Shown piece by piece: positions 1-64,000 of a DNA stretch of 64,000 bases (position 1 is the stretch's first letter; every line of letters starts with the position of its first letter). The notes beneath the pieces are model-generated. The model was given only the letters and a program-made list of their open reading frames with translations. It was not told the DNA's origin and did not search any database. The translations under genes and the position numbers were made by a program. Where the stretch lies: the NCBI GenBank assembly GCA_029667085.1, contig JARUHJ010000004.1:248001-312000 (forward strand), written 5' to 3'. The stretch comes from Deltaproteobacteria bacterium IMCC39524 (GTDB lineage: Bacteria > Desulfobacterota > Desulfuromonadia > Desulfuromonadales > BM103).

Positions 1-3000
1 TCGAGTTGTAGAAGGTCGTCGTGTTGTTGGGCAGGTTGACCCCGTTGCCGTTGTGATCACCAACCTCGTAGGACGACTTGCCGGCATTGTAGGGATGACA
101 GAAATTGCAGGCGTCCGTCTGGCCGAGACCGAGACCTGCAGCGTTCATCAATACATCCATATGCCTGGTGTGCATGCCCGCATCATTGTCTGGGTCGGCC
201 TTTAGACCTTGAGGCCAGTAGTTTCCGCTAGCACCGTGACAGCTGTCGCAACTGCCGCCACCTGCTGCCACAACATCAGTACCTGCTACAGTCGCCAGGT
301 TAAAAGTCGAAGCCGGGAAGTCATGAGTCCCATCAGCGGTCGTGGCGCCGTTGTGACAATCGGTACAGCCTGAACGCCCACCGATATCGTGCTCATTTGC
401 CAAGACGCCACTATTATTCATGGTGATAAAGCCGTCACCGTGAAGCGTGCTTCCGGCTTCAATTGCTTTCCAGTCGTTGCTGCCGCTGGTCCAGGGGTAC
501 TCAGAAACGGTGGTGCCACCAAGAACGTGACAGGCGTAACAGTCGAAGCCGAGGTTGATCGGTCCCGGATTGTGAGTGCCGGAAGAACCACGGGTTTGAT
601 TTTCCTCATGACTTGTCCCTGCGCGCCAGCCGCTGCCGTCACTACCAGTCGCCCAATAGCCGTGACAACCGGCACACTGCAGGTTACCAGCTGTGGTATC
701 GCTATTTTCGTGCCAGGTACGAGACCAGTCACCGCCGTCAAAGTGACAGCTTGACAGGGTACCGTTTGGTGAACAGGTCGGCTTGGCCGCATCGGCGTAA
801 TTAACCTCCGCTGCAAAATTGATCACGGCGTTGGTCGCCGAGTTGTAGGTCATGCCCCAATTACCATCTGCGTGCGCGGTGGCCGGACTGGTTGGAACAG
901 CGCTGTGACAGGTTTCACAGTCGCCCGTGGAACCGCCACCGTTGTAGAGGAAGTTGTCGTCGTGAGTCACTCCTGAAACCACCGGTACTTCATCGTGCAG
1001 ACCGGTTTGCGCCAGGTAGTTGTTGCCCGAGGCGCGCCAGTTGTTACCACCAACGTAAGAACCTGAATGGCATTCGGTGCAGTCTACAACGGTTCCGCTA
1101 TTCCAAAGCGTACCGCTCGGGCTTGAAGACGCATGACAGTCGTTGGTACAGGACTGGTCCCAACCGCTGTTGCTGGCGGGAGCAGTGATTGCACCGCTGA
1201 AATCGGCATTGCTGTCGATATGAGTGCCAACGTTTGCCGCCGTATGACACTCATTACAGCTGCCCGGCACGTAGGTGGTGTTGTTGATGTGCGCGGTATG
1301 TGCGGTAGTTACCGTAGGAGTCGCAGCGTGGCACATAATACAGCTATCCGGATAATCCGTACCCCATGCATAAGGCGCTATGGCCGGAGTCGTGCCGAGA
1401 TCGCCGTTACCGGCGTTGTGGCAATCGTTGGTGCCGCAGGAGTTGGTTACGCCCATGTCGTAGGTATTCAGAGTGCCATCCATGACGCTGCCGCCGGCAA
1501 CTTCATAGGTGCCGTCGAGATGGCCTACAGAAGGTGGAGTGGGAGTGATATCCCACTCGGTTGCAGTGTCATGACAGTCGGCACAACCAATGTCACGGCC
1601 TAATCCGTTAACCTGGGAGTCGGTGTGCGCGGTGTGTGCGGGATCAGTCGGGACATCGAGATGGCACATGATACAGGCACTGCTGGCAGGGGTATCGTAC
1701 CAGCCGTACACATCGTCCTGGGTGGTCTTATTGAAATGGCAATCGACCGTGGAGCAGGTGTCGTTGCCGGCTGCTTCAAGGCTGGAGTAGACACCATCGT
1801 CCGGGACACCATTTAGCGTATTGGTTTTTGTTGTGTCCCACAACTTGTACATACTGTTGACTTCAGCAGGCAGGCCATTTTTATGGTTTGCACCGCCAGG
1901 GGTGTCGTGACAGAAAGAGCAAAGATGTTCTTGCTTGACCTGAGAAAAACCGTTGCCGTTATCGGTCAGCAGGCCAGTGAGATCCTCTGAGTAAACAGCC
2001 TGCGCCAGGGCAGTCATATGAACCAAATGCTTTCCAGCAAGTTTTTCATCGCTGTTATCTACGGCGCCGTTAGGCCAAAAACCGCTTTTATTTGTGCCAC
2101 CGCCGCCGTTATAGCCGCCATGACAGCTGGAGCATTCAACGACCGGGGTATCACCAATTACGGTTGCAGTGGCCACTCCCGTTGTGGTTTCGGGGAAGGT
2201 GTGATTGGTGTCACCGTTGATGCCGCCAGCGTTGTGACACCCGGCCGCACTGTTTGTACAACCGACCCGTCCAGTATCAAAAGTGATGGTGGTATTAGCC
2301 GGCTGATTCATGGTGAGAGAGCCGTCACCATGATTGCTGGTTTCACCTGCGTTGGCATTCCAGTCGTCAGTTGTAACTGCGTAAGCGTAACCAGAAGCCG
2401 AACCGATCGCATGGCAATCAGTACAGGGGTAGGACAGCGTGCCTATTTTACTGTGGACATCCCCTTTACTTGGGGTTTCAAGGTGTGGGGTTACGCCGGC
2501 ATTCCAGCCACTGGCAAAGTCACCGTGACAGTTGGCGCACTCGCTGCCATCCGAGGCATAGACACTTGTATCCCACTTATAGGTCCAGGTCGTGCCGACG
2601 CTGTGACAGCTGGTTGTACAATCGTTGGTCGCCGAGGTGTAAGTCAGAAGCGATGCGTTGTAGGTAATTGCGGCATTGTATTGCAGGGTGCCGTTCATAT
2701 GATCAGCAGGCGTCACTGTCGGCGATGTGGTGTGACAGTCGACACAGCCGGCAACGGGACCGAAGTTGCCACCATCGAAATTATCGTCATGGGCGTTATT
2801 GGTTACCGTCAACGTTGTCGTGTTGTCATGTAGACCCGAGGTCGGGTTGACGGAAGTGTTCGTAGTATTTGTGTGGCACTGGATACAGCCGGCACTGGTC
2901 GCCGGGATGGCAACATCCCAGTCCGGAGAACCGGTGGCGTGGCAGCCGCCGGTATCAATACCACCTGAGCAGGTGTTGGCGTCATTGTAGGTCATGCCGG

Positions 3001-6000
3001 AGCGGACTACGTCGCGGACACCACTACCTTCGTCGAAGCCGGCCTCGTCCTGCGAGGCAAGGGCCGCACCGTTGTAGATTGCTCCTCTGTTGCCGCCGGT
3101 CTTATCATTGATATGGGCCAGCGGACCGGCGATGGAGTTGCCGCTATTGTACTCGCCACCTGTGATGTCATGACACTCGCCACAACCCTTGTTCTTGTCA
3201 AAATGCTCGTTATGGCTGGCGCTGATGGATTCGGCGCGACCATCGAGAACGCTGCCATGATTATTGTTGTCCGTGCCGGTCGGGCTGCCCGAATAATAGT
3301 GACACTTATCGCAATTCAGGCCGTCGTTGTCGATAGGTACACGCAAGGTAACCCCATCGGTCGGGTTCGCGACATCGTCCCAGGTGTACCAGAAGCCATC
3401 GCTGGTATCGGTATTGTGACAGGCGGTCGCACAGGTCCACTTGTTACCGGTCCCTTTAGCGAAGCCGACGGTATTGTTCAGAATAGAACGACGTCCTGCC
3501 GCGTTGCTATGATTCAGTGTGTTGAGCTGATCGTCAACCGTGCTGTAGGTGTAGCTGCCAGCACCTGTGTGACAATTCTCACAATCAGTCTGGTCATCTG
3601 TATCAACGGCAGTTCTTGTATTCTCGGTGTGCACGAGATGGGCCGCCGTGGTCGGCGGATAACCGTGACATTGATCACAGGCGGTCCCTGCGGCAACCAG
3701 GAAGGCCTCGGTTGCGTCGTTGTGCACCGTGTGACAGCTTGACAGGCAGTTGGTATTGAGTTGATCGGCACTGCCGCCGTGGCTGCCGCCGGTATTCTCG
3801 ATGTTATTGTGTGCAACCCCTCGAGATGAGCTGTGACAAACCGCACAAAGGTCATCGGCGTTGTCTTCCAGAGTGCCAGTGCCGTCAACACCGTTGCCGC
3901 CGTCATCCTCATCAAAGGAATCGGTGGTAAAATCCGACAAGTTGGTAAAGTAAACAAGAGACCCTGCAAAGCTGCCGGTAGAGGGATCATGCAAGTTTTG
4001 ATCGCTCGGACTACGCCAGATCATCTGTAGGTTTTGATCCCCGTGGACATTATGACAGGCGACACACTTCTTGCCCTTGTGTGTAACGATATCCTGATTG
4101 TTGGCCTGAGCTGCGGCATGGGTCGGATGATTACGGGTTCCGGCTGGCGATGTGCCATGGCAGTTCAGACAGTACAGATCTTCGTTTGTAAGATATGGAC
4201 TTGTGAAGAAGTTATCAGTGCGTAATAACAAGTCCTCTTCTAAATCGGAAGCAGTATAATTTTTGCCATCCCAGTGATAGGGACTATCTGCAAGGTGACA
4301 GGTCGTACAGTCCGCGTTGGCAGCGGGGTTACCTGTAGCGGCATTATAAACTCCAGCGCTTGTCGGACGATTGTGCCCGCTCGTTCTTGCATTGGTTAAG
4401 TGATCAGGTTCATGACTACCTGACGAATTGTTAAAAATGGCACCACAATCAAGACCGGCATGACAGGTTGCGCAATCTTTGCCTGAAGCCGGATTTCCCC
4501 ACGTCGGTTGGAGTGCGCCAGCGGCTTGATCTTCAGTATCCCAGCCGTGGCATCTATCACAGATATTCTGTGGATAAACGCTGCCCCATGACGTTTCATC
4601 TCCTACTGACAGGGTGTTATAGGTCACAACACCATCAACATGGCCAGCGTGGGTACCGAGATCCGAATTGGTATCGTGGCACTCAGCACAAGTCAAACGT
4701 GGGCCATTGGCGTCGGAGCTATGCCGTTCATGCGAACCGGTGAAGACCGTGGTCTGGTCAGCGTGACAAGAGTTACAGGTCATAGCGCCTGTCACATCCC
4801 AGTCGGCTGAGTAAATGGTGTCGTCCGGATTGTGGCAGTAAACCGAGCAGGTGCCGGTCACTGAATTGTAGCTATTCTTGTCAACGGCTAGCGCGTTGTA
4901 TAGAACTGTGGAATTGAAGACGACATTCTGCTCGCCGTTAACATGCAAACCACCGGAGGCAGCACGGTGATCTGTTGCGTTGGCGGAGAGGGTATCTTTA
5001 TCAATGGCAGTGTTTTCATGGCAGACACCGCAGTCATAATTAAAAGTCGCAGGGTTGATGTGGGCGGCGTGAGCGGCCGTGTTGTTCTTCGAGGCCATAC
5101 TCCCGACATCATTGCCATGACAAACCTGACAACGAGGGACCCCTGTGCCACCGATGAGAATCGAATTGTAGCCAGCTGTACCACCGGTACCGGCCCAGGC
5201 CGGAGTGTTGGCAGCACCGGCACCCTGGTTCCAGTCGCGAACCACAGTGGAGCCATCATCGCTGAGGCGCGGAGCACCGGCAGAGTGACAATAGACACTG
5301 TTGCACACTGCAGAGCCATCATTATAAGTCGGGGTCAAATGGCTCACTTCGAGCGCGTCCAGGCCGGTTGCTATGCCAGAGAAGGGAACATCGCGGAAGG
5401 TTGCGGAATTGGAGATTGGGTCAATCTTGTGACCGCCGCTCGGGGTGCTGGCGTCGACGCCGTGGCAAAGCTTACAGTTTTCAAGCCCGCTGTTACCATA
5501 GTAATACCAATTTTCGGAACCTGGCACTGGCGTAACGGCATCCGATTTCAGATCGCGACCAGCGTGGGTCTTGTGGGCAGTCGTAGCTTCATCCTTATAA
5601 TGACCCGAGTTATCTAGGTAATTATACCCAGTTGGGAAGTTAGTGACACTGGCATTATAGTAGGCATAACCACCGTCCCTGGAATCATATTCTGCAGCAC
5701 GGTCACCGCGGGAGGACTTGTAGGGCGGGAAACCGTGACAATCTCCGCACGTGGCGGCACTCGCATCTAGGTTAAAACTAAAGACGGCATCATTATGCTT
5801 GTGGCAATCCGTACAAGCCTGGTTGCCGTCAAATTTGTGCTGAGAATGGAGTTTTCCTACTCCACCGACTGGCCCATCATCCTGGATGTCGCCGTGGCAC
5901 GTTTCGCAGAAACCATTAGCCGAGCCAAGTGCATCATCAGACCAACTATCTCGGGTTGGTGTTGTATCGAGAAAAACCGGAAAATCAACAGGTGTCACGA

Positions 6001-7096
6001 TATCGTAAATCCGTGAAAGAGCTGTTGAGACGACGACATTGTAAGTCGGTACGGAGGAAGGGCTCACGTCAGCGAGAACATAGGCACTCGGGGTACCGTT
6101 GTTGTAGGAATGGCCGCCATGGCAATCCAGGCAGCCGATGTTATTACTAGAGCCAGGATCGCCGTGCATCTTGTAGGTATGGCAAGACTGACAGAGGTTG
6201 GAACGCTTCTGAGCGGTCTCGTTGCGGTCGACACCTAAGCTGCTCGGCCCGTCGCTGCGCAACAACGTGCCATCACTTTCGGGGCTTGGGACCAGACCAG
6301 GACCATCAGATGTCGATGCGTCAGAATCGACAAAGTGTGGACTGTGGCAGCTCGAACAACTGACACCACCTTCGATCAACACGACACTGTTGGTGTAGGG
6401 AGCAGCTGAATTGTAATTTTGAATCCCCGCAATATTGTAGGCGGGATTAGCAGAAGTGAGTGAGGTAAGTTCTGTCGAATTCATGACAGGGTGAGTCATC
6501 AGAGCATTATAGCCAGGAACAGCACCAAGAGTTTGGGTGAAATCACTATGGCAGGCCTCACACAATTCGTTCTCAGTCATGGGGTTTAAGTTGTCAGCAG
6601 ACAAGCGCAGCAGCTTAGGATTGGTGGTAATATCACCATGAGGGTCATGACAACGAGTGCAGGTCACCTTGCCAGTTGAGACATTATACTTGCTGTACAT
6701 ATTAGGGTACAGAGTGCGATTTGGCTCCCTAGATCCCGCAGCGGAGTTGTAAGTGGTCGAAATCGCCCAGTGATGTGACGTTTGAGCTCCAGCACCCACG
6801 TTGTTGCCATGGGCATTACTAGCGTCACCTGCATCAAAGTGTGACGTTGCAGTGGCAGGGACATTAGCCGGACCCGTCGAATTGTAGCGACTTCCGGCAT
6901 TCATGGGTGTGTCAAGTTTATTATTTTCGTCATGGCACCTGAAGCAGACGTTCTGGCCCGCCAATTCGTTGAGCGTCCCGCCAGACAGATGGCATTCATT
7001 ACAATTAAAAAAGTGTGCATTTTCTCCACCCATCGACAAAGACGGAAGGAACATAATGATTGCCAAGGTCAGCACAACGGACAATTTAACTTTCAT
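1..7096 (-). CDS. Giant secreted multiheme c-type cytochrome, C-terminus beyond the window
   Basis: This is one uninterrupted reading frame from an ATG at 7096 (AGGAG eight bases upstream) to the left edge, 2365 residues without a stop. A Sec signal peptide (MKVKLSVVLTLAIIMFLPSL, then SMGG) leads directly into the first heme site CNECH. I count 42 CXXCH motifs and 11 wider ones (five CX3CH, three CX4CH, one CX6CH, two CX8CH), all in one frame, so at least 53 hemes. The wider motifs alternate with CXXCH sites, as in the CxxxxCH/CxxCH cytochrome family of Geobacter. Between hemes there are many short Y-N-S/A-A/T segments and Gly/Asn/Thr-rich linkers. It is predicted to be exported and to act as a long electron wire in the periplasm or outside the cell. 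No membrane anchor is visible, but the C-terminus is missing. Family membership is firm; partner and location are inference. Confidence 0.93.
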   Translation of the reverse strand, partial: MKVKLSVVLTLAIIMFLPSLSMGGENAHFFNCNECHLSGGTLNELAGQNVCFRCHDENNKLDTPMNAGSRYNSTGPANVPATATSHFDAGDASNAHGNNVGAGAQTSHHWAISTTYNSAAGSREPNRTLYPNMYSKYNVSTGKVTCTRCHDPHGDITTNPKLLRLSADNLNPMTENELCEACHSDFTQTLGAVPGYNALMTHPVMNSTELTSLTSANPAYNIAGIQNYNSAAPYTNSVVLIEGGVSCSSCHSPHFVDSDASTSDGPGLVPSPESDGTLLRSDGPSSLGVDRNETAQKRSNLCQSCHTYKMHGDPGSSNNIGCLDCHGGHSYNNGTPSAYVLADVSPSSVPTYNVVVSTALSRIYDIVTPVDFPVFLDTTPTRDSWSDDALGSANGFCETCHGDIQDDGPVGGVGKLHSQHKFDGNQACTDCHKHNDAVFSFNLDASAATCGDCHGFPPYKSSRGDRAAEYDSRDGGYAYYNASVTNFPTGYNYLDNSGHYKDEATTAHKTHAGRDLKSDAVTPVPGSENWYYYGNSGLENCKLCHGVDASTPSGGHKIDPISNSATFRDVPFSGIATGLDALEVSHLTPTYNDGSAVCNSVYCHSAGAPRLSDDGSTVVRDWNQGAGAANTPAWAGTGGTAGYNSILIGGTGVPRCQVCHGNDVGSMASKNNTAAHAAHINPATFNYDCGVCHENTAIDKDTLSANATDHRAASGGLHVNGEQNVVFNSTVLYNALAVDKNSYNSVTGTCSVYCHNPDDTIYSADWDVTGAMTCNSCHADQTTVFTGSHERHSSDANGPRLTCAECHDTNSDLGTHAGHVDGVVTYNTLSVGDETSWGSVYPQNICDRCHGWDTEDQAAGALQPTWGNPASGKDCATCHAGLDCGAIFNNSSGSHEPDHLTNARTSGHNRPTSAGVYNAATGNPAANADCTTCHLADSPYHWDGKNYTASDLEEDLLLRTDNFFTSPYLTNEDLYCLNCHGTSPAGTRNHPTHAAAQANNQDIVTHKGKKCVACHNVHGDQNLQMIWRSPSDQNLHDPSTGSFAGSLVYFTNLSDFTTDSFDEDDGGNGVDGTGTLEDNADDLCAVCHSSSRGVAHNNIENTGGSHGGSADQLNTNCLSSCHTVHNDATEAFLVAAGTACDQCHGYPPTTAAHLVHTENTRTAVDTDDQTDCENCHTGAGSYTYSTVDDQLNTLNHSNAAGRRSILNNTVGFAKGTGNKWTCATACHNTDTSDGFWYTWDDVANPTDGVTLRVPIDNDGLNCDKCHYYSGSPTGTDNNNHGSVLDGRAESISASHNEHFDKNKGCGECHDITGGEYNSGNSIAGPLAHINDKTGGNRGAIYNGAALASQDEAGFDEGSGVRDVVRSGMTYNDANTCSGGIDTGGCHATGSPDWDVAIPATSAGCIQCHTNTTNTSVNPTSGLHDNTTTLTVTNNAHDDNFDGGNFGPVAGCVDCHTTSPTVTPADHMNGTLQYNAAITYNASLLTYTSATNDCTTSCHSVGTTWTYKWDTSVYASDGSECANCHGDFASGWNAGVTPHLETPSKGDVHSKIGTLSYPCTDCHAIGSASGYAYAVTTDDWNANAGETSNHGDGSLTMNQPANTTITFDTGRVGCTNSAAGCHNAGGINGDTNHTFPETTTGVATATVIGDTPVVECSSCHGGYNGGGGTNKSGFWPNGAVDNSDEKLAGKHLVHMTALAQAVYSEDLTGLLTDNGNGFSQVKQEHLCSFCHDTPGGANHKNGLPAEVNSMYKLWDTTKTNTLNGVPDDGVYSSLEAAGNDTCSTVDCHFNKTTQDDVYGWYDTPASSACIMCHLDVPTDPAHTAHTDSQVNGLGRDIGCADCHDTATEWDITPTPPSVGHLDGTYEVAGGSVMDGTLNTYDMGVTNSCGTNDCHNAGNGDLGTTPAIAPYAWGTDYPDSCIMCHAATPTVTTAHTAHINNTTYVPGSCNECHTAANVGTHIDSNADFSGAITAPASNSGWDQSCTNDCHASSSPSGTLWNSGTVVDCTECHSGSYVGGNNWRASGNNYLAQTGLHDEVPVVSGVTHDDNFLYNGGGSTGDCETCHSAVPTSPATAHADGNWGMTYNSATNAVINFAAEVNYADAAKPTCSPNGTLSSCHFDGGDWSRTWHENSDTTAGNLQCAGCHGYWATGSDGSGWRAGTSHEENQTRGSSGTHNPGPINLGFDCYACHVLGGTTVSEYPWTSGSNDWKAIEAGSTLHGDGFITMNNSGVLANEHDIGGRSGCTDCHNGATTADGTHDFPASTFNLATVAGTDVVAAGGGSCDSCHGASGNYWPQGLKADPDNDAGMHTRHMDVLMNAAGLGLGQTDACNFCHPYNAGKSSYEVGDHNGNGVNLPNNTTTFYNS

Positions 7097-7236
7097 GGTC
7101 TACTCCTAAAGTAAAACATTTGCACTTATTTATTTCGAATATCCCTCTGCCACGAGTATCAACCTCAAGCAGATTGCCAACCGCACCTGGTCTCATGGGA
7201 GACAATCTGGGCCAGGACACAAAAACCAAAGGGGCA

Positions 7237-7253
7237 AGCATGAGAGTCATGCT
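7237..7253. promoter_or_regulatory. 17-bp perfect dyad upstream of the giant cytochrome gene
   Basis: AGCATGA-GAG-TCATGCT is a perfect 7-bp inverted repeat with a 3-base centre, 141 bp upstream of the start codon. Just downstream on the coding strand, GTCTC-CCAT-GAGAC and a longer CAGATTG/CAATCTG pairing could form alternative stems. This may be an operator or a structured 5' leader. No known binding-site family was recognised. Confidence 0.35.
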
Positions 7254-7586
7254 AGGCCAAATAACAACAGGTAACTGTGAAACCACTTTAAACACGTAAA
7301 AAACCTTACTGAACTGTTCCCATTGGAGCCTTCCACGAAGGATTAAAAAAGCTAGGAATCCAAGGGGTTTAGATGTTTATATGTGTACCCACGTAACCCA
7401 AAAGAGGTTTTTGTCATTTCACTTAATTGCAACGAAGATACCGCTTTCGCTAAAAACAGTCGTTTAATCAACTTTACATAAATTATAATCTCGTAATTAA
7501 CGTAACTAATTAATTAGAGCTAAATAAATAATTTTAATTTAGAGGGTCAATAAAGTAAAATCTGGCTATGGATTAACCTAGAAACG

Positions 7587-7660
7587 CGGAGTTCACCTGA
7601 TTGTTTTTTGAATTTCTCTGTGAACTCTGTGTCTCTCTGTTGAGAGGTTTTCTTTAGACG
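7587..7660. repeat. Dispersed inverted repeat, AACGCAGAG family, copy 1
   Basis: The left arm contains CGCGGAGTTCACC and the right arm CTGTGAACTCTGTGTC, with an 8-bp perfect core GAGTTCAC/GTGAACTC. Read on the minus strand the right arm gives the ACAGAGAGACACAGAG pattern. It shares style and sequence with the repeats at 16097, 21854 and 52716. Confidence 0.55.
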
Positions 7661-7750
7661 ACCTTCACTTGAGCGAAGTGGACAACCAGATTAATTTTTT
7701 GAGTCATAGAACCGGAGCTTGAGATGGAGGGGGACAAAAATGTAAAACCC

Positions 7751-7781
7751 AAAAAGGCCCCAACCGTTGATGACTGGGGCC
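7751..7781 (-). terminator. Rho-independent terminator after the tetraheme cytochrome gene
   Basis: On the minus strand, a stem GGCCCC/GGGGCC with a 14-base loop is followed at once by TTTTT. It lies about 200 bp downstream of the stop codon of the tetraheme gene, so the NHL-tetraheme transcript probably ends here and the giant cytochrome gene is transcribed separately. Confidence 0.75.
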
Positions 7782-7978
7782 GACAGGAATGTTTACTGAG
7801 CGCTTATCCTAATTTCAGCTAGCTGTTAATTATTGCTCACCGCTCAACCTGAAGGGTCTGTCTGTAAAATCAAAAATCGTTAAAATCTTCAGCGCAGCAT
7901 AGCTCTGAAAAGTTTCGGACGACCCCGGAAAGAGATCGCCCTATAGCTATTCAACGAAATGGAACCATGAAGTTATAA

Positions 7979-8755
7979 CTATTTAATATGGCAAGCCAGA
8001 CAAAGAGCACTGCCGGTGTTAGGAGTTATCAGAAAGGGTGAATAGTCCTCGTTACCACCATTGAGCGGATCGAAATTAACGTGCGGATCGTGACAGGAAG
8101 AGCACTCCACATTAAGAGCTCCGGTAAAGAACCGAACCCCCTGACCTACCGCTAACCCCGGATCCCGAAGCGTATTAAACTTCGGTTGACCTGACGAATA
8201 TTCTGGAGAGGCCATGACATCGGTATAACTAAAAGAGAACGGGTGATCATCTGTAAAGTCACCTGTATTTCCGGAGGTAGCGATACCAGGAGAACCACCA
8301 ATACGGGCCCCTGGAACACCGAAAAAATCAGTAATTTCGTTGTTAATTACACCCCCTGGGCCCAAAATTGGAGCTGTACGATCATTCGGCTCATTGAGCA
8401 CATGGTTGACAGAGAGACTGCCATCATGACAGGACAGGCAAAGCATCGACTCAGTATTTGGCGGACGACCTGCGGGCAAGCCTCTAAGATTCGACGACAG
8501 AGAAGCGCTGTTGTAGTGTTTCCAAGTCGCGGAGGTGGGGTTACCCCGGTTCCACAAAGGAGCATCCAGAGTTCCGCCATGAGGGGTATGACAAAACACA
8601 CAGATCGCATCTTCGTCATGGTTGTATTGACCAGTATCAGGACTGCTGAGGGAAAGGTTATGCGATCCCCACCTTACACCAGCCGGCCCTCTTACCCCCC
8701 AAGCCACGCTGGAAGTAAAGAATATCAGGCAAAAAACAACAACTAAACGTTTCAT
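7979..8755 (-). CDS. Secreted tetraheme c-type cytochrome
   Basis: 258 residues. The signal peptide is roughly residues 1-20 (hydrophobic VVVFCLIFFTSSVAWG). There are four CXXCH heme sites: CVFCH (52-56), CLSCH, CSSCH and CLACH at the extreme C-terminus, with extra histidines (SHN, TPH, DPH) as possible axial ligands. It follows the NHL-repeat gene by 31 bp and has its own AGGA ribosome site, so the two are probably co-transcribed. The layout (about 240 mature residues, four hemes, ICVFCHTPH start) resembles small outer-surface tetraheme cytochromes of Geobacter such as OmcE, which polymerise into filaments. That likeness is by architecture only and is not demonstrated here. The role is predicted to be extracytoplasmic electron transfer. 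Confidence 0.88.
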   Translation of the reverse strand: MKRLVVVFCLIFFTSSVAWGVRGPAGVRWGSHNLSLSSPDTGQYNHDEDAICVFCHTPHGGTLDAPLWNRGNPTSATWKHYNSASLSSNLRGLPAGRPPNTESMLCLSCHDGSLSVNHVLNEPNDRTAPILGPGGVINNEITDFFGVPGARIGGSPGIATSGNTGDFTDDHPFSFSYTDVMASPEYSSGQPKFNTLRDPGLAVGQGVRFFTGALNVECSSCHDPHVNFDPLNGGNEDYSPFLITPNTGSALCLACHIK

Positions 8756-8786
8756 AAAGTAGATCCTAAAATTATCGATAAAACTT

Positions 8787-11672
8787 TTAAAGGTTAAGGC
8801 TGTTTAAAAGGTCAACCAACTCAAACGCCGACACTTGAGCCGCACCATCAGGCAGGCGTAGAGCCAAATCACTGATCAGCAGCGAGGCTGCAGCATAATC
8901 ACCAGCGCTGACCATGGCACTCACAGGAGCAAGATCAAGCAGTAAGTCTGGAGACTCAAGAGCCGTTATCAAAGCACTCAGCTCAGCGATCTTATCGTGT
9001 AATGCAGCGATAAAACTTGCGACCGGTTTTTCACTGAAGCCACTCAGGTATACCACTTGACCATCGGCCAGTCCAGCCAACAATTGCTTGCCCGAGCCAT
9101 CCAGATCAATGGGGAAGGCGGCGACGAAAGTTGTCTTCGGCTCACTAAATTGAGCCATAAGCTGATACTGGTCCTCAACCTGAGCATAAACCGTCATGAC
9201 ACCACCCGCCGTTACGAGCAGCTCCTGCTGGCCATCCGCATCCCAATCCACCAGGAAAGGCACCGCGGCACCACTTGCCTGATAAACAAGCTCAGGAGCA
9301 CTGAGATTCGGAGAGGAGCCTGCATCGGGACCATTCTGGTTATTCGGTGCATTATAAAAGACAACGACCTCACCAGCACCATTGCCAACCAGCAAGTCCT
9401 TCAAACCATCACTGTTATAGTCAACAACGACAGGAGCAGCGTGCACTCCAACTGAAAGAGCTTCGCCACCCACCGAAAGATCTTCGCCCTGCCCAAAAGC
9501 AGGAGCAACTTCTTCACCGATATTAACAAACAACTTCACCGAGCCATCGGCCTGGCCAATAATCAGATCCTTTTTACCATCATTATCCCAATCTGCGACG
9601 AAAGGCACAGCGCCGGGCATGACGGGCAGCTCAAGCGAAACCCCTTGATCAAAGTACAACCGATTTCGACCGGCTATCTGCATATTTGAAAAGAGTGAAA
9701 CCTGCCCGGAACCATCTCCGACCAACAGGTCGAGATCGTCATCGTTGTCGAAATCAACCAGGAAAGGCATCGCAGCACCACTCACAGAGAGACCAGATCG
9801 GCCGTTGATGCCATTGCGGCTCGTGGACAAGTTTTTAACCTCCATACTTGGCACCAGCTTTGCGTAAAGAGCCACATTGGCATCTTCTGTTAAGGTGACA
9901 TTGGCAACAAATGGCTCAAAACCGTCGCGAGTCACGACGACCGAGAGGGTTCCTGGTGTAAAATCACGGAGCTCAAGAGGCGCAACCCCGGCCACCGCGC
10001 CGGCATAAGCATGATTTCCCGAGAAAGACACGACAGCATCGGGCATATTAGCGGTCACACTGAGAGATGTCGTATCATAAACAAATCGTCTGGCGGCCCC
10101 GGCAGGGGAAGAAAGCTGGTCACTATCCTGGGCTGTGACCCGCCAAAAGTAAACAGCGCCATCTTCAAATAAGGAGTAGTCCTGAAGAGCGCTCAACTCC
10201 AAGTCAGTGGCGTCCACGGATTGGGCCATAAGCACTTCGACAAAGGCCTCATCAGCGGCAATCTCAACCTGGTAAGCAGAAACATAATCATTCGGGTCGG
10301 GATCGTCCGATTCGGCCCATGAGAGAAGATCCACCCCGGCAATGCTGGCGTTATCAGCAGGAGCCAGCAATTCAGGGCTGCCAGGGGACTCATCAACGGC
10401 ATTGACAACAAAATTTGCAACGACGCTAGGAGCCGAGGAGACAGCCGCATCAAAGGCCTGGACGGTCCAGGAATAAGCGGTATTCTCGGCCAGCTCAATT
10501 CCGTCAGCGACCACGCTGGTGGTTTCACCAACATCCTCGGCAGACTCTTTCTGATAGACAACTTCGCCATTCAACGTAATGGTGACCAGATAGGTCAGAT
10601 CGTCGCCATCCGGATCCTCAGCATTCACAAAAGTCAAAACAGGAGAAGCAGAACGAACTTCGCTGTTTCCGACCGGGCTTTGTGGCGTCGGGATCGTTGG
10701 CGGGTTATTGGAATTTTCAGGGCTCTGACCACCATCAACGCCGAGCACCGCAATCCGGCCCGAACTGCAACCGACGAACAATCGGCTGTTAACATTGTCA
10801 AAAACTGCATCATTCACGTTACCGAAATAGCCAACACCGGAGGCAGCCTGCGAATAGACGCCCAGGTATCCAAAAGCCTCATTAGCGACACGAACCTGCG
10901 ACTTCATAAATTCAAGGAAGTAAACCCGACCTTGTGCGTCGTAGGTGATACCGCGAGGAGCCTGCATCGCGGGAAAGCCAAAGTTGGAATTCGGATAAGC
11001 GACGACATTGGCGACACTCAAATCGGAGTTAAGAGTAAAAACATGCACCTTGGAGTTCATGGCCGAGGAATCAGCAACAACAACCTGGCCGAGAGGAAAG
11101 CCTTCACGAGGGGGGCTGATCGTCATCCCGCCTACCTGCATAAACTGGCCGGCAGCGGTGCCGATACCGCCAAAGCTGTTCTGAAATTGCCCATAAGCAG
11201 AATAGACCTTAATCGACATACCATCAACCACGTAGATGTTACCCGCAGCATCCAGGTCAATCTCACCAACAGAAGCAAACTCAGGGGCATCAACCACGGC
11301 ACCTTCCAGTTCACCCGCAATCTCCCCTTCGATAAGATTATAAATAACCACCGACTGCGTGCGCGCAACATAAAGCTTTGAACCGTCTGGCGTTACAGCC
11401 AGACCCCTTCCCGTCACCTGCAAATCAAAGCTTTGCAGAAAATCGCCATACTGGTCAAAGGTATGCACCAAACCAGCTCGAGAATCAGCCACATACAGGG
11501 TACCCGCCTCGTCCATGTCCATCGCGCCAACGAGCAACATTCCATCCGCCCTGATCTGGCCCAGGGGTTCAAAAACCGGCGCGACTGCTGCGCGTGCCGG
11601 GCTGAGCCAAATAACACCAAGGAACAGTGATATCACCGTGACAAGGCTGAATGTCGAGTAAGATTGTTTCAT
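8787..11672 (-). CDS. Secreted NHL beta-propeller / FN3 / PEGA / VCBS-repeat protein
   Basis: 961 residues. The start is the ATG at 11672, which follows GGAGG at seven bases; an in-frame ATG 21 bp upstream lacks a good site. The signal peptide ends near ARA-AVAP. Domains in order: an NHL-type six-bladed propeller (about 35-315, blades such as 'GTLYVADSRAGLVHTFD'), one or two fibronectin-III-like domains (330-540), a PEGA-like segment (about 550-615), then about five VCBS/FG-GAP repeats (635-865) with Asp-rich D-N-D-D/D-W-D-N-D-G calcium-like loops, and a helical C-terminus. No heme motif is present. It is predicted to be a cell-surface or periplasmic scaffold. Sitting immediately before the tetraheme cytochrome gene and behind a sigma54-like promoter, it may be an assembly or anchoring partner of that cytochrome (inference). 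Confidence 0.85.
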   Translation of the reverse strand: MKQSYSTFSLVTVISLFLGVIWLSPARAAVAPVFEPLGQIRADGMLLVGAMDMDEAGTLYVADSRAGLVHTFDQYGDFLQSFDLQVTGRGLAVTPDGSKLYVARTQSVVIYNLIEGEIAGELEGAVVDAPEFASVGEIDLDAAGNIYVVDGMSIKVYSAYGQFQNSFGGIGTAAGQFMQVGGMTISPPREGFPLGQVVVADSSAMNSKVHVFTLNSDLSVANVVAYPNSNFGFPAMQAPRGITYDAQGRVYFLEFMKSQVRVANEAFGYLGVYSQAASGVGYFGNVNDAVFDNVNSRLFVGCSSGRIAVLGVDGGQSPENSNNPPTIPTPQSPVGNSEVRSASPVLTFVNAEDPDGDDLTYLVTITLNGEVVYQKESAEDVGETTSVVADGIELAENTAYSWTVQAFDAAVSSAPSVVANFVVNAVDESPGSPELLAPADNASIAGVDLLSWAESDDPDPNDYVSAYQVEIAADEAFVEVLMAQSVDATDLELSALQDYSLFEDGAVYFWRVTAQDSDQLSSPAGAARRFVYDTTSLSVTANMPDAVVSFSGNHAYAGAVAGVAPLELRDFTPGTLSVVVTRDGFEPFVANVTLTEDANVALYAKLVPSMEVKNLSTSRNGINGRSGLSVSGAAMPFLVDFDNDDDLDLLVGDGSGQVSLFSNMQIAGRNRLYFDQGVSLELPVMPGAVPFVADWDNDGKKDLIIGQADGSVKLFVNIGEEVAPAFGQGEDLSVGGEALSVGVHAAPVVVDYNSDGLKDLLVGNGAGEVVVFYNAPNNQNGPDAGSSPNLSAPELVYQASGAAVPFLVDWDADGQQELLVTAGGVMTVYAQVEDQYQLMAQFSEPKTTFVAAFPIDLDGSGKQLLAGLADGQVVYLSGFSEKPVASFIAALHDKIAELSALITALESPDLLLDLAPVSAMVSAGDYAAASLLISDLALRLPDGAAQVSAFELVDLLNSLNL

Positions 11673-11788
11673 TGTAGAGCCTCCTGCGGGCATATCGAGG
11701 TCTTAATAATACTTATTATTACAAACACTTATTACTTCTATACAGAGATAAGCTTGCCTGTCGGCAAAGGTTTCTTTCTATTCCTTCC

Positions 11789-11805
11789 TGCAACCTTAAT
11801 ACCAA
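11789..11805 (-). promoter_or_regulatory. Sigma54-type (-24/-12) promoter before the NHL-tetraheme pair
   Basis: On the minus strand TTGGTATTAAGGTTGCA has the invariant GG and GC exactly 10 bases apart and a perfect TTGCA -12 element; the -24 element lacks the usual CAC. Transcription would start near 11778, leaving a leader of about 105 nt. A sigma54-dependent activator gene ends about 115 bp upstream, which supports the call. Confidence 0.6.
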
Positions 11806-11846
11806 CTACAAAAGACCTCTCCAGGAGGACAAAACAACCCCAACAC

Positions 11847-11881
11847 AAAAATCGGACGACCTCCAGTAGAGATCGTCCGAC
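11847..11881 (-). terminator. Rho-independent terminator after the response regulator gene
   Basis: On the minus strand a long GC-rich stem (TCGGACGATCTC paired with GGAGGTCGTCCGA, small TACT loop, one mismatch) is followed by TTTTTG. It lies about 40 bp after the regulator stop codon and separates the two-component operon from the NHL gene. Confidence 0.85.
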
Positions 11882-11918
11882 AAGCTTTAAATATTACTCA
11901 GAGTAGAGACGGGATAAG

Positions 11919-13292
11919 CTAACTCAAAAAACCGAATTTCTTCATCCGGTAACGAAAAGCATCAATACCAAGATTCAGTTTTTTCGCCGCCTTCGACTGA
12001 TTCCCCTCAGCGATTTCAAGCGACTGGCGGATCAGCTCCCGCTCGACATCCTCGATATCTATCCCTTCCGGGGGGATACGCAGGCTCATCGGCCCGGAGG
12101 CATCGCCACCGGCTTTCGAGATCAATTCCTGGGGGAGATGTTCCAGCATCAGCGTCTCTTCGTTTTCGAGAATAATCGCACGCTCAATAATATTCCTCAA
12201 CTCACGCACGTTACCAGGCCACTCATACTCTTCAAGGAATTTGCGGGCCATCTTGGAGACGCCGGCGACGGTTTTGCCGAACTCCCGGTTGTAGTGGCGA
12301 ATAAAGAAATCAACAAGGGTCATAATGTCGTCGCGTCGTTCGCGCAACGGCGGCAGGTAGATGGGAATGACCTGCAAACGATAGTAGAGGTCGTTGCGAA
12401 AGGTTTTATCCTCGATCTTCTTGAGCAGCTCCTGATTGGTCGCGGAGACGATACGGACATCAACCGGAATCTCTTTGTTGCCTCCGACCCGGCGAACGGT
12501 CCGTTCTTCGAGGACGCGCAGCAACTTGGCCTGCATGCCCACTTCCATATCTCCGATCTCATCGAGAAAGAGGGTGCCGCCGTCAGTCATCTCAAAGAGA
12601 CCTTGCTTCTGGCTCTTGGCGTCAGTGAAAGCCCCTTTTTCATGCCCCATCAATTCGCTTTCAAGCAAAGTCTCTGGAACCGCGGCACAATTGATCGCCA
12701 TAAAAGGCTTGTCTTTACGCGCGCTCTCCATATGAATAGCGCGGGCGATCAACTCCTTGCCGGTGCCGCTCTCGCCCTGAATCAACACGGTGCTGGCATC
12801 GCTTTTGGCGACCTTGCGAACCATGTCGAGGACCTGCTTCATGTGACGGCTTTCACCGATGATGTTATCGATGCCGAACTTGCTTTCCTGGGCGGAACGG
12901 AGGTGAGCAACTTCCTTACGCAACTGCCGGGTCTCAAGAGCCTTCTTGACAATGATGGACAACTCATCGAGGTTGAACGGCTTGTTGATATAGTCATGCG
13001 CTCCAAGCCGCATCGCCTTGACGGCAGTTTCAAGCACACCAAGAGCCGTGACCATAACAACGATAATTTCGTCATCAAGCTCCTTGACCTTCTCCAGCAC
13101 CTGCAAGCCATCCATGCCAGGGAGTTGGATATCAAGCAGCATCAACGCGGGAGCTTCTTCCTGGACCTGCCTGATCGCTTCCTCGCCGCTGGCAGCGGTA
13201 ATGACGTCGTAACCCTGCTTTTTCAGGGACTGCTCCAGGGACCAGCGGATCAGGTGCTCATCATCAACAACTAATATTCTCGTATTACGCAC
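11919..13292 (-). CDS. NtrC-family sigma54-dependent response regulator
   Basis: 457 residues, with three domains. The receiver is residues 1-120, with acidic pocket DD at 10-11 and phosphoacceptor D54 in LLDIQLPG. The AAA+ sigma54-interaction domain is about 140-375, with Walker A GESGTGKE and the sigma54-contact loop ExGAFTDA. A Fis-type helix-turn-helix lies at the C-terminus (GNQSKAAKKLNLGIDAFRYR). It starts 2 bp after the kinase gene ends, so kinase and regulator are a cognate pair. It activates sigma54-RNA polymerase when phosphorylated. The nearest candidate target is the promoter at 11789-11805, and the 36-heme cytochrome promoter at 29520 is another. Function is certain at family level; the targets are inference. 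Confidence 0.95.
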   Translation of the reverse strand: MRNTRILVVDDEHLIRWSLEQSLKKQGYDVITAASGEEAIRQVQEEAPALMLLDIQLPGMDGLQVLEKVKELDDEIIVVMVTALGVLETAVKAMRLGAHDYINKPFNLDELSIIVKKALETRQLRKEVAHLRSAQESKFGIDNIIGESRHMKQVLDMVRKVAKSDASTVLIQGESGTGKELIARAIHMESARKDKPFMAINCAAVPETLLESELMGHEKGAFTDAKSQKQGLFEMTDGGTLFLDEIGDMEVGMQAKLLRVLEERTVRRVGGNKEIPVDVRIVSATNQELLKKIEDKTFRNDLYYRLQVIPIYLPPLRERRDDIMTLVDFFIRHYNREFGKTVAGVSKMARKFLEEYEWPGNVRELRNIIERAIILENEETLMLEHLPQELISKAGGDASGPMSLRIPPEGIDIEDVERELIRQSLEIAEGNQSKAAKKLNLGIDAFRYRMKKFGFLS

Positions 13293-13294
13293 AA

Positions 13295-14785
13295 TTATTC
13301 CTCGTTCATCTCCAAGACAGCTTCTTTGCTGACCGGTAAGTCTATAACAACCCTGGTCCCTTCGCCGACTCGGCTACGGACCTCAATCGTTCCACCCTGC
13401 TGCTCAACAAGTTGCCTGCAGATCGCCAGACCGAGCCCTGTGCCCTGGGTTTTGGTTGTAAAAAACGGGGTAAAAATCCTCTCCATATCTTCTGGCTTGA
13501 TACCGGGACCTGAGTCACCGATCAACACCCGTACGGACTGCTTGCCCTGCTCACCGACCAGGTCGGTCTGCAGCAAAAGAGTGCCACCTTCTTTCATCGC
13601 CTGGATCGCATTTATGATGATATTAAAAAATACCTGCTGAAGCTGCTTGCCGTCAACCCAAACCGGCGGTAAATTACGGGTAAATTCCTTGGTTTGGTGC
13701 ACATTTTTGGCTTCCGGGTGCTGACTGACGAAAAACATCGTCTTTTTGAGGAGATCGTTGGTGTCAACATAATCCAGAGTCGGCTTGCCGGGGCGGCCAA
13801 AGAAAAGCAGATCTGTCGCCGCCTTATCGAGCCTGGAAATTTGCTCAAGAACTTTGTCAATGACCTCGCGCCGAGGGTCCTCTGCGGAGAAATCGTCAGC
13901 AAGAACGGTAATGGCGCCCTTGATGCCAGCCAGAGGGTTCTTGATCTCGTGCGCAATACCCGCCGACATTTCACCGACCGAGGCCAGACGATCGGCCCGC
14001 TCCATCTGCTGGTAATGGTAGTCCTGCAATTCATCGTTGGCCAGGCTCAGACGATCGACCATGGAATTAAAGTTGACCATCAGAGCACTGACTTCGTCAT
14101 TACTCTGCGGCTCCAGCCTGACCGTCAGATCCCCCTCTTCAACCTGGGCCATTTTGGCCGACATCGTCTGCAGGGGCTGCCGCACAAAGCGATTAAAAAT
14201 CAGCGAGATACCCCAGGTCAGCAAAAGCACAATCGTCAGCATGGTGAGGCCAAAAAGTTGTGACGTCTGCAGCAACTGGGCTTCCATCTCTTCGAGCGAC
14301 AGGTCAAGATTCAAAACACCGATCACGCGACGACCGGAGCCGTGACAAGGAACGCAGCCCTGCTCGGTATAAATCGGCTTGACGACCCCTATGACATCCT
14401 TGCCACTCGCCCCGCGGAACGTATTGTGACTCTGGCCCTGCAGGAAGGTCGCGAGGTCATGCGGGTTGACCCTGCGGCCAATTTCATTCGGTTCCGAGGA
14501 TTTAAGGACACGGCCATCGGGATGAAAAATGCGCACGCCATCCAGACGCTCGTCACTCCCAACCATTTCCAGGATAGTCTGAACATCGCGGTTATTGCCG
14601 GTACTCATCGAACTAAAAATGGCTCTTTCGATAACAGACATCATCAGGTCTGCGGTCCGCAGGCTGGAGGTGGTAATGTGGGTATGTTCTCGACGGATGT
14701 GGAACAGGGTGACACTGCCGATCGCAAACATAAAGAGCAGAAAGGAAAGTATGACGATCCGGCCGATCAGGCTCTTGAAAAACAT
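13295..14785 (-). CDS. Membrane histidine kinase with a heme c motif in its periplasmic sensor domain
   Basis: 496 residues. TM1 is about 8-30, followed by a periplasmic domain 31-175, TM2 about 176-197, HAMP 200-250, HisKA with H279 in AGIAHEIKNPL, and HATPase with DSGPGI and GTGLGL boxes. The periplasmic domain has CVPCHG (C144, C147, H148) just after a PAS-like strand (VIGVVKPIYTEQG), so heme c is probably attached there. Heme c sensor domains are known in Geobacter signalling proteins, where they respond to redox potential or small ligands. It is upstream of and nearly contiguous with the NtrC-type regulator. The sensed signal cannot be read from sequence. Confidence 0.9.
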   Translation of the reverse strand: MFFKSLIGRIVILSFLLFMFAIGSVTLFHIRREHTHITTSSLRTADLMMSVIERAIFSSMSTGNNRDVQTILEMVGSDERLDGVRIFHPDGRVLKSSEPNEIGRRVNPHDLATFLQGQSHNTFRGASGKDVIGVVKPIYTEQGCVPCHGSGRRVIGVLNLDLSLEEMEAQLLQTSQLFGLTMLTIVLLLTWGISLIFNRFVRQPLQTMSAKMAQVEEGDLTVRLEPQSNDEVSALMVNFNSMVDRLSLANDELQDYHYQQMERADRLASVGEMSAGIAHEIKNPLAGIKGAITVLADDFSAEDPRREVIDKVLEQISRLDKAATDLLFFGRPGKPTLDYVDTNDLLKKTMFFVSQHPEAKNVHQTKEFTRNLPPVWVDGKQLQQVFFNIIINAIQAMKEGGTLLLQTDLVGEQGKQSVRVLIGDSGPGIKPEDMERIFTPFFTTKTQGTGLGLAICRQLVEQQGGTIEVRSRVGEGTRVVIDLPVSKEAVLEMNEE

Positions 14786-14810
14786 CGTGATCCGTTTCCT
14801 GTTCTGCGCC

Positions 14811-15356
14811 TTATTGCGCGGCTTCTGCGGAAGGTTTACCAGCGGCCCCGGTTGTTTTGGTCGTGCTGGTCGCTTTACTGTTTTTCGTGGACGGCGTATA
14901 GACGAACTCCCATTCGCTGTAAGAGTTCTTGCCTGTCAATTTATCCAACGCCTTGGGAAAACCCTCTTTCTGAAAGGGCTCCAGATCGCTGCTGCTCCGC
15001 ACCCCTATAATCCGCTCGGCCGGGTCGGTGACCAACTGCCACTCTTCCCCGGTCATCGGATCGTCGTATAGTTTACGCAGATGCCTGACCACACCCGGAA
15101 AACGCGGGTCACGCAGTAAATGTTCAAGCGTGGCCGGCAACATCTGTTGCGAACCATGCTTGACAGAAGAGTAGCTGGCGATCGCCTGCTGGTACTGCTG
15201 GCCGCGCCAGAGTAGTTCGGCCTCACGGGCTCGCTGGACGGTGCTGCGCCAGGATTGGCCAGCCATACCGGCGGTAAGGCCGAGGATTACAACCATGACC
15301 AGGAGCATGATCAGAATCGCGCCGCGCTGCCCTCCCTGTGAAGATTTAAAGATCAT
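14811..15356 (-). CDS. Type II secretion/pilin-like prepilin protein
   Basis: 181 residues. A short basic leader ending GGQRG is followed by a strongly hydrophobic helix (AILIMLLVMVVILGLTAGMAG), the pattern of a class III prepilin signal cleaved after Gly, although the usual F-T-x-x-E is replaced by A-I-L-I. A soluble domain follows (EWQLVTDPAERIIGV) and the tail is Ser/Thr/Ala-rich and disordered. It ends 25 bp before the heme kinase gene and probably belongs to the same transcript. It is likely a pseudopilin of a type II secretion or related system. No other secretion genes are adjacent. Confidence 0.7.
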   Translation of the reverse strand: MIFKSSQGGQRGAILIMLLVMVVILGLTAGMAGQSWRSTVQRAREAELLWRGQQYQQAIASYSSVKHGSQQMLPATLEHLLRDPRFPGVVRHLRKLYDDPMTGEEWQLVTDPAERIIGVRSSSDLEPFQKEGFPKALDKLTGKNSYSEWEFVYTPSTKNSKATSTTKTTGAAGKPSAEAAQ

Positions 15357-15409
15357 CTATCCCCGAAGCCCCAGCCTCCAGCACCCAGCCTTCGGCTCAC
15401 AGTTTGCGT

Positions 15410-15958
15410 TCAATCATCCCCCATCAAGTAAGAGAGGATAACCTCATCCAGACTGGTTTCAACCGCTGGAGACGCATGTTTCTTGTCAACAGCGACAGGT
15501 GTCGCCGCAGGCACAGCAGGTACTACCACAGGTGTTACGGGGGCAGGTTCTGGTACAACAGGCGCTGGTTTTAGTGGCGAGGGCGCTGCAGAGGCTGCTG
15601 GCCGAACAGGCTCGAGAGGCCTCGAAGCCGGCGGAGCAACAACCTCTGGGGCTGTGACTTTCACCTCTTTTGGAACGACCTTTTTGCCGGCCTGGAAACG
15701 ATCAATGACCTCATCATACTCACCGGTCTTGAGACTGCGCAGCATACCCTTATGCTGTTCCTTCATCAACTCTTCGACGACCTGTTCCAGGTTGTCGACT
15801 TTGGCGATATCAGCGTAGGAGGTTTTCTTCGATCCGAGGATCGTTCCGCCCTGGTACAAAAGGGTCACGATATTGGGACTCTTCACCCCACTATCTTCGG
15901 TCTGTATGTGGTAGACCTCGCCCTTGTAGCGAAAATTATGATTAAAACCGACGACCAT
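15410..15958 (-). CDS. Conserved protein of unknown function with Pro/Ala-rich linker
   Basis: 182 residues. The N-terminal domain (1-95, beginning MVVGFNHNFRYKGEVYHIQTE) is a small beta-rich module of a kind I associate with Desulfuromonadales hypotheticals. A Pro/Val/Ala-rich linker (110-160) and a conserved-looking acidic tail (SLDEVILSYLMGDD) follow. There is no signal peptide or membrane segment. GGAG lies about 13 bases before the ATG. It is the first gene of the minus-strand run that continues with the pseudopilin-like protein and the heme kinase, with a 53-bp gap. I do not recognise a function. Confidence 0.65.
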   Translation of the reverse strand: MVVGFNHNFRYKGEVYHIQTEDSGVKSPNIVTLLYQGGTILGSKKTSYADIAKVDNLEQVVEELMKEQHKGMLRSLKTGEYDEVIDRFQAGKKVVPKEVKVTAPEVVAPPASRPLEPVRPAASAAPSPLKPAPVVPEPAPVTPVVVPAVPAATPVAVDKKHASPAVETSLDEVILSYLMGDD

Positions 15959-16096
15959 CTGCTGAAGTTCTCCGCAATTCTTTTATAGTCTGCTACGGTG
16001 TTGGCTCTCAAAACATATCAACGCCCACTCGCTGCGCCCACTCGAGACGCTGAGGAATCCATAGATTCTTGTATTTAGCTCTGATGCTTTTTGATT

Positions 16097-16140
16097 TTCT
16101 CCGCGTCTCTGCGTCTCCGCGTTGAATGCCTTTAGGTTTT
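16097..16140. repeat. Dispersed repeat, AACGCAGAG family, copy 2
   Basis: TTCTCCGCGTCTCTGCGTCTCCGCGTT and following bases; the reverse strand reads AACGCGGAGACGCAGAGACGCGG, translated spuriously as NAETQRRGE. It lies in the 244-bp gap after metH. Only one clear arm is visible in this copy. Confidence 0.6.
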
Positions 16141-16202
16141 TAACCTTTAACCGAGATATTGTGACACAAGCAAAAAGCCAGTGCAAGCCTAGCCTCCAGC
16201 CC

Positions 16203-18608
16203 CTAGTCCCCGGCCCCCAGCAACCGCTTGACCTTGTCAACAGCTTCGAGTGCATCCTTGGCGTAGATGTCGGCACCGATGCTATCAGCGTACTCTTGAG
16301 TGACCACTGCTCCACCGACCATGGTAAAAACTTTAATCCCGGCGTCCCTTAACTTACCTAAGGTCACATCCATCTGCTGCAATGTTGTTGTCATCAATGC
16401 TGAGAGGCCTACGGCATCGATCTCCTCCTTCTGCGCGACCTCGAGAATTCTCGCGGCAGACACGTTCTTGCCCAGGTCGATCACTTCGAAGCCGTGGTTT
16501 TCCAGCAAGGTGCAAACGATATTCTTACCGATATCATGGATATCACCCTCAACTGTAGCCATCAGGATGCGGCCCAGAGAAGGGCCACTCTCACCAGCAA
16601 AGTTTTCCTTGATATAAGCAAAGGCTGTCTGCATCGTCTCGGCGGACCGCATAACCTGGGGGAGAAAGACTCGATTATCAGCAAAACGGCGCCCCACCTC
16701 TTCGAGCCCGGGCAGCAACCCCTCGTTACTGACCGCCATAACATCCAGCCCTTCCTGCATGGCATCCTTGACCAGGGAAACGACTCCTTCACTGTCGCCG
16801 CTAACGATCGCTGCGGCAAGACGTTGACGAACATCCAGAGGAGTATCACCCTGCGCTACAGCAGGGGCTGCTGAAGCCTGTTCAGCATAGTGACCGATAT
16901 AAACTTCGGCTCGCACATCCTGGCAAAGCAGGACCAGCGCTGAACGGTAGGCATCCATCATCCGTTCATCCCTGGGATTGATGATCGCCACCTTCAGCCC
17001 CGCCTCGAGCGCCATGGCAAAAAAGACGGACGAGAGAACCGGACGTGAGGGCAGACCAAAGGAAATATTGCTCACCCCAAGGGCTGTGGCCAGGCCCAGT
17101 TCATCACGAACCTGCCGTAAGGCACGCAGGGTTTCAAGGGCGCGCTTCTGCTCCGCAGAAACGGTCAGGGTCAGACAATCGATCACCAGGTCCTGTTTTG
17201 GCAGACCAAGGATCAAAGCGGAGTCAAGAATGCGGCGGGCGATTTCAACGCGACCCTCAGCCGTTTCAGGGATTCCCGTTTCATCGAGGGTAAGGCCAAT
17301 CACAGCGGCGCCATAGCGACGCGCAAGAGGCAGAACTTTTTCCAGACTTTTCGCTTCACCATTGACCGAGTTGATCAGGACTTTGCCATCGGCGGCCTTG
17401 AGCCCCCGCTCCAGCGCCTCCAGATCTGAGGTATCAATGACCAGCGGAGCGGGACAAACCCCGGTGACGGCATAGACGGCTCTCTCCAGGGAGGCCGCCT
17501 CATCAACACCGGGAGCACCGCAGTTAACATCGAGGAGATGAGCTCCGGCAGCAAGCTGGCCGGTCGCTTCGCGACGGATATAAGCCGTCTTGCCGGCAAG
17601 CAGCTCTGCGGTAAAAGCTTTCTTGCCGGTGGGATTGATGCGTTCGCCGATCAGGGCGCAGGCAGTGTCTCCACCAAACTCCGCAACGGCGCTCCGGCTG
17701 GACAGGAATCCTCGCCGGGGTGGTGGCGTCCAATCTTGTGCGTAGTCTCCCAGAGCGGACCGCATCACCCGAATATGGTTTGGCGTGGTACCACAACAGC
17801 CACCGACAACCCTGACACCAAGAGCGATCAGACCCTCATGGTAGGCGGTCATTTCCTCCGGTGTCCCGGGAAAGATGGTCTGGCCGTCTTTGAGAATCGG
17901 CAGCCCGGCGTTAGCCTGGGCAATCAAAGGCCTGTTGGTGACCTGCCGCATGCGGGCGAGAACATCATAAATACCATCAATACCAAGCCCGCAGTTGGAA
18001 CCGATGACATCAACCTGCAGACCGTCAAGGGTGACCGCGGCGGCCTCCGGTGGTGTGCCGAGCACGGTTCGCCCAGCATCATCAAAGGTCATTTGAGCGA
18101 TAATCGGCAGATCACAAACGTCGCGGCAGGCGATAACCCCGGCCCGCAGTTCGCGGATATCGAGAAAAGTTTCGAAAGAAATCAGATCGGCTCCGGCCCC
18201 GGCCAGAGCAGAGATCTGTTCGGCAAAGATATCAACCATCTCATCAAAGCCGGCGTCACCGACCGGTTCAACAAAGCGTCCGGTCGGACCGACGGAACCG
18301 CCGACAAAGATCTTGTCACCTCCCGCCTTGCGAGCCAACTCGACAGCCCTGCGATTCAACTCGTCAACGGCCGATTCCAGACCATAGTGACCCAGCTTGG
18401 CGCGATTGCCGCCAAAACTGTTGGCCACCAGGATATCGGCACCGGCCGCAGCATACTCGGCATGGACTCCGACTACGGCCTCTGGTGCGATCCGGTTCAT
18501 CTCTTCCGGACAACCTCCCGGCGGCAGGCCGCGCTCCTGCAAGAGGGTGCCCATGGCTCCATCGAGGACCAGAACCCGATCAGCGAGTGCTTTTCTAAAA
18601 TCTCTCAT
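16203..18608 (-). CDS. metH: Cobalamin-dependent methionine synthase lacking the reactivation domain
   Basis: 801 residues. It transfers methyl from methyltetrahydrofolate to homocysteine through cobalamin. The homocysteine-binding barrel is residues 1-290, with zinc ligands C206, C271 and C272. The pterin-binding barrel is about 315-560 (ERINPTGKKAF, DVNCGAPG). The cobalamin cap and Rossmann domains are about 590-801, with the DxHxxG motif in EGDIHDIGKN (His near 691). It ends right after the B12 domain, whereas E. coli MetH (about 1227 residues) continues with an AdoMet-binding reactivation domain. Oxidised cobalamin must therefore be rescued by another protein. It overlaps the GerMN gene by 4 bp (ATGA) and is probably translationally coupled. 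Confidence 0.93.
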   Translation of the reverse strand: MRDFRKALADRVLVLDGAMGTLLQERGLPPGGCPEEMNRIAPEAVVGVHAEYAAAGADILVANSFGGNRAKLGHYGLESAVDELNRRAVELARKAGGDKIFVGGSVGPTGRFVEPVGDAGFDEMVDIFAEQISALAGAGADLISFETFLDIRELRAGVIACRDVCDLPIIAQMTFDDAGRTVLGTPPEAAAVTLDGLQVDVIGSNCGLGIDGIYDVLARMRQVTNRPLIAQANAGLPILKDGQTIFPGTPEEMTAYHEGLIALGVRVVGGCCGTTPNHIRVMRSALGDYAQDWTPPPRRGFLSSRSAVAEFGGDTACALIGERINPTGKKAFTAELLAGKTAYIRREATGQLAAGAHLLDVNCGAPGVDEAASLERAVYAVTGVCPAPLVIDTSDLEALERGLKAADGKVLINSVNGEAKSLEKVLPLARRYGAAVIGLTLDETGIPETAEGRVEIARRILDSALILGLPKQDLVIDCLTLTVSAEQKRALETLRALRQVRDELGLATALGVSNISFGLPSRPVLSSVFFAMALEAGLKVAIINPRDERMMDAYRSALVLLCQDVRAEVYIGHYAEQASAAPAVAQGDTPLDVRQRLAAAIVSGDSEGVVSLVKDAMQEGLDVMAVSNEGLLPGLEEVGRRFADNRVFLPQVMRSAETMQTAFAYIKENFAGESGPSLGRILMATVEGDIHDIGKNIVCTLLENHGFEVIDLGKNVSAARILEVAQKEEIDAVGLSALMTTTLQQMDVTLGKLRDAGIKVFTMVGGAVVTQEYADSIGADIYAKDALEAVDKVKRLLGAGD

Positions 18609-19252
18609 TCGTTCCCTCCGGCAGGCAAGCTGAGGATTCCTCCGACAGGGGCCATCCCCTCTTCCACCAGGCTGAAATCAGGATTGATTGGTTGACGTAA
18701 ATCAACATGGCCCTTCAGTGTTGCTATCGGCGCGCCGTCGACCAGAACCCTCACCTGTCGGAGGTGGGGGAAATTAACGGCGAGTGTATCGGCCAAACCG
18801 TAGATCGTCAGCAGTTCGCTCTGGGTTCCACCGGGATGCGCAGAGATCAGCTCCTGGCTGAAATCGACGTTCACCAGGCTACCCTCGACCGAGACATCAT
18901 TGAGCACAACCTGAGCCGGCAAAATTGCGGCGAACTCGCCTTGAGAACCCGCGATCAGGGCCCTGACCGTGCTTCTCAGACAATCTTCATCTTGCTGGCA
19001 TTCAGCAATATCTCGTGTTTCGGCGACCAGGGCCTGGCCATCAACAGAAGCGAAATAAAGGATCACTTCCCTGGTCGTCACCAACGAGGTCTCCAACTCC
19101 GACGGCGGGGCTTGCGGAGCCTCAGCTGTTTTGAGATAACCCACAACCAGTCCGACGACAAAGACCAGTACAGCAAGGGCTCCCCATAGGATGAGGTGCT
19201 TACGGTATGATCGCTTTTTCGAATTGTTTGGTTCGTAATTAGATTTCGGCAT
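18605..19252 (-). CDS. Membrane-anchored GerMN-domain protein
   Basis: 215 residues. A basic N-terminus (KKRSYRKH) and a single TM helix (about 21-43, LILWGALAVLVFVVGLVVGY) anchor it. A GerMN domain lies at about 60-185 (REVILYFASVDGQAL, VRALIAGSQGEFAAILP, VDFSQELISAHPGG, LTIYGLADTLAVNFPHLRQVRVLVDG). GerMN domains occur in the spore germination protein GerM but are widespread in non-sporulating bacteria with envelope-associated roles. It sits between murI and metH, which hints at a cell-wall link through murI only. The specific role is unknown. Confidence 0.85.
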   Translation of the reverse strand: MPKSNYEPNNSKKRSYRKHLILWGALAVLVFVVGLVVGYLKTAEAPQAPPSELETSLVTTREVILYFASVDGQALVAETRDIAECQQDEDCLRSTVRALIAGSQGEFAAILPAQVVLNDVSVEGSLVNVDFSQELISAHPGGTQSELLTIYGLADTLAVNFPHLRQVRVLVDGAPIATLKGHVDLRQPINPDFSLVEEGMAPVGGILSLPAGGNE

Positions 19253-19295
19253 CGTTTAACCTGAAGGTTATAGAGAAACTGATTAGCAACTGGAT

Positions 19296-20111
19296 TTAAT
19301 CGAGGCTGACCGTTGTCACACCTTGTAGAGGCTCTCCCAGGAAGGCCCCGCCCACCCGCTCAAAACGGTCCGGAATATCGGTAACAAAATAACGTGGGGT
19401 TGAAGCTGGCTGTCCCTGCCCTTGCAATCGATGTGTGTTGAGTTGTGCCGCAACGGCCTTGGCCGTTTCCTGCGCCGAGTCGACGAGTCGCACCTGTGGG
19501 CCAACAACCTCCTGCAACATCGGCTTGATAAGAGGGTAGTGTGTACAACCCAGAACCAGGGTGTCAATCCCCTCAGCGAGCAGCGGGGCAAGATATTCGC
19601 GCGCAGTCAAGCGGGCAACCTCGTGTCCGGCCCAGCCTTCTTCAGCCAGGGGGACAAAGAGAGGACAAGCGGCAGTGTGCACCACAACATCAGCCCGTTC
19701 GCGACGCAGAGCCCGTTCGTAGGCGCCGCTGCGAATCGTCCCTTCCGTGCCGACCACACCTATCCGGCCATTAACGCTGACTTCAATCGCACGCCGTGCG
19801 CCCGGCTCGATAACTCCGACCACCGGAACCTGGTAGGCTTCCGCCAGGCCTTCAAGAGCGACCGCCGAAGCCGTATTACATGCTACGACCAGAAGTTTGA
19901 CTTTCTGCTCCAGGAGGAAACGTGCCGCCTCGTGGGCGTAGCGCAAAACAGTGGTCGCGCTCTTCGTACCGTAAGGGACACGGGCCGTATCTCCCAGGTA
20001 AATGAGTTTTTCACCTGGAACCTGGCGGCGCAGTTCCTTGAGAACAGTTAGCCCGCCCACTCCTGAATCAAAGACACCAATCGCTCTTTCCGGCACCGTT
20101 TCAACCCTCAT
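19296..20111 (-). CDS. murI: Glutamate racemase
   Basis: 271 residues, the usual family length. It interconverts L- and D-glutamate for peptidoglycan. Visible signatures are GVFDSGVGGLTVLKEL near the N-terminus, the catalytic cysteine in VVACNTASA (about residue 80), the second in LVLGCTHYPLI (about 190), and the phosphate-binding YLGDTARVPYGTKS. The start ATG at 20111 has only a weak AAGAA site. A sigma70-type promoter lies 25 bp upstream. It is the first gene of murI-gerMN-metH, with a 43-bp gap to the second. Confidence 0.96.
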   Translation of the reverse strand: MRVETVPERAIGVFDSGVGGLTVLKELRRQVPGEKLIYLGDTARVPYGTKSATTVLRYAHEAARFLLEQKVKLLVVACNTASAVALEGLAEAYQVPVVGVIEPGARRAIEVSVNGRIGVVGTEGTIRSGAYERALRRERADVVVHTAACPLFVPLAEEGWAGHEVARLTAREYLAPLLAEGIDTLVLGCTHYPLIKPMLQEVVGPQVRLVDSAQETAKAVAAQLNTHRLQGQGQPASTPRYFVTDIPDRFERVGGAFLGEPLQGVTTVSLD

Positions 20112-20135
20112 TTCTTAGGTTTAAAGCAGGCCGCT

Positions 20136-20164
20136 ACTCTAGTGAGCGCACCCTTAAAAGTCAA
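20136..20164 (-). promoter_or_regulatory. Sigma70-type promoter for murI
   Basis: On the minus strand TTGACT is followed after exactly 17 bases by TAGAGT (5/6 and 4/6 matches). The predicted transcript start is about 18 bases before the murI ATG. Confidence 0.65.
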
Positions 20165-20264
20165 GATTTATGGAGGGTTTTTAGCCTTTGCCCACTTTTC
20201 AAAAAATGTTAGTATGCTTTTATGTCACTTTGATCAAACAGCAACAAATGCCGGGGGGCTTTAA

Positions 20265-20600
20265 ATGGATTTTACCGCAGTTATCGAATTCCTGAAACAC
20301 TTTGAAACCAAGAAGGTCATGGATTTTCTGCAAACCATGGACGTGAAAACGGTCATGGAGCACCCCTACTTCTTGGCCGGCATTGGGCTTCTGGCAGTTA
20401 TCGCCTACTTCATGCGCTGGCGTCTGCTGCTGGTCACGGTTATGTCTATCACCGGATTCATTTACCTGCTCGGATACACCCTCGCCCAAGATACTTCGCT
20501 GAAAGGCGGCATGCCGACGGAATCTCTCGTGGTCCTGATTGGCGGAGGGGCTTTCATTGTCTTTCTTTCAATCTATCTATTATTCATTCGCAACGATTAG
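20265..20600 (+). CDS. Small three-helix membrane protein, unknown function
   Basis: 111 residues, with an amphipathic N-terminal segment (1-30) and three predicted membrane helices at about 36-51 (FLAGIGLLAVIAYF), 53-72 (LLLVTVMSITGFIYLLGYTL) and 87-108. A purine-rich GGGGGGC stretch serves as ribosome site. A possible promoter (TTGCCC, 16 bases, TAGTAT) lies near 20190-20217. It is followed after about 220 bp by a small diheme cytochrome gene on the same strand. I do not recognise the family. Confidence 0.7.
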   Translation: MDFTAVIEFLKHFETKKVMDFLQTMDVKTVMEHPYFLAGIGLLAVIAYFMRWRLLLVTVMSITGFIYLLGYTLAQDTSLKGGMPTESLVVLIGGGAFIVFLSIYLLFIRND

Positions 20601-20819
20601 CCACAGCGACTCACCCGAAAAAACTCCGCACCCAAGCCATAAGGCAACGCCGGTCTCGGCGATCATGGTGCGTTGAGTACAACCGCATCCGGTTGCAGTG
20701 ATCGTGAAGTGATGTTATCCTGACCCGGCTGTGCAGGTCTAAAGATTCTTGCCAGCTATTTCTGAAGCGGAACAATACTGCAATAAACTGATACCGTAAT
20801 AAACAAACCGAGGTCCTCA

Positions 20820-21089
20820 ATGGCTCTTTCCCTTAAAAAACGTGATTTCCTCCTGATCGGCGTCGCTATCGTCATCCTCGCCTTTCTCTGGCAAGCACCA
20901 CCCGAGTCGACCAGTCGCGTCCCCTACGACGACGACCACCGCCAGTTTCATGACCTGGTCAAAGCTGAAGGCAAAAAAGCCGCTGAAAAGTTTTGTGAAG
21001 ACTGCCACAACGATGAGGATATCGCTTTTCCTGAAGGGCACCCTCCCAAGGCCCGGTGTCTTTTCTGTCACAAGATGGGAAATCCCTAG
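20820..21089 (+). CDS. Small membrane-anchored diheme c-type cytochrome
   Basis: 89 residues. An uncleaved-looking N-terminal helix (about 9-24, FLLIGVAIVILAFLW) holds a periplasmic domain with two heme sites, CEDCH (about 59-63) and CLFCH near the C-terminus, plus histidines DDDHRQFHD and EGHPP that could be axial ligands. It probably relays electrons between the inner membrane and periplasmic carriers. It lies between two small membrane-protein genes on the same strand. The partner is unknown. Confidence 0.85.
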   Translation: MALSLKKRDFLLIGVAIVILAFLWQAPPESTSRVPYDDDHRQFHDLVKAEGKKAAEKFCEDCHNDEDIAFPEGHPPKARCLFCHKMGNP

Positions 21090-21381
21090 TACCGCCACAT
21101 CCAAGTCAGCTGTTGCCTCATTTAAGGTAACGCTGATAAGTGCAACAGGTCATATGGTCAAATTTCGGTAGAGAACGCCGTCATTTAGTTTTTTTACGCA
21201 ATCCCTGCGACCAGGAGACACCGCGCCAGAGTATCAAAGCCATGGCCTCTCTCCAGTTATTTCAGTAGCTTACCCATAAAAAACCAGCAACTAACCCTTC
21301 TTGGCGCATGCATTGCATTAGCTTTCAGTCCTCAGCATAAAGACAAAGAGGCTTGATAAAGACAAATGGACGGAGCTGATT

Positions 21382-21510
21382 ATGCCTAAAATGATGGACA
21401 GCAAAAAATTCTGGTCACAGATCAACCTGATGGATCTATTTCTATACCTGTTGGCCGGCAGCGCCATGCTGATAATCAGCATCTCCTTCCTGCTTTGGCT
21501 GCGCTTTTAA
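21382..21510 (+). CDS. 42-residue single-helix membrane protein
   Basis: A short open frame starts at ATG 21382 with GGAG eight bases upstream and is followed 30 bp later by a strong terminator. The protein (MPKMMDSKKFWSQINLMDLF...) has a basic N-terminus and one hydrophobic helix ending LLWLRF. The ribosome site, hydrophobic pattern and terminator support a real gene. It is probably a small membrane peptide or a subunit of a membrane complex; no family was recognised. Confidence 0.6.
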   Translation: MPKMMDSKKFWSQINLMDLFLYLLAGSAMLIISISFLLWLRF

Positions 21511-21540
21511 TGACACTACACTTTCATATCAAAAATCAAA

Positions 21541-21566
21541 ACCCGGCTGATTGGCCGGGTTTTTTA
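21541..21566 (+). terminator. Rho-independent terminator
   Basis: ACCCGGC-TGATTG-GCCGGGT is a perfect 7-bp stem followed by a run of T. It ends the 20265-21510 run. Confidence 0.85.
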
Positions 21567-21723
21567 TTTTCTGCCTATTTAGTGGGACTTGTAAGCCAAA
21601 CAAGGGCTGTAAGGAGTTAACGTAATGTGGTTACCCACTTCACTCAACTAACTTATCGAGATTAGCAGAAAACTATTTTATCCACACAAATCAAGAGGCT
21701 TTAAGGTCAAAAGAAATATTAAT

Positions 21724-21824
21724 AACAGGGATAGGCAGGATAAAGTCAAAATCTTCGAGGCTTGGATAAATCACTAATATTTGGTTCCTATGGTTTTATC
21801 CTGTACATCCTGTATATCCCTGTT
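21724..21824. repeat. Dispersed inverted repeat, ACAGGGATA family, copy 1
   Basis: The left arm AACAGGGATAGGCAGGATAA and the right arm (reverse complement) AACAGGGATATACAGGATGT continuing to ACAGGATAAAA are imperfect inverted copies about 50 bp apart. A second copy is at 23007-23107. The 440-bp gap 21566-22005 contains only this element and the next one. Confidence 0.65.
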
Positions 21825-21853
21825 CAAAAAAAGTTTAAGACCCTATGGTTACT

Positions 21854-21951
21854 GGTAGAGCAAAGAAGATAACCCGATAACGCAAAAGTGACAGTAGTCA
21901 CCCTTAGCGTCTTTCCTGGTTTTTCTTAGCGTCTTTGCGTTAGGCTTTTGG
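21854..21951. repeat. Dispersed inverted repeat, AACGCAGAG family, copy 3
   Basis: The left arm AACGCAAAAGTGAC lies near 21880 and the right arm, read in reverse complement, begins AACGCAAAGACGCTAAG. The arm pattern of repeated (A)ACGCWNAG matches copies at 7587, 16097 and 52716. Exact borders are uncertain. Confidence 0.5.
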
Positions 21952-22005
21952 TTTCAGCTCTTACTGTTTCGGTGTAAAGACGTATTACACAAAACACCTT
22001 CCTGC

Positions 22006-22701
22006 TCACACGCCCCGCACAATCACCCGCTGCGCATAACGACTGGCGATATCAGCAAAAGACTGTATCTTTTCCGGCGAGAAGGCTTCAACTTCCCGGG
22101 CGTCTCCACAAAGAGCATGCTCAGGGTGATACTGCTGTATGGCCCAGAGCGGGGCGCCATCGATCAATTTACCCAACCCGGCGATCACATCCTCGTCAAC
22201 CCAGCCCGGTACACAAGTGGTTCGATATTCCAGTTCTACTGAAGCCTCGCGACAGAGAGAAACTGTCTCAATTAGCGTCTCGTAGGCAACGGGCCCGCTG
22301 TGCAACTCCGGATAACGCTGTGGCAAAGTCTTCAGGTCTATGGCCAGGTAGTCAACCAACCCTTTGCGCAGCAATTCCGTGATTACCTTGGGTGCGAGGC
22401 CGTTACTATCAAGCTTGACAGACAAGCTCAACGCCTTGACCGCCTCAAGAAAGGGGACAAGGTCCTGTCCCAGCGTAGGCTCACCACCGGAGACAACAAC
22501 ACCATCGATAAAGGACTTTCGCTCCGCCAAGTCGGCCAGGAGATCGTCAGGACACAGACTCGGGTAAGTATCCGGGTCAAGCACCAGGGCTGGATTATGA
22601 CAAAAAGGGCAGGTCAAATTGCACCCACCCCAGAAGACCAAAGAAGCAATTCTTCCTGGAAAATCGAGAAGACTTGTTCCTTGAAAACCTTTGATAGCCA
22701 T
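22006..22701 (-). CDS. nrdG: Anaerobic ribonucleotide reductase activating protein (radical SAM)
   Basis: 231 residues. It installs the glycyl radical on the anaerobic ribonucleotide reductase using a [4Fe-4S] cluster and S-adenosylmethionine. The cluster motif is CNLTCPFC (about residues 27-34, CX3CX2C) and the AdoMet motif is VSGGEPTLG near 70. The N-terminus GFQGTSLLDFPG is typical of the NrdG/PFL-activase-like group. It lies downstream of nrdD and of the separate glycyl-radical gene on the same strand, 97 bp after the latter. Confidence 0.93.
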   Translation of the reverse strand: MAIKGFQGTSLLDFPGRIASLVFWGGCNLTCPFCHNPALVLDPDTYPSLCPDDLLADLAERKSFIDGVVVSGGEPTLGQDLVPFLEAVKALSLSVKLDSNGLAPKVITELLRKGLVDYLAIDLKTLPQRYPELHSGPVAYETLIETVSLCREASVELEYRTTCVPGWVDEDVIAGLGKLIDGAPLWAIQQYHPEHALCGDAREVEAFSPEKIQSFADIASRYAQRVIVRGV

Positions 22702-22798
22702 AAGTTGTTACTCTACTCGCAGCCTGTCAGACTAACCATGAACTGGCTGCTAGGAACCCTCTCCCTGCACAGAGAAGGACTCTGTTCATTATATTGTT

Positions 22799-22939
22799 TT
22801 AGCGACGATCTTCTTCAACAACATACTCCTGGCGATCCTCAAACTCGGCTTTCTTACCCTTGTTCCACTGCTGAACGGGGCGAAAAAAACCGCAAACACG
22901 GGAGTAGACTTCAGTTTTAGCTGCGCACTTGGTTGACAT
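22799..22939 (-). CDS. Separately encoded glycyl-radical domain of the anaerobic ribonucleotide reductase
   Basis: 46 residues from ATG 22939, preceded by AGGAG. An upstream in-frame start at 22996 has no ribosome site. YSRVCGFFRPVQQWNKGKK matches the extreme C-terminus of class III reductases, where the radical glycine sits in R-T/V-C-G-Y/F; here G17 is the predicted radical residue. The main NrdD chain upstream stops just before this region. The peptide therefore probably docks onto NrdD and carries the radical, like the detached radical domain GrcA/YfiD of pyruvate formate-lyase. About 250 bp including a dispersed repeat separate the two genes. The identification is strong; the docking is inference. 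Confidence 0.85.
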   Translation of the reverse strand: MSTKCAAKTEVYSRVCGFFRPVQQWNKGKKAEFEDRQEYVVEEDRR

Positions 22940-23006
22940 ATCTTTCTCCTTTGACTTTTTACTTTCTACGCCAGACTGATAATCAGAACAACACAATCTT
23001 TAATTT

Positions 23007-23107
23007 ACAGGGATAAGCAGGATGAACAGGATAAAGCCTCAAAAGCAAAAATCTCAAAAGCTTTGGTTTGTCTGCCTACCATCCTGCCTATCCTGCACAT
23101 CCCAGTT
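23007..23107. repeat. Dispersed inverted repeat, ACAGGGATA family, copy 2
   Basis: The left arm has ACAGGGATAAGCAGGATGAA followed by CAGGATAAAG. The right arm in reverse complement has AACTGGGATGTGCAGGATAG. It lies between nrdD and the separate glycyl-radical gene and is clearly related to 21724-21824. Confidence 0.65.
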
Positions 23108-23190
23108 AATAAGTCTTTGATTCTAGTGGTCTTTCCCTCGTCGATTCCGTGAAGAACAAACCTGAGGTCGGCCACCTTCGGAATCAGACT

Positions 23191-25179
23191 CTAAGCAGCC
23201 TGCCCTTCATGCACATGCGGACAGGCGAAGTGTTCACCGGAGATGTAACCATGCTCCGGGCAGATGGTAAAAGTCGGACTGAGCGTAAAATAGGGTAGAT
23301 GAAAATTCTCGGCAATCCGCCTCACCATGAGCCGGGCACTCTGCCAGTCTTCCAGCCTTTCGCCCAAAAAACCATGGAACACAGTGCCGCCAGTATAGAG
23401 AGTCTGCAGTGAATCCTGGTGAGTGAGCGCCTGGAAAATATCATCCGTGGTACCGACGGGGAGCTGTGTCGAGTTTGTGTAGTAAGGCTCGGCATCTCCG
23501 GCAGTAATAATATCAGGGTAACGGGTCTTATCCGCACGAGCCAGGCGGAAGCTGGTTCCTTCTGCCGGAGTTGCCTCAAGGTTGTAGAGATGACCGGTTT
23601 CTTCCTGATAGTTTTCCAACTGGCTGCGCATGAACTGCAAGGTACGCACGGAGAGACTCTTACCTTCTGTCGTATCAATGCCCTTGCCGACCAGGTTGAG
23701 CATAGCCTCATTCATACCCAGCAGGCCAATGGTGGAAAAGTGGTTGTCCCAAAAACGACCACTGCGCTCGCGAATCCCCTGCAGGTAGAAACGGCTGTAG
23801 GGGTAGAGCCCTTCTTCTGTCAAACGCTCCAACTGCTTGCGCTTGATCTCGAAAGATTCGTAAGCGATGCGCATCAGGTCGGAGATCCTGGCGAAGAAGC
23901 CTTCGATGTCCTCAGCCTGGTATGCCGCCCGGGGCAGGTTAAGAGTCACCACTCCGATCGACCCGGTCAGAGGGTTGGATCCAAACAGACCGCCGCCCCG
24001 TCTCCGCAGCTCGCGGTTATCGAGTCGCAATCGACAGCACATGGAGCGGGCATCTTCGGGGTCCATGTCGGAATTGATGAAGTTGCTGAAATAAGGAATA
24101 CCGTACTTGGCCGTCATCTCCCAGACGGGCTTGAAGCGAGGGCTGTCCCAATCGAGTTCACTGGTAATATTAACCGTCGGAATCGGGAAGGAGAAGATGC
24201 GACCGGAAGCATCGCCTTCCATCATCACCTCGCAGAAAGCCCGATTGAAAAGATCCATCTCTTCCTGGAAGTCTCCGTAAGTCGCATCCATCAACTGGCC
24301 GCCAATAACAATGGCTTCCTTGCCGACATCACGCGGGGGAGCAAGATCCAGGGTGATATTGGTAAAAGGTGTCTGGAAACCGACCCGGGTCGGCACATTC
24401 ATATTAAAGATGAATTCCTGCATCGACTGGCGGACTTCCTTATACGAAAGTCCGTCGTAACGGATGAAGGGTGCGAGCAGCGTGTCAAAATTGGCAAAGG
24501 CCTGGGCACCGGCAGCTTCGCCCTGCAAGGTATAAAAGAAGTTGACGACCTGACCGAGAGCGGTACGGAAGTGCTTGGGAGGTGCGCTCTGGACCTTGCC
24601 GTAAGCGCCGCTGAAGCCCTTGAGGAGGAGGTCTTTAAGATCCCAACCGCAGCAATAGACCGAGAGCATGCCAAGATCGTGGATATGGAAGTCGCCGGCG
24701 CGATGAGCGTCGGCAACATAGTGGGGGTAAATCTTGTTCAGCCAGTAGTTGCTGGTAACGTTGGAAGCGATATGGTTGTTCAGGCCCTGCAGAGAGTAAC
24801 CCATATTGGCGTTCTCATTAACCCGCCAGTCCTCCTGGGTAAGATAGGAATCCATCGATTCGATCGATTCCTTGATAATGGCCTTGGTTTCACGCAGGGA
24901 AGCGTGTTGTTGGCGATAGAGGATGTAGGCCTTGGCGGTCTTTGCATGACCATTTTCGATGAGGATCTTTTCGACCAGATCCTGAACATTCTCAACAGTC
25001 GGAATCCGCCCATCCTTGTAGATGACTTCAAGGATGCCGACAACCTGGCGGCCGATGTCGGAGACCTGTTGCATATCCGAACCACCGACGGCCTTAACCG
25101 TCTTCTGAATGGCAGAGATAATATTTTGTTCTTCAAAGGCTACAAGCCGACCGTCTCTCTTACGAATAAATTCCAACAC
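23191..25179 (-). CDS. nrdD: Anaerobic (class III) ribonucleotide reductase, large chain without glycyl-radical tail
   Basis: About 662 residues. It reduces ribonucleoside triphosphates to deoxyribonucleotides without oxygen. The N-terminal ATP-cone (FIRKRDGRLVAFEEQNI, about 1-95) gives allosteric control. The catalytic ten-stranded barrel follows (HIHDLGMLSVYCCGWDL; NMNVPTRVGFQTPFTN). The chain ends in TICPEHGYISGEHFACPHVHEG, a remnant of the C-terminal zinc-binding segment, with no R-V-x-G-Y radical loop. That loop is on the gene at 22799-22939. I chose the GTG at 25179, five bases after GGGGGAGG; an in-frame TTG at 25194 has no spacing for a ribosome site. Two NrdR boxes lie upstream. Confidence 0.9.
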   Translation of the reverse strand: MLEFIRKRDGRLVAFEEQNIISAIQKTVKAVGGSDMQQVSDIGRQVVGILEVIYKDGRIPTVENVQDLVEKILIENGHAKTAKAYILYRQQHASLRETKAIIKESIESMDSYLTQEDWRVNENANMGYSLQGLNNHIASNVTSNYWLNKIYPHYVADAHRAGDFHIHDLGMLSVYCCGWDLKDLLLKGFSGAYGKVQSAPPKHFRTALGQVVNFFYTLQGEAAGAQAFANFDTLLAPFIRYDGLSYKEVRQSMQEFIFNMNVPTRVGFQTPFTNITLDLAPPRDVGKEAIVIGGQLMDATYGDFQEEMDLFNRAFCEVMMEGDASGRIFSFPIPTVNITSELDWDSPRFKPVWEMTAKYGIPYFSNFINSDMDPEDARSMCCRLRLDNRELRRRGGGLFGSNPLTGSIGVVTLNLPRAAYQAEDIEGFFARISDLMRIAYESFEIKRKQLERLTEEGLYPYSRFYLQGIRERSGRFWDNHFSTIGLLGMNEAMLNLVGKGIDTTEGKSLSVRTLQFMRSQLENYQEETGHLYNLEATPAEGTSFRLARADKTRYPDIITAGDAEPYYTNSTQLPVGTTDDIFQALTHQDSLQTLYTGGTVFHGFLGERLEDWQSARLMVRRIAENFHLPYFTLSPTFTICPEHGYISGEHFACPHVHEGQAA

Positions 25180-25248
25180 AGCATCCTCCCCCAAGCAAAA
25201 TAAACCCTCTTGAAAAGTAACACACCGCTTGAAAATGGCAAGAGTAAA

Positions 25249-25264
25249 ACACTAGATATAGTTA
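25249..25264 (-). promoter_or_regulatory. NrdR box (gene-proximal)
   Basis: ACACTAGATATAGTTA matches the NrdR consensus ACACWATATATWGTGT at most positions. Its centre is 32 bp (three helical turns) from the second box, the spacing typical of paired NrdR sites upstream of RNR operons. Confidence 0.75.
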
Positions 25265-25280
25265 AAAAAATCTCCGCACC

Positions 25281-25296
25281 GCACTATATATTGTGC
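25281..25296 (-). promoter_or_regulatory. NrdR box (gene-distal)
   Basis: GCACTATATATTGTGC is a near-perfect palindromic NrdR box. With its partner at 25249 it implies repression of nrdD by the ATP-cone repressor NrdR when deoxyribonucleotides are plentiful. NrdR itself is not in the window. Confidence 0.82.
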
Positions 25297-25467
25297 AAAA
25301 ACCCGTGGACAGCCTGTGGATGAGAAGTTCATAAGAATCGCTAAGCAGGCAAGATTCTTGACCCTTGCAAAACTCCCATGTAAAGATTCGCAGAAAATAT
25401 CAACCTGTGCAGAAGCAAAGACATTAAATTACCCTTTGTATTCTAAAGACACATACGTGAGGACGAG

Positions 25468-25881
25468 ATGACAGAACTTGCCCGTTTCGGAATATCAATA
25501 AACCCAAGCCTGCTCGACAGCTTCGACCAGCTGATCACCTCCAAGGGTTACGTCAATCGCTCCGAGGCAATCCGCGACATGATTCGTAGTGCACTGGTTG
25601 AAGACCAGATCGAAAATGCCGACACCACAGCAACGGTCGGCACGGTTACCCTGGTTTACGATCATCATACCCGTGACCTGTCCGACAAGTTGACCGAGCA
25701 TCAGCATTCACACCACGATGCCATCATCTCAGCGCTGCATGTTCACCTCGACACCCACCATTGCCTGGAAGTCATCGTGGTGCGCGGTACAGCCGCCCAG
25801 GTCAAAAGATTGGCTGATGAGCTGATCGGTACCAAGGGTGTGAAACACGGGAAGTTGGTTTTGACGACTGCTGGAGGGTGA
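25468..25881 (+). CDS. nikR: Nickel-responsive ribbon-helix-helix regulator NikR
   Basis: 137 residues, full family length. The N-terminal ribbon-helix-helix DNA-binding domain (1-50, [19 protein letters not shown]...[10 protein letters not shown]) is followed by an ACT-like nickel-binding domain with the ligand set H-Q-H-S-H-H, H-V-H-L and the following cysteine (THHC). It senses Ni(II) and represses or activates nickel uptake and use genes. It is divergent from nrdD across 273 bp. GAGGACGAG precedes the ATG. Nickel pincer-cofactor genes larB and larC are 25 kb away; any link is speculative. Confidence 0.96.
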
Positions 25882-25929
25882 AGCAAGGGTTATAGAACCG
25901 TTTTTTTCGGTAGTCTCAGGGCAAAAAAG

Positions 25930-26220
25930 CGTTAATCTGTTGCTCTTTACTTTTAAGATCAAAGCATAACCGGCGGCTCGCGTGCCGCCAGACGCCATCC
26001 TTTTTGTCCAAGCGGCCACAAAAAGGATGCAAAAAAGGCCTTACTCCTTGCGGAGGGCAACTCCTTTGCCTGATTTCATAGCCTTTAAGATGCGGCACAA
26101 ATAAAGAATCCGGCCCTGGGCGAGGGCCTTCCAGCTCGTGTTCTTTTGCAGCAAAAGACAAAAACACCCCTTTGAGTAACATGAACCAGAGTCATAGAGG
26201 TTCTAAAGGGCCTCGGAGCT
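25930..26220 (-). repeat. Double-hairpin dispersed element, copy A
   Basis: Minus-strand copy of a roughly 230-290 bp element also found at 31160-31375. Hairpin 1 is CATCCTTTTTG/CAAAAAGGATG (11 bp, 25996-26029). Hairpin 2 is GGCGGC-ACGCGA-GCCGCC in minus-strand reading (25972-25989). The outer end CGTTAATCTGTTGCTCT (25930-25946) is repeated inverted at 26416-26432. Confidence 0.7.
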
Positions 26221-26269
26221 AGCGGGGGATGCGTAGACTGCCAAAGATTTATTCTAATAATATTTGCCA

Positions 26270-26432
26270 CCAGAATGAATCGAGTAAAACTTGCCCAGCG
26301 CAGCGCCAAGCTTTCTTGTGCTTCGTTTTCTTTGCCGCTACAAAGAAAATGACGTTGCTGTCGGGCAACCCCGACGATCTTGCTTTTGTCTCTGAAGCCA
26401 AAAGTTCAACAAGGAGAGCAACAGATTAACGA
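26270..26432 (+). repeat. Double-hairpin dispersed element, copy B (shorter)
   Basis: Hairpin 1 is TTTTCTTTG-CCGCTA-CAAAGAAAA (26326-26349) and hairpin 2 is GTCGGG-CAAC-CCCGAC (26360-26375). It shares order and spacing with copies A and C though the stem sequences differ. It ends in AGAGCAACAGATTAACG, an exact inverted match to the outer end of copy A. Together A and B fill most of the 667-bp gap 25882-26548. Confidence 0.6.
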
Positions 26433-26493
26433 TCTGTTACCCTATCTTCATTTCCAACTACAAAAACAAGACTAAACCTTGCCAGCAAACTGA

Positions 26494-26522
26494 AGGGCGA
26501 CAGGTCATAAACCTGTCGCCCT
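26494..26522 (-). terminator. Strong hairpin after the 36-heme cytochrome gene
   Basis: AGGGCGACAGGT-cataa-ACCTGTCGCCCT is a perfect 12-bp stem located 27 bp after the stop codon. There is no long T run on either side, so it may act as a terminator or as a 3'-end stabiliser. Confidence 0.6.
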
Positions 26523-26548
26523 GTTTCGTCTGCACCCTCGACAAAGAA

Positions 26549-29404
26549 TCACTTAATATGACAGGGATCGCAATTTTCAACCCCGAAGGCCTTCCCTCCG
26601 TTGTGGCAGGCGCCACAGGATTGTCCAATTTCCATGTCATCCATGGTGGCCACCTTGTTTGCGCCGCGGCGTGCCTGGAACAGGCGAGGGTGACAATCGT
26701 CACAGCCGAAATTGTCAAGATGGATCGCGTGCGAAAAGATCGTCTTGCCAAAGGCTTGGTAAGCAACATCGCCGGAATGGCAACTGGTGCAATCTTCCTT
26801 GACGCTGAATGCATCCCCCCCGTTATGGCAGGCCCCGCACGAGGCACCGGATTCCATCGCCTGCATCCCCACCTGGTTGCTATTCGCTTTAGCCCTGAAC
26901 AGATCGGGATGACATTCACTGCAGCCGAACATCTCCGTGTGAATACTATGGCTGAAAGGAGCGACGCCAACATTCTTCGTTTGTATCGCCACGTCAACTG
27001 CCTTTTGGTGGCAAGTGATGCAATCCCCTGCAACACCGAAAGCCGTACTGCCATCATGACATGAGCCGCAAGACTCTCCACTCTCCATCTTCTTCATGCC
27101 AACCTGGGTGCTGTTGGCTTTGGCCTCGAAAATATCCGGGTGGCATTCATCACAGCCGAAGTCTTCGGTATGCACACCGTGGCTAAAGACAATCTCGCCC
27201 ACCGTACTTTGCATGGCAACATCCACCGCCCCGCTATGACAACTGCTGCAATCGCCCTTGACACCAAACGCTGTCCTTCCATCATGACAGGCCCCGCAGG
27301 ACGCACCGTCCTCCATCTTCTTCATGCCGACCTGGTTACTGTTGGCCTGGGCCTTAAAGATGTCCGGATGACATTCGTCGCAGGCGAACATTCTGCCGTG
27401 CTCCGCGTGACTGAAGGGGATGGTCCCGACATTTTTTGTCTGAATTGCCACATCTACGGAACTGGCATGGCATTCGGCACAATCGCCAGTGACGCTGAAA
27501 GCGTCTTCTCCGTTGTGACAGGCCCCGCAGGACGCGCCGTCTTCCATTTTTTTCATCCCGACCTGGTTGCTGTTGGCTTTGGCCCTGAACACATCGGGGT
27601 GGCATTCGCCACAAGAGAAGTTTTCGGTGTGATTTTTATGGCTGAAAAGAATGGACCAGACGCCACTCTTGATAGCGACATTCTTCGTGTAGGTCAGCGC
27701 GCCGGTATGACAGGTGGTGCAAGCCTCACCGACACCGAAAGCCGAGTCGCCATCATGGCAGGCACCGCAGGATTCGCCATCCTCCATCCTGGTCATGCCG
27801 ACCTGGTTGCTGTTGGCCTGGGCGACAAAAAGATCCGGATGACATTCTCCACAGCCGAACATCTCCGTGTGGACGTCATGACTGAAAGGAACAGCGCCGA
27901 CATCTTGGGCCTGAATCGCCACGTCAGCGGCGTTGCTGTGACAGGTCACACAGTCACCTGCGACACCAAACGCGGTATCGCCATCATGGCAGGTGCCGCA
28001 GGATTCTCCGGTTTCCATCTTTTTCATACCGACCGGGTTGCTGTTGGCTTTGGCTTTAAAGGTGTCCGGATGACATTCGTCACAACCGAACATCTCGATA
28101 TGTGCATCGTGGCTGAAAACAATTGCTCCCACCGTACTCTGGATGGGGATATCCTCTGCGCCCTGATGACAACTTATGCAATCGGCTTTGACACTGAAGG
28201 CATTATCGCCATCATGGCAGGCACCGCAGGACTCTCCGCTTTCCATCTTTTTCATGCCGACCTGGGTGCTGTTAGCCTTGGCCCTGAAGGTCTCCGGATG
28301 ACATTCGTCGCAACCGAACATTTCGGTGTGGACGACATGGCTGAAGACTATCCCACCCACCGTACTCTGTATCGGGATATCTTTCGTGTAGGTAAATTCA
28401 CCAAGATGGCAGGTGGTGCAATCTTCGCCAACACCAAAAGCGGTGTCACCATCGTGACAGGCACCACACGACTCACCGGCTTCCATACGCTGCATACCCA
28501 CCTGGTTGCTATTGGCTTTGGCGACAAAAATATCCGGGTGACATTCTGCACAACCTAACATTTCGGTGTGAATTGTATGGCTGAAGGGAACAGCGTTGAC
28601 ATCTTTGGCCTGTATGGCCATATCAGCAGCATTGCTGTGACAGGTCACACAGTCGCCGCTGACGCTGAAGGCGCTATCGCCGTCATGGCAGGCCCCGCAG
28701 GACTCTCCGTCTTCCATCTTCTTCATGCCGACCTGGTTACTGTTAGCCTTGGCTTTGAAGATATCCGAATGGCACTCATCGCAGCCGAAGGCATCGGTGT
28801 GCACATCATGACTGAAGAGGATTTCGCCGACCGGGCTCTGCATGGCGATCGCCCCGGCACTCGTATGACAATTACTGCAGTCACTTTTGACGCTAAAGGC
28901 ACTGTCTCCGTCATGGCAGGCGCCACACGACTCGCCCTCTTCCATTTTTTTCATACCAACCCGGTTACTGTTGCGTTCTGGCACAAACAGGTCGGAGTGA
29001 CATTCATCGCAGCCAAACATGTCGGCGTGAACGTCGTGACTGAACATGACTTTCTCGGCAATACCGTAGTTAATTTCCACATCACCGGCGTGGCAGGTGG
29101 TACAGTCTTCACCAACGCCGAAAGCTTTGGTGTCATTATGACAAAAACCGCAGGATTTACCGCTTTCCATCTCCGCCATGGTGAAAGCAGGATTCTTCTT
29201 GGTGACAATGTGAAAGGCTTCATTGTGACAGGTCGGGCAATTCTTGCCGATAGACTCCATCTCCATATGGGCAAAGTGGCTAAACTCTACCTTGCCTACA
29301 GAGTCAGTTTGCAGGTAGACTTTATCTTTGATCCAACGACCGTACAAAACGGAAGGGAGAGCCACCATCATAAGAACTGCGAGTATCATCCAACGCCGTG
29401 TCAT
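26549..29404 (-). CDS. 36-heme c-type cytochrome made of 12 triheme c7-like repeats
   Basis: 951 residues from ATG 29404 (GGAGG eight bases upstream; a more distal in-frame start lacks a site). The signal peptide is about 1-21 (WMILAVLMMVALPSVLYG). Twelve tandem repeats of about 75 residues follow, each with three CXXCH sites in the order C-D/A/G-E-CH, C-G-A-CH, C-x-T/S-CH and a conserved FSHxxHTEMFGC start, AKANSNQVGMKKME middle and DGDxAF. This gives 36 hemes, ending CDPCHIK. The layout is that of c7 polymers such as the 12-heme GSU1996 of Geobacter, but longer. It is a predicted periplasmic or surface electron wire and heme capacitor. Its promoter region contains a sigma54-like element. 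Confidence 0.95.
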   Translation of the reverse strand: MTRRWMILAVLMMVALPSVLYGRWIKDKVYLQTDSVGKVEFSHFAHMEMESIGKNCPTCHNEAFHIVTKKNPAFTMAEMESGKSCGFCHNDTKAFGVGEDCTTCHAGDVEINYGIAEKVMFSHDVHADMFGCDECHSDLFVPERNSNRVGMKKMEEGESCGACHDGDSAFSVKSDCSNCHTSAGAIAMQSPVGEILFSHDVHTDAFGCDECHSDIFKAKANSNQVGMKKMEDGESCGACHDGDSAFSVSGDCVTCHSNAADMAIQAKDVNAVPFSHTIHTEMLGCAECHPDIFVAKANSNQVGMQRMEAGESCGACHDGDTAFGVGEDCTTCHLGEFTYTKDIPIQSTVGGIVFSHVVHTEMFGCDECHPETFRAKANSTQVGMKKMESGESCGACHDGDNAFSVKADCISCHQGAEDIPIQSTVGAIVFSHDAHIEMFGCDECHPDTFKAKANSNPVGMKKMETGESCGTCHDGDTAFGVAGDCVTCHSNAADVAIQAQDVGAVPFSHDVHTEMFGCGECHPDLFVAQANSNQVGMTRMEDGESCGACHDGDSAFGVGEACTTCHTGALTYTKNVAIKSGVWSILFSHKNHTENFSCGECHPDVFRAKANSNQVGMKKMEDGASCGACHNGEDAFSVTGDCAECHASSVDVAIQTKNVGTIPFSHAEHGRMFACDECHPDIFKAQANSNQVGMKKMEDGASCGACHDGRTAFGVKGDCSSCHSGAVDVAMQSTVGEIVFSHGVHTEDFGCDECHPDIFEAKANSTQVGMKKMESGESCGSCHDGSTAFGVAGDCITCHQKAVDVAIQTKNVGVAPFSHSIHTEMFGCSECHPDLFRAKANSNQVGMQAMESGASCGACHNGGDAFSVKEDCTSCHSGDVAYQAFGKTIFSHAIHLDNFGCDDCHPRLFQARRGANKVATMDDMEIGQSCGACHNGGKAFGVENCDPCHIK

Positions 29405-29519
29405 AAATCTTCCTCCATCAGCAAGTTTGGGCAACATTATACTGATTTTACCTGTCCGACCAACCTTTTAATTTAACATCACCAAACGGCAAACGTCTGC
29501 ATAACGTCGTGGTTTAAAA

Positions 29520-29535
29520 AGCAACTTTCATGCCA
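29520..29535 (-). promoter_or_regulatory. Sigma54-type promoter upstream of the 36-heme cytochrome gene
   Basis: On the minus strand TGGCATGAAAGTTGCT matches the TGGCAC-N5-TTGCW consensus at all but one informative position, with GG and GC 10 bases apart. The leader would be about 105 nt. A sigma70-like alternative (TTGGTC, 16 bases, TATAAT at 29436-29463) lies closer to the gene. Confidence 0.65.
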
Positions 29536-29643
29536 CAGAAGAGGCCTATTGCAGAGTTTCACACTTAAAGTTAAAGAAACGAATGATTTCGCAGAAAGCT
29601 GCAGAGGACAAATCCCAACTTTCTGATTTTAAAGAGAGAAAAA

Positions 29644-30765
29644 ATGGACCATCGCAGTACAGAGAACCTTTTTGCAGTCGTTTCACCCGGACTCGAAGCC
29701 GTTTGTGCAGACGAAATGACCGCCCTTGGCCTGCCTCCTCAAGAAGTCATTGCTGGCGGAGTCGTTTTTTCCGGAAAATTACGCGATGTCTACCTGGCCA
29801 ACCTTTGGCTCAGAACCGCCAGCCGAATTCTGGTTCGCTTCGCCGAGTTTAAAAGTCGCGATTTTCCTGATCTTTATCATCGGGCGCATCGCCTTCCATG
29901 GGGTCGCTTCATTAAACCGGAGACGTCCATTGCCTTTCGCGTCACCTGTCATACCTCGCGACTTAACCACACCGTGCGAATTGCTGAGACACTTGAATCA
30001 GCAGCCAACCAGGCGTTGGGACGCTCGACAAACCCTGTCGGCAAAGACCCGCAAATGGTGATGGTCAGGGTTGTCGATGACAAGGTCACAATCTCGATCG
30101 ACAGCTCCGGTGAGCTTTTGCATCGTCGGGGTTATCGTCAATCCGTAACAGCCGCGCCATTGCGAGAAACTTTGGCGGCCGGGATTCTGATGTTGCTGGG
30201 CTGGCAAGGGACTTCGCCATTGACAGACCCGATGTGCGGTTCCGGCAGTTTTCTTTTGGAAGGGGCCCTCCTCGCACAGAATCATGCGCCGGGGCTGAAT
30301 CGCTCTTTTGCCTTTATGAATTGGCCCGGCTTCCGCGAAGGCTTATGGACCCTCCTTTCTGGTGAGGCGAAACGAGCCACCAAGAAAGTGCCCCTGACCA
30401 TCAGTGGCAGAGATGAAAGCATCAGGGCTGTCACCGCAGCAAAAGATAATTGCCAAAGAAACGGCTTTGCCGAGCAGATCAAGATTGAGCAGTGTGCCCT
30501 TGCCGAGCAAGCAGTCCTTGAAGGACCGGGCCTGGTCATCTGCAATCCTCCCTACGGCAAACGCCTCGACCTTGGAGAAAACCCCGAGGGCTACTACAGC
30601 GAGCTCGGTCAGCAGTTGCAAAGGGCTTACCCAGGCCGACAGATTGCAATGGTCTGTCCAAGCCAGGCGCTCATCAAAGCAACCGGGCTACCTCTCAAAC
30701 AAATTGCCAGCCTGGACAACGGCGGGCTTAAGGTCGGACTCTTTGCAACCGAACCAGGCCAATAA
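29644..30765 (+). CDS. THUMP-domain class I SAM-dependent RNA methyltransferase
   Basis: 373 residues. The N-terminal ferredoxin-like/THUMP region (about 1-155) probably recognises rRNA or tRNA. The methyltransferase domain has DPMCGSGSFLLEGAL (AdoMet loop, about 197-211) and the catalytic NPPY motif in VICNPPYGKRL (about 300), which together indicate N2-guanine methylation like RlmL/RlmK or related UPF0020 enzymes. The exact target base cannot be read. GAGAGAAAA precedes the ATG. It stands alone upstream of rpsU. Confidence 0.9.
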   Translation: MDHRSTENLFAVVSPGLEAVCADEMTALGLPPQEVIAGGVVFSGKLRDVYLANLWLRTASRILVRFAEFKSRDFPDLYHRAHRLPWGRFIKPETSIAFRVTCHTSRLNHTVRIAETLESAANQALGRSTNPVGKDPQMVMVRVVDDKVTISIDSSGELLHRRGYRQSVTAAPLRETLAAGILMLLGWQGTSPLTDPMCGSGSFLLEGALLAQNHAPGLNRSFAFMNWPGFREGLWTLLSGEAKRATKKVPLTISGRDESIRAVTAAKDNCQRNGFAEQIKIEQCALAEQAVLEGPGLVICNPPYGKRLDLGENPEGYYSELGQQLQRAYPGRQIAMVCPSQALIKATGLPLKQIASLDNGGLKVGLFATEPGQ

Positions 30766-30793
30766 CGACTCGCAAAAGTTTGCATGTTCTTGC

Positions 30794-30822
30794 TTGCACT
30801 CGATTAAAAAGTCAGTTATAGT
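30794..30822 (+). promoter_or_regulatory. Sigma70-type promoter for rpsU
   Basis: TTGCAC, 17 bases, TATAGT. It lies about 57 bp upstream of the rpsU start and just after the methyltransferase gene. Confidence 0.7.
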
Positions 30823-30878
30823 CCGCATTCTTCTTCCTCCGGGGAGAATAATTGTCTAAGAAAGCGAGGTGATTGCAG

Positions 30879-31073
30879 GTGGAGATCCATGTCGTCGACA
30901 ACAATGTCGAGAAAGCCATACGGGTTCTCAAGCGCAAATTGCAACAAGAAGGCCTTTTCCGTGAAATGAAGCAGCGCAAGTTCTACGAAAAGCCTAGCGT
31001 TAAGCGTAAGCGCAAAGAGAAAGAAGCCCAACGACGCCTGCGTAAGAAAATGCGCATGATGCGCAAAGACTAA
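30879..31073 (+). CDS. rpsU: 30S ribosomal protein S21
   Basis: 64 residues. A small basic protein of the 30S subunit that aids initiation. [20 protein letters not shown] and the Lys/Arg-rich tail [18 protein letters not shown] are diagnostic. I prefer the GTG at 30879 because GAGGTGA is spaced about eight bases before it; a TTG two codons upstream sits almost on that site. It has its own promoter and terminator. Confidence 0.95.
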
Positions 31074-31101
31074 TCATCGCGTTTCGTTGATTATAGAAAA
31101 G

Positions 31102-31133
31102 GCCGAACCCCATAAAGGGTTCGGCTTTTTTTT
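31102..31133 (+). terminator. Rho-independent terminator after rpsU
   Basis: GCCGAACCC-cataaa-GGGTTCGGC, a perfect 9-bp stem, is followed by eight T. Confidence 0.93.
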
Positions 31134-31159
31134 GTTCTGGCTTGAGCATTATTTAGGGG

Positions 31160-31375
31160 GAGGTGTTTGTCTTTTTGCTGCTTAAAAGCAATTCCGAGAG
31201 GCCCCCTAAAACGGGCCGGATTCCATCCTCTTCAGACCATAGAAGCCACTGAAACCAGGCGAAAGAATATGCCCTCCGCCAGGAGAAGGCACTTTTGCAT
31301 ACTTTTGCTGCCGGGCAAAAGTATGGCGTTTGGCGGTACGCGAACCGCCGGTTCAGACTTATTTCTTAACATAAC
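31160..31375 (+). repeat. Double-hairpin dispersed element, copy C
   Basis: Hairpin 1 is CATACTTTTGC-TGCCGG-GCAAAAGTATG (31298-31325). Hairpin 2 is GGCGGT-ACGCGA-ACCGCC (31332-31349). Upstream it shares blocks such as GGGCCGGATTC and GCCCTCCGCCAGGAG with copy A. It fills most of the 362-bp gap between rpsU and aat, which also holds a GGGACAGTCCCC palindrome. Confidence 0.7.
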
Positions 31376-31397
31376 AATCTAAAGCCCCATTATGAAC

Positions 31398-31410
31398 CGG
31401 GACAGTCCCC
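31398..31410. repeat. GGGACAGTCCCC palindrome, single copy
   Basis: CCGGGACAGTCCCC lies 26 bp beyond the aat stop codon and is the same unit as the four copies at 41565-41662. Confidence 0.6.
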
Positions 31411-31435
31411 ATAACAGGAGAGGAAAGGTCAAAAG

Positions 31436-32131
31436 CTAAAGGACCTCGGGAAACACAACCTTCTCAGCAACACCCTCCGGACCCAACCCACCTTCCTCTA
31501 AGCACTCAAGAAAATCAGCCCGAGAGATCTGGCAGGCACCCATGCTGAAAAGATGGGGATTTGGAACCTGGCAATCGAGCAGAACAAAGCCTTCTTGCGC
31601 CAGGTAACGTGCCAACTGTGCCAGAACCACCTTGGAAGCATTGTTCTGGGTGTGAAACATCGACTCGCCAAAGAAAAACTTGCCGAGAGCCACTCCGTAC
31701 AGGCCGCCGACCAGTTCATCAGCACACCATGCCTCTATGGAATGGGCAAAGCCGAACTCGTGCAAGCGTTGGTAAGCAGCCTGCATATCCTTAATCAACC
31801 AGGTCTCCTCACCAACCTCGAGCCGCACGTCTGCGCAGGCGGCGATCACACGTGAGAAAGCACGATTGCAGGTCAGCTGAAAATGACCTTGCCTGATGAC
31901 CCTCTCGAGTCGACGGGAGATGTAGACATGGCGAGGTATCAGTACGCAACGCGGGTCAGGCGACCACCACAAAACCGGTTCATTTTCACCGTACCAGGGA
32001 AAGATGCCGAGCTGGTAAGAGAGAACCAGCCTTTCCGGGGTGAGATCACCACCAACAGCCAGGAGACCTTCCCGGGTCGCCCTCTTCGGATCGGGGAAAA
32101 TCAATTCATTGGAGAGTCGGTAGACAGGCAT
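31436..32131 (-). CDS. aat: Leucyl/phenylalanyl-tRNA-protein transferase
   Basis: 231 residues. It adds Leu or Phe to basic N-termini, creating N-degrons for ClpS-ClpAP. Family signatures are LLAVGGDLTPERL, GIFPWYGENEPVLWWSPDPR (about 43-62), FAHSIEAW and FFGESMFH. It is the last gene of clpS-clpA-aat, so writer, adaptor and protease of the N-degron pathway are together. No Shine-Dalgarno sequence is visible: the bases before the ATG belong to a dispersed inverted repeat that reaches almost to the start codon. Confidence 0.96.
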   Translation of the reverse strand: MPVYRLSNELIFPDPKRATREGLLAVGGDLTPERLVLSYQLGIFPWYGENEPVLWWSPDPRCVLIPRHVYISRRLERVIRQGHFQLTCNRAFSRVIAACADVRLEVGEETWLIKDMQAAYQRLHEFGFAHSIEAWCADELVGGLYGVALGKFFFGESMFHTQNNASKVVLAQLARYLAQEGFVLLDCQVPNPHLFSMGACQISRADFLECLEEGGLGPEGVAEKVVFPEVL

Positions 32132-32147
32132 CAGAAGAGAGGGACGC

Positions 32148-32228
32148 GGGACGCGGAACGAGGGACGAGAGAATCAAAAGCATAGGATTTCATGGTGTTC
32201 GCGTTCCCCGTACCACCTTCCGCGTCCC
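32148..32228. repeat. Dispersed inverted repeat, GGGACGCGGAA type
   Basis: The 11-bp perfect arms GGGACGCGGAA (32148-32158) and TTCCGCGTCCC (32218-32228) flank 59 bp that include further GGGACG units. It occupies nearly the whole clpA-aat gap. Confidence 0.6.
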
Positions 32229-32233
32229 GAATG

Positions 32234-34480
32234 TCAGCTATAGCTGAAATTAAGTTTACCCGCTTTACAGGAGATACGGACCTTACCTCCACCGGCCAAG
32301 CGACCGAAGAGGATTTCATCCGCCAACACATTACCGATTTCACTCTCGATCAGACGTCCGAGCGGTCGCGCCCCGAAGACCGGGTCGTAGCCACGCTGCG
32401 CCAGATCTCGCCGTGCACCGTCGGTCAGACGCAGGGTCACTTTGCGCTCCTGCAGCGAAGCCTGCAATTGACGAATAAACTTATCGACAACGCGGGCCAT
32501 CACGTCTTCGTCGAGGGAACGGAAGGAGATAATCGCATCCAGACGGTTACGGAACTCTGGCGAGAAGGTTTTCTCTACCGCCTGACGCGCCTCACCAGGG
32601 AGACGATCACCAAAACCGATCGGCGCACTGCTCATCTCCCGGGCACCGACGTTGCTGGTCATAATCAGGATCACGTTATGGAAATTGGCCTGGCGACCGT
32701 TGTTGTCCGTCAACGCGCCATGATCCATTACCTGCAAGAGGATATTGTAGATGTCCTCATGGGCCTTTTCGATCTCATCGAGCAGCAACACGGCATGCGG
32801 ATTGCGAATCACGGCATCGGTCAGCAAACCGCCCTGTTCAAAGCCGACATAACCCGGAGGTGAACCGATCAGACGAGACACGGCATGCTTCTCCATGTAC
32901 TCGCTCATATCGAAGCGCAGAAACTCTATGCCCATCTGCGCCGCGAGTTGTCTGGCCACTTCGGTTTTCCCGACACCGGTCGGCCCGGTAAAGAGGAATG
33001 AGCCGGTCGGCTTCTCGGGTTGGCCGAGACCGGCACGGGCACGACGAATCGCCTGGCAGATCTGGGTAATGGCCGCATCCTGGCCAAACACCTGGCGTTT
33101 GACAGAGCGGTCGAGATCCTTCAGTTTACGTCGATCCGTCTGGGCCAGTTTGCGTGCCGGGATACGAGCCATTCCGGCGATCACGGCCTCGATATCGGGA
33201 ACGCCGATCCTTGCCCGCTTGCGAGGATAGATCCGCAACCGGGCCCCGGCCTCGTCAATCACATCGATCGCCTTATCCGGCAGGCGACGGAAGTTAACGT
33301 GTCTTGCAGAAAGATTGGCTGCCGCTTCAAGGGCCGCCGTTGTATATTTCACTCCGTGGTGTTCTTCGTAGGCATTTTTGAGGCCTTGCAGAATCTCAAC
33401 GGTTTCTTCGACAGTCGGCTCCAGCACGTCGATCTTCTGGAAACGCCGAGACAAAGCCCGATCTTTCTCAAAGAGGTTCTTGTATTCCTCGTAAGTGGTG
33501 GACCCGATGCAGCGGAGTTCGCCTGAGCCCAGCCCCGGCTTGAGGATATTGGCAGCATCCAGCGAACCACCGCTGGTCGCACCGGCGCCGACGATCGTAT
33601 GAATCTCATCAACCACCAGAATCGCCCGCGGCCTTTTAGACAAGGCTTTCACCACCGCTTTGAGTCGCTCTTCAAAATCTCCACGGTACTTGGTTCCCGC
33701 CAGCAGAGCACCCATATCGAGCGCAAAGAGTTCAGCATCATGCAAGAGCTCCGGGACATCCTGCTCGAGAATCCGCAGTGCCAGACCCTCGGCGATGGCG
33801 GTCTTTCCAACTCCGGGTTCACCGACCAGAACCGGGTTGTTCTTGCGACGACGGCAAAGGATCTGCACCGTACGCTCCAACTCCGCGGCCCTGCCAACCA
33901 GGGGGTCTATCTTACCCTTGGCGGCCCGTTCAAGCAGGTTGACCGTAAAAGCTTCCAGCGGGTCAACCTTTTTGGCCGGTTTGCCCTCTTGTGATTTGCG
34001 TGGTTGTTCTTCAGACTCGCGTTGCTCAGGCTCGACGTCTTGCAGTGGAACCTTGCTGATGCCATGAGAAACGTAATTCAGGATATCGAGCCGGGATAAG
34101 CCTTCAGCCTTGAGAATCTGTGCAGCCAAACAATCTTCCTGCTCCAAGAGCGCCGCCAGGATATCACCAACACCGATCTCATCGCCGCCGGACGCCTGCA
34201 TATGGGACACTGTCCGCTGCAAAACATTCTGTAAGCCGATCGTTTGCTCGGGCATCTCTTCGTCAAGGTGCTCCAGCGATTCAAGATGCTGTTCGAAATA
34301 AAGCTCCAGGTCCGTGCGCAGCAGATCAACATCGCCACCACAGGCCTGCAGGATTTCCTGGCCATGCTCGTCAAAAAGCATGGCATAGAGAACATGCTCA
34401 GTCGTCAAGAACTCATGGCGACGACGCTGAGCCTCGCGAACTGCAAGGGAAAAGGTTATTTGAACATCTTGATTAAACAT
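32234..34480 (-). CDS. clpA: ATP-dependent Clp protease ATP-binding subunit ClpA
   Basis: 748 residues. A Hsp100 unfoldase that feeds ClpP. The N-domain (1-145, TEHVLYAMLFDEHGQEIL) is followed by AAA+ module 1 (Walker A GEPGVGKTAIAEGLA) and module 2 (GPTGVGKTEVARQLA; Walker B VLLLDEIEKAH), then the C-terminal D2-small domain. An acidic and Lys-rich linker lies at about 150-175. The gene lies downstream of clpS and upstream of aat. clpP is not in the window. Confidence 0.97.
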   Translation of the reverse strand: MFNQDVQITFSLAVREAQRRRHEFLTTEHVLYAMLFDEHGQEILQACGGDVDLLRTDLELYFEQHLESLEHLDEEMPEQTIGLQNVLQRTVSHMQASGGDEIGVGDILAALLEQEDCLAAQILKAEGLSRLDILNYVSHGISKVPLQDVEPEQRESEEQPRKSQEGKPAKKVDPLEAFTVNLLERAAKGKIDPLVGRAAELERTVQILCRRRKNNPVLVGEPGVGKTAIAEGLALRILEQDVPELLHDAELFALDMGALLAGTKYRGDFEERLKAVVKALSKRPRAILVVDEIHTIVGAGATSGGSLDAANILKPGLGSGELRCIGSTTYEEYKNLFEKDRALSRRFQKIDVLEPTVEETVEILQGLKNAYEEHHGVKYTTAALEAAANLSARHVNFRRLPDKAIDVIDEAGARLRIYPRKRARIGVPDIEAVIAGMARIPARKLAQTDRRKLKDLDRSVKRQVFGQDAAITQICQAIRRARAGLGQPEKPTGSFLFTGPTGVGKTEVARQLAAQMGIEFLRFDMSEYMEKHAVSRLIGSPPGYVGFEQGGLLTDAVIRNPHAVLLLDEIEKAHEDIYNILLQVMDHGALTDNNGRQANFHNVILIMTSNVGAREMSSAPIGFGDRLPGEARQAVEKTFSPEFRNRLDAIISFRSLDEDVMARVVDKFIRQLQASLQERKVTLRLTDGARRDLAQRGYDPVFGARPLGRLIESEIGNVLADEILFGRLAGGGKVRISCKAGKLNFSYS

Positions 34481-34557
34481 CTATTTCAGTAACTCCACCC
34501 AGGTAAAGACAACCCTGGTTTGCGGTTAACGTTTCCTTTATTACATTCTAGCAGAAA

Positions 34558-34872
34558 TTAAGCTTGCTCCAGAGAACACCGCAAAGGAAAACCTTCCCTG
34601 CGAGCCATATCATGCACCTTGCTCACCTTGGTTTCAGCAACTTCGAAAGGGTAAACTCCGCACATACCCGCCCCCTTAAAATGGATATGCAACATGATCC
34701 TATTCGCCTCGGTTGGCGATTTGTGAAACACAGCAATCAAGGCCTCGACCACGAACTCCATGGTCGTGTAATCATCGTTGTGCATCAGAACAGTAAACAA
34801 CGGCGGCCGTTTGATACTGGCACGACTTTTATCCTCTGATCGGGTCTGATTTTCAGCAGTCGGCTTTGCCAT
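34558..34872 (-). CDS. clpS: ClpS adaptor of ClpA
   Basis: 104 residues from ATG 34872, with AGGTGA five bases upstream. A distal in-frame ATG at 34890 is less well placed. It delivers proteins with N-terminal Leu/Phe/Trp/Tyr to ClpAP. Typical features are the HNDDYTTMEFVVE pocket segment (N-D-D and the Met gate), HFKGAGMCGVYPFEVAETK and the polar flexible N-terminus. It starts the clpS-clpA-aat operon with a 77-bp gap to clpA. Confidence 0.96.
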   Translation of the reverse strand: MAKPTAENQTRSEDKSRASIKRPPLFTVLMHNDDYTTMEFVVEALIAVFHKSPTEANRIMLHIHFKGAGMCGVYPFEVAETKVSKVHDMARREGFPLRCSLEQA

Positions 34873-35016
34873 CTTTTCACCTGCATCCATTCAACACACT
34901 ACAAATCGAAAAGCTGTCGACTGGCCCTGGCAACAACTCCACAAGACCAGACCCATTAAAAGAATTCTATAGTAGCACAAGCAATCGGGGGCTGTCATCG
35001 CCACCCGCAAGCCGAC

Positions 35017-35044
35017 TTGACTTAAACGGAAACATATATAAAAT
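35017..35044 (+). promoter_or_regulatory. Sigma70-type promoter for the GGDEF/EAL gene
   Basis: TTGACT, 16 bases, TAAAAT. It lies about 90 bp upstream of the gene in the 262-bp gap divergent from clpS. Confidence 0.6.
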
Positions 35045-35134
35045 GAGATGGTAAATACTTTGCGGACTGATCCCACTCTTCAGCCCGATACCATGTTGCT
35101 TGCAGGCAATTCAAGTCATTATTGAGGGCCCTTT

Positions 35135-37099
35135 ATGCCCAAACCTGAACTGAGAAAAAAACCACTCTTGTTTTTGTATTGCTGTTTCTTCGCCGGAGCG
35201 CTCATCGTTGCTTCGGTCACAGCCCTGGAACGCAGCTTTCACGATCTACCGATAGAGCTTGGCCAGCTATGGTTGCCGATTATCTTCGGAGGGCTCATCG
35301 GCGTCCTCTTCGGTCGTTCTGACATCCGCATGCGTGTCATGAGCCATCGCCTCGAAAACAGCGAAAAGCGCTTTTTTCAATTCTACCAGAAGACTCCGGC
35401 CATGCTTCATTCCATGGACAGAGAAGGCCGTCTCCTCTACGTCAGCCAATCATGGCTTGACGCTCTCGGCTACGAACGCGAAGACGTCATCGGTAAAGAT
35501 TTCTTCGAACTTGTCGTCGATGACACTATTGACAAACTTCGCACAGAACATTTTAACCGGCTGAAGACCCTTGGCGAGATCCGGGACAGAAACTACCTCT
35601 TGCGCCAGAAAGACGGATCAAGCATTGCAGTCGCCATCTCCGAGGTGGCTCAACGGGATGCCGACGGTCAACTGACTGAAAGCCTGGCGGTCCTCAATGA
35701 TCTGACCAATCATCGCGCTGCTGAGGAACGCATTGAAAAACTGGCCTACTATGACACCCTGACCGGCCTGCCCAACCGTGCCCTTATGAACGATCGCATT
35801 CTGCAATCAGTGGCCCTGGCACGACGTGACAATCGCCAGGTCGGCGTCTTCTTCTTCGATCTTGACCGTTTCAAACTGATCAACGACACCCAGGGTCACG
35901 CCGTCGGTGACATGGTGTTGCGGTCTGTCGCACAGCGCCTGAAAAAATTTATTCGCGAAGGTGACACCTTTGCCCGACTCGGCGGAGATGAATTCGTTAT
36001 CATTCAAGCCGACCCGAATCATGACCCCAACTTCACCACCATGGGGCGACGTATTCTGGAAACTCTGGGACTGCCCTTCCAAATCGACAGCCGGGAGTTT
36101 TTCACGACGGCCAGCATCGGTGTCGCAATCTACCCGGTTGACGGCGATGATCCGCAAACGCTGCTGAAAAGCGCTGACACCGCCATGTATGTGGCCAAAA
36201 GTCGTGGCCGTAACAACATCCAGTTTTTTTCAGATGACATGAACGCAGCCGCGGTCGCCAAAACCAATCTTGAGAGTCGCCTGCGTCAGGCGCTGAGCAG
36301 CGGTGAATTACAGCAGCACTACCAACCTCAGATTGATCTAGCCACAGGCAAGGTGAGCGGCGTCGAGGCCCTCCTGCGCTGGTACGATCTGGAAGGCAAC
36401 CTGATCCCCCCCGGAAAGATCATCAGTGTTGCAGAAGAAAGCGGGCTGATTTTCCCCCTGGGAGAATGGGTATTGCGCACGGCCTGTGCTCAGTCCAGGA
36501 CCTGGCAGGAGGCCGGCCTGCCACCACTGCGCATGGCTGTGAACCTCTCAGGATATCACATCCGTCAAGCAAACTTCATTGATCACATCGAAGAGATTCT
36601 GAAGGACACCGGCATCGCATTCAACGCTCTCGAGATAGAGATGACCGAGAACTCGGTTATGGGCCATGTCAACGACAGCATCATGGCCCTGACAGACCTT
36701 AAAATTCGAGGCATCAGCCTTGCGATTGACGACTTTGGTACAGGTTACTCGTCACTCCTGTATCTCAAACACTTCCCGATTCACCGTATCAAAATTGCCC
36801 AGGAATTTGTTCGCGACATTATTCACAACCCTGATTACGCGGCGATTGCTGAGGCCATTTTACTGATGGCGAACAGCCTGAACATATCGGTGACGGCCGT
36901 CGGAGTTGAAGACCCCAAACAGTTGGAGTTCTTGCGTGAAAGAAGCTGTGATGAGGTTCAAGGCAAGCTGTTCGGTTCTGCCATGAATGCGGAAGAGATG
37001 ACTGCCTTCCTGAAAGAGGCAAACCTTTTACCCAAAACCTTCGGCAGGAAGACAGGATTCGACAAGATAAAAACAGAGGGCTCCAAGAGAATCCACTAG
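35135..37099 (+). CDS. Membrane PAS-GGDEF-EAL cyclic-di-GMP protein
   Basis: 654 residues. Two N-terminal membrane helices (about 10-30 and 43-61) precede a PAS domain (75-195), a GGDEF domain with an intact RLGGDEF active site (about 280-286), and an EAL domain with VEALLRW (about 410) and DDFGTGYSSL. Both catalytic signatures look intact, so it could make or break cyclic-di-GMP; such fusions are often net phosphodiesterases. It is monocistronic and its stop overlaps that of the convergent YkgJ-family gene by 4 bp. The signal is unknown. Confidence 0.93.
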   Translation: MPKPELRKKPLLFLYCCFFAGALIVASVTALERSFHDLPIELGQLWLPIIFGGLIGVLFGRSDIRMRVMSHRLENSEKRFFQFYQKTPAMLHSMDREGRLLYVSQSWLDALGYEREDVIGKDFFELVVDDTIDKLRTEHFNRLKTLGEIRDRNYLLRQKDGSSIAVAISEVAQRDADGQLTESLAVLNDLTNHRAAEERIEKLAYYDTLTGLPNRALMNDRILQSVALARRDNRQVGVFFFDLDRFKLINDTQGHAVGDMVLRSVAQRLKKFIREGDTFARLGGDEFVIIQADPNHDPNFTTMGRRILETLGLPFQIDSREFFTTASIGVAIYPVDGDDPQTLLKSADTAMYVAKSRGRNNIQFFSDDMNAAAVAKTNLESRLRQALSSGELQQHYQPQIDLATGKVSGVEALLRWYDLEGNLIPPGKIISVAEESGLIFPLGEWVLRTACAQSRTWQEAGLPPLRMAVNLSGYHIRQANFIDHIEEILKDTGIAFNALEIEMTENSVMGHVNDSIMALTDLKIRGISLAIDDFGTGYSSLLYLKHFPIHRIKIAQEFVRDIIHNPDYAAIAEAILLMANSLNISVTAVGVEDPKQLEFLRERSCDEVQGKLFGSAMNAEEMTAFLKEANLLPKTFGRKTGFDKIKTEGSKRIH

Positions 37100-37782
37100 T
37101 CGATCGGAACCATCCCGCCCGAACGAAAGGTTTCCACCAGACCCGGCTCGGCAAGCAGAGCCAGAACGGCAGCGCTTAATCGCCTGGGCCGATGATCGAG
37201 CCCCAGCTCCTCCAGTGCACCGCCCAATTCCGTATAAACCGTATCGATCAATTGTTTCTGGAAGAGATTCATTTCCACGCACGGCGCACCATCCAGGGGT
37301 GCCATGGCGACGGCATCATGACAAACTTCAGGGTCTGTAGAGGTGATTGAACGGCACAAGAGTGGCCGCACGGAGTGAATCATACAACCCCCTTTCGCAT
37401 CCAGGAAGGCACAGGGGACACGTACAAAAAGACGTTCTTCATCATCCAGCCAGCGCGTTCGAGTGAGGAGGTCCTTTAACCGGGCACGCAGGCTGTCGAG
37501 CTGTTGGTCTGAGAAACGCCGCCTTAAAAACCAAGCGATCGTGATTGCTTCAGGGAAGAGAACAGTAACATTCAACACACAGCAGGCCCCACACCCAGGG
37601 CCGCAGGCGACCTGTGCCCTTTCTGCTGAGTCACCGAAGCGGGTCAGGTCTCTCTCCGTAGCCACGGCCAGCAAATGCATCCGCCCGGAGATTTCTGCAG
37701 ACCCGCCACCGGAGCACAGCAACGCTTTGGAAACCTTGCGGACCTGCATTGCGTAACCAGAAAAATCAAACGATTCCTGCAT
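37096..37782 (-). CDS. YkgJ-family cysteine-cluster protein
   Basis: 228 residues from ATG 37782 (GGGAG six bases upstream; a TTG 18 bp further up is less likely). The cysteine cluster CGPGCGACC (about 67-75) with later FLDAKGGCMIHSVRPLLCR fits the YkgJ/CxxCxxCC family, thought to bind zinc or an iron-sulfur cluster. The substrate is unknown. Its 3' end overlaps the GGDEF/EAL gene tail to tail. Confidence 0.85.
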   Translation of the reverse strand: MQESFDFSGYAMQVRKVSKALLCSGGGSAEISGRMHLLAVATERDLTRFGDSAERAQVACGPGCGACCVLNVTVLFPEAITIAWFLRRRFSDQQLDSLRARLKDLLTRTRWLDDEERLFVRVPCAFLDAKGGCMIHSVRPLLCRSITSTDPEVCHDAVAMAPLDGAPCVEMNLFQKQLIDTVYTELGGALEELGLDHRPRRLSAAVLALLAEPGLVETFRSGGMVPID

Positions 37783-38004
37783 GCCGTCTCCCTGGGACAA
37801 CGAAAGAGCACATCATTGCAGTGAAGAGTTGTTAATATACCCTATAATCACAAGACTGTCACATTTCGAGGCTCCACCGGGAGATTGCCCCGGGAGAGTA
37901 ATGACAGCATCAGAAAAATGTATTAGGATGGCGATGTTTGCCGAGATGCTCTTTCAACCCCTTATGCAGAGGCAGTCTAAACTCGCGGATATGGAGAGAT
38001 TATC

Positions 38005-38472
38005 ATGTGGCGTATTGCACTATTGGTTCTGCTTGCCCTGGCAGTCAGTCTGCCTACTTATGCCAAATCCAGCAAGCACAACAAAACAGAGAGACTCAAC
38101 AAACAACAGCAGGCGGAGAGAAGTCGTGAAGAAGTCTTCAGCCCTGCCGAGCGCAATATGATTCGTGCTCAGTTGCAGCAGGAAGAACGTAAAAAGAAGC
38201 AGAAAAAACATAAAAACCTTCCCCCCGGGCTACAGAAGAAGGTCGCTCGCGGCAAAGAACTACCACCCGGCTGGCAGAAGAAGGTTGCTCCAGGAGATAG
38301 CCTTGATTACCAGGTTTATCGTCAAGGACTAAGCCTCCCGGAAGAAATCTTGCGGCGACTGCCACAGCAACCGACCGGCTCAGAAATTATTCAGGTAGAC
38401 GATAGAATTATCCGCCTCAACTCCGCAACCCGGACCATTCTCGACGTCTTCAACCTGAACCCGACTCCCTAA
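38005..38472 (+). CDS. Secreted basic protein, CigR/RcnB-like
   Basis: 155 residues. The signal peptide is 1-20 (LLVLLALAVSLPTYA). A Lys/Gln/Glu-rich helical region (21-72) is followed by two tandem LPPG-(L/W)QKK units (LPPGLQKKVARGKELPPGWQKK), the hallmark of the CigR family, then a DDRIIRLNSATRTILDVF tail typical of RcnB-like periplasmic proteins. The function in this group is unknown. It is followed by a TM2-domain gene after 16 bp, probably in one operon. Confidence 0.8.
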   Translation: MWRIALLVLLALAVSLPTYAKSSKHNKTERLNKQQQAERSREEVFSPAERNMIRAQLQQEERKKKQKKHKNLPPGLQKKVARGKELPPGWQKKVAPGDSLDYQVYRQGLSLPEEILRRLPQQPTGSEIIQVDDRIIRLNSATRTILDVFNLNPTP

Positions 38473-38488
38473 CTAAGGACGCGGCAAA

Positions 38489-38875
38489 ATGCAAGAGAGC
38501 ACCCACACGCCATTGATCGGCTACCTGCTTTGGCTTTTCGGTTTCACCGGAGCACACCGTTTCTACTACGGCCGACCCATCTCCGGAACAATCTACTTCT
38601 TTACACTGGGCCTCTTCCTCATCGGTTGGCTGGTTGATCTTCTGCTTATCCCGGGCATGGACAAGGAGGCAGACCAGCGCTTTTCCTCGGGTCCCGTCGA
38701 CTACAATACCGCGTGGATTCTGCTGACATTCCTCGGACTGTTCGGTGTGCATCGAATGTATATGGGCAAATGGCTGACCGGCATCCTCTATCTGGCGACC
38801 GGAGGTTTGTTTGGCGTAGGTTATATTTACGATTACTGGACACTCAACGATCAACTCTCTGAACTTAACGCATAA
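38489..38875 (+). CDS. TM2-domain membrane protein
   Basis: 128 residues, with two TM2-like hairpins: GYLLWLFGFTGAHRFYYGR...LGLFLIGWLVDLLLIP and ILLTFLGLFGVHRMYMGKW...GLFGVGYIYDYWTLNDQ. Such duplicated TM2/NINE proteins are common small inner-membrane proteins without an assigned function. It lies between the CigR-like and Dabb genes with short gaps (16 and 24 bp). Confidence 0.88.
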   Translation: MQESTHTPLIGYLLWLFGFTGAHRFYYGRPISGTIYFFTLGLFLIGWLVDLLLIPGMDKEADQRFSSGPVDYNTAWILLTFLGLFGVHRMYMGKWLTGILYLATGGLFGVGYIYDYWTLNDQLSELNA

Positions 38876-38899
38876 TTCTTCTAGATCACGGAGCAAAAC

Positions 38900-39190
38900 A
38901 TGATTACCCATCTTGTACTTTTCAAGTTCAAACCGGAAACGACCGAAGCAGAGATTCAACAGCTGGCTGAAGGGCTGGGAGGGCTGCCGCAAAAGATCGA
39001 AGAGATTCGCGAGTTCCGGTTCGGCACAGACGTCATCCACTCTGAACGCTCCTACGATTTTGGCCTGGTCTCCAGCTTTGACGATCTTGACGCTCTGCAA
39101 CGTTACCAGGTACATCCTGAGCATCAAAAAGTCGTCGCCCATGTCAAAGCGATCACCTCGGGCGTCGTTGCTGTCGACTTCGAAGGTTAA
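38900..39190 (+). CDS. Dabb-family stress-responsive alpha/beta-barrel protein
   Basis: 96 residues, the usual length for this dimeric ferredoxin-like fold. MITHLVLFKFKPETTEAEI, the FRFGTDVIHSERSYDFGLVSSFDDLDALQRYQVHPEHQ core and the closing SGVVAVDFEG strand are characteristic. The biochemical role is unclear. GGAGCAAAAC precedes the ATG. It is followed 9 bp later by an aldolase-like gene. Confidence 0.92.
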   Translation: MITHLVLFKFKPETTEAEIQQLAEGLGGLPQKIEEIREFRFGTDVIHSERSYDFGLVSSFDDLDALQRYQVHPEHQKVVAHVKAITSGVVAVDFEG

Positions 39191-39199
39191 GTAAAAACT

Positions 39200-39853
39200 T
39201 TGATCGCAAAGTCACAGGGAAACAACGAAGGCGTCATCAAGTTTCACCTTGATTTCCGTGCAGGCCCCGCGCCAGAAGAGAGTCTTCTTCTGGAGTTAAA
39301 TGCCTGGCGCACCAGGTTCCTTGAGCTTGGGCTAATCGGTCAAGATCCTGACCGTTACGAGGGCTACGGTTTCGGCAATCTCAGCCGCCGCCTGCCGGGC
39401 CAGAGGGGGAATGCCTTTTTAATCAGCGGCACCCAGACCGGCCACCTGGACGCGTTACAGGCGAACCATTACGCCACAGTCCTGCAATGCAACCCCGCGA
39501 AAAACCAGCTGCAGGCCACAGGGCAGATCAAACCGTCATCCGAAGCCCTCTCTCACGGCATTCTTTATCAGGTCAGCCCGAACATCCACTGGGTCATGCA
39601 TCTGCACAGCCCGGACATTTTCAACAATTGCAGAAGCCTGGGCCTTCCGCGCACCGACCCTTCTGCCGCCTATGGCACACCGGAAATGGCCTCTGCAATC
39701 GAAGCCCTGGCTAAAGAGCGGCAAGACTGCCATTCCTCTCTCCTGGTCATGGGAGGGCATCAAGACGGTATTCTGGCCTACGGTGGTGTTGCAGAAGCAA
39801 CCGGCGCTCTTGTCATAAGGACCCTGAACAGAGCATTACAGGAAGCACCTTAA
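39200..39853 (+). CDS. Class II aldolase/adducin-like protein
   Basis: 217 residues from a TTG start; no better ATG exists near the 5' end. YGFGNLSRRLPG, FLISGTQTG, the metal-binding HLHSPDIF (about 134-141) and a distal histidine (GGHQDGILAYG) fit the class II aldolase/adducin fold, in which histidines hold Zn(II). Divergent from characterised fuculose/ribulose-phosphate aldolases, so the substrate is not assigned. Confidence 0.75.
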   Translation: MIAKSQGNNEGVIKFHLDFRAGPAPEESLLLELNAWRTRFLELGLIGQDPDRYEGYGFGNLSRRLPGQRGNAFLISGTQTGHLDALQANHYATVLQCNPAKNQLQATGQIKPSSEALSHGILYQVSPNIHWVMHLHSPDIFNNCRSLGLPRTDPSAAYGTPEMASAIEALAKERQDCHSSLLVMGGHQDGILAYGGVAEATGALVIRTLNRALQEAP

Positions 39854-40059
39854 CAAACGCTGCAAGCGATACGGGCGCAGCAATCATCTTGAGGTTGTTT
39901 TTCTGAAAACACTTTAAGTGTAGTGAATTATCCTGTCACACTCCTCTTGCAGGCTTATCCACAGACTGTTATCTTTGCTTGTCGAACTCAACCGGCCCTG
40001 GAGAAATCACAGAACCTGAGGCCACTGATGCGGGTTCAACCTCTTTTTCGGAGTTCATC

Positions 40060-41460
40060 ATGACCGCTGCACCAGAACTACCCTGGCTTTTCGCCGCTCT
40101 GACCGTGGGCTTTTTCTTCGGACTCCTGCCAGCCATCATGCTGATAAAAACACGCAGCGAAGCAGCGAGAATGTCAGGACGACAGGAACTCTCTACAGAA
40201 TTGGCAATTTTAGAGGAACGCCTGGCCGGACGTGAGGAGCAGCTGCGTCAGCAGGTGGTCGAGTTAGCCGAGCAGCAAAATCAGGCGGCAAAGCTACAGG
40301 AAGAGAAGACCCTGCTGGAAAGGGAGAAAGTGCGCCTCGACACAGAGCTCAAGGAGGAGATTCGTCGGTCTGATGAGAGTCTCAAAGTCCTGAATGACAC
40401 CAGGCAAGAGATGCAGGTTCAATTTGAGAATCTGGCCAACCAGATTTTTGCCGAAAAAACAAAGACCTTTGCCGACCAGAGCAAAGCCAACCTGGCTACA
40501 ATCCTGACACCTTTCAAAGAGAAGATTGCCGAATTCGAGAAAAAAGTCACCGACGTTTACACCACCGAAGGTAAAGAGCGCCACTCGCTGATCAAAGAGG
40601 TACAACGCCTTCAGGAGCTGAATCAGAAGATTGGTGAAGACGCCGAGAATCTTACCAAAGCGCTCAAGGGTGACACCAAGACGCAGGGCACCTGGGGTGA
40701 GATTATCCTGGAACGCATCCTCGAGGAATCCGGCCTGCGCAAAGGTCTCGAATATGACACACAAGGCGGCTTCAGAGATGGCGAAGGCAAACTACTGAAA
40801 CCCGATGTCATTGTCCATCTTCCGGAAGAGAAGGACATCATCATCGACTCAAAGGTTTCCCTGGTTGCCTATGAGAAATATATGCGTGCGGTAACAGATG
40901 AGGACCGCGAGCGGGCGGTCAAAGAACACCTGATTTCTATCAATGGCCACCTGAAAGGCCTGGAGTCTAAGAAGTACGATGAGCTGCCGGGCGTCAAGAG
41001 CCTGGACTTTGTCCTCATGTTCGTGCCGATCGAAGGCGCCTTCATGCTGGCGATCGACAAAGACAGTGAAATTTTTCGTAAAGCCTTTGACCAGAGCATC
41101 ATGATCGTCAGCCCTTCCACCCTGCTGGTGACTTTACGCACGATCCAGAACATCTGGCGTTACGAGCACCAGAACAAGAATGCCCTCGAGATTGCCGACA
41201 AAGCCGGCAACCTCTACGACAAGTTCGTGGGTTTCGTGGCAGACCTGGAAAAGATCGGCGACCAGATCGACAACACCCGCAAGGTCTACGATGGCGCTCA
41301 CAATAAATTGACCAGCGGCAAAGGCAACCTGATCTCCAGGGCTCAGGGTCTGATCGATCTTGGCGTCAAAAGTCGTAAGCAGCTGTCAGCGTCGGTTTTA
41401 CAGGACGCTGAAGTGGGGGTGACTTTGGTTGAGGGTGATGAGGGGGATGTGGAAAGTTAG
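40060..41460 (+). CDS. rmuC: RmuC-family DNA recombination protein
   Basis: 466 residues from ATG 40060, which has GGAG six bases upstream; an in-frame TTG at 39979 is possible but has no site. One N-terminal membrane helix (about 6-27), a long coiled coil (45-165) and the RmuC nuclease-like core (about 200-410, TWGEIILERILEESGL, KPDVIVHLPEEKDIIIDSKVSLVAYEKY, FVLMFVPIEGAFMLA). RmuC limits inversions at short inverted repeats in E. coli, notable here because the window is rich in such repeats. Confidence 0.93.
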   Translation: MTAAPELPWLFAALTVGFFFGLLPAIMLIKTRSEAARMSGRQELSTELAILEERLAGREEQLRQQVVELAEQQNQAAKLQEEKTLLEREKVRLDTELKEEIRRSDESLKVLNDTRQEMQVQFENLANQIFAEKTKTFADQSKANLATILTPFKEKIAEFEKKVTDVYTTEGKERHSLIKEVQRLQELNQKIGEDAENLTKALKGDTKTQGTWGEIILERILEESGLRKGLEYDTQGGFRDGEGKLLKPDVIVHLPEEKDIIIDSKVSLVAYEKYMRAVTDEDRERAVKEHLISINGHLKGLESKKYDELPGVKSLDFVLMFVPIEGAFMLAIDKDSEIFRKAFDQSIMIVSPSTLLVTLRTIQNIWRYEHQNKNALEIADKAGNLYDKFVGFVADLEKIGDQIDNTRKVYDGAHNKLTSGKGNLISRAQGLIDLGVKSRKQLSASVLQDAEVGVTLVEGDEGDVES

Positions 41461-41564
41461 TCCGGAATTTGGAGTTGAGGTGACAACTGATTTTTCTGGA
41501 GGACCCTAGCGTTAGCGGGTTGAAAAGATTTCCTTTTCTGGCCCCGTGTGCCGCCGCCGGTTCT

Positions 41565-41662
41565 AGGGGCTGTCCCCGCAGTTAAGGGGACTGTCCCTGA
41601 GCTTAAAGTTTTTAAGACTATTAACCCGGGGACAGTCCCGTGAGCAGCCGGGACAGTCCCCT
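41565..41662. repeat. Cluster of four GGGACAGTCCC palindromes
   Basis: AGGGGCTGTCCCC (41565), AGGGGACTGTCCCT (41585), CGGGGACAGTCCCG (41627) and CGGGACAGTCCCCT (41649) form two units in each orientation in the rmuC-tmcAL gap. The arrangement resembles REP clusters that are mobilised by IS200-like (RAYT) transposases; none is present here. Confidence 0.65.
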
Positions 41663-42914
41663 AGTCTTTACCTAGTCCCAAACAATCCCGAAAGAAATCC
41701 TGATTCCGATGTCCTTGTACCGGGTTCTTTTGCAGCAAACCGTATAATCGGGTCGCCCGCAAATCACAGGCCAGCATTCTCTCCGCCAGACAACCAAGAT
41801 CCTTCCTGCCTGAATAAAAACGCCTCAAGACGGCCTGCGCCCTGGCCGGATCCGATATCGCCGGCAAAGTTCTCTTTTTGCGAGAGCCCGCCAGCAGCTG
41901 CCGCCCTTTCTCCGTTGCTCCCAGCAACCGCAGATAGAGCGGGCCGCACTCCAGGAAGCTATTCATCTCAACGCTGGACACTTGCAACAAGACATAACTC
42001 AGGATGCGTTGAATCCGGGTCAAGGTCCACTGCCGCGATTTAATCGCATCCGTCAAATCCGCATAGGACGTCGCAGTCATGGCGGCATCGACCAGTCTCT
42101 GCGCCAAGCCGTTTTCAACCTGGTAAATTCCGGACAAAGTCTCCATCTCCTGCAACAAAAACGTCTGCAAAGAAGAAAAGAGGCGATCATGGTCCAGTGA
42201 AAGCCCTCTGTCCAGAGCCTGACTGAGAATGTGTCGACAGGTTTCCGGTACGAACTCCCCAACGGTGCCTCCCTCACCGAGTCGTTTCCGAATCCCGGTG
42301 GCACTGGCGATGGGGCTTGTTACATCGGTACTGTGGTATCCGGCTCCCCGGCGCAAAATTGTAAAAGCCTCGATAGGACTCGACGTTTCCAGCAAGGCTT
42401 TCAGGTATTCAATGCCGAGGATATTATTCGGTGAAGAGACCAGCTCTGCAGACACCTCCGGTGCCCTGGCAGAGAGAACCTCTGCCCGCGCTGCGGGGTA
42501 GCTGACGCCGTTCCTCAGCAGCTGACGTGTTCCTGCTTCGATATCAGCCGCGTGTTCGACCAGAAGCTGTGCGACCGTCCACAATGAACTCACCTTTCCC
42601 GCCTCACTGCCAAAGCAAAGGGTATCGACAACACCGAGACCGTTTAGGCTTTGCACCGCTCCCCTGGCAAAATGCGGAGCGCTGTTACAAGCAAAGGAGA
42701 ATGGCAGTTCAAGGACAAGATCGACACCTGCCGCCATGGCCATTTCGGCACGCGCCCATTTATTGATTAAGGCCGGTTCGCCGCGCTGCAGGAAGTGCCC
42801 GCTCATCACGGCAACGCTGGCGTCGGCATCAGCCACACGCAAGCTCTCCTGCAAGTGATGCAGGTGACCGTTGTGGAAGGGATTGTACTCGGTAATCAGG
42901 CCAACAGTTCGCAC
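41661..42914 (-). CDS. tmcAL: tRNA(Met) cytidine acetate ligase
   Basis: 417 residues. It acetylates C34 of elongator tRNA-Met using acetate and ATP. The nucleotidyltransferase HxGH motif is in EYNPFHNGHLHHL (about 9-21). LELPFSFACNSAPHFARGAV, LCFGSEAG and PNNILGIEYLKAL follow, and the C-terminal helical domain fits the family (DUF795). The enzyme is best known in Bacillota, but homologues occur in Desulfuromonadales-type genomes. It is a single gene, convergent with rmuC. Confidence 0.9.
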   Translation of the reverse strand: MRTVGLITEYNPFHNGHLHHLQESLRVADADASVAVMSGHFLQRGEPALINKWARAEMAMAAGVDLVLELPFSFACNSAPHFARGAVQSLNGLGVVDTLCFGSEAGKVSSLWTVAQLLVEHAADIEAGTRQLLRNGVSYPAARAEVLSARAPEVSAELVSSPNNILGIEYLKALLETSSPIEAFTILRRGAGYHSTDVTSPIASATGIRKRLGEGGTVGEFVPETCRHILSQALDRGLSLDHDRLFSSLQTFLLQEMETLSGIYQVENGLAQRLVDAAMTATSYADLTDAIKSRQWTLTRIQRILSYVLLQVSSVEMNSFLECGPLYLRLLGATEKGRQLLAGSRKKRTLPAISDPARAQAVLRRFYSGRKDLGCLAERMLACDLRATRLYGLLQKNPVQGHRNQDFFRDCLGLGKD

Positions 42915-43026
42915 GAGGGATTCCTGTTCAGTGAAGCATATGGGCGTCGCTATGAGCCTTAAGTTACAAAGCCGGGCGGGCGAGGCCCCTGTTCATCGTT
43001 ACCACAGCCTGGCGCTCTTCCTCAGC

Positions 43027-44067
43027 TCAGTTGAAAGTCTGATTTTCCTGTTCCATAACACGGATGAAAGTCGTTCTCTTGGACAACTCCCGCAGCGCAG
43101 AAGCACCGACGTAGGTGCAGGTAGAACGAAGGCCGCCGAGGATGTCCTTGATCGTCTCCTCGAGGGGCCCGCGGTAAGGCACTTCCACCGTTTTACCTTC
43201 GGAGGCACGATAGTTGGCAACCATGCCTGCGTGTTTTTTCATCGCGGTGTCAGAGCTCATGCCGTAATAAAGCTTGAATTGCAGACCTCCACGCTCAACC
43301 AGCTGGCCACCACTTTCATCGTGTCCGGCAAACATACCACCAAGCATCACGAAATCGGCGCCGCCGCCAAAAGCCTTGGCCACATCCCCGGCACAAACAC
43401 AACCGCCGTCAGAGATGATCCGTCCGCCGAGGCCATGAGCAGCATCAGCACACTCGATCACGGCGGAAAGTTGCGGGTAACCGACCCCCGTCTTCACACG
43501 GGTGGTGCAGACCGAACCCGGCCCGATACCGACCTTGACGAGGTCAGCGCCGGAGAGCAGCAACTCTTCCACCATCTCGCCGGTCACGACATTGCCAGCA
43601 ATGATGGTTTTATCAGGAAACGCCTGCCTTACCTTACTGACGAATTCGACAAAGGATTCCGCATAACCGTTGGCGACGTCAATACAGATAAAGAGCAGTT
43701 GCGGATGCTGGTTGATAATTTGGACGAGTTTGTCAAAATCTTCATCAGCCACTCCGGTACTGACCATGATCCGCTCAAAAATATCATCAGAAGCCTGCCG
43801 ATCAACAAAAGCCTGCCACTCTTCGAGGCTGTAGTGCTTGTGAATGGCACAGAGCATCTTATTTTCAGCGAGCACCTCGGCAACCTCAAAGGTACCGATG
43901 GTATCCATGTTGGCAGCAATGATCGGCACACCGCTCCATTGGCGCTTGCTGTGTAAAAAAGTATAGCTACGCTCCAGTTCGACCAGGGAGCGGCTTTTCA
44001 GGGTGGAACGCTTGGGACGAATCAGAACGTCTTTAAATCCCAGCTTCAAATCAGTTTCGACACGCAT
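43027..44067 (-). CDS. guaC: GMP reductase
   Basis: 346 residues. It converts GMP to IMP with NADPH. The IMPDH/GMPR barrel shows [18 protein letters not shown] at the start, the catalytic cysteine in [11 protein letters not shown] (about 187), the phosphate loop [24 protein letters not shown], and the [11 protein letters not shown] flap. It lacks the CBS domains of IMP dehydrogenase, and the first segment is of the GuaC type. It stands between tmcAL and sfsA on the same strand. Confidence 0.95.
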
Positions 44068-44178
44068 AAATGAATCCTTTCGTTTTGCATAGATACGGCA
44101 GGAGACAGGCTCCTGCAGACGGGTTTCAGCGGTTTTTTCAGTATACTTGCATTATGGGGGAAATGGAAAACTATCCGT

Positions 44179-44871
44179 TCATAGGCAGACGGGGAGCTGC
44201 TGATCGACCCTGGAGCTTTCCGGCGACACCAGCGTGCGATAAGCCAGGGCTTCAACCCCGCAAGAGATGGCCTCTCTGAGAAGTCGACCGTACTCCGCAT
44301 CAATTTCATCCGCGGGAGAAAAAGTCTGGGCATCACTTCGCTGGATCAGGAAGAAGATCACAGCTCGCCAGCCCTGCTCTTTTGCCAGCTTCAGGTCGCG
44401 CAGGTGTTTCTGGCCCCGCGTGGTGACAGCATCCGGGAAACAGGCAACGCCAGGCTGGCAGCAGAGAGTGACATTCTTGACTTCAAGGAGAACCTTCTCG
44501 TTCTCCCCTTCCAGCATAAAATCGATGCGGCTTTCGGCAAAAGGGAATTCCGGGCGAACCGAATAATTTTGAAAACACCGGAGAACATTATTCCGCAAGG
44601 CTTCCTCGACGAGCCGATTGGCACGGTGAGTATTAATATCCACCCAGTGCCCATTAACCCGAACCAGTTCCCATGACCAGGCCAGCTTGCGTTTCGGGTT
44701 GTCACTTTTCGACAGCAACACCTGCTGGCCGGGCACGGCGCACTGCTGCATGCTGCCGGTATTCGGTGTATGAGCTGTCACCAGGGAACCGTCCTCCAGC
44801 TCAATATCGGCCAGAAAACGTTTATAACGACGCACCAGTCTCCCTGCAACCAACGGCTGAGGTAAAACCAT
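44179..44871 (-). CDS. sfsA: SfsA-family DNA-binding/nuclease-like protein
   Basis: 230 residues from ATG 44871 (AGGAG seven bases upstream); an in-frame start at 44952 has no site. RRYKRFLADIELEDGSLVTAHTPNTGSM, RIDFMLEG and VLLEVKNVTL form the OB-like and PD-(D/E)XK-like parts of SfsA. E. coli SfsA was named for stimulating maltose use and binds DNA; the molecular role is unsettled. It is divergent from rnj. Confidence 0.94.
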   Translation of the reverse strand: MVLPQPLVAGRLVRRYKRFLADIELEDGSLVTAHTPNTGSMQQCAVPGQQVLLSKSDNPKRKLAWSWELVRVNGHWVDINTHRANRLVEEALRNNVLRCFQNYSVRPEFPFAESRIDFMLEGENEKVLLEVKNVTLCCQPGVACFPDAVTTRGQKHLRDLKLAKEQGWRAVIFFLIQRSDAQTFSPADEIDAEYGRLLREAISCGVEALAYRTLVSPESSRVDQQLPVCL

Positions 44872-45022
44872 TTCGACTCCTTTGCAACGATCTTCTTGCC
44901 ATTGTAACGAGCAAGCCGACCCACTGCAAAGAGGAAAGCATTTGACTCTCAACCTTCACTCCCCTAGACTGACGTCTTTTTCATTGCCAACCACCTGATT
45001 TGTCAGAAACTTTTGAGTCACC

Positions 45023-46723
45023 ATGAGTATCGCGATCAATTCTGAAACAACACGCCCACTGCACCCTGACGCAGTTCGTATCCTGCCTTTGGGAGGCCTG
45101 GGCGAAATCGGTCTCAACATGATGGTCATAGAGGCCGCAGGCGGTCTGTTGATCATCGACTGTGGCCTGATGTTTCCGGAAGCCTACATGCTCGGCATCG
45201 ACCTGGTCATCCCGGACATCGCGACGATCGTTGAACGAAAAGACGAGATCCGTGGCATCCTCCTGACCCATGGCCACGAAGACCACATCGGCGCCATCCC
45301 CTTTCTGATCGAAGCTCTCGGTTTCCCGCCGATCTACTCCTCGCCGTTAACCTTGGGACTGCTCGACAACAAGCTGGAAGAACATCAACTGAAAAGTCGC
45401 GTGACCTGCAGGAGCATCAAAGTCCGCGAACCGGTCGAAATCGGTCCATTTGAAGTCGAGTTCTTCCGCGCTGCCCACTCCATTGTCGATGGCTGCGGAC
45501 TGGCGATTCGCACTCCGGCCGGACTGATTGTGCATACCGGTGACTTCAAGCTCGACCCGACTCCGGTGGACAACCAGCCCACCGACCTGGGCCGTCTGGC
45601 CTCCTACGGCGAAGAAGGTGTCCTGCTGTTGTTCTCCGATTCCACCAACGTTGAGAACACCGGCCAGACCCTCTCCGAGAGGACTGTTGGCGACGCCCTC
45701 AACGAGCTCCTGCCACGCTGTACCGGCAAGACCCTGGTGGCCACCTTCTCCTCGAACATCCACCGCATCCAGCAGATCGTTAATGCCGCGATCAAAGCCG
45801 AGCGCAAAGTGATGGTCTCGGGCCGCAGCATGGTCAGCAATATCGCCATCGCGCGGCAGCTTGGCTATCTCACCATTCCGGACGACATCCTGATCGACCT
45901 GCGCCAGATGCGTGACATGCCATCGGAACAGGTTTTGATTCTGACCACCGGCAGTCAGGGTGAACCCTTGAGCTCGCTCTCGCGCATCGCCATGGACGAC
46001 CACAAGCAGATCAGCATTGAACCGGGCGACACAGTCATCCTTTCGTCCAAGTTCATCCCCGGCAATGAGCGGGCGATCACGCACCTGATCAATCATCTTT
46101 ATCGCCGCGGGGCAGAAGTCCACTACGAGACAACCAGCGAGATCCATGTCTCCGGGCACGCCAGCCAGAACGAACTCAAGACCGTGCTCAACCTGGTCAA
46201 GCCGAAATATTTTGTACCGGTGCACGGTGAGTACCGGCACCTGGTCAAGCATGCACAGTTAGCCCAGAGCATGGGCTGGCAAGCAGACCGGGCGATCGTT
46301 ATCAGTAACGGTACGCCACTGGTCATCTCCGAAAATGGACACCATATCGAGCCAAAAGCCGAAACGGGGCGGGTCTTCATTGACGGTAAAGGAGTCGGTG
46401 ATGTTGGTGAGATGGAACTGCGTGATCGCCGCCACCTGGCAAACCATGGCCTGGTGATCGTTTTTCTGGCACTCAACCAGAACAGCGGCGCCATCGTCTC
46501 CGGGCCGGAAATCATAACCCGGGGGTTTGTTCCCGAAGAAGAAAGCGAGGAGCTCCTCAGCGAAGCCCGTGAACTGGTTTGCCAGATGCTCGTAGAACAC
46601 AGCCCGGCAGCCATGGCCGACTGGGAAGAACTGCGCGTTGAAGTGCGTAAAATTCTGCGTCGCCTCTTCAATAAAACCATGGCTCGGCGGCCACTGATTC
46701 TGCCTGTAATTATGGAGCTTTAA
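45023..46723 (+). CDS. rnj: Ribonuclease J
   Basis: 566 residues. A metallo-beta-lactamase/beta-CASP ribonuclease with 5'-3' exonuclease and endonuclease activity. It shows LPLGGLGEIGLN at the start, the zinc motif HGHEDH (H83, H85, D87, H88), SDSTNVENTGQTLSE, the beta-CASP motifs (LVATFSSNIHRIQQIV, SGHASQNEL, VPVHGEYRHL), and the C-terminal RNase J dimerisation domain ending in RRLFNKTMARRPLILPVIMEL. It heads a plus-strand run with uppP and ftsK. Confidence 0.95.
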   Translation: MSIAINSETTRPLHPDAVRILPLGGLGEIGLNMMVIEAAGGLLIIDCGLMFPEAYMLGIDLVIPDIATIVERKDEIRGILLTHGHEDHIGAIPFLIEALGFPPIYSSPLTLGLLDNKLEEHQLKSRVTCRSIKVREPVEIGPFEVEFFRAAHSIVDGCGLAIRTPAGLIVHTGDFKLDPTPVDNQPTDLGRLASYGEEGVLLLFSDSTNVENTGQTLSERTVGDALNELLPRCTGKTLVATFSSNIHRIQQIVNAAIKAERKVMVSGRSMVSNIAIARQLGYLTIPDDILIDLRQMRDMPSEQVLILTTGSQGEPLSSLSRIAMDDHKQISIEPGDTVILSSKFIPGNERAITHLINHLYRRGAEVHYETTSEIHVSGHASQNELKTVLNLVKPKYFVPVHGEYRHLVKHAQLAQSMGWQADRAIVISNGTPLVISENGHHIEPKAETGRVFIDGKGVGDVGEMELRDRRHLANHGLVIVFLALNQNSGAIVSGPEIITRGFVPEEESEELLSEARELVCQMLVEHSPAAMADWEELRVEVRKILRRLFNKTMARRPLILPVIMEL

Positions 46724-46824
46724 GGCTGGGAGCTGAAGCGATTGTGCCTCGGCTATGATTATCAATTCAACATGTGCAAGATTTTTCTTACAACATAAGG
46801 CTTACCGCTTAACACTGGATCATC

Positions 46825-47616
46825 ATGACTTTCTTAGACGCAATACTCCTCGGTATCCTGCAAGGTGCCACCGAGTTTCTTCCCGTATCTTCAAGCGGCC
46901 ATCTGGTCCTTGCTCAACACATGCTCGGCGATTTCGATCAGGTCGGCGTGCTTTTCGATGTCCTCCTGCATCTCGGCACCCTTGTCGCTGTTGCCATCTA
47001 TTTCTGGAGCGATTTAAGCGGTCTCATCTCTTCCCTCTGGAGACGAGACGACCTGGCCAAACAGCAACGCTTCATGGTCGGCCTGCTGATTGCCGGCTCA
47101 ATACCGACAGCTATTATTGGCCTGTGCTTCAAGGATTTCTTTATCGGACTCTTTGAGAAACCAGCGATCGTCTGCATCATGTTGCTGGTCACAGGAAGCC
47201 TGCTCTGGCTGGCGGAGCGTTTGCGCAACCGCGACCTGGCGCGCAAGGAGATGAACTGGACTGATGCCATCCTGGTCGGCACCGTACAGGGGTGCGCCAT
47301 TATCCCCGGCATCTCCAGGTCCGGCTCAACCATTGCTGCCTTGCTGCTGCGCGGCGTCGATGGCGAAACGGCCGCCCGCTTCTCGTTTCTTCTGGCATTA
47401 CCCGCTGTCTTCGGTGCCGCCCTGCTTTCCGTTAAAGACCTCGACACGGTCGCAAGCGGAGCCTTTCTCCCTTACCTGGCTGGAACGGTTGCATCCATGA
47501 TCACCGGCCTGCTCTGTATCCATCTCCTGATGGGCGTTATCAGGCGTCGTCGCCTGCACTGGTTTGCTCTTTACTGTTGGCTAGTCGGCGGCCTGGGGCT
47601 GGTATTTTTACTGTAA
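46825..47616 (+). CDS. uppP: Undecaprenyl-diphosphatase
   Basis: 263 residues. An inner-membrane enzyme that recycles the lipid carrier for peptidoglycan. Family signatures are GATEFLPVSSSGHLVL (14-29) and the second box GISRSGSTIAALLLRG (about 168-183). Seven to eight hydrophobic helices cover the rest. It follows rnj by about 100 bp. Confidence 0.96.
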   Translation: MTFLDAILLGILQGATEFLPVSSSGHLVLAQHMLGDFDQVGVLFDVLLHLGTLVAVAIYFWSDLSGLISSLWRRDDLAKQQRFMVGLLIAGSIPTAIIGLCFKDFFIGLFEKPAIVCIMLLVTGSLLWLAERLRNRDLARKEMNWTDAILVGTVQGCAIIPGISRSGSTIAALLLRGVDGETAARFSFLLALPAVFGAALLSVKDLDTVASGAFLPYLAGTVASMITGLLCIHLLMGVIRRRRLHWFALYCWLVGGLGLVFLL

Positions 47617-47670
47617 ACAGCTTTTTCGCTCTACCCACAGAAAAACCTGCAACAGGCAAGCCATCAATCT

Positions 47671-47700
47671 TTGACCTTTCCCCTATAATTGCGCTAACAT
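47671..47700 (+). promoter_or_regulatory. Sigma70-type promoter for ftsK
   Basis: TTGACC, 18 bases, TAACAT, with an internal TATAAT at 47684-47689 as an alternative -10. It lies 28 bp before the ftsK ATG. Confidence 0.5.
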
Positions 47701-47727
47701 GGCGCGAATTACTTATGGGGTTACTTA

Positions 47728-50013
47728 ATGAGCGAAAAACCACGCAAAACCTTTCTACGTGAACACATCAAGAAAGAAATCTCTGGCCTCGTCTGGATGG
47801 CTGCGGGTCTCTTTCTCCTCTTGAGCCTGGTTTCGTTCAACAACAACGATCCCTCCTTCAACAACAATCTCGATCCGGCACAGATCAGCAACTTCTGCGG
47901 CAGGGTCGGTGCTTACGTCTCTGACCTCTTCTACCAGATCATCGGCATTCCCGCCATGATGATCCCCTTCGCCTGTCTGCTCTTTGCCTGGCGGCTGCTC
48001 AAGTTCCGTGACCTCCATCCTCGCATCTACAAGATAGCCGCTTTCATCGTGATGCTGATCTCCATTGCCGGCCTGATCTCGCTCAAAATCGAGAAAGTCG
48101 CCCTCTTTGGACAGACCCTCAACCAGGCAGGAGGCTTTATTGGCTTCTTCCTGGCAAGCACCTTGAAGAGCTGGTTCAACCTGACCGGAGCCGCCATCTT
48201 CCTGGTCGTCTTCCTTTCGGTTTCTTCGATGCTGGTCGCCCGTTTCTCAATGGTTCTGTTCCTTGAAGGGCTACTGGCAAGACTTGCCGCCGGTATGGAA
48301 AAACGCCGCGAAGCCCGCAAGGCCCGCCGGGAGCTGAAAGAAGCTGACAAGCCAAAGAAAGATAAGGCACCAGTCATTCGCGCCCCGCGACCGGCTCCTG
48401 CGCCTGTCATCAAAGAGAGCAAAAAGAACAGCAAAAAGAAGGCCCAGGCCAACCAGGAAGCGTTTGAGTTCCTTGAGCCTTCGGGAACCTACCACCCGCC
48501 CTCGCTGACCCTGCTTGATCATGATGGTGAAGCGGCAAAGCCGGTCGACAAAGAAGCCCTGATGATGAACGCCCGCCTGCTGGAGAAGAAGCTGCTTGAC
48601 TTCAACGTCGAAGGCGACGTCTCCGAAGTCAAGCCAGGGCCCGTTGTCACCATGTATGAGTTTGCCCCGGCGCCAGGTGTTAAGGTCAATAAAATTGCCG
48701 GCCTGTCTGATGACCTGAGCATGGCGCTCAAAGCACTTTCAATCCGGATTGTCGCGCCGATCCCGGGCCGCGGCGTAGTCGGTATCGAGATCCCCAATCG
48801 CGACCGTGAGATGGTTTATCTCAAGGAGATCTTCTCCACCGACGAATTCCAGAAAACGGGCGGCAAACTGCCACTTGCACTGGGTAAAGACATCTTCGGT
48901 CACACGGTTGTTTCCGATCTGGCTAAAATGCCGCACCTCCTGGTTGCAGGTTCAACCGGAACAGGTAAATCGGTTTCGATCAATGCCATGATCTTGTCCC
49001 TGCTCTACCGTGCTGACCCTCGTGATGTCCGTGTCATCATGGTTGACCCGAAGATGTTGGAGCTTTCGATGTACGAAGGCATCCCACATCTCCTGCTGCC
49101 GGTCGTGACCAATCCCAAAAAAGCGTCTCTGGCCCTCAACTGGGCGGTTCGCGAAATGGAGCGCCGCTACAAGTTGATGTCCGACAAGGGCGTACGCAAT
49201 ATCGACGGCTACAATCGCAAGCTGGCCAAAGAAGAGAAGGACAAGAGCTCAAAACGACAGCAGGTGTTGGACAACGATGATATCGTCGATCTCATGGAAG
49301 AGGATCTTCCGGAGATTGAAATTGCCGAGGGGGAAGTGCTTGATCATGGACATTTGCCCTACATCGTCGTCATCGTCGATGAGCTCGCCGACCTGATGAT
49401 GGTCGCCGGTCGAGAGATCGAAGAATCGATCGCCCGCCTTGCACAGATGGCCCGCGCTGCCGGCATCCACCTGATACTCGCAACACAACGACCAAGCGTC
49501 GATGTTATAACCGGCCTGATCAAAGCCAACTTCCCGACCCGTCTCTCGTTCAAGGTCTTCTCACGCACCGATTCACGTACAATTCTCGACCAGATGGGCG
49601 CCGAAACACTGCTCGGCAACGGTGACATGCTCTTCTTGCCACCCGGGACCGGCGCCGTACAGCGTGTCCACGGGGCTTTTGTTTCAGAGATCGAAGTCCA
49701 GCGTGTTGTTGATTTTCTCAAGAAACAAGGGCAGCCTGACTACGACAAATCAATCCTTGAAGCCCCGGCGGCAAGTGAAAGCGGTGGCAGCGATGGCGAC
49801 GATGAATATGACGAGAAGTGGGATGAAGCGCTTGCCGTTATCGCCGATGCCAAACAAGCCTCCATTTCCATGCTTCAGCGTCGCCTGCGCCTCGGCTACA
49901 ACCGCGCAGCCCGCATGATCGAGAAGATGGAAGCGGAAGGGATTGTCGGGCCTTCCGATGGCACCAGTCGTCCGCGTGAGGTGTTCATCAACAAGATTGG
50001 TGGAGACGAGTAA
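47728..50013 (+). CDS. ftsK: DNA translocase FtsK/SpoIIIE
   Basis: 761 residues. Four N-terminal membrane helices (about 18-170), a basic Pro/Lys linker (185-240), the alpha and beta motor domains with Walker A GSTGTGKSVS (about 409-418) and Walker B VVIVDELADLMMV, and the C-terminal gamma winged helix (about 695-757, DEALAVIADAKQASISMLQRRLRLGYNRAARMIEKME) that reads polar chromosome sequences. It pumps DNA at the septum and aids dimer resolution. The linker is short compared with E. coli FtsK, as in SpoIIIE. A terminator follows at 50075. Confidence 0.97.
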   Translation: MSEKPRKTFLREHIKKEISGLVWMAAGLFLLLSLVSFNNNDPSFNNNLDPAQISNFCGRVGAYVSDLFYQIIGIPAMMIPFACLLFAWRLLKFRDLHPRIYKIAAFIVMLISIAGLISLKIEKVALFGQTLNQAGGFIGFFLASTLKSWFNLTGAAIFLVVFLSVSSMLVARFSMVLFLEGLLARLAAGMEKRREARKARRELKEADKPKKDKAPVIRAPRPAPAPVIKESKKNSKKKAQANQEAFEFLEPSGTYHPPSLTLLDHDGEAAKPVDKEALMMNARLLEKKLLDFNVEGDVSEVKPGPVVTMYEFAPAPGVKVNKIAGLSDDLSMALKALSIRIVAPIPGRGVVGIEIPNRDREMVYLKEIFSTDEFQKTGGKLPLALGKDIFGHTVVSDLAKMPHLLVAGSTGTGKSVSINAMILSLLYRADPRDVRVIMVDPKMLELSMYEGIPHLLLPVVTNPKKASLALNWAVREMERRYKLMSDKGVRNIDGYNRKLAKEEKDKSSKRQQVLDNDDIVDLMEEDLPEIEIAEGEVLDHGHLPYIVVIVDELADLMMVAGREIEESIARLAQMARAAGIHLILATQRPSVDVITGLIKANFPTRLSFKVFSRTDSRTILDQMGAETLLGNGDMLFLPPGTGAVQRVHGAFVSEIEVQRVVDFLKKQGQPDYDKSILEAPAASESGGSDGDDEYDEKWDEALAVIADAKQASISMLQRRLRLGYNRAARMIEKMEAEGIVGPSDGTSRPREVFINKIGGDE

Positions 50014-50074
50014 CTAGGCCAACTCCGCCTTTTAAACTCAACAGAAGTCTAAACAGTTCAGACACCCTTTAAAG

Positions 50075-50105
50075 CGGGAGCAGAGAATCAACCTGCTCCC
50101 GTTTC
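50075..50105 (+). terminator. Terminator after ftsK
   Basis: CGGGAGCAG-agaatcaac-CTGCTCCCG is a perfect 9-bp stem followed by TTTCC. The T run is short. Confidence 0.65.
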
Positions 50106-50289
50106 CAATTCACAGCTCTCAACTTAAGCTGAATCGACGAACGCGCTGATGCAGACTGAAAAACTCAACAAAAGCGTACCCAACAAACAGGCAGCCTCTC
50201 CCGTCCCCTTATTTGACAGAGAAACGGTTTGAAAATCGCAAGGAGAATGCTAACATGTTTGATTGGAGAAAGAATTGGAGAAAACACCG

Positions 50290-51048
50290 ATGGACGCCAA
50301 TGATTTAAAGCATTTATTAACAGCTTTGCAAGCGGGTGAGCTTAGCATTGAAGAAGGCCTTGATCGGCTGAAAGAGCTCCCTTTCGAGGATGTTGGCATC
50401 GCCAAGATCGACCATCATCGCGCCCTGCGTCAGGGAGTTCCGGAAGTGGTGCTTGGCGAGGCAAAAACAGCTGAGCAGCTTGAGATCATAGTGCAGCGCA
50501 TGGCGGCCCATGGCGACAACGTCCTGGTCACCCGGATTAGCGATGAAAAAGCCAAAACCCTCCTGAAACACCATCCAGGCAGCGAATACGATGCCGAAGC
50601 CAGAACGTTCGTTTTGCAGCAGAAACCGCATGAAGACCTCGGCCGAGGCAAGATTCTCATCATCTGCGCTGGCACCTCCGATCTACCGGTTGCCAAAGAG
50701 GCCGCAGTTACGGCTCGCATGTTCAACAACCAGGTCGAAGAACTGGTCGACGTTGGCGTCGCCGGCATCCATCGTCTGCTGGCTCACACCAACGCCCTGC
50801 GCGAAGCCTCGGTGATCATCGTTGTCGCCGGCATGGAAGGCGCTCTGCCCTCGGTGGTCGGTGGTCTGGTCGACATACCGGTGATTGCCGTACCGACTTC
50901 AGTTGGCTATGGCGCGGCCTTCGGAGGCGTGGCAGCACTGCTCGGCATGCTTAACTCATGCGCCGGCGGTGTCACGGTGGTCAATATTGACAACGGCTTC
51001 GGGGCCGCATTTGCCGCCACCCGCATCAATCGAAAAAAATCATCATGA
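50290..51048 (+). CDS. larB: Nickel pincer cofactor biosynthesis protein LarB
   Basis: 252 residues from ATG 50290, with GGAG ten bases upstream. It carboxylates and hydrolyses nicotinic acid adenine dinucleotide in making the nickel pincer nucleotide cofactor. The N-terminal helical part (LKHLLTALQAGELSIEEGLDRL) is followed by a PurE-like domain with CAGTSDLPVAKEA, DVGVAGIHRLL, VVAGMEGALPSVVGGLVDIPVIAVPTSVGYG and a closing NIDNGFGAAFAA. It overlaps larC by 4 bp (ATGA). Confidence 0.95.
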   Translation: MDANDLKHLLTALQAGELSIEEGLDRLKELPFEDVGIAKIDHHRALRQGVPEVVLGEAKTAEQLEIIVQRMAAHGDNVLVTRISDEKAKTLLKHHPGSEYDAEARTFVLQQKPHEDLGRGKILIICAGTSDLPVAKEAAVTARMFNNQVEELVDVGVAGIHRLLAHTNALREASVIIVVAGMEGALPSVVGGLVDIPVIAVPTSVGYGAAFGGVAALLGMLNSCAGGVTVVNIDNGFGAAFAATRINRKKSS

Positions 51049-52229
51049 ACATTCTCTACCTTGACACCTTTTCCGGGATCTCCGGTGACATGATGCTCGG
51101 CCTGCTGGTTGACCTGGGCGTCGACCTCAATCTCATCGAAGCAGAACTGGCAAAGCTTTCCGTCTCCGGATACAAGTTGGAGCAGCGCCCTGAAAAACGT
51201 CACAGTATCGGCGGCACGCGCGTCGAAGTTATTTGCGAAGACAAACAACCGGCCCGCACCTGGTCTGAGATCGACGCTATGCTTGCCAAGAGTTCTCTCG
51301 CTGAGCCTGTACGCAACCGGGCTCGCAATATTTTCAGGAGTCTCGGCGAAGCGGAGGCAAAAGTTCATCAGGTTGCCCTGAACGAAGTCCACTTTCATGA
51401 AGTCGGCGCAGTTGACGCCATCGTCGACATCGTCGGCAGCGCCATCGGCCTGTATCTCCTCGGAGTAGAGAAGATTATCTGCACCCCACTGCCGCTCTCC
51501 AGCGGCATGATTCGCGGTTCCCACGGCGCCATGCCCTTACCTGCCCCGGCGACTCTACAGATACTGCAAGGAAAACCGGTCCGGAATGCTGACTGCGACC
51601 GGGAGCTGGTGACCCCCACCGGCGCCGCTATTGCGGTCGAAATCGCCTGCTTCGGAGATATGCCGGAGATGACCATCGAACGCATCGGTTATGGTGTCGG
51701 CGGCTGGGACCTTGATGACCGCCCCAACTTGCTGCGGGGGATCATCGGCACAGAGAATACGGCTGACGGTTTCGAACAGGATACCGTCACGGTGATTGAA
51801 ACTCATATCGACGACTCCTCGCCCGAATGGCTCGGAGCCCTGACCGAAAGGCTGTTATCAGCAGGAGCTCTTGATGTCGGGTTAACTGCGCTGCAGATGA
51901 AGAAGAACCGTCCTGGAACAGGCTTGACGGTTATGGCTCAGCCACAACAAGCGAAGCCTCTGGCCCAAATGATCCTGCGCGAAAGCACTGCCATCGGCGT
52001 ACGCATGCATGAGACCCGTCGCATGAAGCTGCGGCGTGAACCGGCCACCGTACAAACAGCTTTTGGGGAAGCTGCGGTGAAATTGATTTACGAGGGGAAG
52101 ACGCTGTTGAGGATCACCCCGGAGCATGACAGCTGCCAGGCGTTGGCCACAGCCAGCACCCGACCCCTGCCAGAAATCTACCGTGCCATCACAACCGCAG
52201 CCAATCGTCAATTCGGCCTGGAGGACTAA
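51045..52229 (+). CDS. larC: Nickel insertion protein LarC
   Basis: 394 residues. A CTP-dependent nickel insertase that completes the pincer cofactor. ILYLDTFSGISGDMMLGLLVDLG opens the family, followed by VHFHEVGAVDAIVDIVG, the His/Asp-rich HIDDSSPEWLGALTERLL, and the C-terminal LRREPATVQTAFGEAAVKLIYEG. In some bacteria larC needs a programmed frameshift, but here it is one continuous frame. larE and a larA-type racemase are not in the window. Confidence 0.95.
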   Translation: MNILYLDTFSGISGDMMLGLLVDLGVDLNLIEAELAKLSVSGYKLEQRPEKRHSIGGTRVEVICEDKQPARTWSEIDAMLAKSSLAEPVRNRARNIFRSLGEAEAKVHQVALNEVHFHEVGAVDAIVDIVGSAIGLYLLGVEKIICTPLPLSSGMIRGSHGAMPLPAPATLQILQGKPVRNADCDRELVTPTGAAIAVEIACFGDMPEMTIERIGYGVGGWDLDDRPNLLRGIIGTENTADGFEQDTVTVIETHIDDSSPEWLGALTERLLSAGALDVGLTALQMKKNRPGTGLTVMAQPQQAKPLAQMILRESTAIGVRMHETRRMKLRREPATVQTAFGEAAVKLIYEGKTLLRITPEHDSCQALATASTRPLPEIYRAITTAANRQFGLED

Positions 52230-52691
52230 ATGCGGAAACTGATCCTTTTCTTCTCCAGTAACGCCGGTCTTGGCTATGCGCCCTTTGCCTCTGGCACTGT
52301 CGGCACACTGGCCGGCATCCCGGTCTTTTATCTGACCAGCGCCTGGCCCTGGTGGCTCTTTCTCATCACGCTGCTAACGCTGCTGTTCCTGAGCTTCTGG
52401 ATTGCAGATGCCGCAGGACAGATCTACGGAGTGGCCGATGACGGCCGTATCGTCATCGACGAACTGATCGGCTATCTGGTCACCGTCGCCTTTTTGCCCT
52501 GGAGCTGGAGCGCTGCGATCCTCGGATTTTTCTGGTTTCGGCTTTTCGATATTTTCAAACCCCCACCTGCAGGCTGGCTCGATAAAAACCTCAAACATGG
52601 CGTCGGCGTGGTCCTCGACGATTTCGCGGCAGGAATATACGCTGCGATTGCCTTACGCCTGACCTTGTGGTTTTTCAACCTGGGTGTCTGA
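52230..52691 (+). CDS. pgpA: Phosphatidylglycerophosphatase A
   Basis: 153 residues, beginning directly after the larC stop codon. It dephosphorylates phosphatidylglycerophosphate in phospholipid synthesis. The motif YAPFASGTVGTLAGIP near the start, the acidic VIDELIGYLV (about 74-83) and FRLFDIFKPPPAGWLDK are typical. Three to four membrane segments. Why it is coupled to larBC is not evident. Confidence 0.94.
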   Translation: MRKLILFFSSNAGLGYAPFASGTVGTLAGIPVFYLTSAWPWWLFLITLLTLLFLSFWIADAAGQIYGVADDGRIVIDELIGYLVTVAFLPWSWSAAILGFFWFRLFDIFKPPPAGWLDKNLKHGVGVVLDDFAAGIYAAIALRLTLWFFNLGV

Positions 52692-52715
52692 AGATATAGA
52701 CACAGGCCTGGAGCT

Positions 52716-52806
52716 TAAGACTCAACACAGAGGCACAAGGACAGATTATGCCCAGGCTTTTTAGCTTTTACTTAATTCTCCGCGTCTTCGCGCCTCTGCG
52801 TTAAAA
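52716..52806. repeat. Dispersed inverted repeat, AACGCAGAG family, copy 4
   Basis: The left arm is AACACAGAGGCACAAGGACA. The right arm in reverse complement is AACGCAGAGGCGCGAAGACG. This is the clearest inverted pair of the family. It sits between pgpA and cinA and ends 37 bp before the cinA start. Confidence 0.7.
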
Positions 52807-52843
52807 ATGGTTTGTGTTCCTTTCCTTTTGAGTTTTTAAAGTT

Positions 52844-54103
52844 ATGAAGATAGCCATCCTTACCATAGGCGACGAGCTACTGAACGGAGACCTGGCCGAC
52901 ACCAACACCGTCGCTATCAGTCGGCAACTCATAGAGAATGCCTTGCCGGTACGTGAGGCGAGCACCATTGGTGACAGTGCAGTTGACATTGCTGCTGCCC
53001 TGCGGCGCCTTGCAGAAAGCCACGACGCGGTGATTGCAACGGGCGGTCTCGGACCCACCGAAGATGACCGCACCGCCAAGGCCGCGGCCATGGCCTTCGA
53101 ACGTTCCTATAGCCTCAATGACAAAGCGCTGCTGCAGATCCGGGCCCGTTTTCAAGAATGGCAACGAGAGATGCACCCCCGCAATGAGAAGCAGGCCATG
53201 CTGCCGGGAAGAAGTACGGTTATCGCCAACAATACCGGCACTGCGCCTGGATTCCACCTGCAGCACAAGCAGACCGACCTTTATTTTCTGCCGGGCGTTC
53301 CCCGTGAGATGCTGACGATGCTCAATGAGTACGTCGTGCCTTCCCTGCTGAAACGTTTCCCCGACCCGCCTATGCGTTGCCAACGCACCCTGGGCGTCTT
53401 TGGCCTGCCCGAACCTACGGTCGAGTCACGCATCAACCGCAACGTCCTGCCCGAAGGAGTGGAGCTGGCCTTCAATGTCGAATTCCCGGTGGTTCAGGTC
53501 AAACTGCGCAGCAAAGGCGAAGACGCCCAGCGGCTTGTGGACCGTGCAGAGTTGGCGGCACGCAAAACTCTGGGCCATTACGTTTTCGGCATCGACAACG
53601 ACACACTGGCCGGAAGTACAGCGCGCCTGCTCTCTACAGCCGGCCTGACGATTTCCCTGGCCGAATCATGCACAGGAGGCCTGATCGCACAACTCTTGAC
53701 CGATCAACCCGGAGCCTCGGCCTTCCTGGAACGCAGCATTGTCTCCTACGCCAACACCGCCAAAACAGACTGTCTTAAGGTTGATCAGGAAATCCTTGAT
53801 CGTCATGGTGCGGTCAGCCCCGAGTGCGCTGAAGCCATGGCCAATGGCGTCCGCTCTGCGGCCAGAACCGACATCAGCCTGGCGGTCACCGGCATAGCTG
53901 GCCCCGATGGCGGCACGGCGGACAAACCGATCGGCACCGTCTACCTGGCGATGATCAGTCCCCAGGGGAAACGTGTGGAACGCTTTAATTTCTCCGGCAA
54001 CCGCGAGCAGGTTCGGCTGCGCACAGCCTGTACGGCTCTGGATTGGCTGCGTCGTCAGGCAATGGTTCAGCTCTCAGGTGGCATTCTGGAGGATGAGGCA
54101 TGA
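52844..54103 (+). CDS. cinA: CinA-family protein (NMN deamidase)
   Basis: 419 residues. The N-terminal MoaB/MogA-like domain (1-170, ILTIGDELLNGDLADTNT; TGGLGPTEDDRTAKA) acts as ADP-ribose pyrophosphatase in relatives. The C-terminal PncC domain (about 258-415, LAESCTGGLIAQLLTDQPGASAFLERSIVSYAN; VTGIAGPDGGTADKPIGTVYLA) deamidates NMN. It heads a compact run with a histidine kinase, thpR, recA, pilT, recX and alaS; cinA next to recA is common in bacteria. The stop overlaps the kinase start by 4 bp. Confidence 0.95.
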   Translation: MKIAILTIGDELLNGDLADTNTVAISRQLIENALPVREASTIGDSAVDIAAALRRLAESHDAVIATGGLGPTEDDRTAKAAAMAFERSYSLNDKALLQIRARFQEWQREMHPRNEKQAMLPGRSTVIANNTGTAPGFHLQHKQTDLYFLPGVPREMLTMLNEYVVPSLLKRFPDPPMRCQRTLGVFGLPEPTVESRINRNVLPEGVELAFNVEFPVVQVKLRSKGEDAQRLVDRAELAARKTLGHYVFGIDNDTLAGSTARLLSTAGLTISLAESCTGGLIAQLLTDQPGASAFLERSIVSYANTAKTDCLKVDQEILDRHGAVSPECAEAMANGVRSAARTDISLAVTGIAGPDGGTADKPIGTVYLAMISPQGKRVERFNFSGNREQVRLRTACTALDWLRRQAMVQLSGGILEDEA

Positions 54104-56052
54104 ACACGGCGATTCTGACCATAGTCGCAATAGCTGTGTTCATGGCGGCTCGCTGGGCGAAACAAAAGCAGAACCAGACCAGGGAGATGCAGGAAAGACT
54201 GAAAAAGGGTGACGAGCTCTCTCGGCAGCAAGCGGAGCAACTCAAGGAGCATAATGATCGTAATCGACAACTGGTACAGAACGCCAACGACGCCCTCTTC
54301 ATCTTTGACCAGAAGGATGGAGCCCTGATTGAAATCAACCGCCAGGCAGAAGAGCTGCTCGGCTACACCCAGGGAGAAGTCACCCCTCTGACTTTCAAAG
54401 TCCTTTTTTCCAAGGAACACCGTCAGCGCCTGTTGCGCATGATAAGTACCATTATCAAAAAAGGACACGCCGAAACCAACGGCATCAAGTTCCGCCGCAA
54501 AGACGGCAGTCAATTCATCGGTGAGATCAAGGCCAGAAGCGGACGCATAGGAAATCGCCAGATCGTCTATGGCAACTTTCGGGATATTACCCAGACCGCG
54601 AGCCTGCAGCTCGAGCTGGAACGCCACAACCTCCACCTCACCCTGCTGAACCAGATTTCCAACCGGGTAGCAGAGGGTCACAACCTGCCACATACGCTTG
54701 AGATTATCCTCGATGAAGTGATCAGGAGCTTCAGTGTTTCAGGGGGTGGGATTTTCCTCCTGGAGCAGCGCGGCACAGAGATGAAGCTTGCCCTTCATCG
54801 CAACATCCCCGAGGATGTCGTCGAAGATCTCAACCAGATGAAACCCGGCGAAGGGCTTGCCGGCAAGGTGGTGAAAACAGCTCGCCATCGACATTCAACC
54901 AACCTGCAGAAAGACCATAGACGGACCTCCAGCGCGGTCCGTGCAGATAACTGGCGAGCCTTTCTGGCTGTGCCCTTCATTGCAGAAGAGGAAGCGCTTG
55001 GCGTCCTCTTCATTTTTGATCGAGGTCACAAGGTCTTCAGTCGCGAAGACATACGCCTGACCCAGGCGATCGGCAGACAGCTCGGCCCCTTACTGAAAAA
55101 CGCCGAACTCTTCGATGAGCTGCAGTGGCAACACCGGATCAACTTTGCCAGCCTGCGTGAGCTGGAACGCTCACGAACGACCCTCCGTGACAATCTGGAT
55201 CAACTCGAACAGCATCACCGGACCCTGCAGGGCCTCAACCAGATGAAAAGCGCTTTCCTGTCACTGGCCTCGCACGAACTGCGGACGCCACTTACCACGA
55301 TTCTATCGGGGGCAGAGTTCCTGCAGAGTCAAACGGAAGAGCTTCTGGGCAACAATGAAAAACGAGCCCTCAATGTTATTATCCGTGCCAGTCAGCGTCT
55401 CAACCATATTGTCGATGACCTGCTTGATGCGGCCCGACTGGAAGCAAGAACCCTCTATATTGCTCGTGAGTCATTCAATCCCTTCATGATGATCAACGAA
55501 CTGATCACTGAATTCAAACCAAGCTACCAGAAGAACAAAATCAATCTCGAGTTACAGGAGTTTCCTGATGACACCGTCCTCCGTGGGGACGCCCATCATC
55601 TCAAACGAGCTCTCGCACGCTTGCTGGAAAACGCCATCAAATTCACTCCAGAAGGGGGCATGGTTCATATTGCCGGACGCACTCTGCAACAGGAGATAGT
55701 CGTCGGCCTCACCGGAGAGCTGAACGCTTTTTCGGAAAGTTTTTTCGATGGTGCGCTGGCCGAATCCTACTTGCAGATTTCCATCAGCGACAGTGGCATT
55801 GGCATCGACAAGGCTGATCATCTGCGGATTTTTGACAAATTCCAGGAAGTCGGTGACATCTCGACACACTCAACATCCCAGGCACAATTCGGCGGCAAAG
55901 GTGTCGGCCTGGGACTGACGCTGGCAAAGGGGATCATAGAAACCCATGACGGACTGGTCTGGGTGGAAAGTGCAGGAGCTGATCAGGGCAGCTGTTTCTC
56001 GGCGCTCCTGCCGCTCGCCAACTCGCATGAGGAGAGATATGTCCTCGGTTAG
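54100..56052 (+). CDS. PAS-GAF sensor histidine kinase
   Basis: 650 residues. One N-terminal helix (3-20) and a coiled coil (25-55) precede a PAS domain (about 58-170), a GAF domain (about 185-340), and HisKA with H392 in LASHELRTPLTT. HATPase shows NAIKFTPEGG, DSGIGI and GKGVGLGLTLA, with a long insertion between the N and G1 boxes. Its cognate regulator is not adjacent. It is translationally coupled to cinA by ATGA and overlaps thpR by 14 bp. Confidence 0.93.
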   Translation: MNTAILTIVAIAVFMAARWAKQKQNQTREMQERLKKGDELSRQQAEQLKEHNDRNRQLVQNANDALFIFDQKDGALIEINRQAEELLGYTQGEVTPLTFKVLFSKEHRQRLLRMISTIIKKGHAETNGIKFRRKDGSQFIGEIKARSGRIGNRQIVYGNFRDITQTASLQLELERHNLHLTLLNQISNRVAEGHNLPHTLEIILDEVIRSFSVSGGGIFLLEQRGTEMKLALHRNIPEDVVEDLNQMKPGEGLAGKVVKTARHRHSTNLQKDHRRTSSAVRADNWRAFLAVPFIAEEEALGVLFIFDRGHKVFSREDIRLTQAIGRQLGPLLKNAELFDELQWQHRINFASLRELERSRTTLRDNLDQLEQHHRTLQGLNQMKSAFLSLASHELRTPLTTILSGAEFLQSQTEELLGNNEKRALNVIIRASQRLNHIVDDLLDAARLEARTLYIARESFNPFMMINELITEFKPSYQKNKINLELQEFPDDTVLRGDAHHLKRALARLLENAIKFTPEGGMVHIAGRTLQQEIVVGLTGELNAFSESFFDGALAESYLQISISDSGIGIDKADHLRIFDKFQEVGDISTHSTSQAQFGGKGVGLGLTLAKGIIETHDGLVWVESAGADQGSCFSALLPLANSHEERYVLG

Positions 56053-56626
56053 AGCCTTCCTGGCCATCCCGTTGCCTTGGCAACTTCAGGAGTCTATCCG
56101 CGTCATACAGACCGAACTGCAGGCCAGCATAGCGGAGGCTCGCTGGACCCGACCCGAGAATCTCCACCTGACCCTGCACTTCTTCGGTGAAATCGAGCAG
56201 GAAACCCTTGAAAAGTTGAAGGTTTCTGTGCTATCCGTTAAGGGTTGTCAACGGTCTTTCCAGGTCGAGGTCAATGGTCTTGGCGCCTTCCCCAGTCCAC
56301 ATCGGCCCCGGGTCATCTGGCTCGGTTTGGAGCCACAGGGGCAGCTCGAACAGCTACACAGAGCCACCGGTCAGTGGTTACGTCAGGTAGGGCTCACAAC
56401 TGATTCGCGGCCCTACTCTCCGCACTTGACCATCGGTCGACTGCGTGGAGGCAAGCTTGACCTGACCAAACTTTTCAGCTCAATGCCGCAAAAGACGATT
56501 GAACCGCTGACCGTTGACAGGTTGATCCTTTATGAAAGTCGTCTGCGCCCAGAAGGCGCGCAGCACATTCCATTACTGACGGTGAATTTTGATGACAAAA
56601 ATACTGATATCCACAATGCAACCTAA
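56039..56626 (+). CDS. thpR: RNA 2',3'-cyclic phosphodiesterase (2H family)
   Basis: 195 residues from ATG 56039, preceded by GGAGAG; longer in-frame starts lie inside the kinase gene without a site. The two catalytic HxTx motifs are HLTL (H43, T45) and HLTI near residue 128 (RPYSPHLTIGRL). It opens 2',3'-cyclic phosphates, also known as the LigT-type ligase. It overlaps the kinase gene by 14 bp and precedes recA by 42 bp. Confidence 0.94.
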   Translation: MSSVRAFLAIPLPWQLQESIRVIQTELQASIAEARWTRPENLHLTLHFFGEIEQETLEKLKVSVLSVKGCQRSFQVEVNGLGAFPSPHRPRVIWLGLEPQGQLEQLHRATGQWLRQVGLTTDSRPYSPHLTIGRLRGGKLDLTKLFSSMPQKTIEPLTVDRLILYESRLRPEGAQHIPLLTVNFDDKNTDIHNAT

Positions 56627-56668
56627 CATTTTATTGCGGGCAATGCCCCTGCGAAGGAGGGACGACTG

Positions 56669-57691
56669 ATGGCGGAGAGTGATCGCAACAGAGCTATAGA
56701 ACTGGCCATGGGCCAGATTGAAAAACAGTTTGGCAAGGGCAGCATCATGCGCCTCGGTGAAGATGCCGTGCTACCGGACATAAAATCCATTCCCACTGGC
56801 GCCTTGAGCCTGAATATCGCTCTCGGTATTGGCGGCGTGCCCTGTGGCAGAATCGTCGAGGTTTACGGCCCTGAATCTTCCGGCAAAACAACCCTGGCCC
56901 TGCACATCGCTGCAGAAGCCCAGAAAAAAGGTGGTGTCGCCGCCTTTATCGATGCTGAGCACGCCCTGGATGTTCACTACGCCAAAAAACTCGGTGTCAA
57001 CACAGACGATCTCCTGATCTCCCAACCGGACACCGGCGAGCAAGCCCTTGAGATTGTCGAAGTCCTCGTTCGCAGCGGCGCTATTGATGTCCTGATCATT
57101 GACTCGGTCGCAGCCCTGGTTCCTCGAGCTGAGATTGAGGGCGAAATGGGAGATTCACACATGGGCCTGCAAGCCCGGCTCATGTCGCAAGCGCTTCGTA
57201 AGCTCACCGGCACGATCAGTAAATCAAACTGCTGCGTCATTTTCATTAACCAGATCCGCATGAAGATCGGCGTCATGTTCGGTAACCCTGAGACCACCAC
57301 GGGCGGTAATGCCCTGAAATTTTATGCATCTGTCCGTATGGACATCCGTCGCATCGCATCGCTTAAGCAGGGACAAGATGCCATCGGTAACCGCACCCGG
57401 GTCAAGGTCGTCAAAAACAAGGTGGCACCTCCTTTCAAGGAAGCTGAATTTGACATCATGTACGGCACCGGAATTTCAAAAGAAGGGGATCTGGTCGACC
57501 TGGGCGTTGAGTGCAATATTGTCGAGAAGAGCGGTTCCTGGTTCTCCTACGGCGAAGAACGCATCGGCCAGGGGCGTGAAAATGCCAAGAAATTCCTGAT
57601 TGACCACCCTGAAATGGCGGCCGAAATCGAAGCAAAAGTACTCGAACATTTCAACCTTAACCCTGCAGGGACATCCCCTGAAGGAGAATAA
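56669..57691 (+). CDS. recA: Recombinase RecA
   Basis: 340 residues. It forms filaments on single-stranded DNA for strand exchange and LexA self-cleavage. Walker A is GPESSGKTT (67-75), the L1/L2 loop region contains [25 protein letters not shown] and [20 protein letters not shown], and the C-terminus is acidic. GGAGGGACGACTG precedes the ATG. I saw no clear LexA box directly upstream, where the thpR gene ends; expression may come from an upstream promoter. pilT follows after 3 bp. Confidence 0.98.
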
Positions 57692-57694
57692 TAC

Positions 57695-58822
57695 ATGGAA
57701 CTCAATGAAATCCTGTCCGTTGGCCTGAAGTCAGGAGCCTCGGACATTCACCTCAAAGCGGGCCTGCCGCCGATCTATCGTATTGACGGCACCCTGCGAC
57801 CTCTGCCGAAAGCGCCACGAATCAGCCCGGAGCAGACAGAACAGATCGCGGCAGAGATCATGAACGACATGCAGAGAGAGCGTTTTGAAACGTCTTACGA
57901 GTGTGACCTGGCTTATGGGGTTCCTGGTCTTGGCCGTTTCCGCGTCAATGCGTTTACCCAACGTGGCTCGATTTCACTGGTCTTTCGTGCTATTCCTTTT
58001 GATATCAAAGGTCTCGACGACCTGATGTTGCCGCCGGTCATCAAAAAAATGGCCATGGCCCAACGTGGCCTGATTCTGGTAACCGGAGCGACCGGCTCGG
58101 GCAAGTCAACCACTCTCGCTGCGGTCATCGACTACATCAATGCCAACCGCAAATCACATATCGTGACGATTGAGGATCCGATCGAATTTCTTCATCGCGA
58201 CAAGAAGAGCATCATCAATCAGCGCGAAGTCGGTTCGGACACCAAGGGTTTTGAGCCGGCACTGAAATCTGCCCTGCGCCAGGACCCTGACGTCATTCTG
58301 GTCGGCGAGATGCGCGATCATGAGACGATCGAGACCGCCCTGATGGCGGCTGAAACCGGTCACCTGGTTCTCTCGACACTGCACACGATCGATGCGACTG
58401 AAACAGTCAACCGTATTATCTCTGTTTTCCCGCCGTACCAGCAGCGGCAGATGCGTATTCAGCTGGCTGCGGTTCTGCGCGGCGTTATCTCCATGCGCCT
58501 GGTGCCAAGAATTGACGGCAAGGGGCGGGCCCCAGCGGTTGAAGTCATGGTCGCTTCGGCCAGGGTGCGCCAGATGATCGACGACAAGGAACTGACAAAG
58601 TCTCTGCCGGAAGCAATTCAGCAAGGGTTTGAATCCTACGGCATGCAGACCTTCGACCAGTCACTGATGGGTCTGCTCAAGAACAAAACGATCAGCTTCG
58701 AAGAGGCCCTGCGCCAGTGCTCCAACCCGGATGACTTCAAGCTCAAGATGTCCGGTGTTTCTTCAACTTCAGATCTTTCATGGGATGCCTTCGACGGCAC
58801 TGACGAAAAAGGTGAAGGATAG
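57695..58822 (+). CDS. pilT: Type IV pilus retraction ATPase PilT
   Basis: 375 residues. A hexameric ATPase that depolymerises pilin. Walker A is GATGSGKSTT (131-140), with the Asp box TIEDPIEF, His box HLVLSTLHTIDATET, and the PilT signature AIQQGFESYGMQTFDQSL. The N-terminal PAS-like domain begins ELNEILSVGLKSGASDIHLKAG. It sits between recA and recX, separating the usual recA-recX pair. No other pilus gene is adjacent. Confidence 0.96.
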   Translation: MELNEILSVGLKSGASDIHLKAGLPPIYRIDGTLRPLPKAPRISPEQTEQIAAEIMNDMQRERFETSYECDLAYGVPGLGRFRVNAFTQRGSISLVFRAIPFDIKGLDDLMLPPVIKKMAMAQRGLILVTGATGSGKSTTLAAVIDYINANRKSHIVTIEDPIEFLHRDKKSIINQREVGSDTKGFEPALKSALRQDPDVILVGEMRDHETIETALMAAETGHLVLSTLHTIDATETVNRIISVFPPYQQRQMRIQLAAVLRGVISMRLVPRIDGKGRAPAVEVMVASARVRQMIDDKELTKSLPEAIQQGFESYGMQTFDQSLMGLLKNKTISFEEALRQCSNPDDFKLKMSGVSSTSDLSWDAFDGTDEKGEG

Positions 58823-59318
58823 TAGAGCACAAAAACCGGACCGGACCGATCCATGGCCGGTAGCACTGCGCATACTGACCCGCCGCGACTACAGTCAGAG
58901 CGAATTGCGCCAACGGCTGACTGATAAAGGGTTCGACCCGGCACGCATCGAAGTTGCCTTAAAGCGCTGTTTAGAACTGAGCTATCTCGACGATGCCCGA
59001 TACGCCCTGAACCGGGCGACTAGCCTGATGAACCAGGGACGTGCAGTTGGCAAGCGGGTTTTGCTTGATCTGCGCCAGCACGGTGTTAATGAAGAAATCG
59101 CCAATCGGGCATTGCAACTGGCTCGCGAGGCTTGTGATGAGGAACAACTACTGGCATCGCTCCTGGAACGACGCTTTGCCAATTTCAGCTACGACTCGGC
59201 GCCGGCCAAAGAGCGGCGGAGGGTTGTGCATTTTCTGCAACGACGCGGCTTCACAATCGACCGCATCATGGCTCAACTGACTCGGAAAGGCTTAGAAACG
59301 CGTGATGAAAACCGGTAG
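58785..59318 (+). CDS. recX: Regulatory protein RecX
   Basis: 177 residues from the chosen ATG. Three tandem three-helix repeats, opening with [25 protein letters not shown] and ending in [19 protein letters not shown], identify RecX, which modulates RecA filaments. The start is uncertain: ATG 58785 overlaps pilT by 38 bp, and a GTG at 58812 would overlap by 11 bp; neither has a good ribosome site. The 3' end overlaps alaS by 14 bp. Confidence 0.9.
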
Positions 59319-61941
59319 CGAAATACGTCAACTTTTTTTGAAATTTTTTGAAGATCGAGGCCACACGGTTGTCGCGTCTTCTTCCCTGGTCCCGCACAAC
59401 GATCCGACGCTGCTTTTTACCAACGCCGGCATGAACCAGTTTAAGGACTGCTTCCTCGGCCAGGAAAAACGCGCCTACGTCCGGGCCACCACGTCACAGA
59501 AGTGCGTTCGCGCCGGCGGCAAACACAACGATCTGGAGAATGTCGGCCGCACTGCGCGTCATCACACTTTTTTCGAGATGCTCGGCAACTTCTCCTTCGG
59601 AGATTATTTCAAGAAGGAAGCGATCGCTTATGCCTGGGAATTCCTCACCGTCGACATGGCCATGGATAAAGATCGCCTCTACGTTTCGGTTTACACCGAC
59701 GACGACGAAGCCGCCGATATCTGGTTTGAACAGGAAGGGGTTCCACGTGAGCGTATTTTCCGCTTCGAGGAAGACAACTTCTGGTCGATGGGCGACACTG
59801 GCCCCTGTGGCCCCTGTTCGGAAATTTTTTATGACAACGGTCCGGAAGTCGGCTGCGACTCCCCTAACTGCACCGTCGGCTGCGATTGTGACCGCTACAT
59901 GGAGATCTGGAACAACGTCTTCATGCAGTTTAACCGTCAGGCCGACGGCGAGCTGATTCCACTGCCAAAGCCTGCCGTCGACACCGGCATGGGACTGGAA
60001 AGAATCACTACGGTTATGCAGGGTGTCCAGTCAAACTACGACAACAACCTGCTTCGCGACATTATTGGCTACATCGAAAAACTGTCCGGAAAAACCTACG
60101 GCGACAAGCTCGAAGATGATGTCTCCATGCGAGTCATGGCCGACCACAGTCGCGCCACCGCTTACCTGATCGCCGATGGCGTCATGCCAAGCAACGAAGG
60201 CCGCGGCTACGTGTTACGCCGTATCATGCGCCGCGCCATGAGACACGCCAAAATGCTCGGCTTTGCCGACCCGGTTCTCTACAAAACAGCAACTTTTGTT
60301 CTCGACTTCATGGCTGAGGCTTATCCGCAGGAAGCGGAGCGCAAGGGCTTTGTCGCCAAGATTGTCGAGAAGGAAGAGGAACGCTTCATCCAGACCCTCG
60401 ATAATGGCCTGCGCATCCTCAATGACCAGGTTGACATCTTGCGTAAAAAACAATCGACCGTCATCCCCGGCGAAGTTCTTTTCAAACTCTATGACACCTA
60501 CGGCTTCCCCTCCGACCTGACCGCCGATATCGTTGAAGCCGACGGTTTCAGCATCGATGAGGCTGGCTTTGAAATCTGCATGGAAGAGCAGCGCAAGAAA
60601 GCCCGTGAACACTGGAAAGGTTCCGGTGAAGAAGCGGTTGGTACGATTTATCGTGAGCTGATCGAGCAGGGCAATCATGTGAACTTTATCGGCTACAATG
60701 AAATGCAGGCAAACAGCAAGGTTGTCGCACTTCTGCACGATGGCGAGCAGGTCAGCCAGGCCAGAGTCGGAGAACAGATCGAAATTCTTACCGAAACGAC
60801 ACCTTTCTATGGCGAATCAGGCGGCCAGGCAGGGGACATTGGCAGCATCAGTGCTGACGGCCTCAAGGTTGACATTATCGAGACCAGGAAACCGCTGCCG
60901 GAACTGATCGTTCATGTCGGCAAGGTCACCGAAGGAACCCTGGAGATGGGTCAAGACGTGCAGCTCACTGTTGACAGCGCGGCCCGTCAAGCCACCGCGT
61001 TGAACCACACGGCGACGCACATCCTGCACGCCGTACTGGTCGAGGTCCTTGGCGACCACGTCAAGCAGGCGGGCTCACTGGTGGCGCCAGATCGTCTGCG
61101 TTTCGATTTCAGCCATTATACTGCGATCTCTCATGATGAGCTTAAGCGCATCGAAACCGAAGTCAACCGGCGCATCCGTGAAAACCGTTCCGTGGAGACC
61201 CGGGAGATGTCAGCAGACGAGGCTATCGCAGATGGAGCAACAGCTCTGTTTGGCGAAAAATACGGTGAGCGTGTCCGAGTCGTCAATATGGGTGACTTCA
61301 GCATGGAGCTCTGCGGGGGCACCCACACGTCCGCAGCCGGCAACATAGGCCTTTTCAAAATCATTCAGGAGGCAGGTATCGCCTCCGGCGTGCGTCGTAT
61401 CGAAGCCGCTACCGGAACGCGTGCCCTCGACCTGATTCAGCAGCAGGATGATAGCCTGAGCCGCATGGCCGGACTGGTAAAAAGTGATCGCCCGCAGTTG
61501 GAAACCCGTCTGGTCAAGATAGTTGAACGGCAGAAAGAGCTGGAACGCGAGCTGGCGACCCTGGAAAGTCGTCTGAAAGCGGGCCAGGCCGACGACATCA
61601 TGAGCAAGGTCGTGGAGATTGGCGATATCAAACTCCTGGCCGCTGAGGTTGATTCAACAGACGGCAAGGGTTTACGGGAGATGGCAGACAAGCTTCGAGA
61701 CAAACTCGGTTCCGGAGTTGTCGCTATCGGCTGCCCACACGAAGGCAAAGTCAACCTGCTGGTTGCTGTCACCGCCGACCTGACGGACAAGCTGCATGCC
61801 GGCAAGCTGGTCGCTGTCCTGGCAGAAGAAGTCGGCGGTCGCGGTGGCGGTCGACCGGACCTTGCCCAGGCCGGCGGCAGTCAACCGGAGAAGCTTGCCT
61901 CAGCCTTGAGTAAGGTGGCTGAGCTGGTACGAAACGTATAA
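59305..61941 (+). CDS. alaS: Alanyl-tRNA synthetase
   Basis: 878 residues. The catalytic domain begins [18 protein letters not shown] and includes the class II motifs ([27 protein letters not shown]). The editing domain has HxxxH in [11 protein letters not shown] (about 567) and CGGTHTSA (about 670). The C-Ala domain ends [16 protein letters not shown]. Start ATG 59305; a GTG immediately upstream is also possible. It overlaps recX, as in many genomes with recA-recX-alaS order. Confidence 0.98.
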
Positions 61942-61997
61942 CTTGAGTAGGGCCCAATTGCCAAGCCCCTGAGGCAGGAGCTTACAGCGGAGGCACC

Positions 61998-63161
61998 ATG
62001 CGCCTGGAAACACGCGAAGAAGCTCAACTGATGCAGCAGTTAGAGAAGCCGACCCTTCTCATCGTCGACGACGAAGAGATAATTCGCGATCTCTGCGCCA
62101 GGGCACTCAAAGACTATCGAATCCTTCAGGCCGATAATGGCCAGGCAGCACTGAAGATTCTGGTTCAGCAAGAGGTCGACCTGGTCCTGGCCGACATCAT
62201 GATGCCGATCATGAACGGTCTCGACCTGCTGCAACAGGTTAAGGAACGTGACCCATCGCAGCTGGTCATCGTCATGACCGGGTATGCAGACAAAGACATA
62301 ATCCTGCGTGCCCTCAAGGCTCACGCCGATGACTTCATACAGAAGCCGATCAATCTTCTCCAGCTCAAAAACACCATCAGCAAGGCCCTGGAGCAAAAAG
62401 CTCTGCGCCGTGAGTTATTGCAATTAAAACAGCTCGATCGCATCAAATCTGATTTTCTTGGCCTCATCTCGCACAAGCTGCGCACCCCGACGACCTCCAT
62501 ATCCCTCTTCATTCAAAACCTCGCCAGCGGAGCTGTCGACACCGAAGAGGCCGGTTTCACTGAAGCACTCAAAGCCATTCAGGAAGAATCGGAGTACCTG
62601 GCTTACCTGATTAAGGATCTTCTCTACTACAGTGACATTATTCTCCAGGACAACGAGGGCAAGGCCGCAGCGGAAGATCTGAAAGAAATTGCCATGAGCC
62701 TGTTGGCCGAAAAACGCTCTGCGCTCGAGAAGAAGGGCTTGATCCTGCAGAGCAGGCTGGCCGGCAGTTGGCCGGCCATTATAGTCGATCGCCGGCGTAT
62801 TGCTTTTGCCCTTAACGCCCTCTTGGACAACGCGATCAAGTTCACTCCGCCAGGAGGTGAAATCACGCTTACGGGCGAGATTACAGAGCAGGACATCTCA
62901 CTGACGATTACCGATAACGGGCCAGGCATTACCAAGGAAGAAAAAGCCAAGATCTTCGAAAAGTTTTATCAGGTCGACCCACATCGCACTGGCCAGGTCC
63001 GTGGTTTTGGCCTGGGGCTCTTTTACGCCCGTAAATTTATCCGTGATCATGGTGGCACAATTCATCTGGACACAGCTCCAGGGAAAGGAACAGCCGTCAC
63101 AATCCAGCTGCCCAGGAGGCTGCCGGACTATACGGGCCGAAGTGAAAATTCGGAAGTTTGA
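61998..63161 (+). CDS. Receiver-histidine kinase fusion protein
   Basis: 387 residues. An N-terminal receiver (about 18-132, DD at 24-25, phosphoacceptor D66 in LADIMMP, T94, K116) is followed directly by HisKA and HATPase domains, with no membrane segment. The presumed phosphorylated histidine is H159 in LGLISHKLRTPTTSI, where Lys replaces the usual Glu after His. N, G1 and G2 boxes are intact (NAIKFTPPGG, DNGPGI, GFGLGLF). This is the layout of a soluble phosphorelay member taking input from another kinase. GGAGGCACC precedes the ATG. Confidence 0.9.
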   Translation: MRLETREEAQLMQQLEKPTLLIVDDEEIIRDLCARALKDYRILQADNGQAALKILVQQEVDLVLADIMMPIMNGLDLLQQVKERDPSQLVIVMTGYADKDIILRALKAHADDFIQKPINLLQLKNTISKALEQKALRRELLQLKQLDRIKSDFLGLISHKLRTPTTSISLFIQNLASGAVDTEEAGFTEALKAIQEESEYLAYLIKDLLYYSDIILQDNEGKAAAEDLKEIAMSLLAEKRSALEKKGLILQSRLAGSWPAIIVDRRRIAFALNALLDNAIKFTPPGGEITLTGEITEQDISLTITDNGPGITKEEKAKIFEKFYQVDPHRTGQVRGFGLGLFYARKFIRDHGGTIHLDTAPGKGTAVTIQLPRRLPDYTGRSENSEV

Positions 63162-63521
63162 GGACAGATTGTGTCTCATTTGAGGTTAGTAGCCGTAGCT
63201 ATTGGCCGAACAGGGGCCAATAGATGAACCAAACAGCCGGATTTGCAGCCCGGTCATGGCTAGTCCGGCAGCCTCCAGGACTGGCAAACAGCTGATACAA
63301 GTCGGACACCTCCCCCCACCCTGCCGGAACTTTCTCCCAAAGTCTCAGATTGAGTCTTCTACAACTTCATCCCGAATCTTTTCTTTGACCTTTTTTTGTC
63401 TGCCATTTCCATCTTGACATCTTGCTTGGCTACAGGCATTTTGCTTTGTCTGTTCGCAGACTTATGTTATATTTTCAATATTTTTCACCAATTTACAGCA
63501 AGTTCCTTCAAGGGGTTTAAA
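63162..63521. other. 360-bp gap before hslV
   Basis: No convincing gene. It contains an inverted repeat CTATTGGCC/GGCCAATAG (63199-63223) without a T run, a C-rich stretch near 63310-63325, and AT-rich DNA just before hslV. Possible promoter elements (TTGTCT, 16 bases, TATATT) lie near 63447-63475. A 71-codon open frame at 63202-63417 starts with TTG and looks non-coding. Confidence 0.45.
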
Positions 63522-64000
63522 ATGTTCAGAGGAACAACCATTCTTTGCGTGAGACGGGGAAGCGAGGTGGCGATGGCCGGAGATGGTCAGGTCAGCCTCG
63601 GCAACACCGTCATGAAACACACCGCAAGGAAGCTGAGACGCATGTACGATGACCAGGTGATTGCCGGATTTGCGGGCAGTACGGCTGATGCCTTCACCCT
63701 CTTCGAAAAGTTTGAGGTGAAGCTCCAGGAATACCGCGGCAACTTGCAGCGAGCAGCCGTTGAGCTGGCCAAGGACTGGCGCAAAGACCGGATTCTTCGG
63801 CACCTTGAAGCCTTGCTGATTGTCGCGGACCGTGAAACAACCCTGGTCCTCTCAGGTGTTGGTGATGTCATCGAACCGGAACACGGCATCGCCGCGATTG
63901 GTTCAGGGGGCACCTTTGCACAGGCCGCGGCCCGTGCCTTAACCTGCCATACAGAGTTATCCATGGCCCAGGTTGCTGAAGAATCGCTGAAGATTGCTGC
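63522..64000 (+). CDS. hslV: ATP-dependent protease subunit HslV, C-terminus beyond the window
   Basis: 159 residues visible. The peptidase of HslVU (ClpQY), a relative of proteasome beta subunits. After a four-residue propeptide (MFRG) the catalytic Thr starts TTILCVRRG, followed by [25 protein letters not shown] and [33 protein letters not shown] is near the visible end. AAGGGG lies before the ATG. hslU would be expected just to the right of the window. Confidence 0.96.

Follow-up and report, generated by a model that had tools for sequence, protein, structure and literature searches.

A 3,903-residue candidate multiheme cytochrome and its family of fused and split relatives

Introduction

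Very large cytochromes have been described in electroactive bacteria and in archaea. According to the accessible part of PMC2996986, the maximum per cytochrome in three Geobacter genomes is 34-37 hemes. The corresponding part of PMC12133095 describes a cytochrome with 86 motifs in Desulfuromonas acetexigens, a number that its authors call the highest reported so far for any single cytochrome of electroactive bacteria, and the expression of giant cytochromes by this species on electrodes and iron oxides. In Geoalkalibacter ferrihydriticus, the protein Ga0056053_03448 carries 24 hemes and two N-terminal fibronectin III domains and is encoded downstream of a 38-heme OmcV homolog (PMC12016550, available portion). 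Among archaea, the portions at hand report 113 hemes in a Methanoperedens MHC/S-layer fusion (PMC7082337) and MHC types of 20-80 hemes in ANME archaea (PMC9012536).

In this study, we analyzed a stretch of 64,000 nucleotides (hereafter the window; C4:248001-312000 of genome G000, 3.78 Mb in 19 contigs) from a bacterium of the Desulfuromonadales type, in which an initial annotation had pointed out a giant cytochrome gene cut off by the window edge. We completed this gene, here called A, and compared its product with a paralog, with homologs in other genomes and with the systems above.

Gene, domains and heme sites

The minus-strand frame 7096..2 contains no stop codon up to the window edge. The initial annotation had described it as an open frame with a signal peptide and a ribosome site and with its C-terminus beyond the window, all of which was borne out (Table 1). 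Extension to the left placed the stop at C4:243385, 4,615 bases (4.6 kb) outside the window, so that A has 3,903 residues, the remaining 1,538 of which (spacer and tail) lie outside the window. The AGGAG sequence is also kept in the paralog B and in two orthologs of G005. A has an apo mass of 409 kDa and contains 139 Cys and 169 His. Hydropathy reached its maximum at the N-terminus (2.09 vs 1.11 elsewhere) and revealed no second hydrophobic helix in the whole protein; neither a lipobox nor another anchor was seen in A, whose signal peptide was judged by eye.

Table 1. Features of the giant cytochrome locus (window positions unless marked C4)
Feature	Position	Strand	Remark
Giant cytochrome A, residues 1-2365	2..7096	-	whole gene C4:255096-243385
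ATG start of A	7096	-	read from sequence
Ribosome-binding site AGGAG, six bases before ATG of A	7103..7107	-	read from sequence
Sec-type signal peptide of A, residues 1 to ~23	7028..7096	-	hydropathy, judged by eye
Long-loop heme-type site CX8CH, residues 1376-1386	2939..2971	-	loop 4 to 10 in 12/12 homologs
Long-loop site CX6CH, residues 1613-1621	2234..2260	-	loop 2, 3, 4 or 6 in the 10 homologs with the site
Long-loop site CX8CH, residues 2108-2118	743..775	-	loop 2 to 10 in 12/12 homologs
Terminator-like hairpin between tetraheme gene and A	7756..7781	-	10 pairs, 7 G-C, T-run
Secreted tetraheme cytochrome, 258 aa, paired CXXCH	7979..8755	-	homolog in 7/22 giant neighbourhoods
NHL/FG-GAP/PEGA protein, 968 aa	8787..11693	-	homolog in 7/22 giant neighbourhoods, one an 81-aa piece

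We found 61 CX2-4CH motifs in A (52 CX2, 5 CX3 and 4 CX4), against a mean of 0.72 and a maximum of 4 in 200 shuffled versions of the protein. Five conserved CX6-10CH sites and one conserved CX46CH site come on top of these, giving up to 67 candidate hemes. The 53 hemes counted in the initial annotation correspond to the 53 CH dipeptides of the window part and stand if its three longer-loop sites (CX8, CX6, CX8) are included, whereas CX2-4CH motifs alone amount to 50 (42 CX2, 5 CX3 and 3 CX4). The motifs do run along the whole window part, and a heme every 40-50 residues fits the array (median motif spacing 46.5 residues). However, neither description holds for the whole protein, in which residues 2392-3049, outside the window, form a spacer of 657 residues with zero heme motifs. 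Thus, A consists of an array up to residue 2392 (signal peptide, 51 CX2-4CH motifs and three long-loop sites), the spacer, and a tail from residue 3049 with 10 CX2-4CH motifs and three long-loop sites (13 in all), whose end is strongly conserved.

In the spacer, Pfam assigned one fibronectin III domain to A (residues 2933-3029) and two to B (best 2412-2501); the near end of A's spacer matched only a related family, below that family's cut-off. Other Pfam matches of A were Cytochrome_C7, MtrC/MtrF-like II/IV, Cytochrom_c3_2 and paired CXXCH, with Cytochrome_C7 and related domains above their cut-offs. For an arbitrary 166-aa piece of locus L065, all Pfam matches were below cut-off. Taken together, the many CXnCH motifs, the signal peptide and the Pfam cytochrome domains identify A as a predicted exported multiheme c-type cytochrome. 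The initial annotation had also proposed a search with a CxxxxCH/CxxCH family model, and TIGR01904 of NCBIfam (GSu CxxxxCH/CxxCH domain, cut-off 27) indeed recognized both A (50.2 bits) and B (68.1 bits); all of its 14 matches in the genome fell within these two proteins. On the other hand, neither A nor B matched the 75-residue c7 triheme repeat TIGR04257 in the NCBIfam search at E 0.01, and its 21 genome matches lay outside both. A second large cytochrome, which is of a known kind and has 962 aa and 36 heme motifs in 12 such c7 triheme units (TIGR04257), is encoded 19 kb from A (window 26549-29437, minus strand). AlphaFold models were unusable, with mean pLDDT values of 37.1 for the tail of the IMCC39146 ortholog (17 alignment rows) and 28.4 for residues 24-1000 of A (8 rows).

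The long-loop sites were followed through the homologs, with loop length measured from the CH back to the closest preceding Cys that leaves a gap of two residues or more, whether or not that Cys was itself aligned. By this measure, site 30 ranged from CX4CH to CX10CH, sites 36 and 48 from CX2CH up to CX6CH and CX10CH, and site 57 was CX6-12CH among the 12 aligned homologs. Site 60 was CX7CH in all 12, and the last site had 37-54 residues between its cysteines in 11 of 11, the twelfth sequence being incomplete there. The varying loop length of sites 30, 36 and 48 favors the view that these are heme sites whose loop drifts. Long-spaced heme motifs are familiar from OmcZ and MccA. The CH at residue 3575, which is part of CHNCH and kept in only 4 of the 12 homologs, was rejected as a heme site. 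A CXXCH-only count would overlook 15 of the 67 candidate sites in A (5 CX3, 4 CX4, 5 CX6-10 and 1 CX46); such counting was used in two surveys, as described in the accessible parts of PMC7082337 and PMC9012536.

Paralog, conservation and distribution

The paralog B (3,849 aa, 62 CX2-4CH motifs; C4:230042-218493) lies 13 kb from A. The two proteins are 47.7% identical end to end, with each of the 68 CH of A aligned to a CH of B. An alignment was built from 12 of 14 homologs, two shorter than 3,000 aa being left out; the G014 copy is incomplete at its 5' end and the G023 copy at its 3' end. Almost every CH of A (67 of 68) was kept in at least 10 of these 12 homologs, and 46 were kept in all 12. 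Among the other 101 His of A, 60 were kept in at least 10 homologs, which is near the number that would be needed as second heme ligands.

Homologs from G043 and C14-02 differed with dS 0.21, dN 0.040 and omega 0.19 over 3,604 codons, and omega was low in each part (array 0.16, spacer 0.31, tail 0.22). These data bear on whether A might be an artefact, that is, an assembly error or a frameshift merging separate cytochrome genes. In favor of such a merger, array and tail are separate adjacent genes in G033, G025 and G067, and two G050 copies are broken in two frames. However, it is practically refuted by the paralog B with the same full-length layout, by homologs in other genomes that run without a break for 3.1-4.1 kaa and by the low dN/dS values. 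The giant cytochrome of the initial annotation is thus a real one: these sequence comparisons demonstrate an intact gene, whose family is under purifying selection.

Residues 2380-3903 found a match at E 0.001 in 37 of the 78 genomes of the order (own included), many of them via the common tail only. A matching open frame of more than 3,000 aa was present in eight of the 78 (G000, G005, G014, G023, G035, G042, G043 and G058). Residues 24-1000 matched 23 of 136 genomes (own included) at E 1e-60, including only 4 of the 11 same-genus genomes. One genome, G001, listed as 100% complete, had no match to either query at these thresholds. This patchy distribution, seen even among same-genus genomes and with a complete genome lacking any match, argues that A is not a core respiratory part. 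A search with the single protein confirmed no named relatives; a contig scan with the alignment query detected 24 loci labelled Deltaproteobacteria, Desulfuromonadales, Desulfuromonadaceae, Desulfuromonas or Geobacter. Two intact orthologs are present in IMCC39146. In three of these 24 named loci (L045, L055 and L056), shorter tail-sharing proteins begin with what we take to be lipobox-like N-termini, which suggests a place at the outer surface.

Fused and split forms

Three genomes, G033, G025 and G067, have a tetraheme gene (258, 279 and 286 aa, respectively, with 4 motifs each) followed by adjacent genes for an array (2,794, 2,717 and 2,706 aa; 75, 71 and 71 motifs) and a tail (1,702, 2,349 and 2,297 aa; 18, 24 and 24 motifs). 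The split arrays align to the N-terminal 1,500-2,000 residues of A with 27-30% identity, and the split tails align to A from residue 3278, 3401 or 3431 to 3895 with 37-41% identity. Each split tail starts with a heme-free stretch of 716-1,149 residues, in which Pfam (E 0.01) called fibronectin III in none of the three; only the heme-free layout is therefore common with A there. Since fused and split forms both lie behind the same tetraheme gene, it looks as if A were a two-gene unit of array and tail joined into one. Such joining of adjacent genes suggests that array and tail cooperate.

Other family members vary in size. G034 has three compact fused forms and G050 has one, with lengths of 2.6-2.75 kaa and 37 motifs. 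Next to this unbroken copy, G050 has two further copies of the compact 37-motif form (L070 and L071), in which the heme-free stretch is the place where the gene falls into two frames (27+10 and 28+10 motifs). An uncultured Geobacter bin (G078; L062-L064, the record behind L037) encodes three giants in tandem (3,814 aa with 63, 3,848 aa with 62 and 4,354 aa with 86 motifs), the last of which lacks a spacer and is related to A (38%) through its first 2,200 residues.

Gene neighbourhood

The tetraheme gene and the NHL/FG-GAP gene lie upstream of A within the window. Both products are probable partners of A, the NHL/FG-GAP/PEGA protein at the surface. By tblastn over 22 neighbourhood sequences, we detected the TPR lipoprotein in 7, the fused MFS/spermidine-synthase-like protein in 7 and, as a control, the response regulator of the window in 0; these frequencies, and those in Table 1, are not independent, since several of the neighbourhoods are incomplete, some come from one genome and that of L037 overlaps with the bin112 stretch. 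The response regulator is of the NtrC type and is encoded, together with a Cache/HAMP histidine kinase, just upstream of the NHL/FG-GAP gene (11919-14785, minus strand).

To the left of the window, two TPR lipoprotein genes (C4:241309-242730 and 216894-218267, plus strand) are convergent with A and B. Their products are 59% identical, and the A/B duplication takes in this gene as well as another small one (55%). The fused MFS/spermidine-synthase-like membrane protein is encoded at C4:230787-233348 (plus strand; L006). Between A and B (C4:235095-241269, plus strand) lie a carrier-protein-like gene, two adjacent amino-acid-adenylation-domain genes and a gene for a 508-aa membrane protein; these genes also occur beside the giants of G005. 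Upstream of B, a 109-aa frame (C4:230032-230361, minus strand) is similar to the NHL/FG-GAP protein at its N-terminus (37% over 79 aa) and is probably a truncated remnant now serving as B's leader. Of the two G005 orthologs, one has a leader like that of A and the other a leader like that of B.

Terminator-like hairpins numbered 2 against 0.8 in shuffles and are consensus matches only. Riboswitch control of leaders is a Geobacter habit. For the leader of A it was rejected, as Rfam gave no match in window 6900-8000 at E 1; at gathering thresholds, the window, L005, L006 and L022 had no match.

Proposed function

Attachment of c-type hemes takes place in the periplasm. Electrons hop between bis-His hemes that are closely packed, and fast tunnelling has a limit of about 14 Å. 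We infer that 61-67 hemes would be attached to A in the periplasm, most of them with bis-His ligation. On the sequence evidence, A is fairly likely to be secreted and to serve extracellular electron transfer both as a conductor and as an electron store. The chain would reach the outer surface or matrix and receive electrons through an outer-membrane porin-cytochrome conduit; three MtrB/PioB-porin matches above cut-off, one of them strong, are present in the genome. Electrons could then hop along the array, which might conduct over tens of nanometres and store dozens of electrons, while the spacer would set apart a tail that may contact a mineral, an electrode, another cell or other matrix cytochromes. 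The tetraheme protein would probably be a carrier, and the NHL/FG-GAP protein an assembly or adhesion partner.

Unless the chain folds back on itself, the heme-free spacer of 657 residues would interrupt a continuous wire. A might instead be an extracellular capacitor and adhesin on a mineral or the matrix, buffering electrons without directional conduction, a role that would suit its very high heme load, its heme-free fibronectin-III spacer and the adjoining FG-GAP/NHL protein. It can be argued, however, that CH conservation (67 of 68 in at least 10 of 12 homologs) is tighter than plain storage needs, and we regard this role as unlikely. It is still less probable that A stays in the periplasm and bridges the inner membrane to the outer-membrane conduit; a chain spanning the periplasm was one idea of the initial annotation, the other being a single-molecule wire. 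Although its signal peptide with no lipobox or anchor seen would be compatible with such a bridge, the fibronectin III domain and the lipoprotein relatives of the tail speak for a surface location, and an inner-membrane anchor is absent as well.

Returning to the conductor, we put forward tentatively, as a possible but doubtful combination, that each chain of the family binds 66-67 hemes, including sites with freely drifting loops (CX2CH-CX10CH at one conserved position; CX6CH-CX12CH at another) and one terminal site with 37-54 residues between its cysteines, and that the fused chain would conduct as a single molecule over tens of nanometres, its array and contact tail being joined by a fibronectin-III hinge that does not conduct. 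In addition, drifting CXnCH loops offer a test of how strict c-heme attachment is.

Comparison with known systems

First, the heme number of A is no record. The initial annotation had placed it far above the usual Geobacter number, which is true of the three genomes with at most 34-37 hemes (PMC2996986, accessible part); however, 86 (PMC12133095) and 113 (PMC7082337) are already in print, as the available portions report. The high-molecular-weight cytochromes of D. acetexigens appear similar to A, compared by description only, in being giant multiheme proteins of a Desulfuromonas-type host; those of D. acetexigens are expressed during growth by extracellular electron transfer (PMC12133095, in part). 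An 86-motif homolog of A's array does exist, namely the 4,354-aa giant without a spacer in the uncultured Geobacter bin. The large archaeal MHCs, as far as described in the portions at hand of PMC7082337 and PMC9012536, share with A a very large single-chain heme array with a non-heme domain; in contrast, they have an S-layer domain and a terminal membrane helix, neither of which was found in A (Pfam E 0.01; hydropathy).

Second, long heme arrays are also a feature of the Geobacter c7 'nanowire_3heme' proteins (TIGR04257), which unlike A and B consist of regular 75-residue triheme repeats. The OmcS, OmcE and OmcZ nanowires have a proposed role in long-range conduction, as does A by analogy only, but they are built from small polymerising subunits (PMC9473688, available text), and neither A nor the tail profile had a PDB sequence match at E 0.1. 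With the A family, the question whether a single polypeptide, unpolymerised, can move electrons across tens of nanometres gains a concrete object of study.

Finally, A belongs to a definable, conserved family of giant putative electron carriers in sediment bacteria. Its members, whether fused or split, have heme sites, tail and the position of the spacer in common, and partner genes recur beside them. In the literature searched, which covered few subscription journals, we found no description of a fused array-tail family or of drifting heme loops; the architecture of the family and its homolog-variable inter-cysteine loop lengths apparently have not been described so far. The G. ferrihydriticus pair, judged from the description in the accessible part of PMC12016550, resembles the split form in having an array gene followed by a gene for a tail with fibronectin III and hemes, but distributes 38 + 24 hemes over two genes, whereas A is one fused chain.
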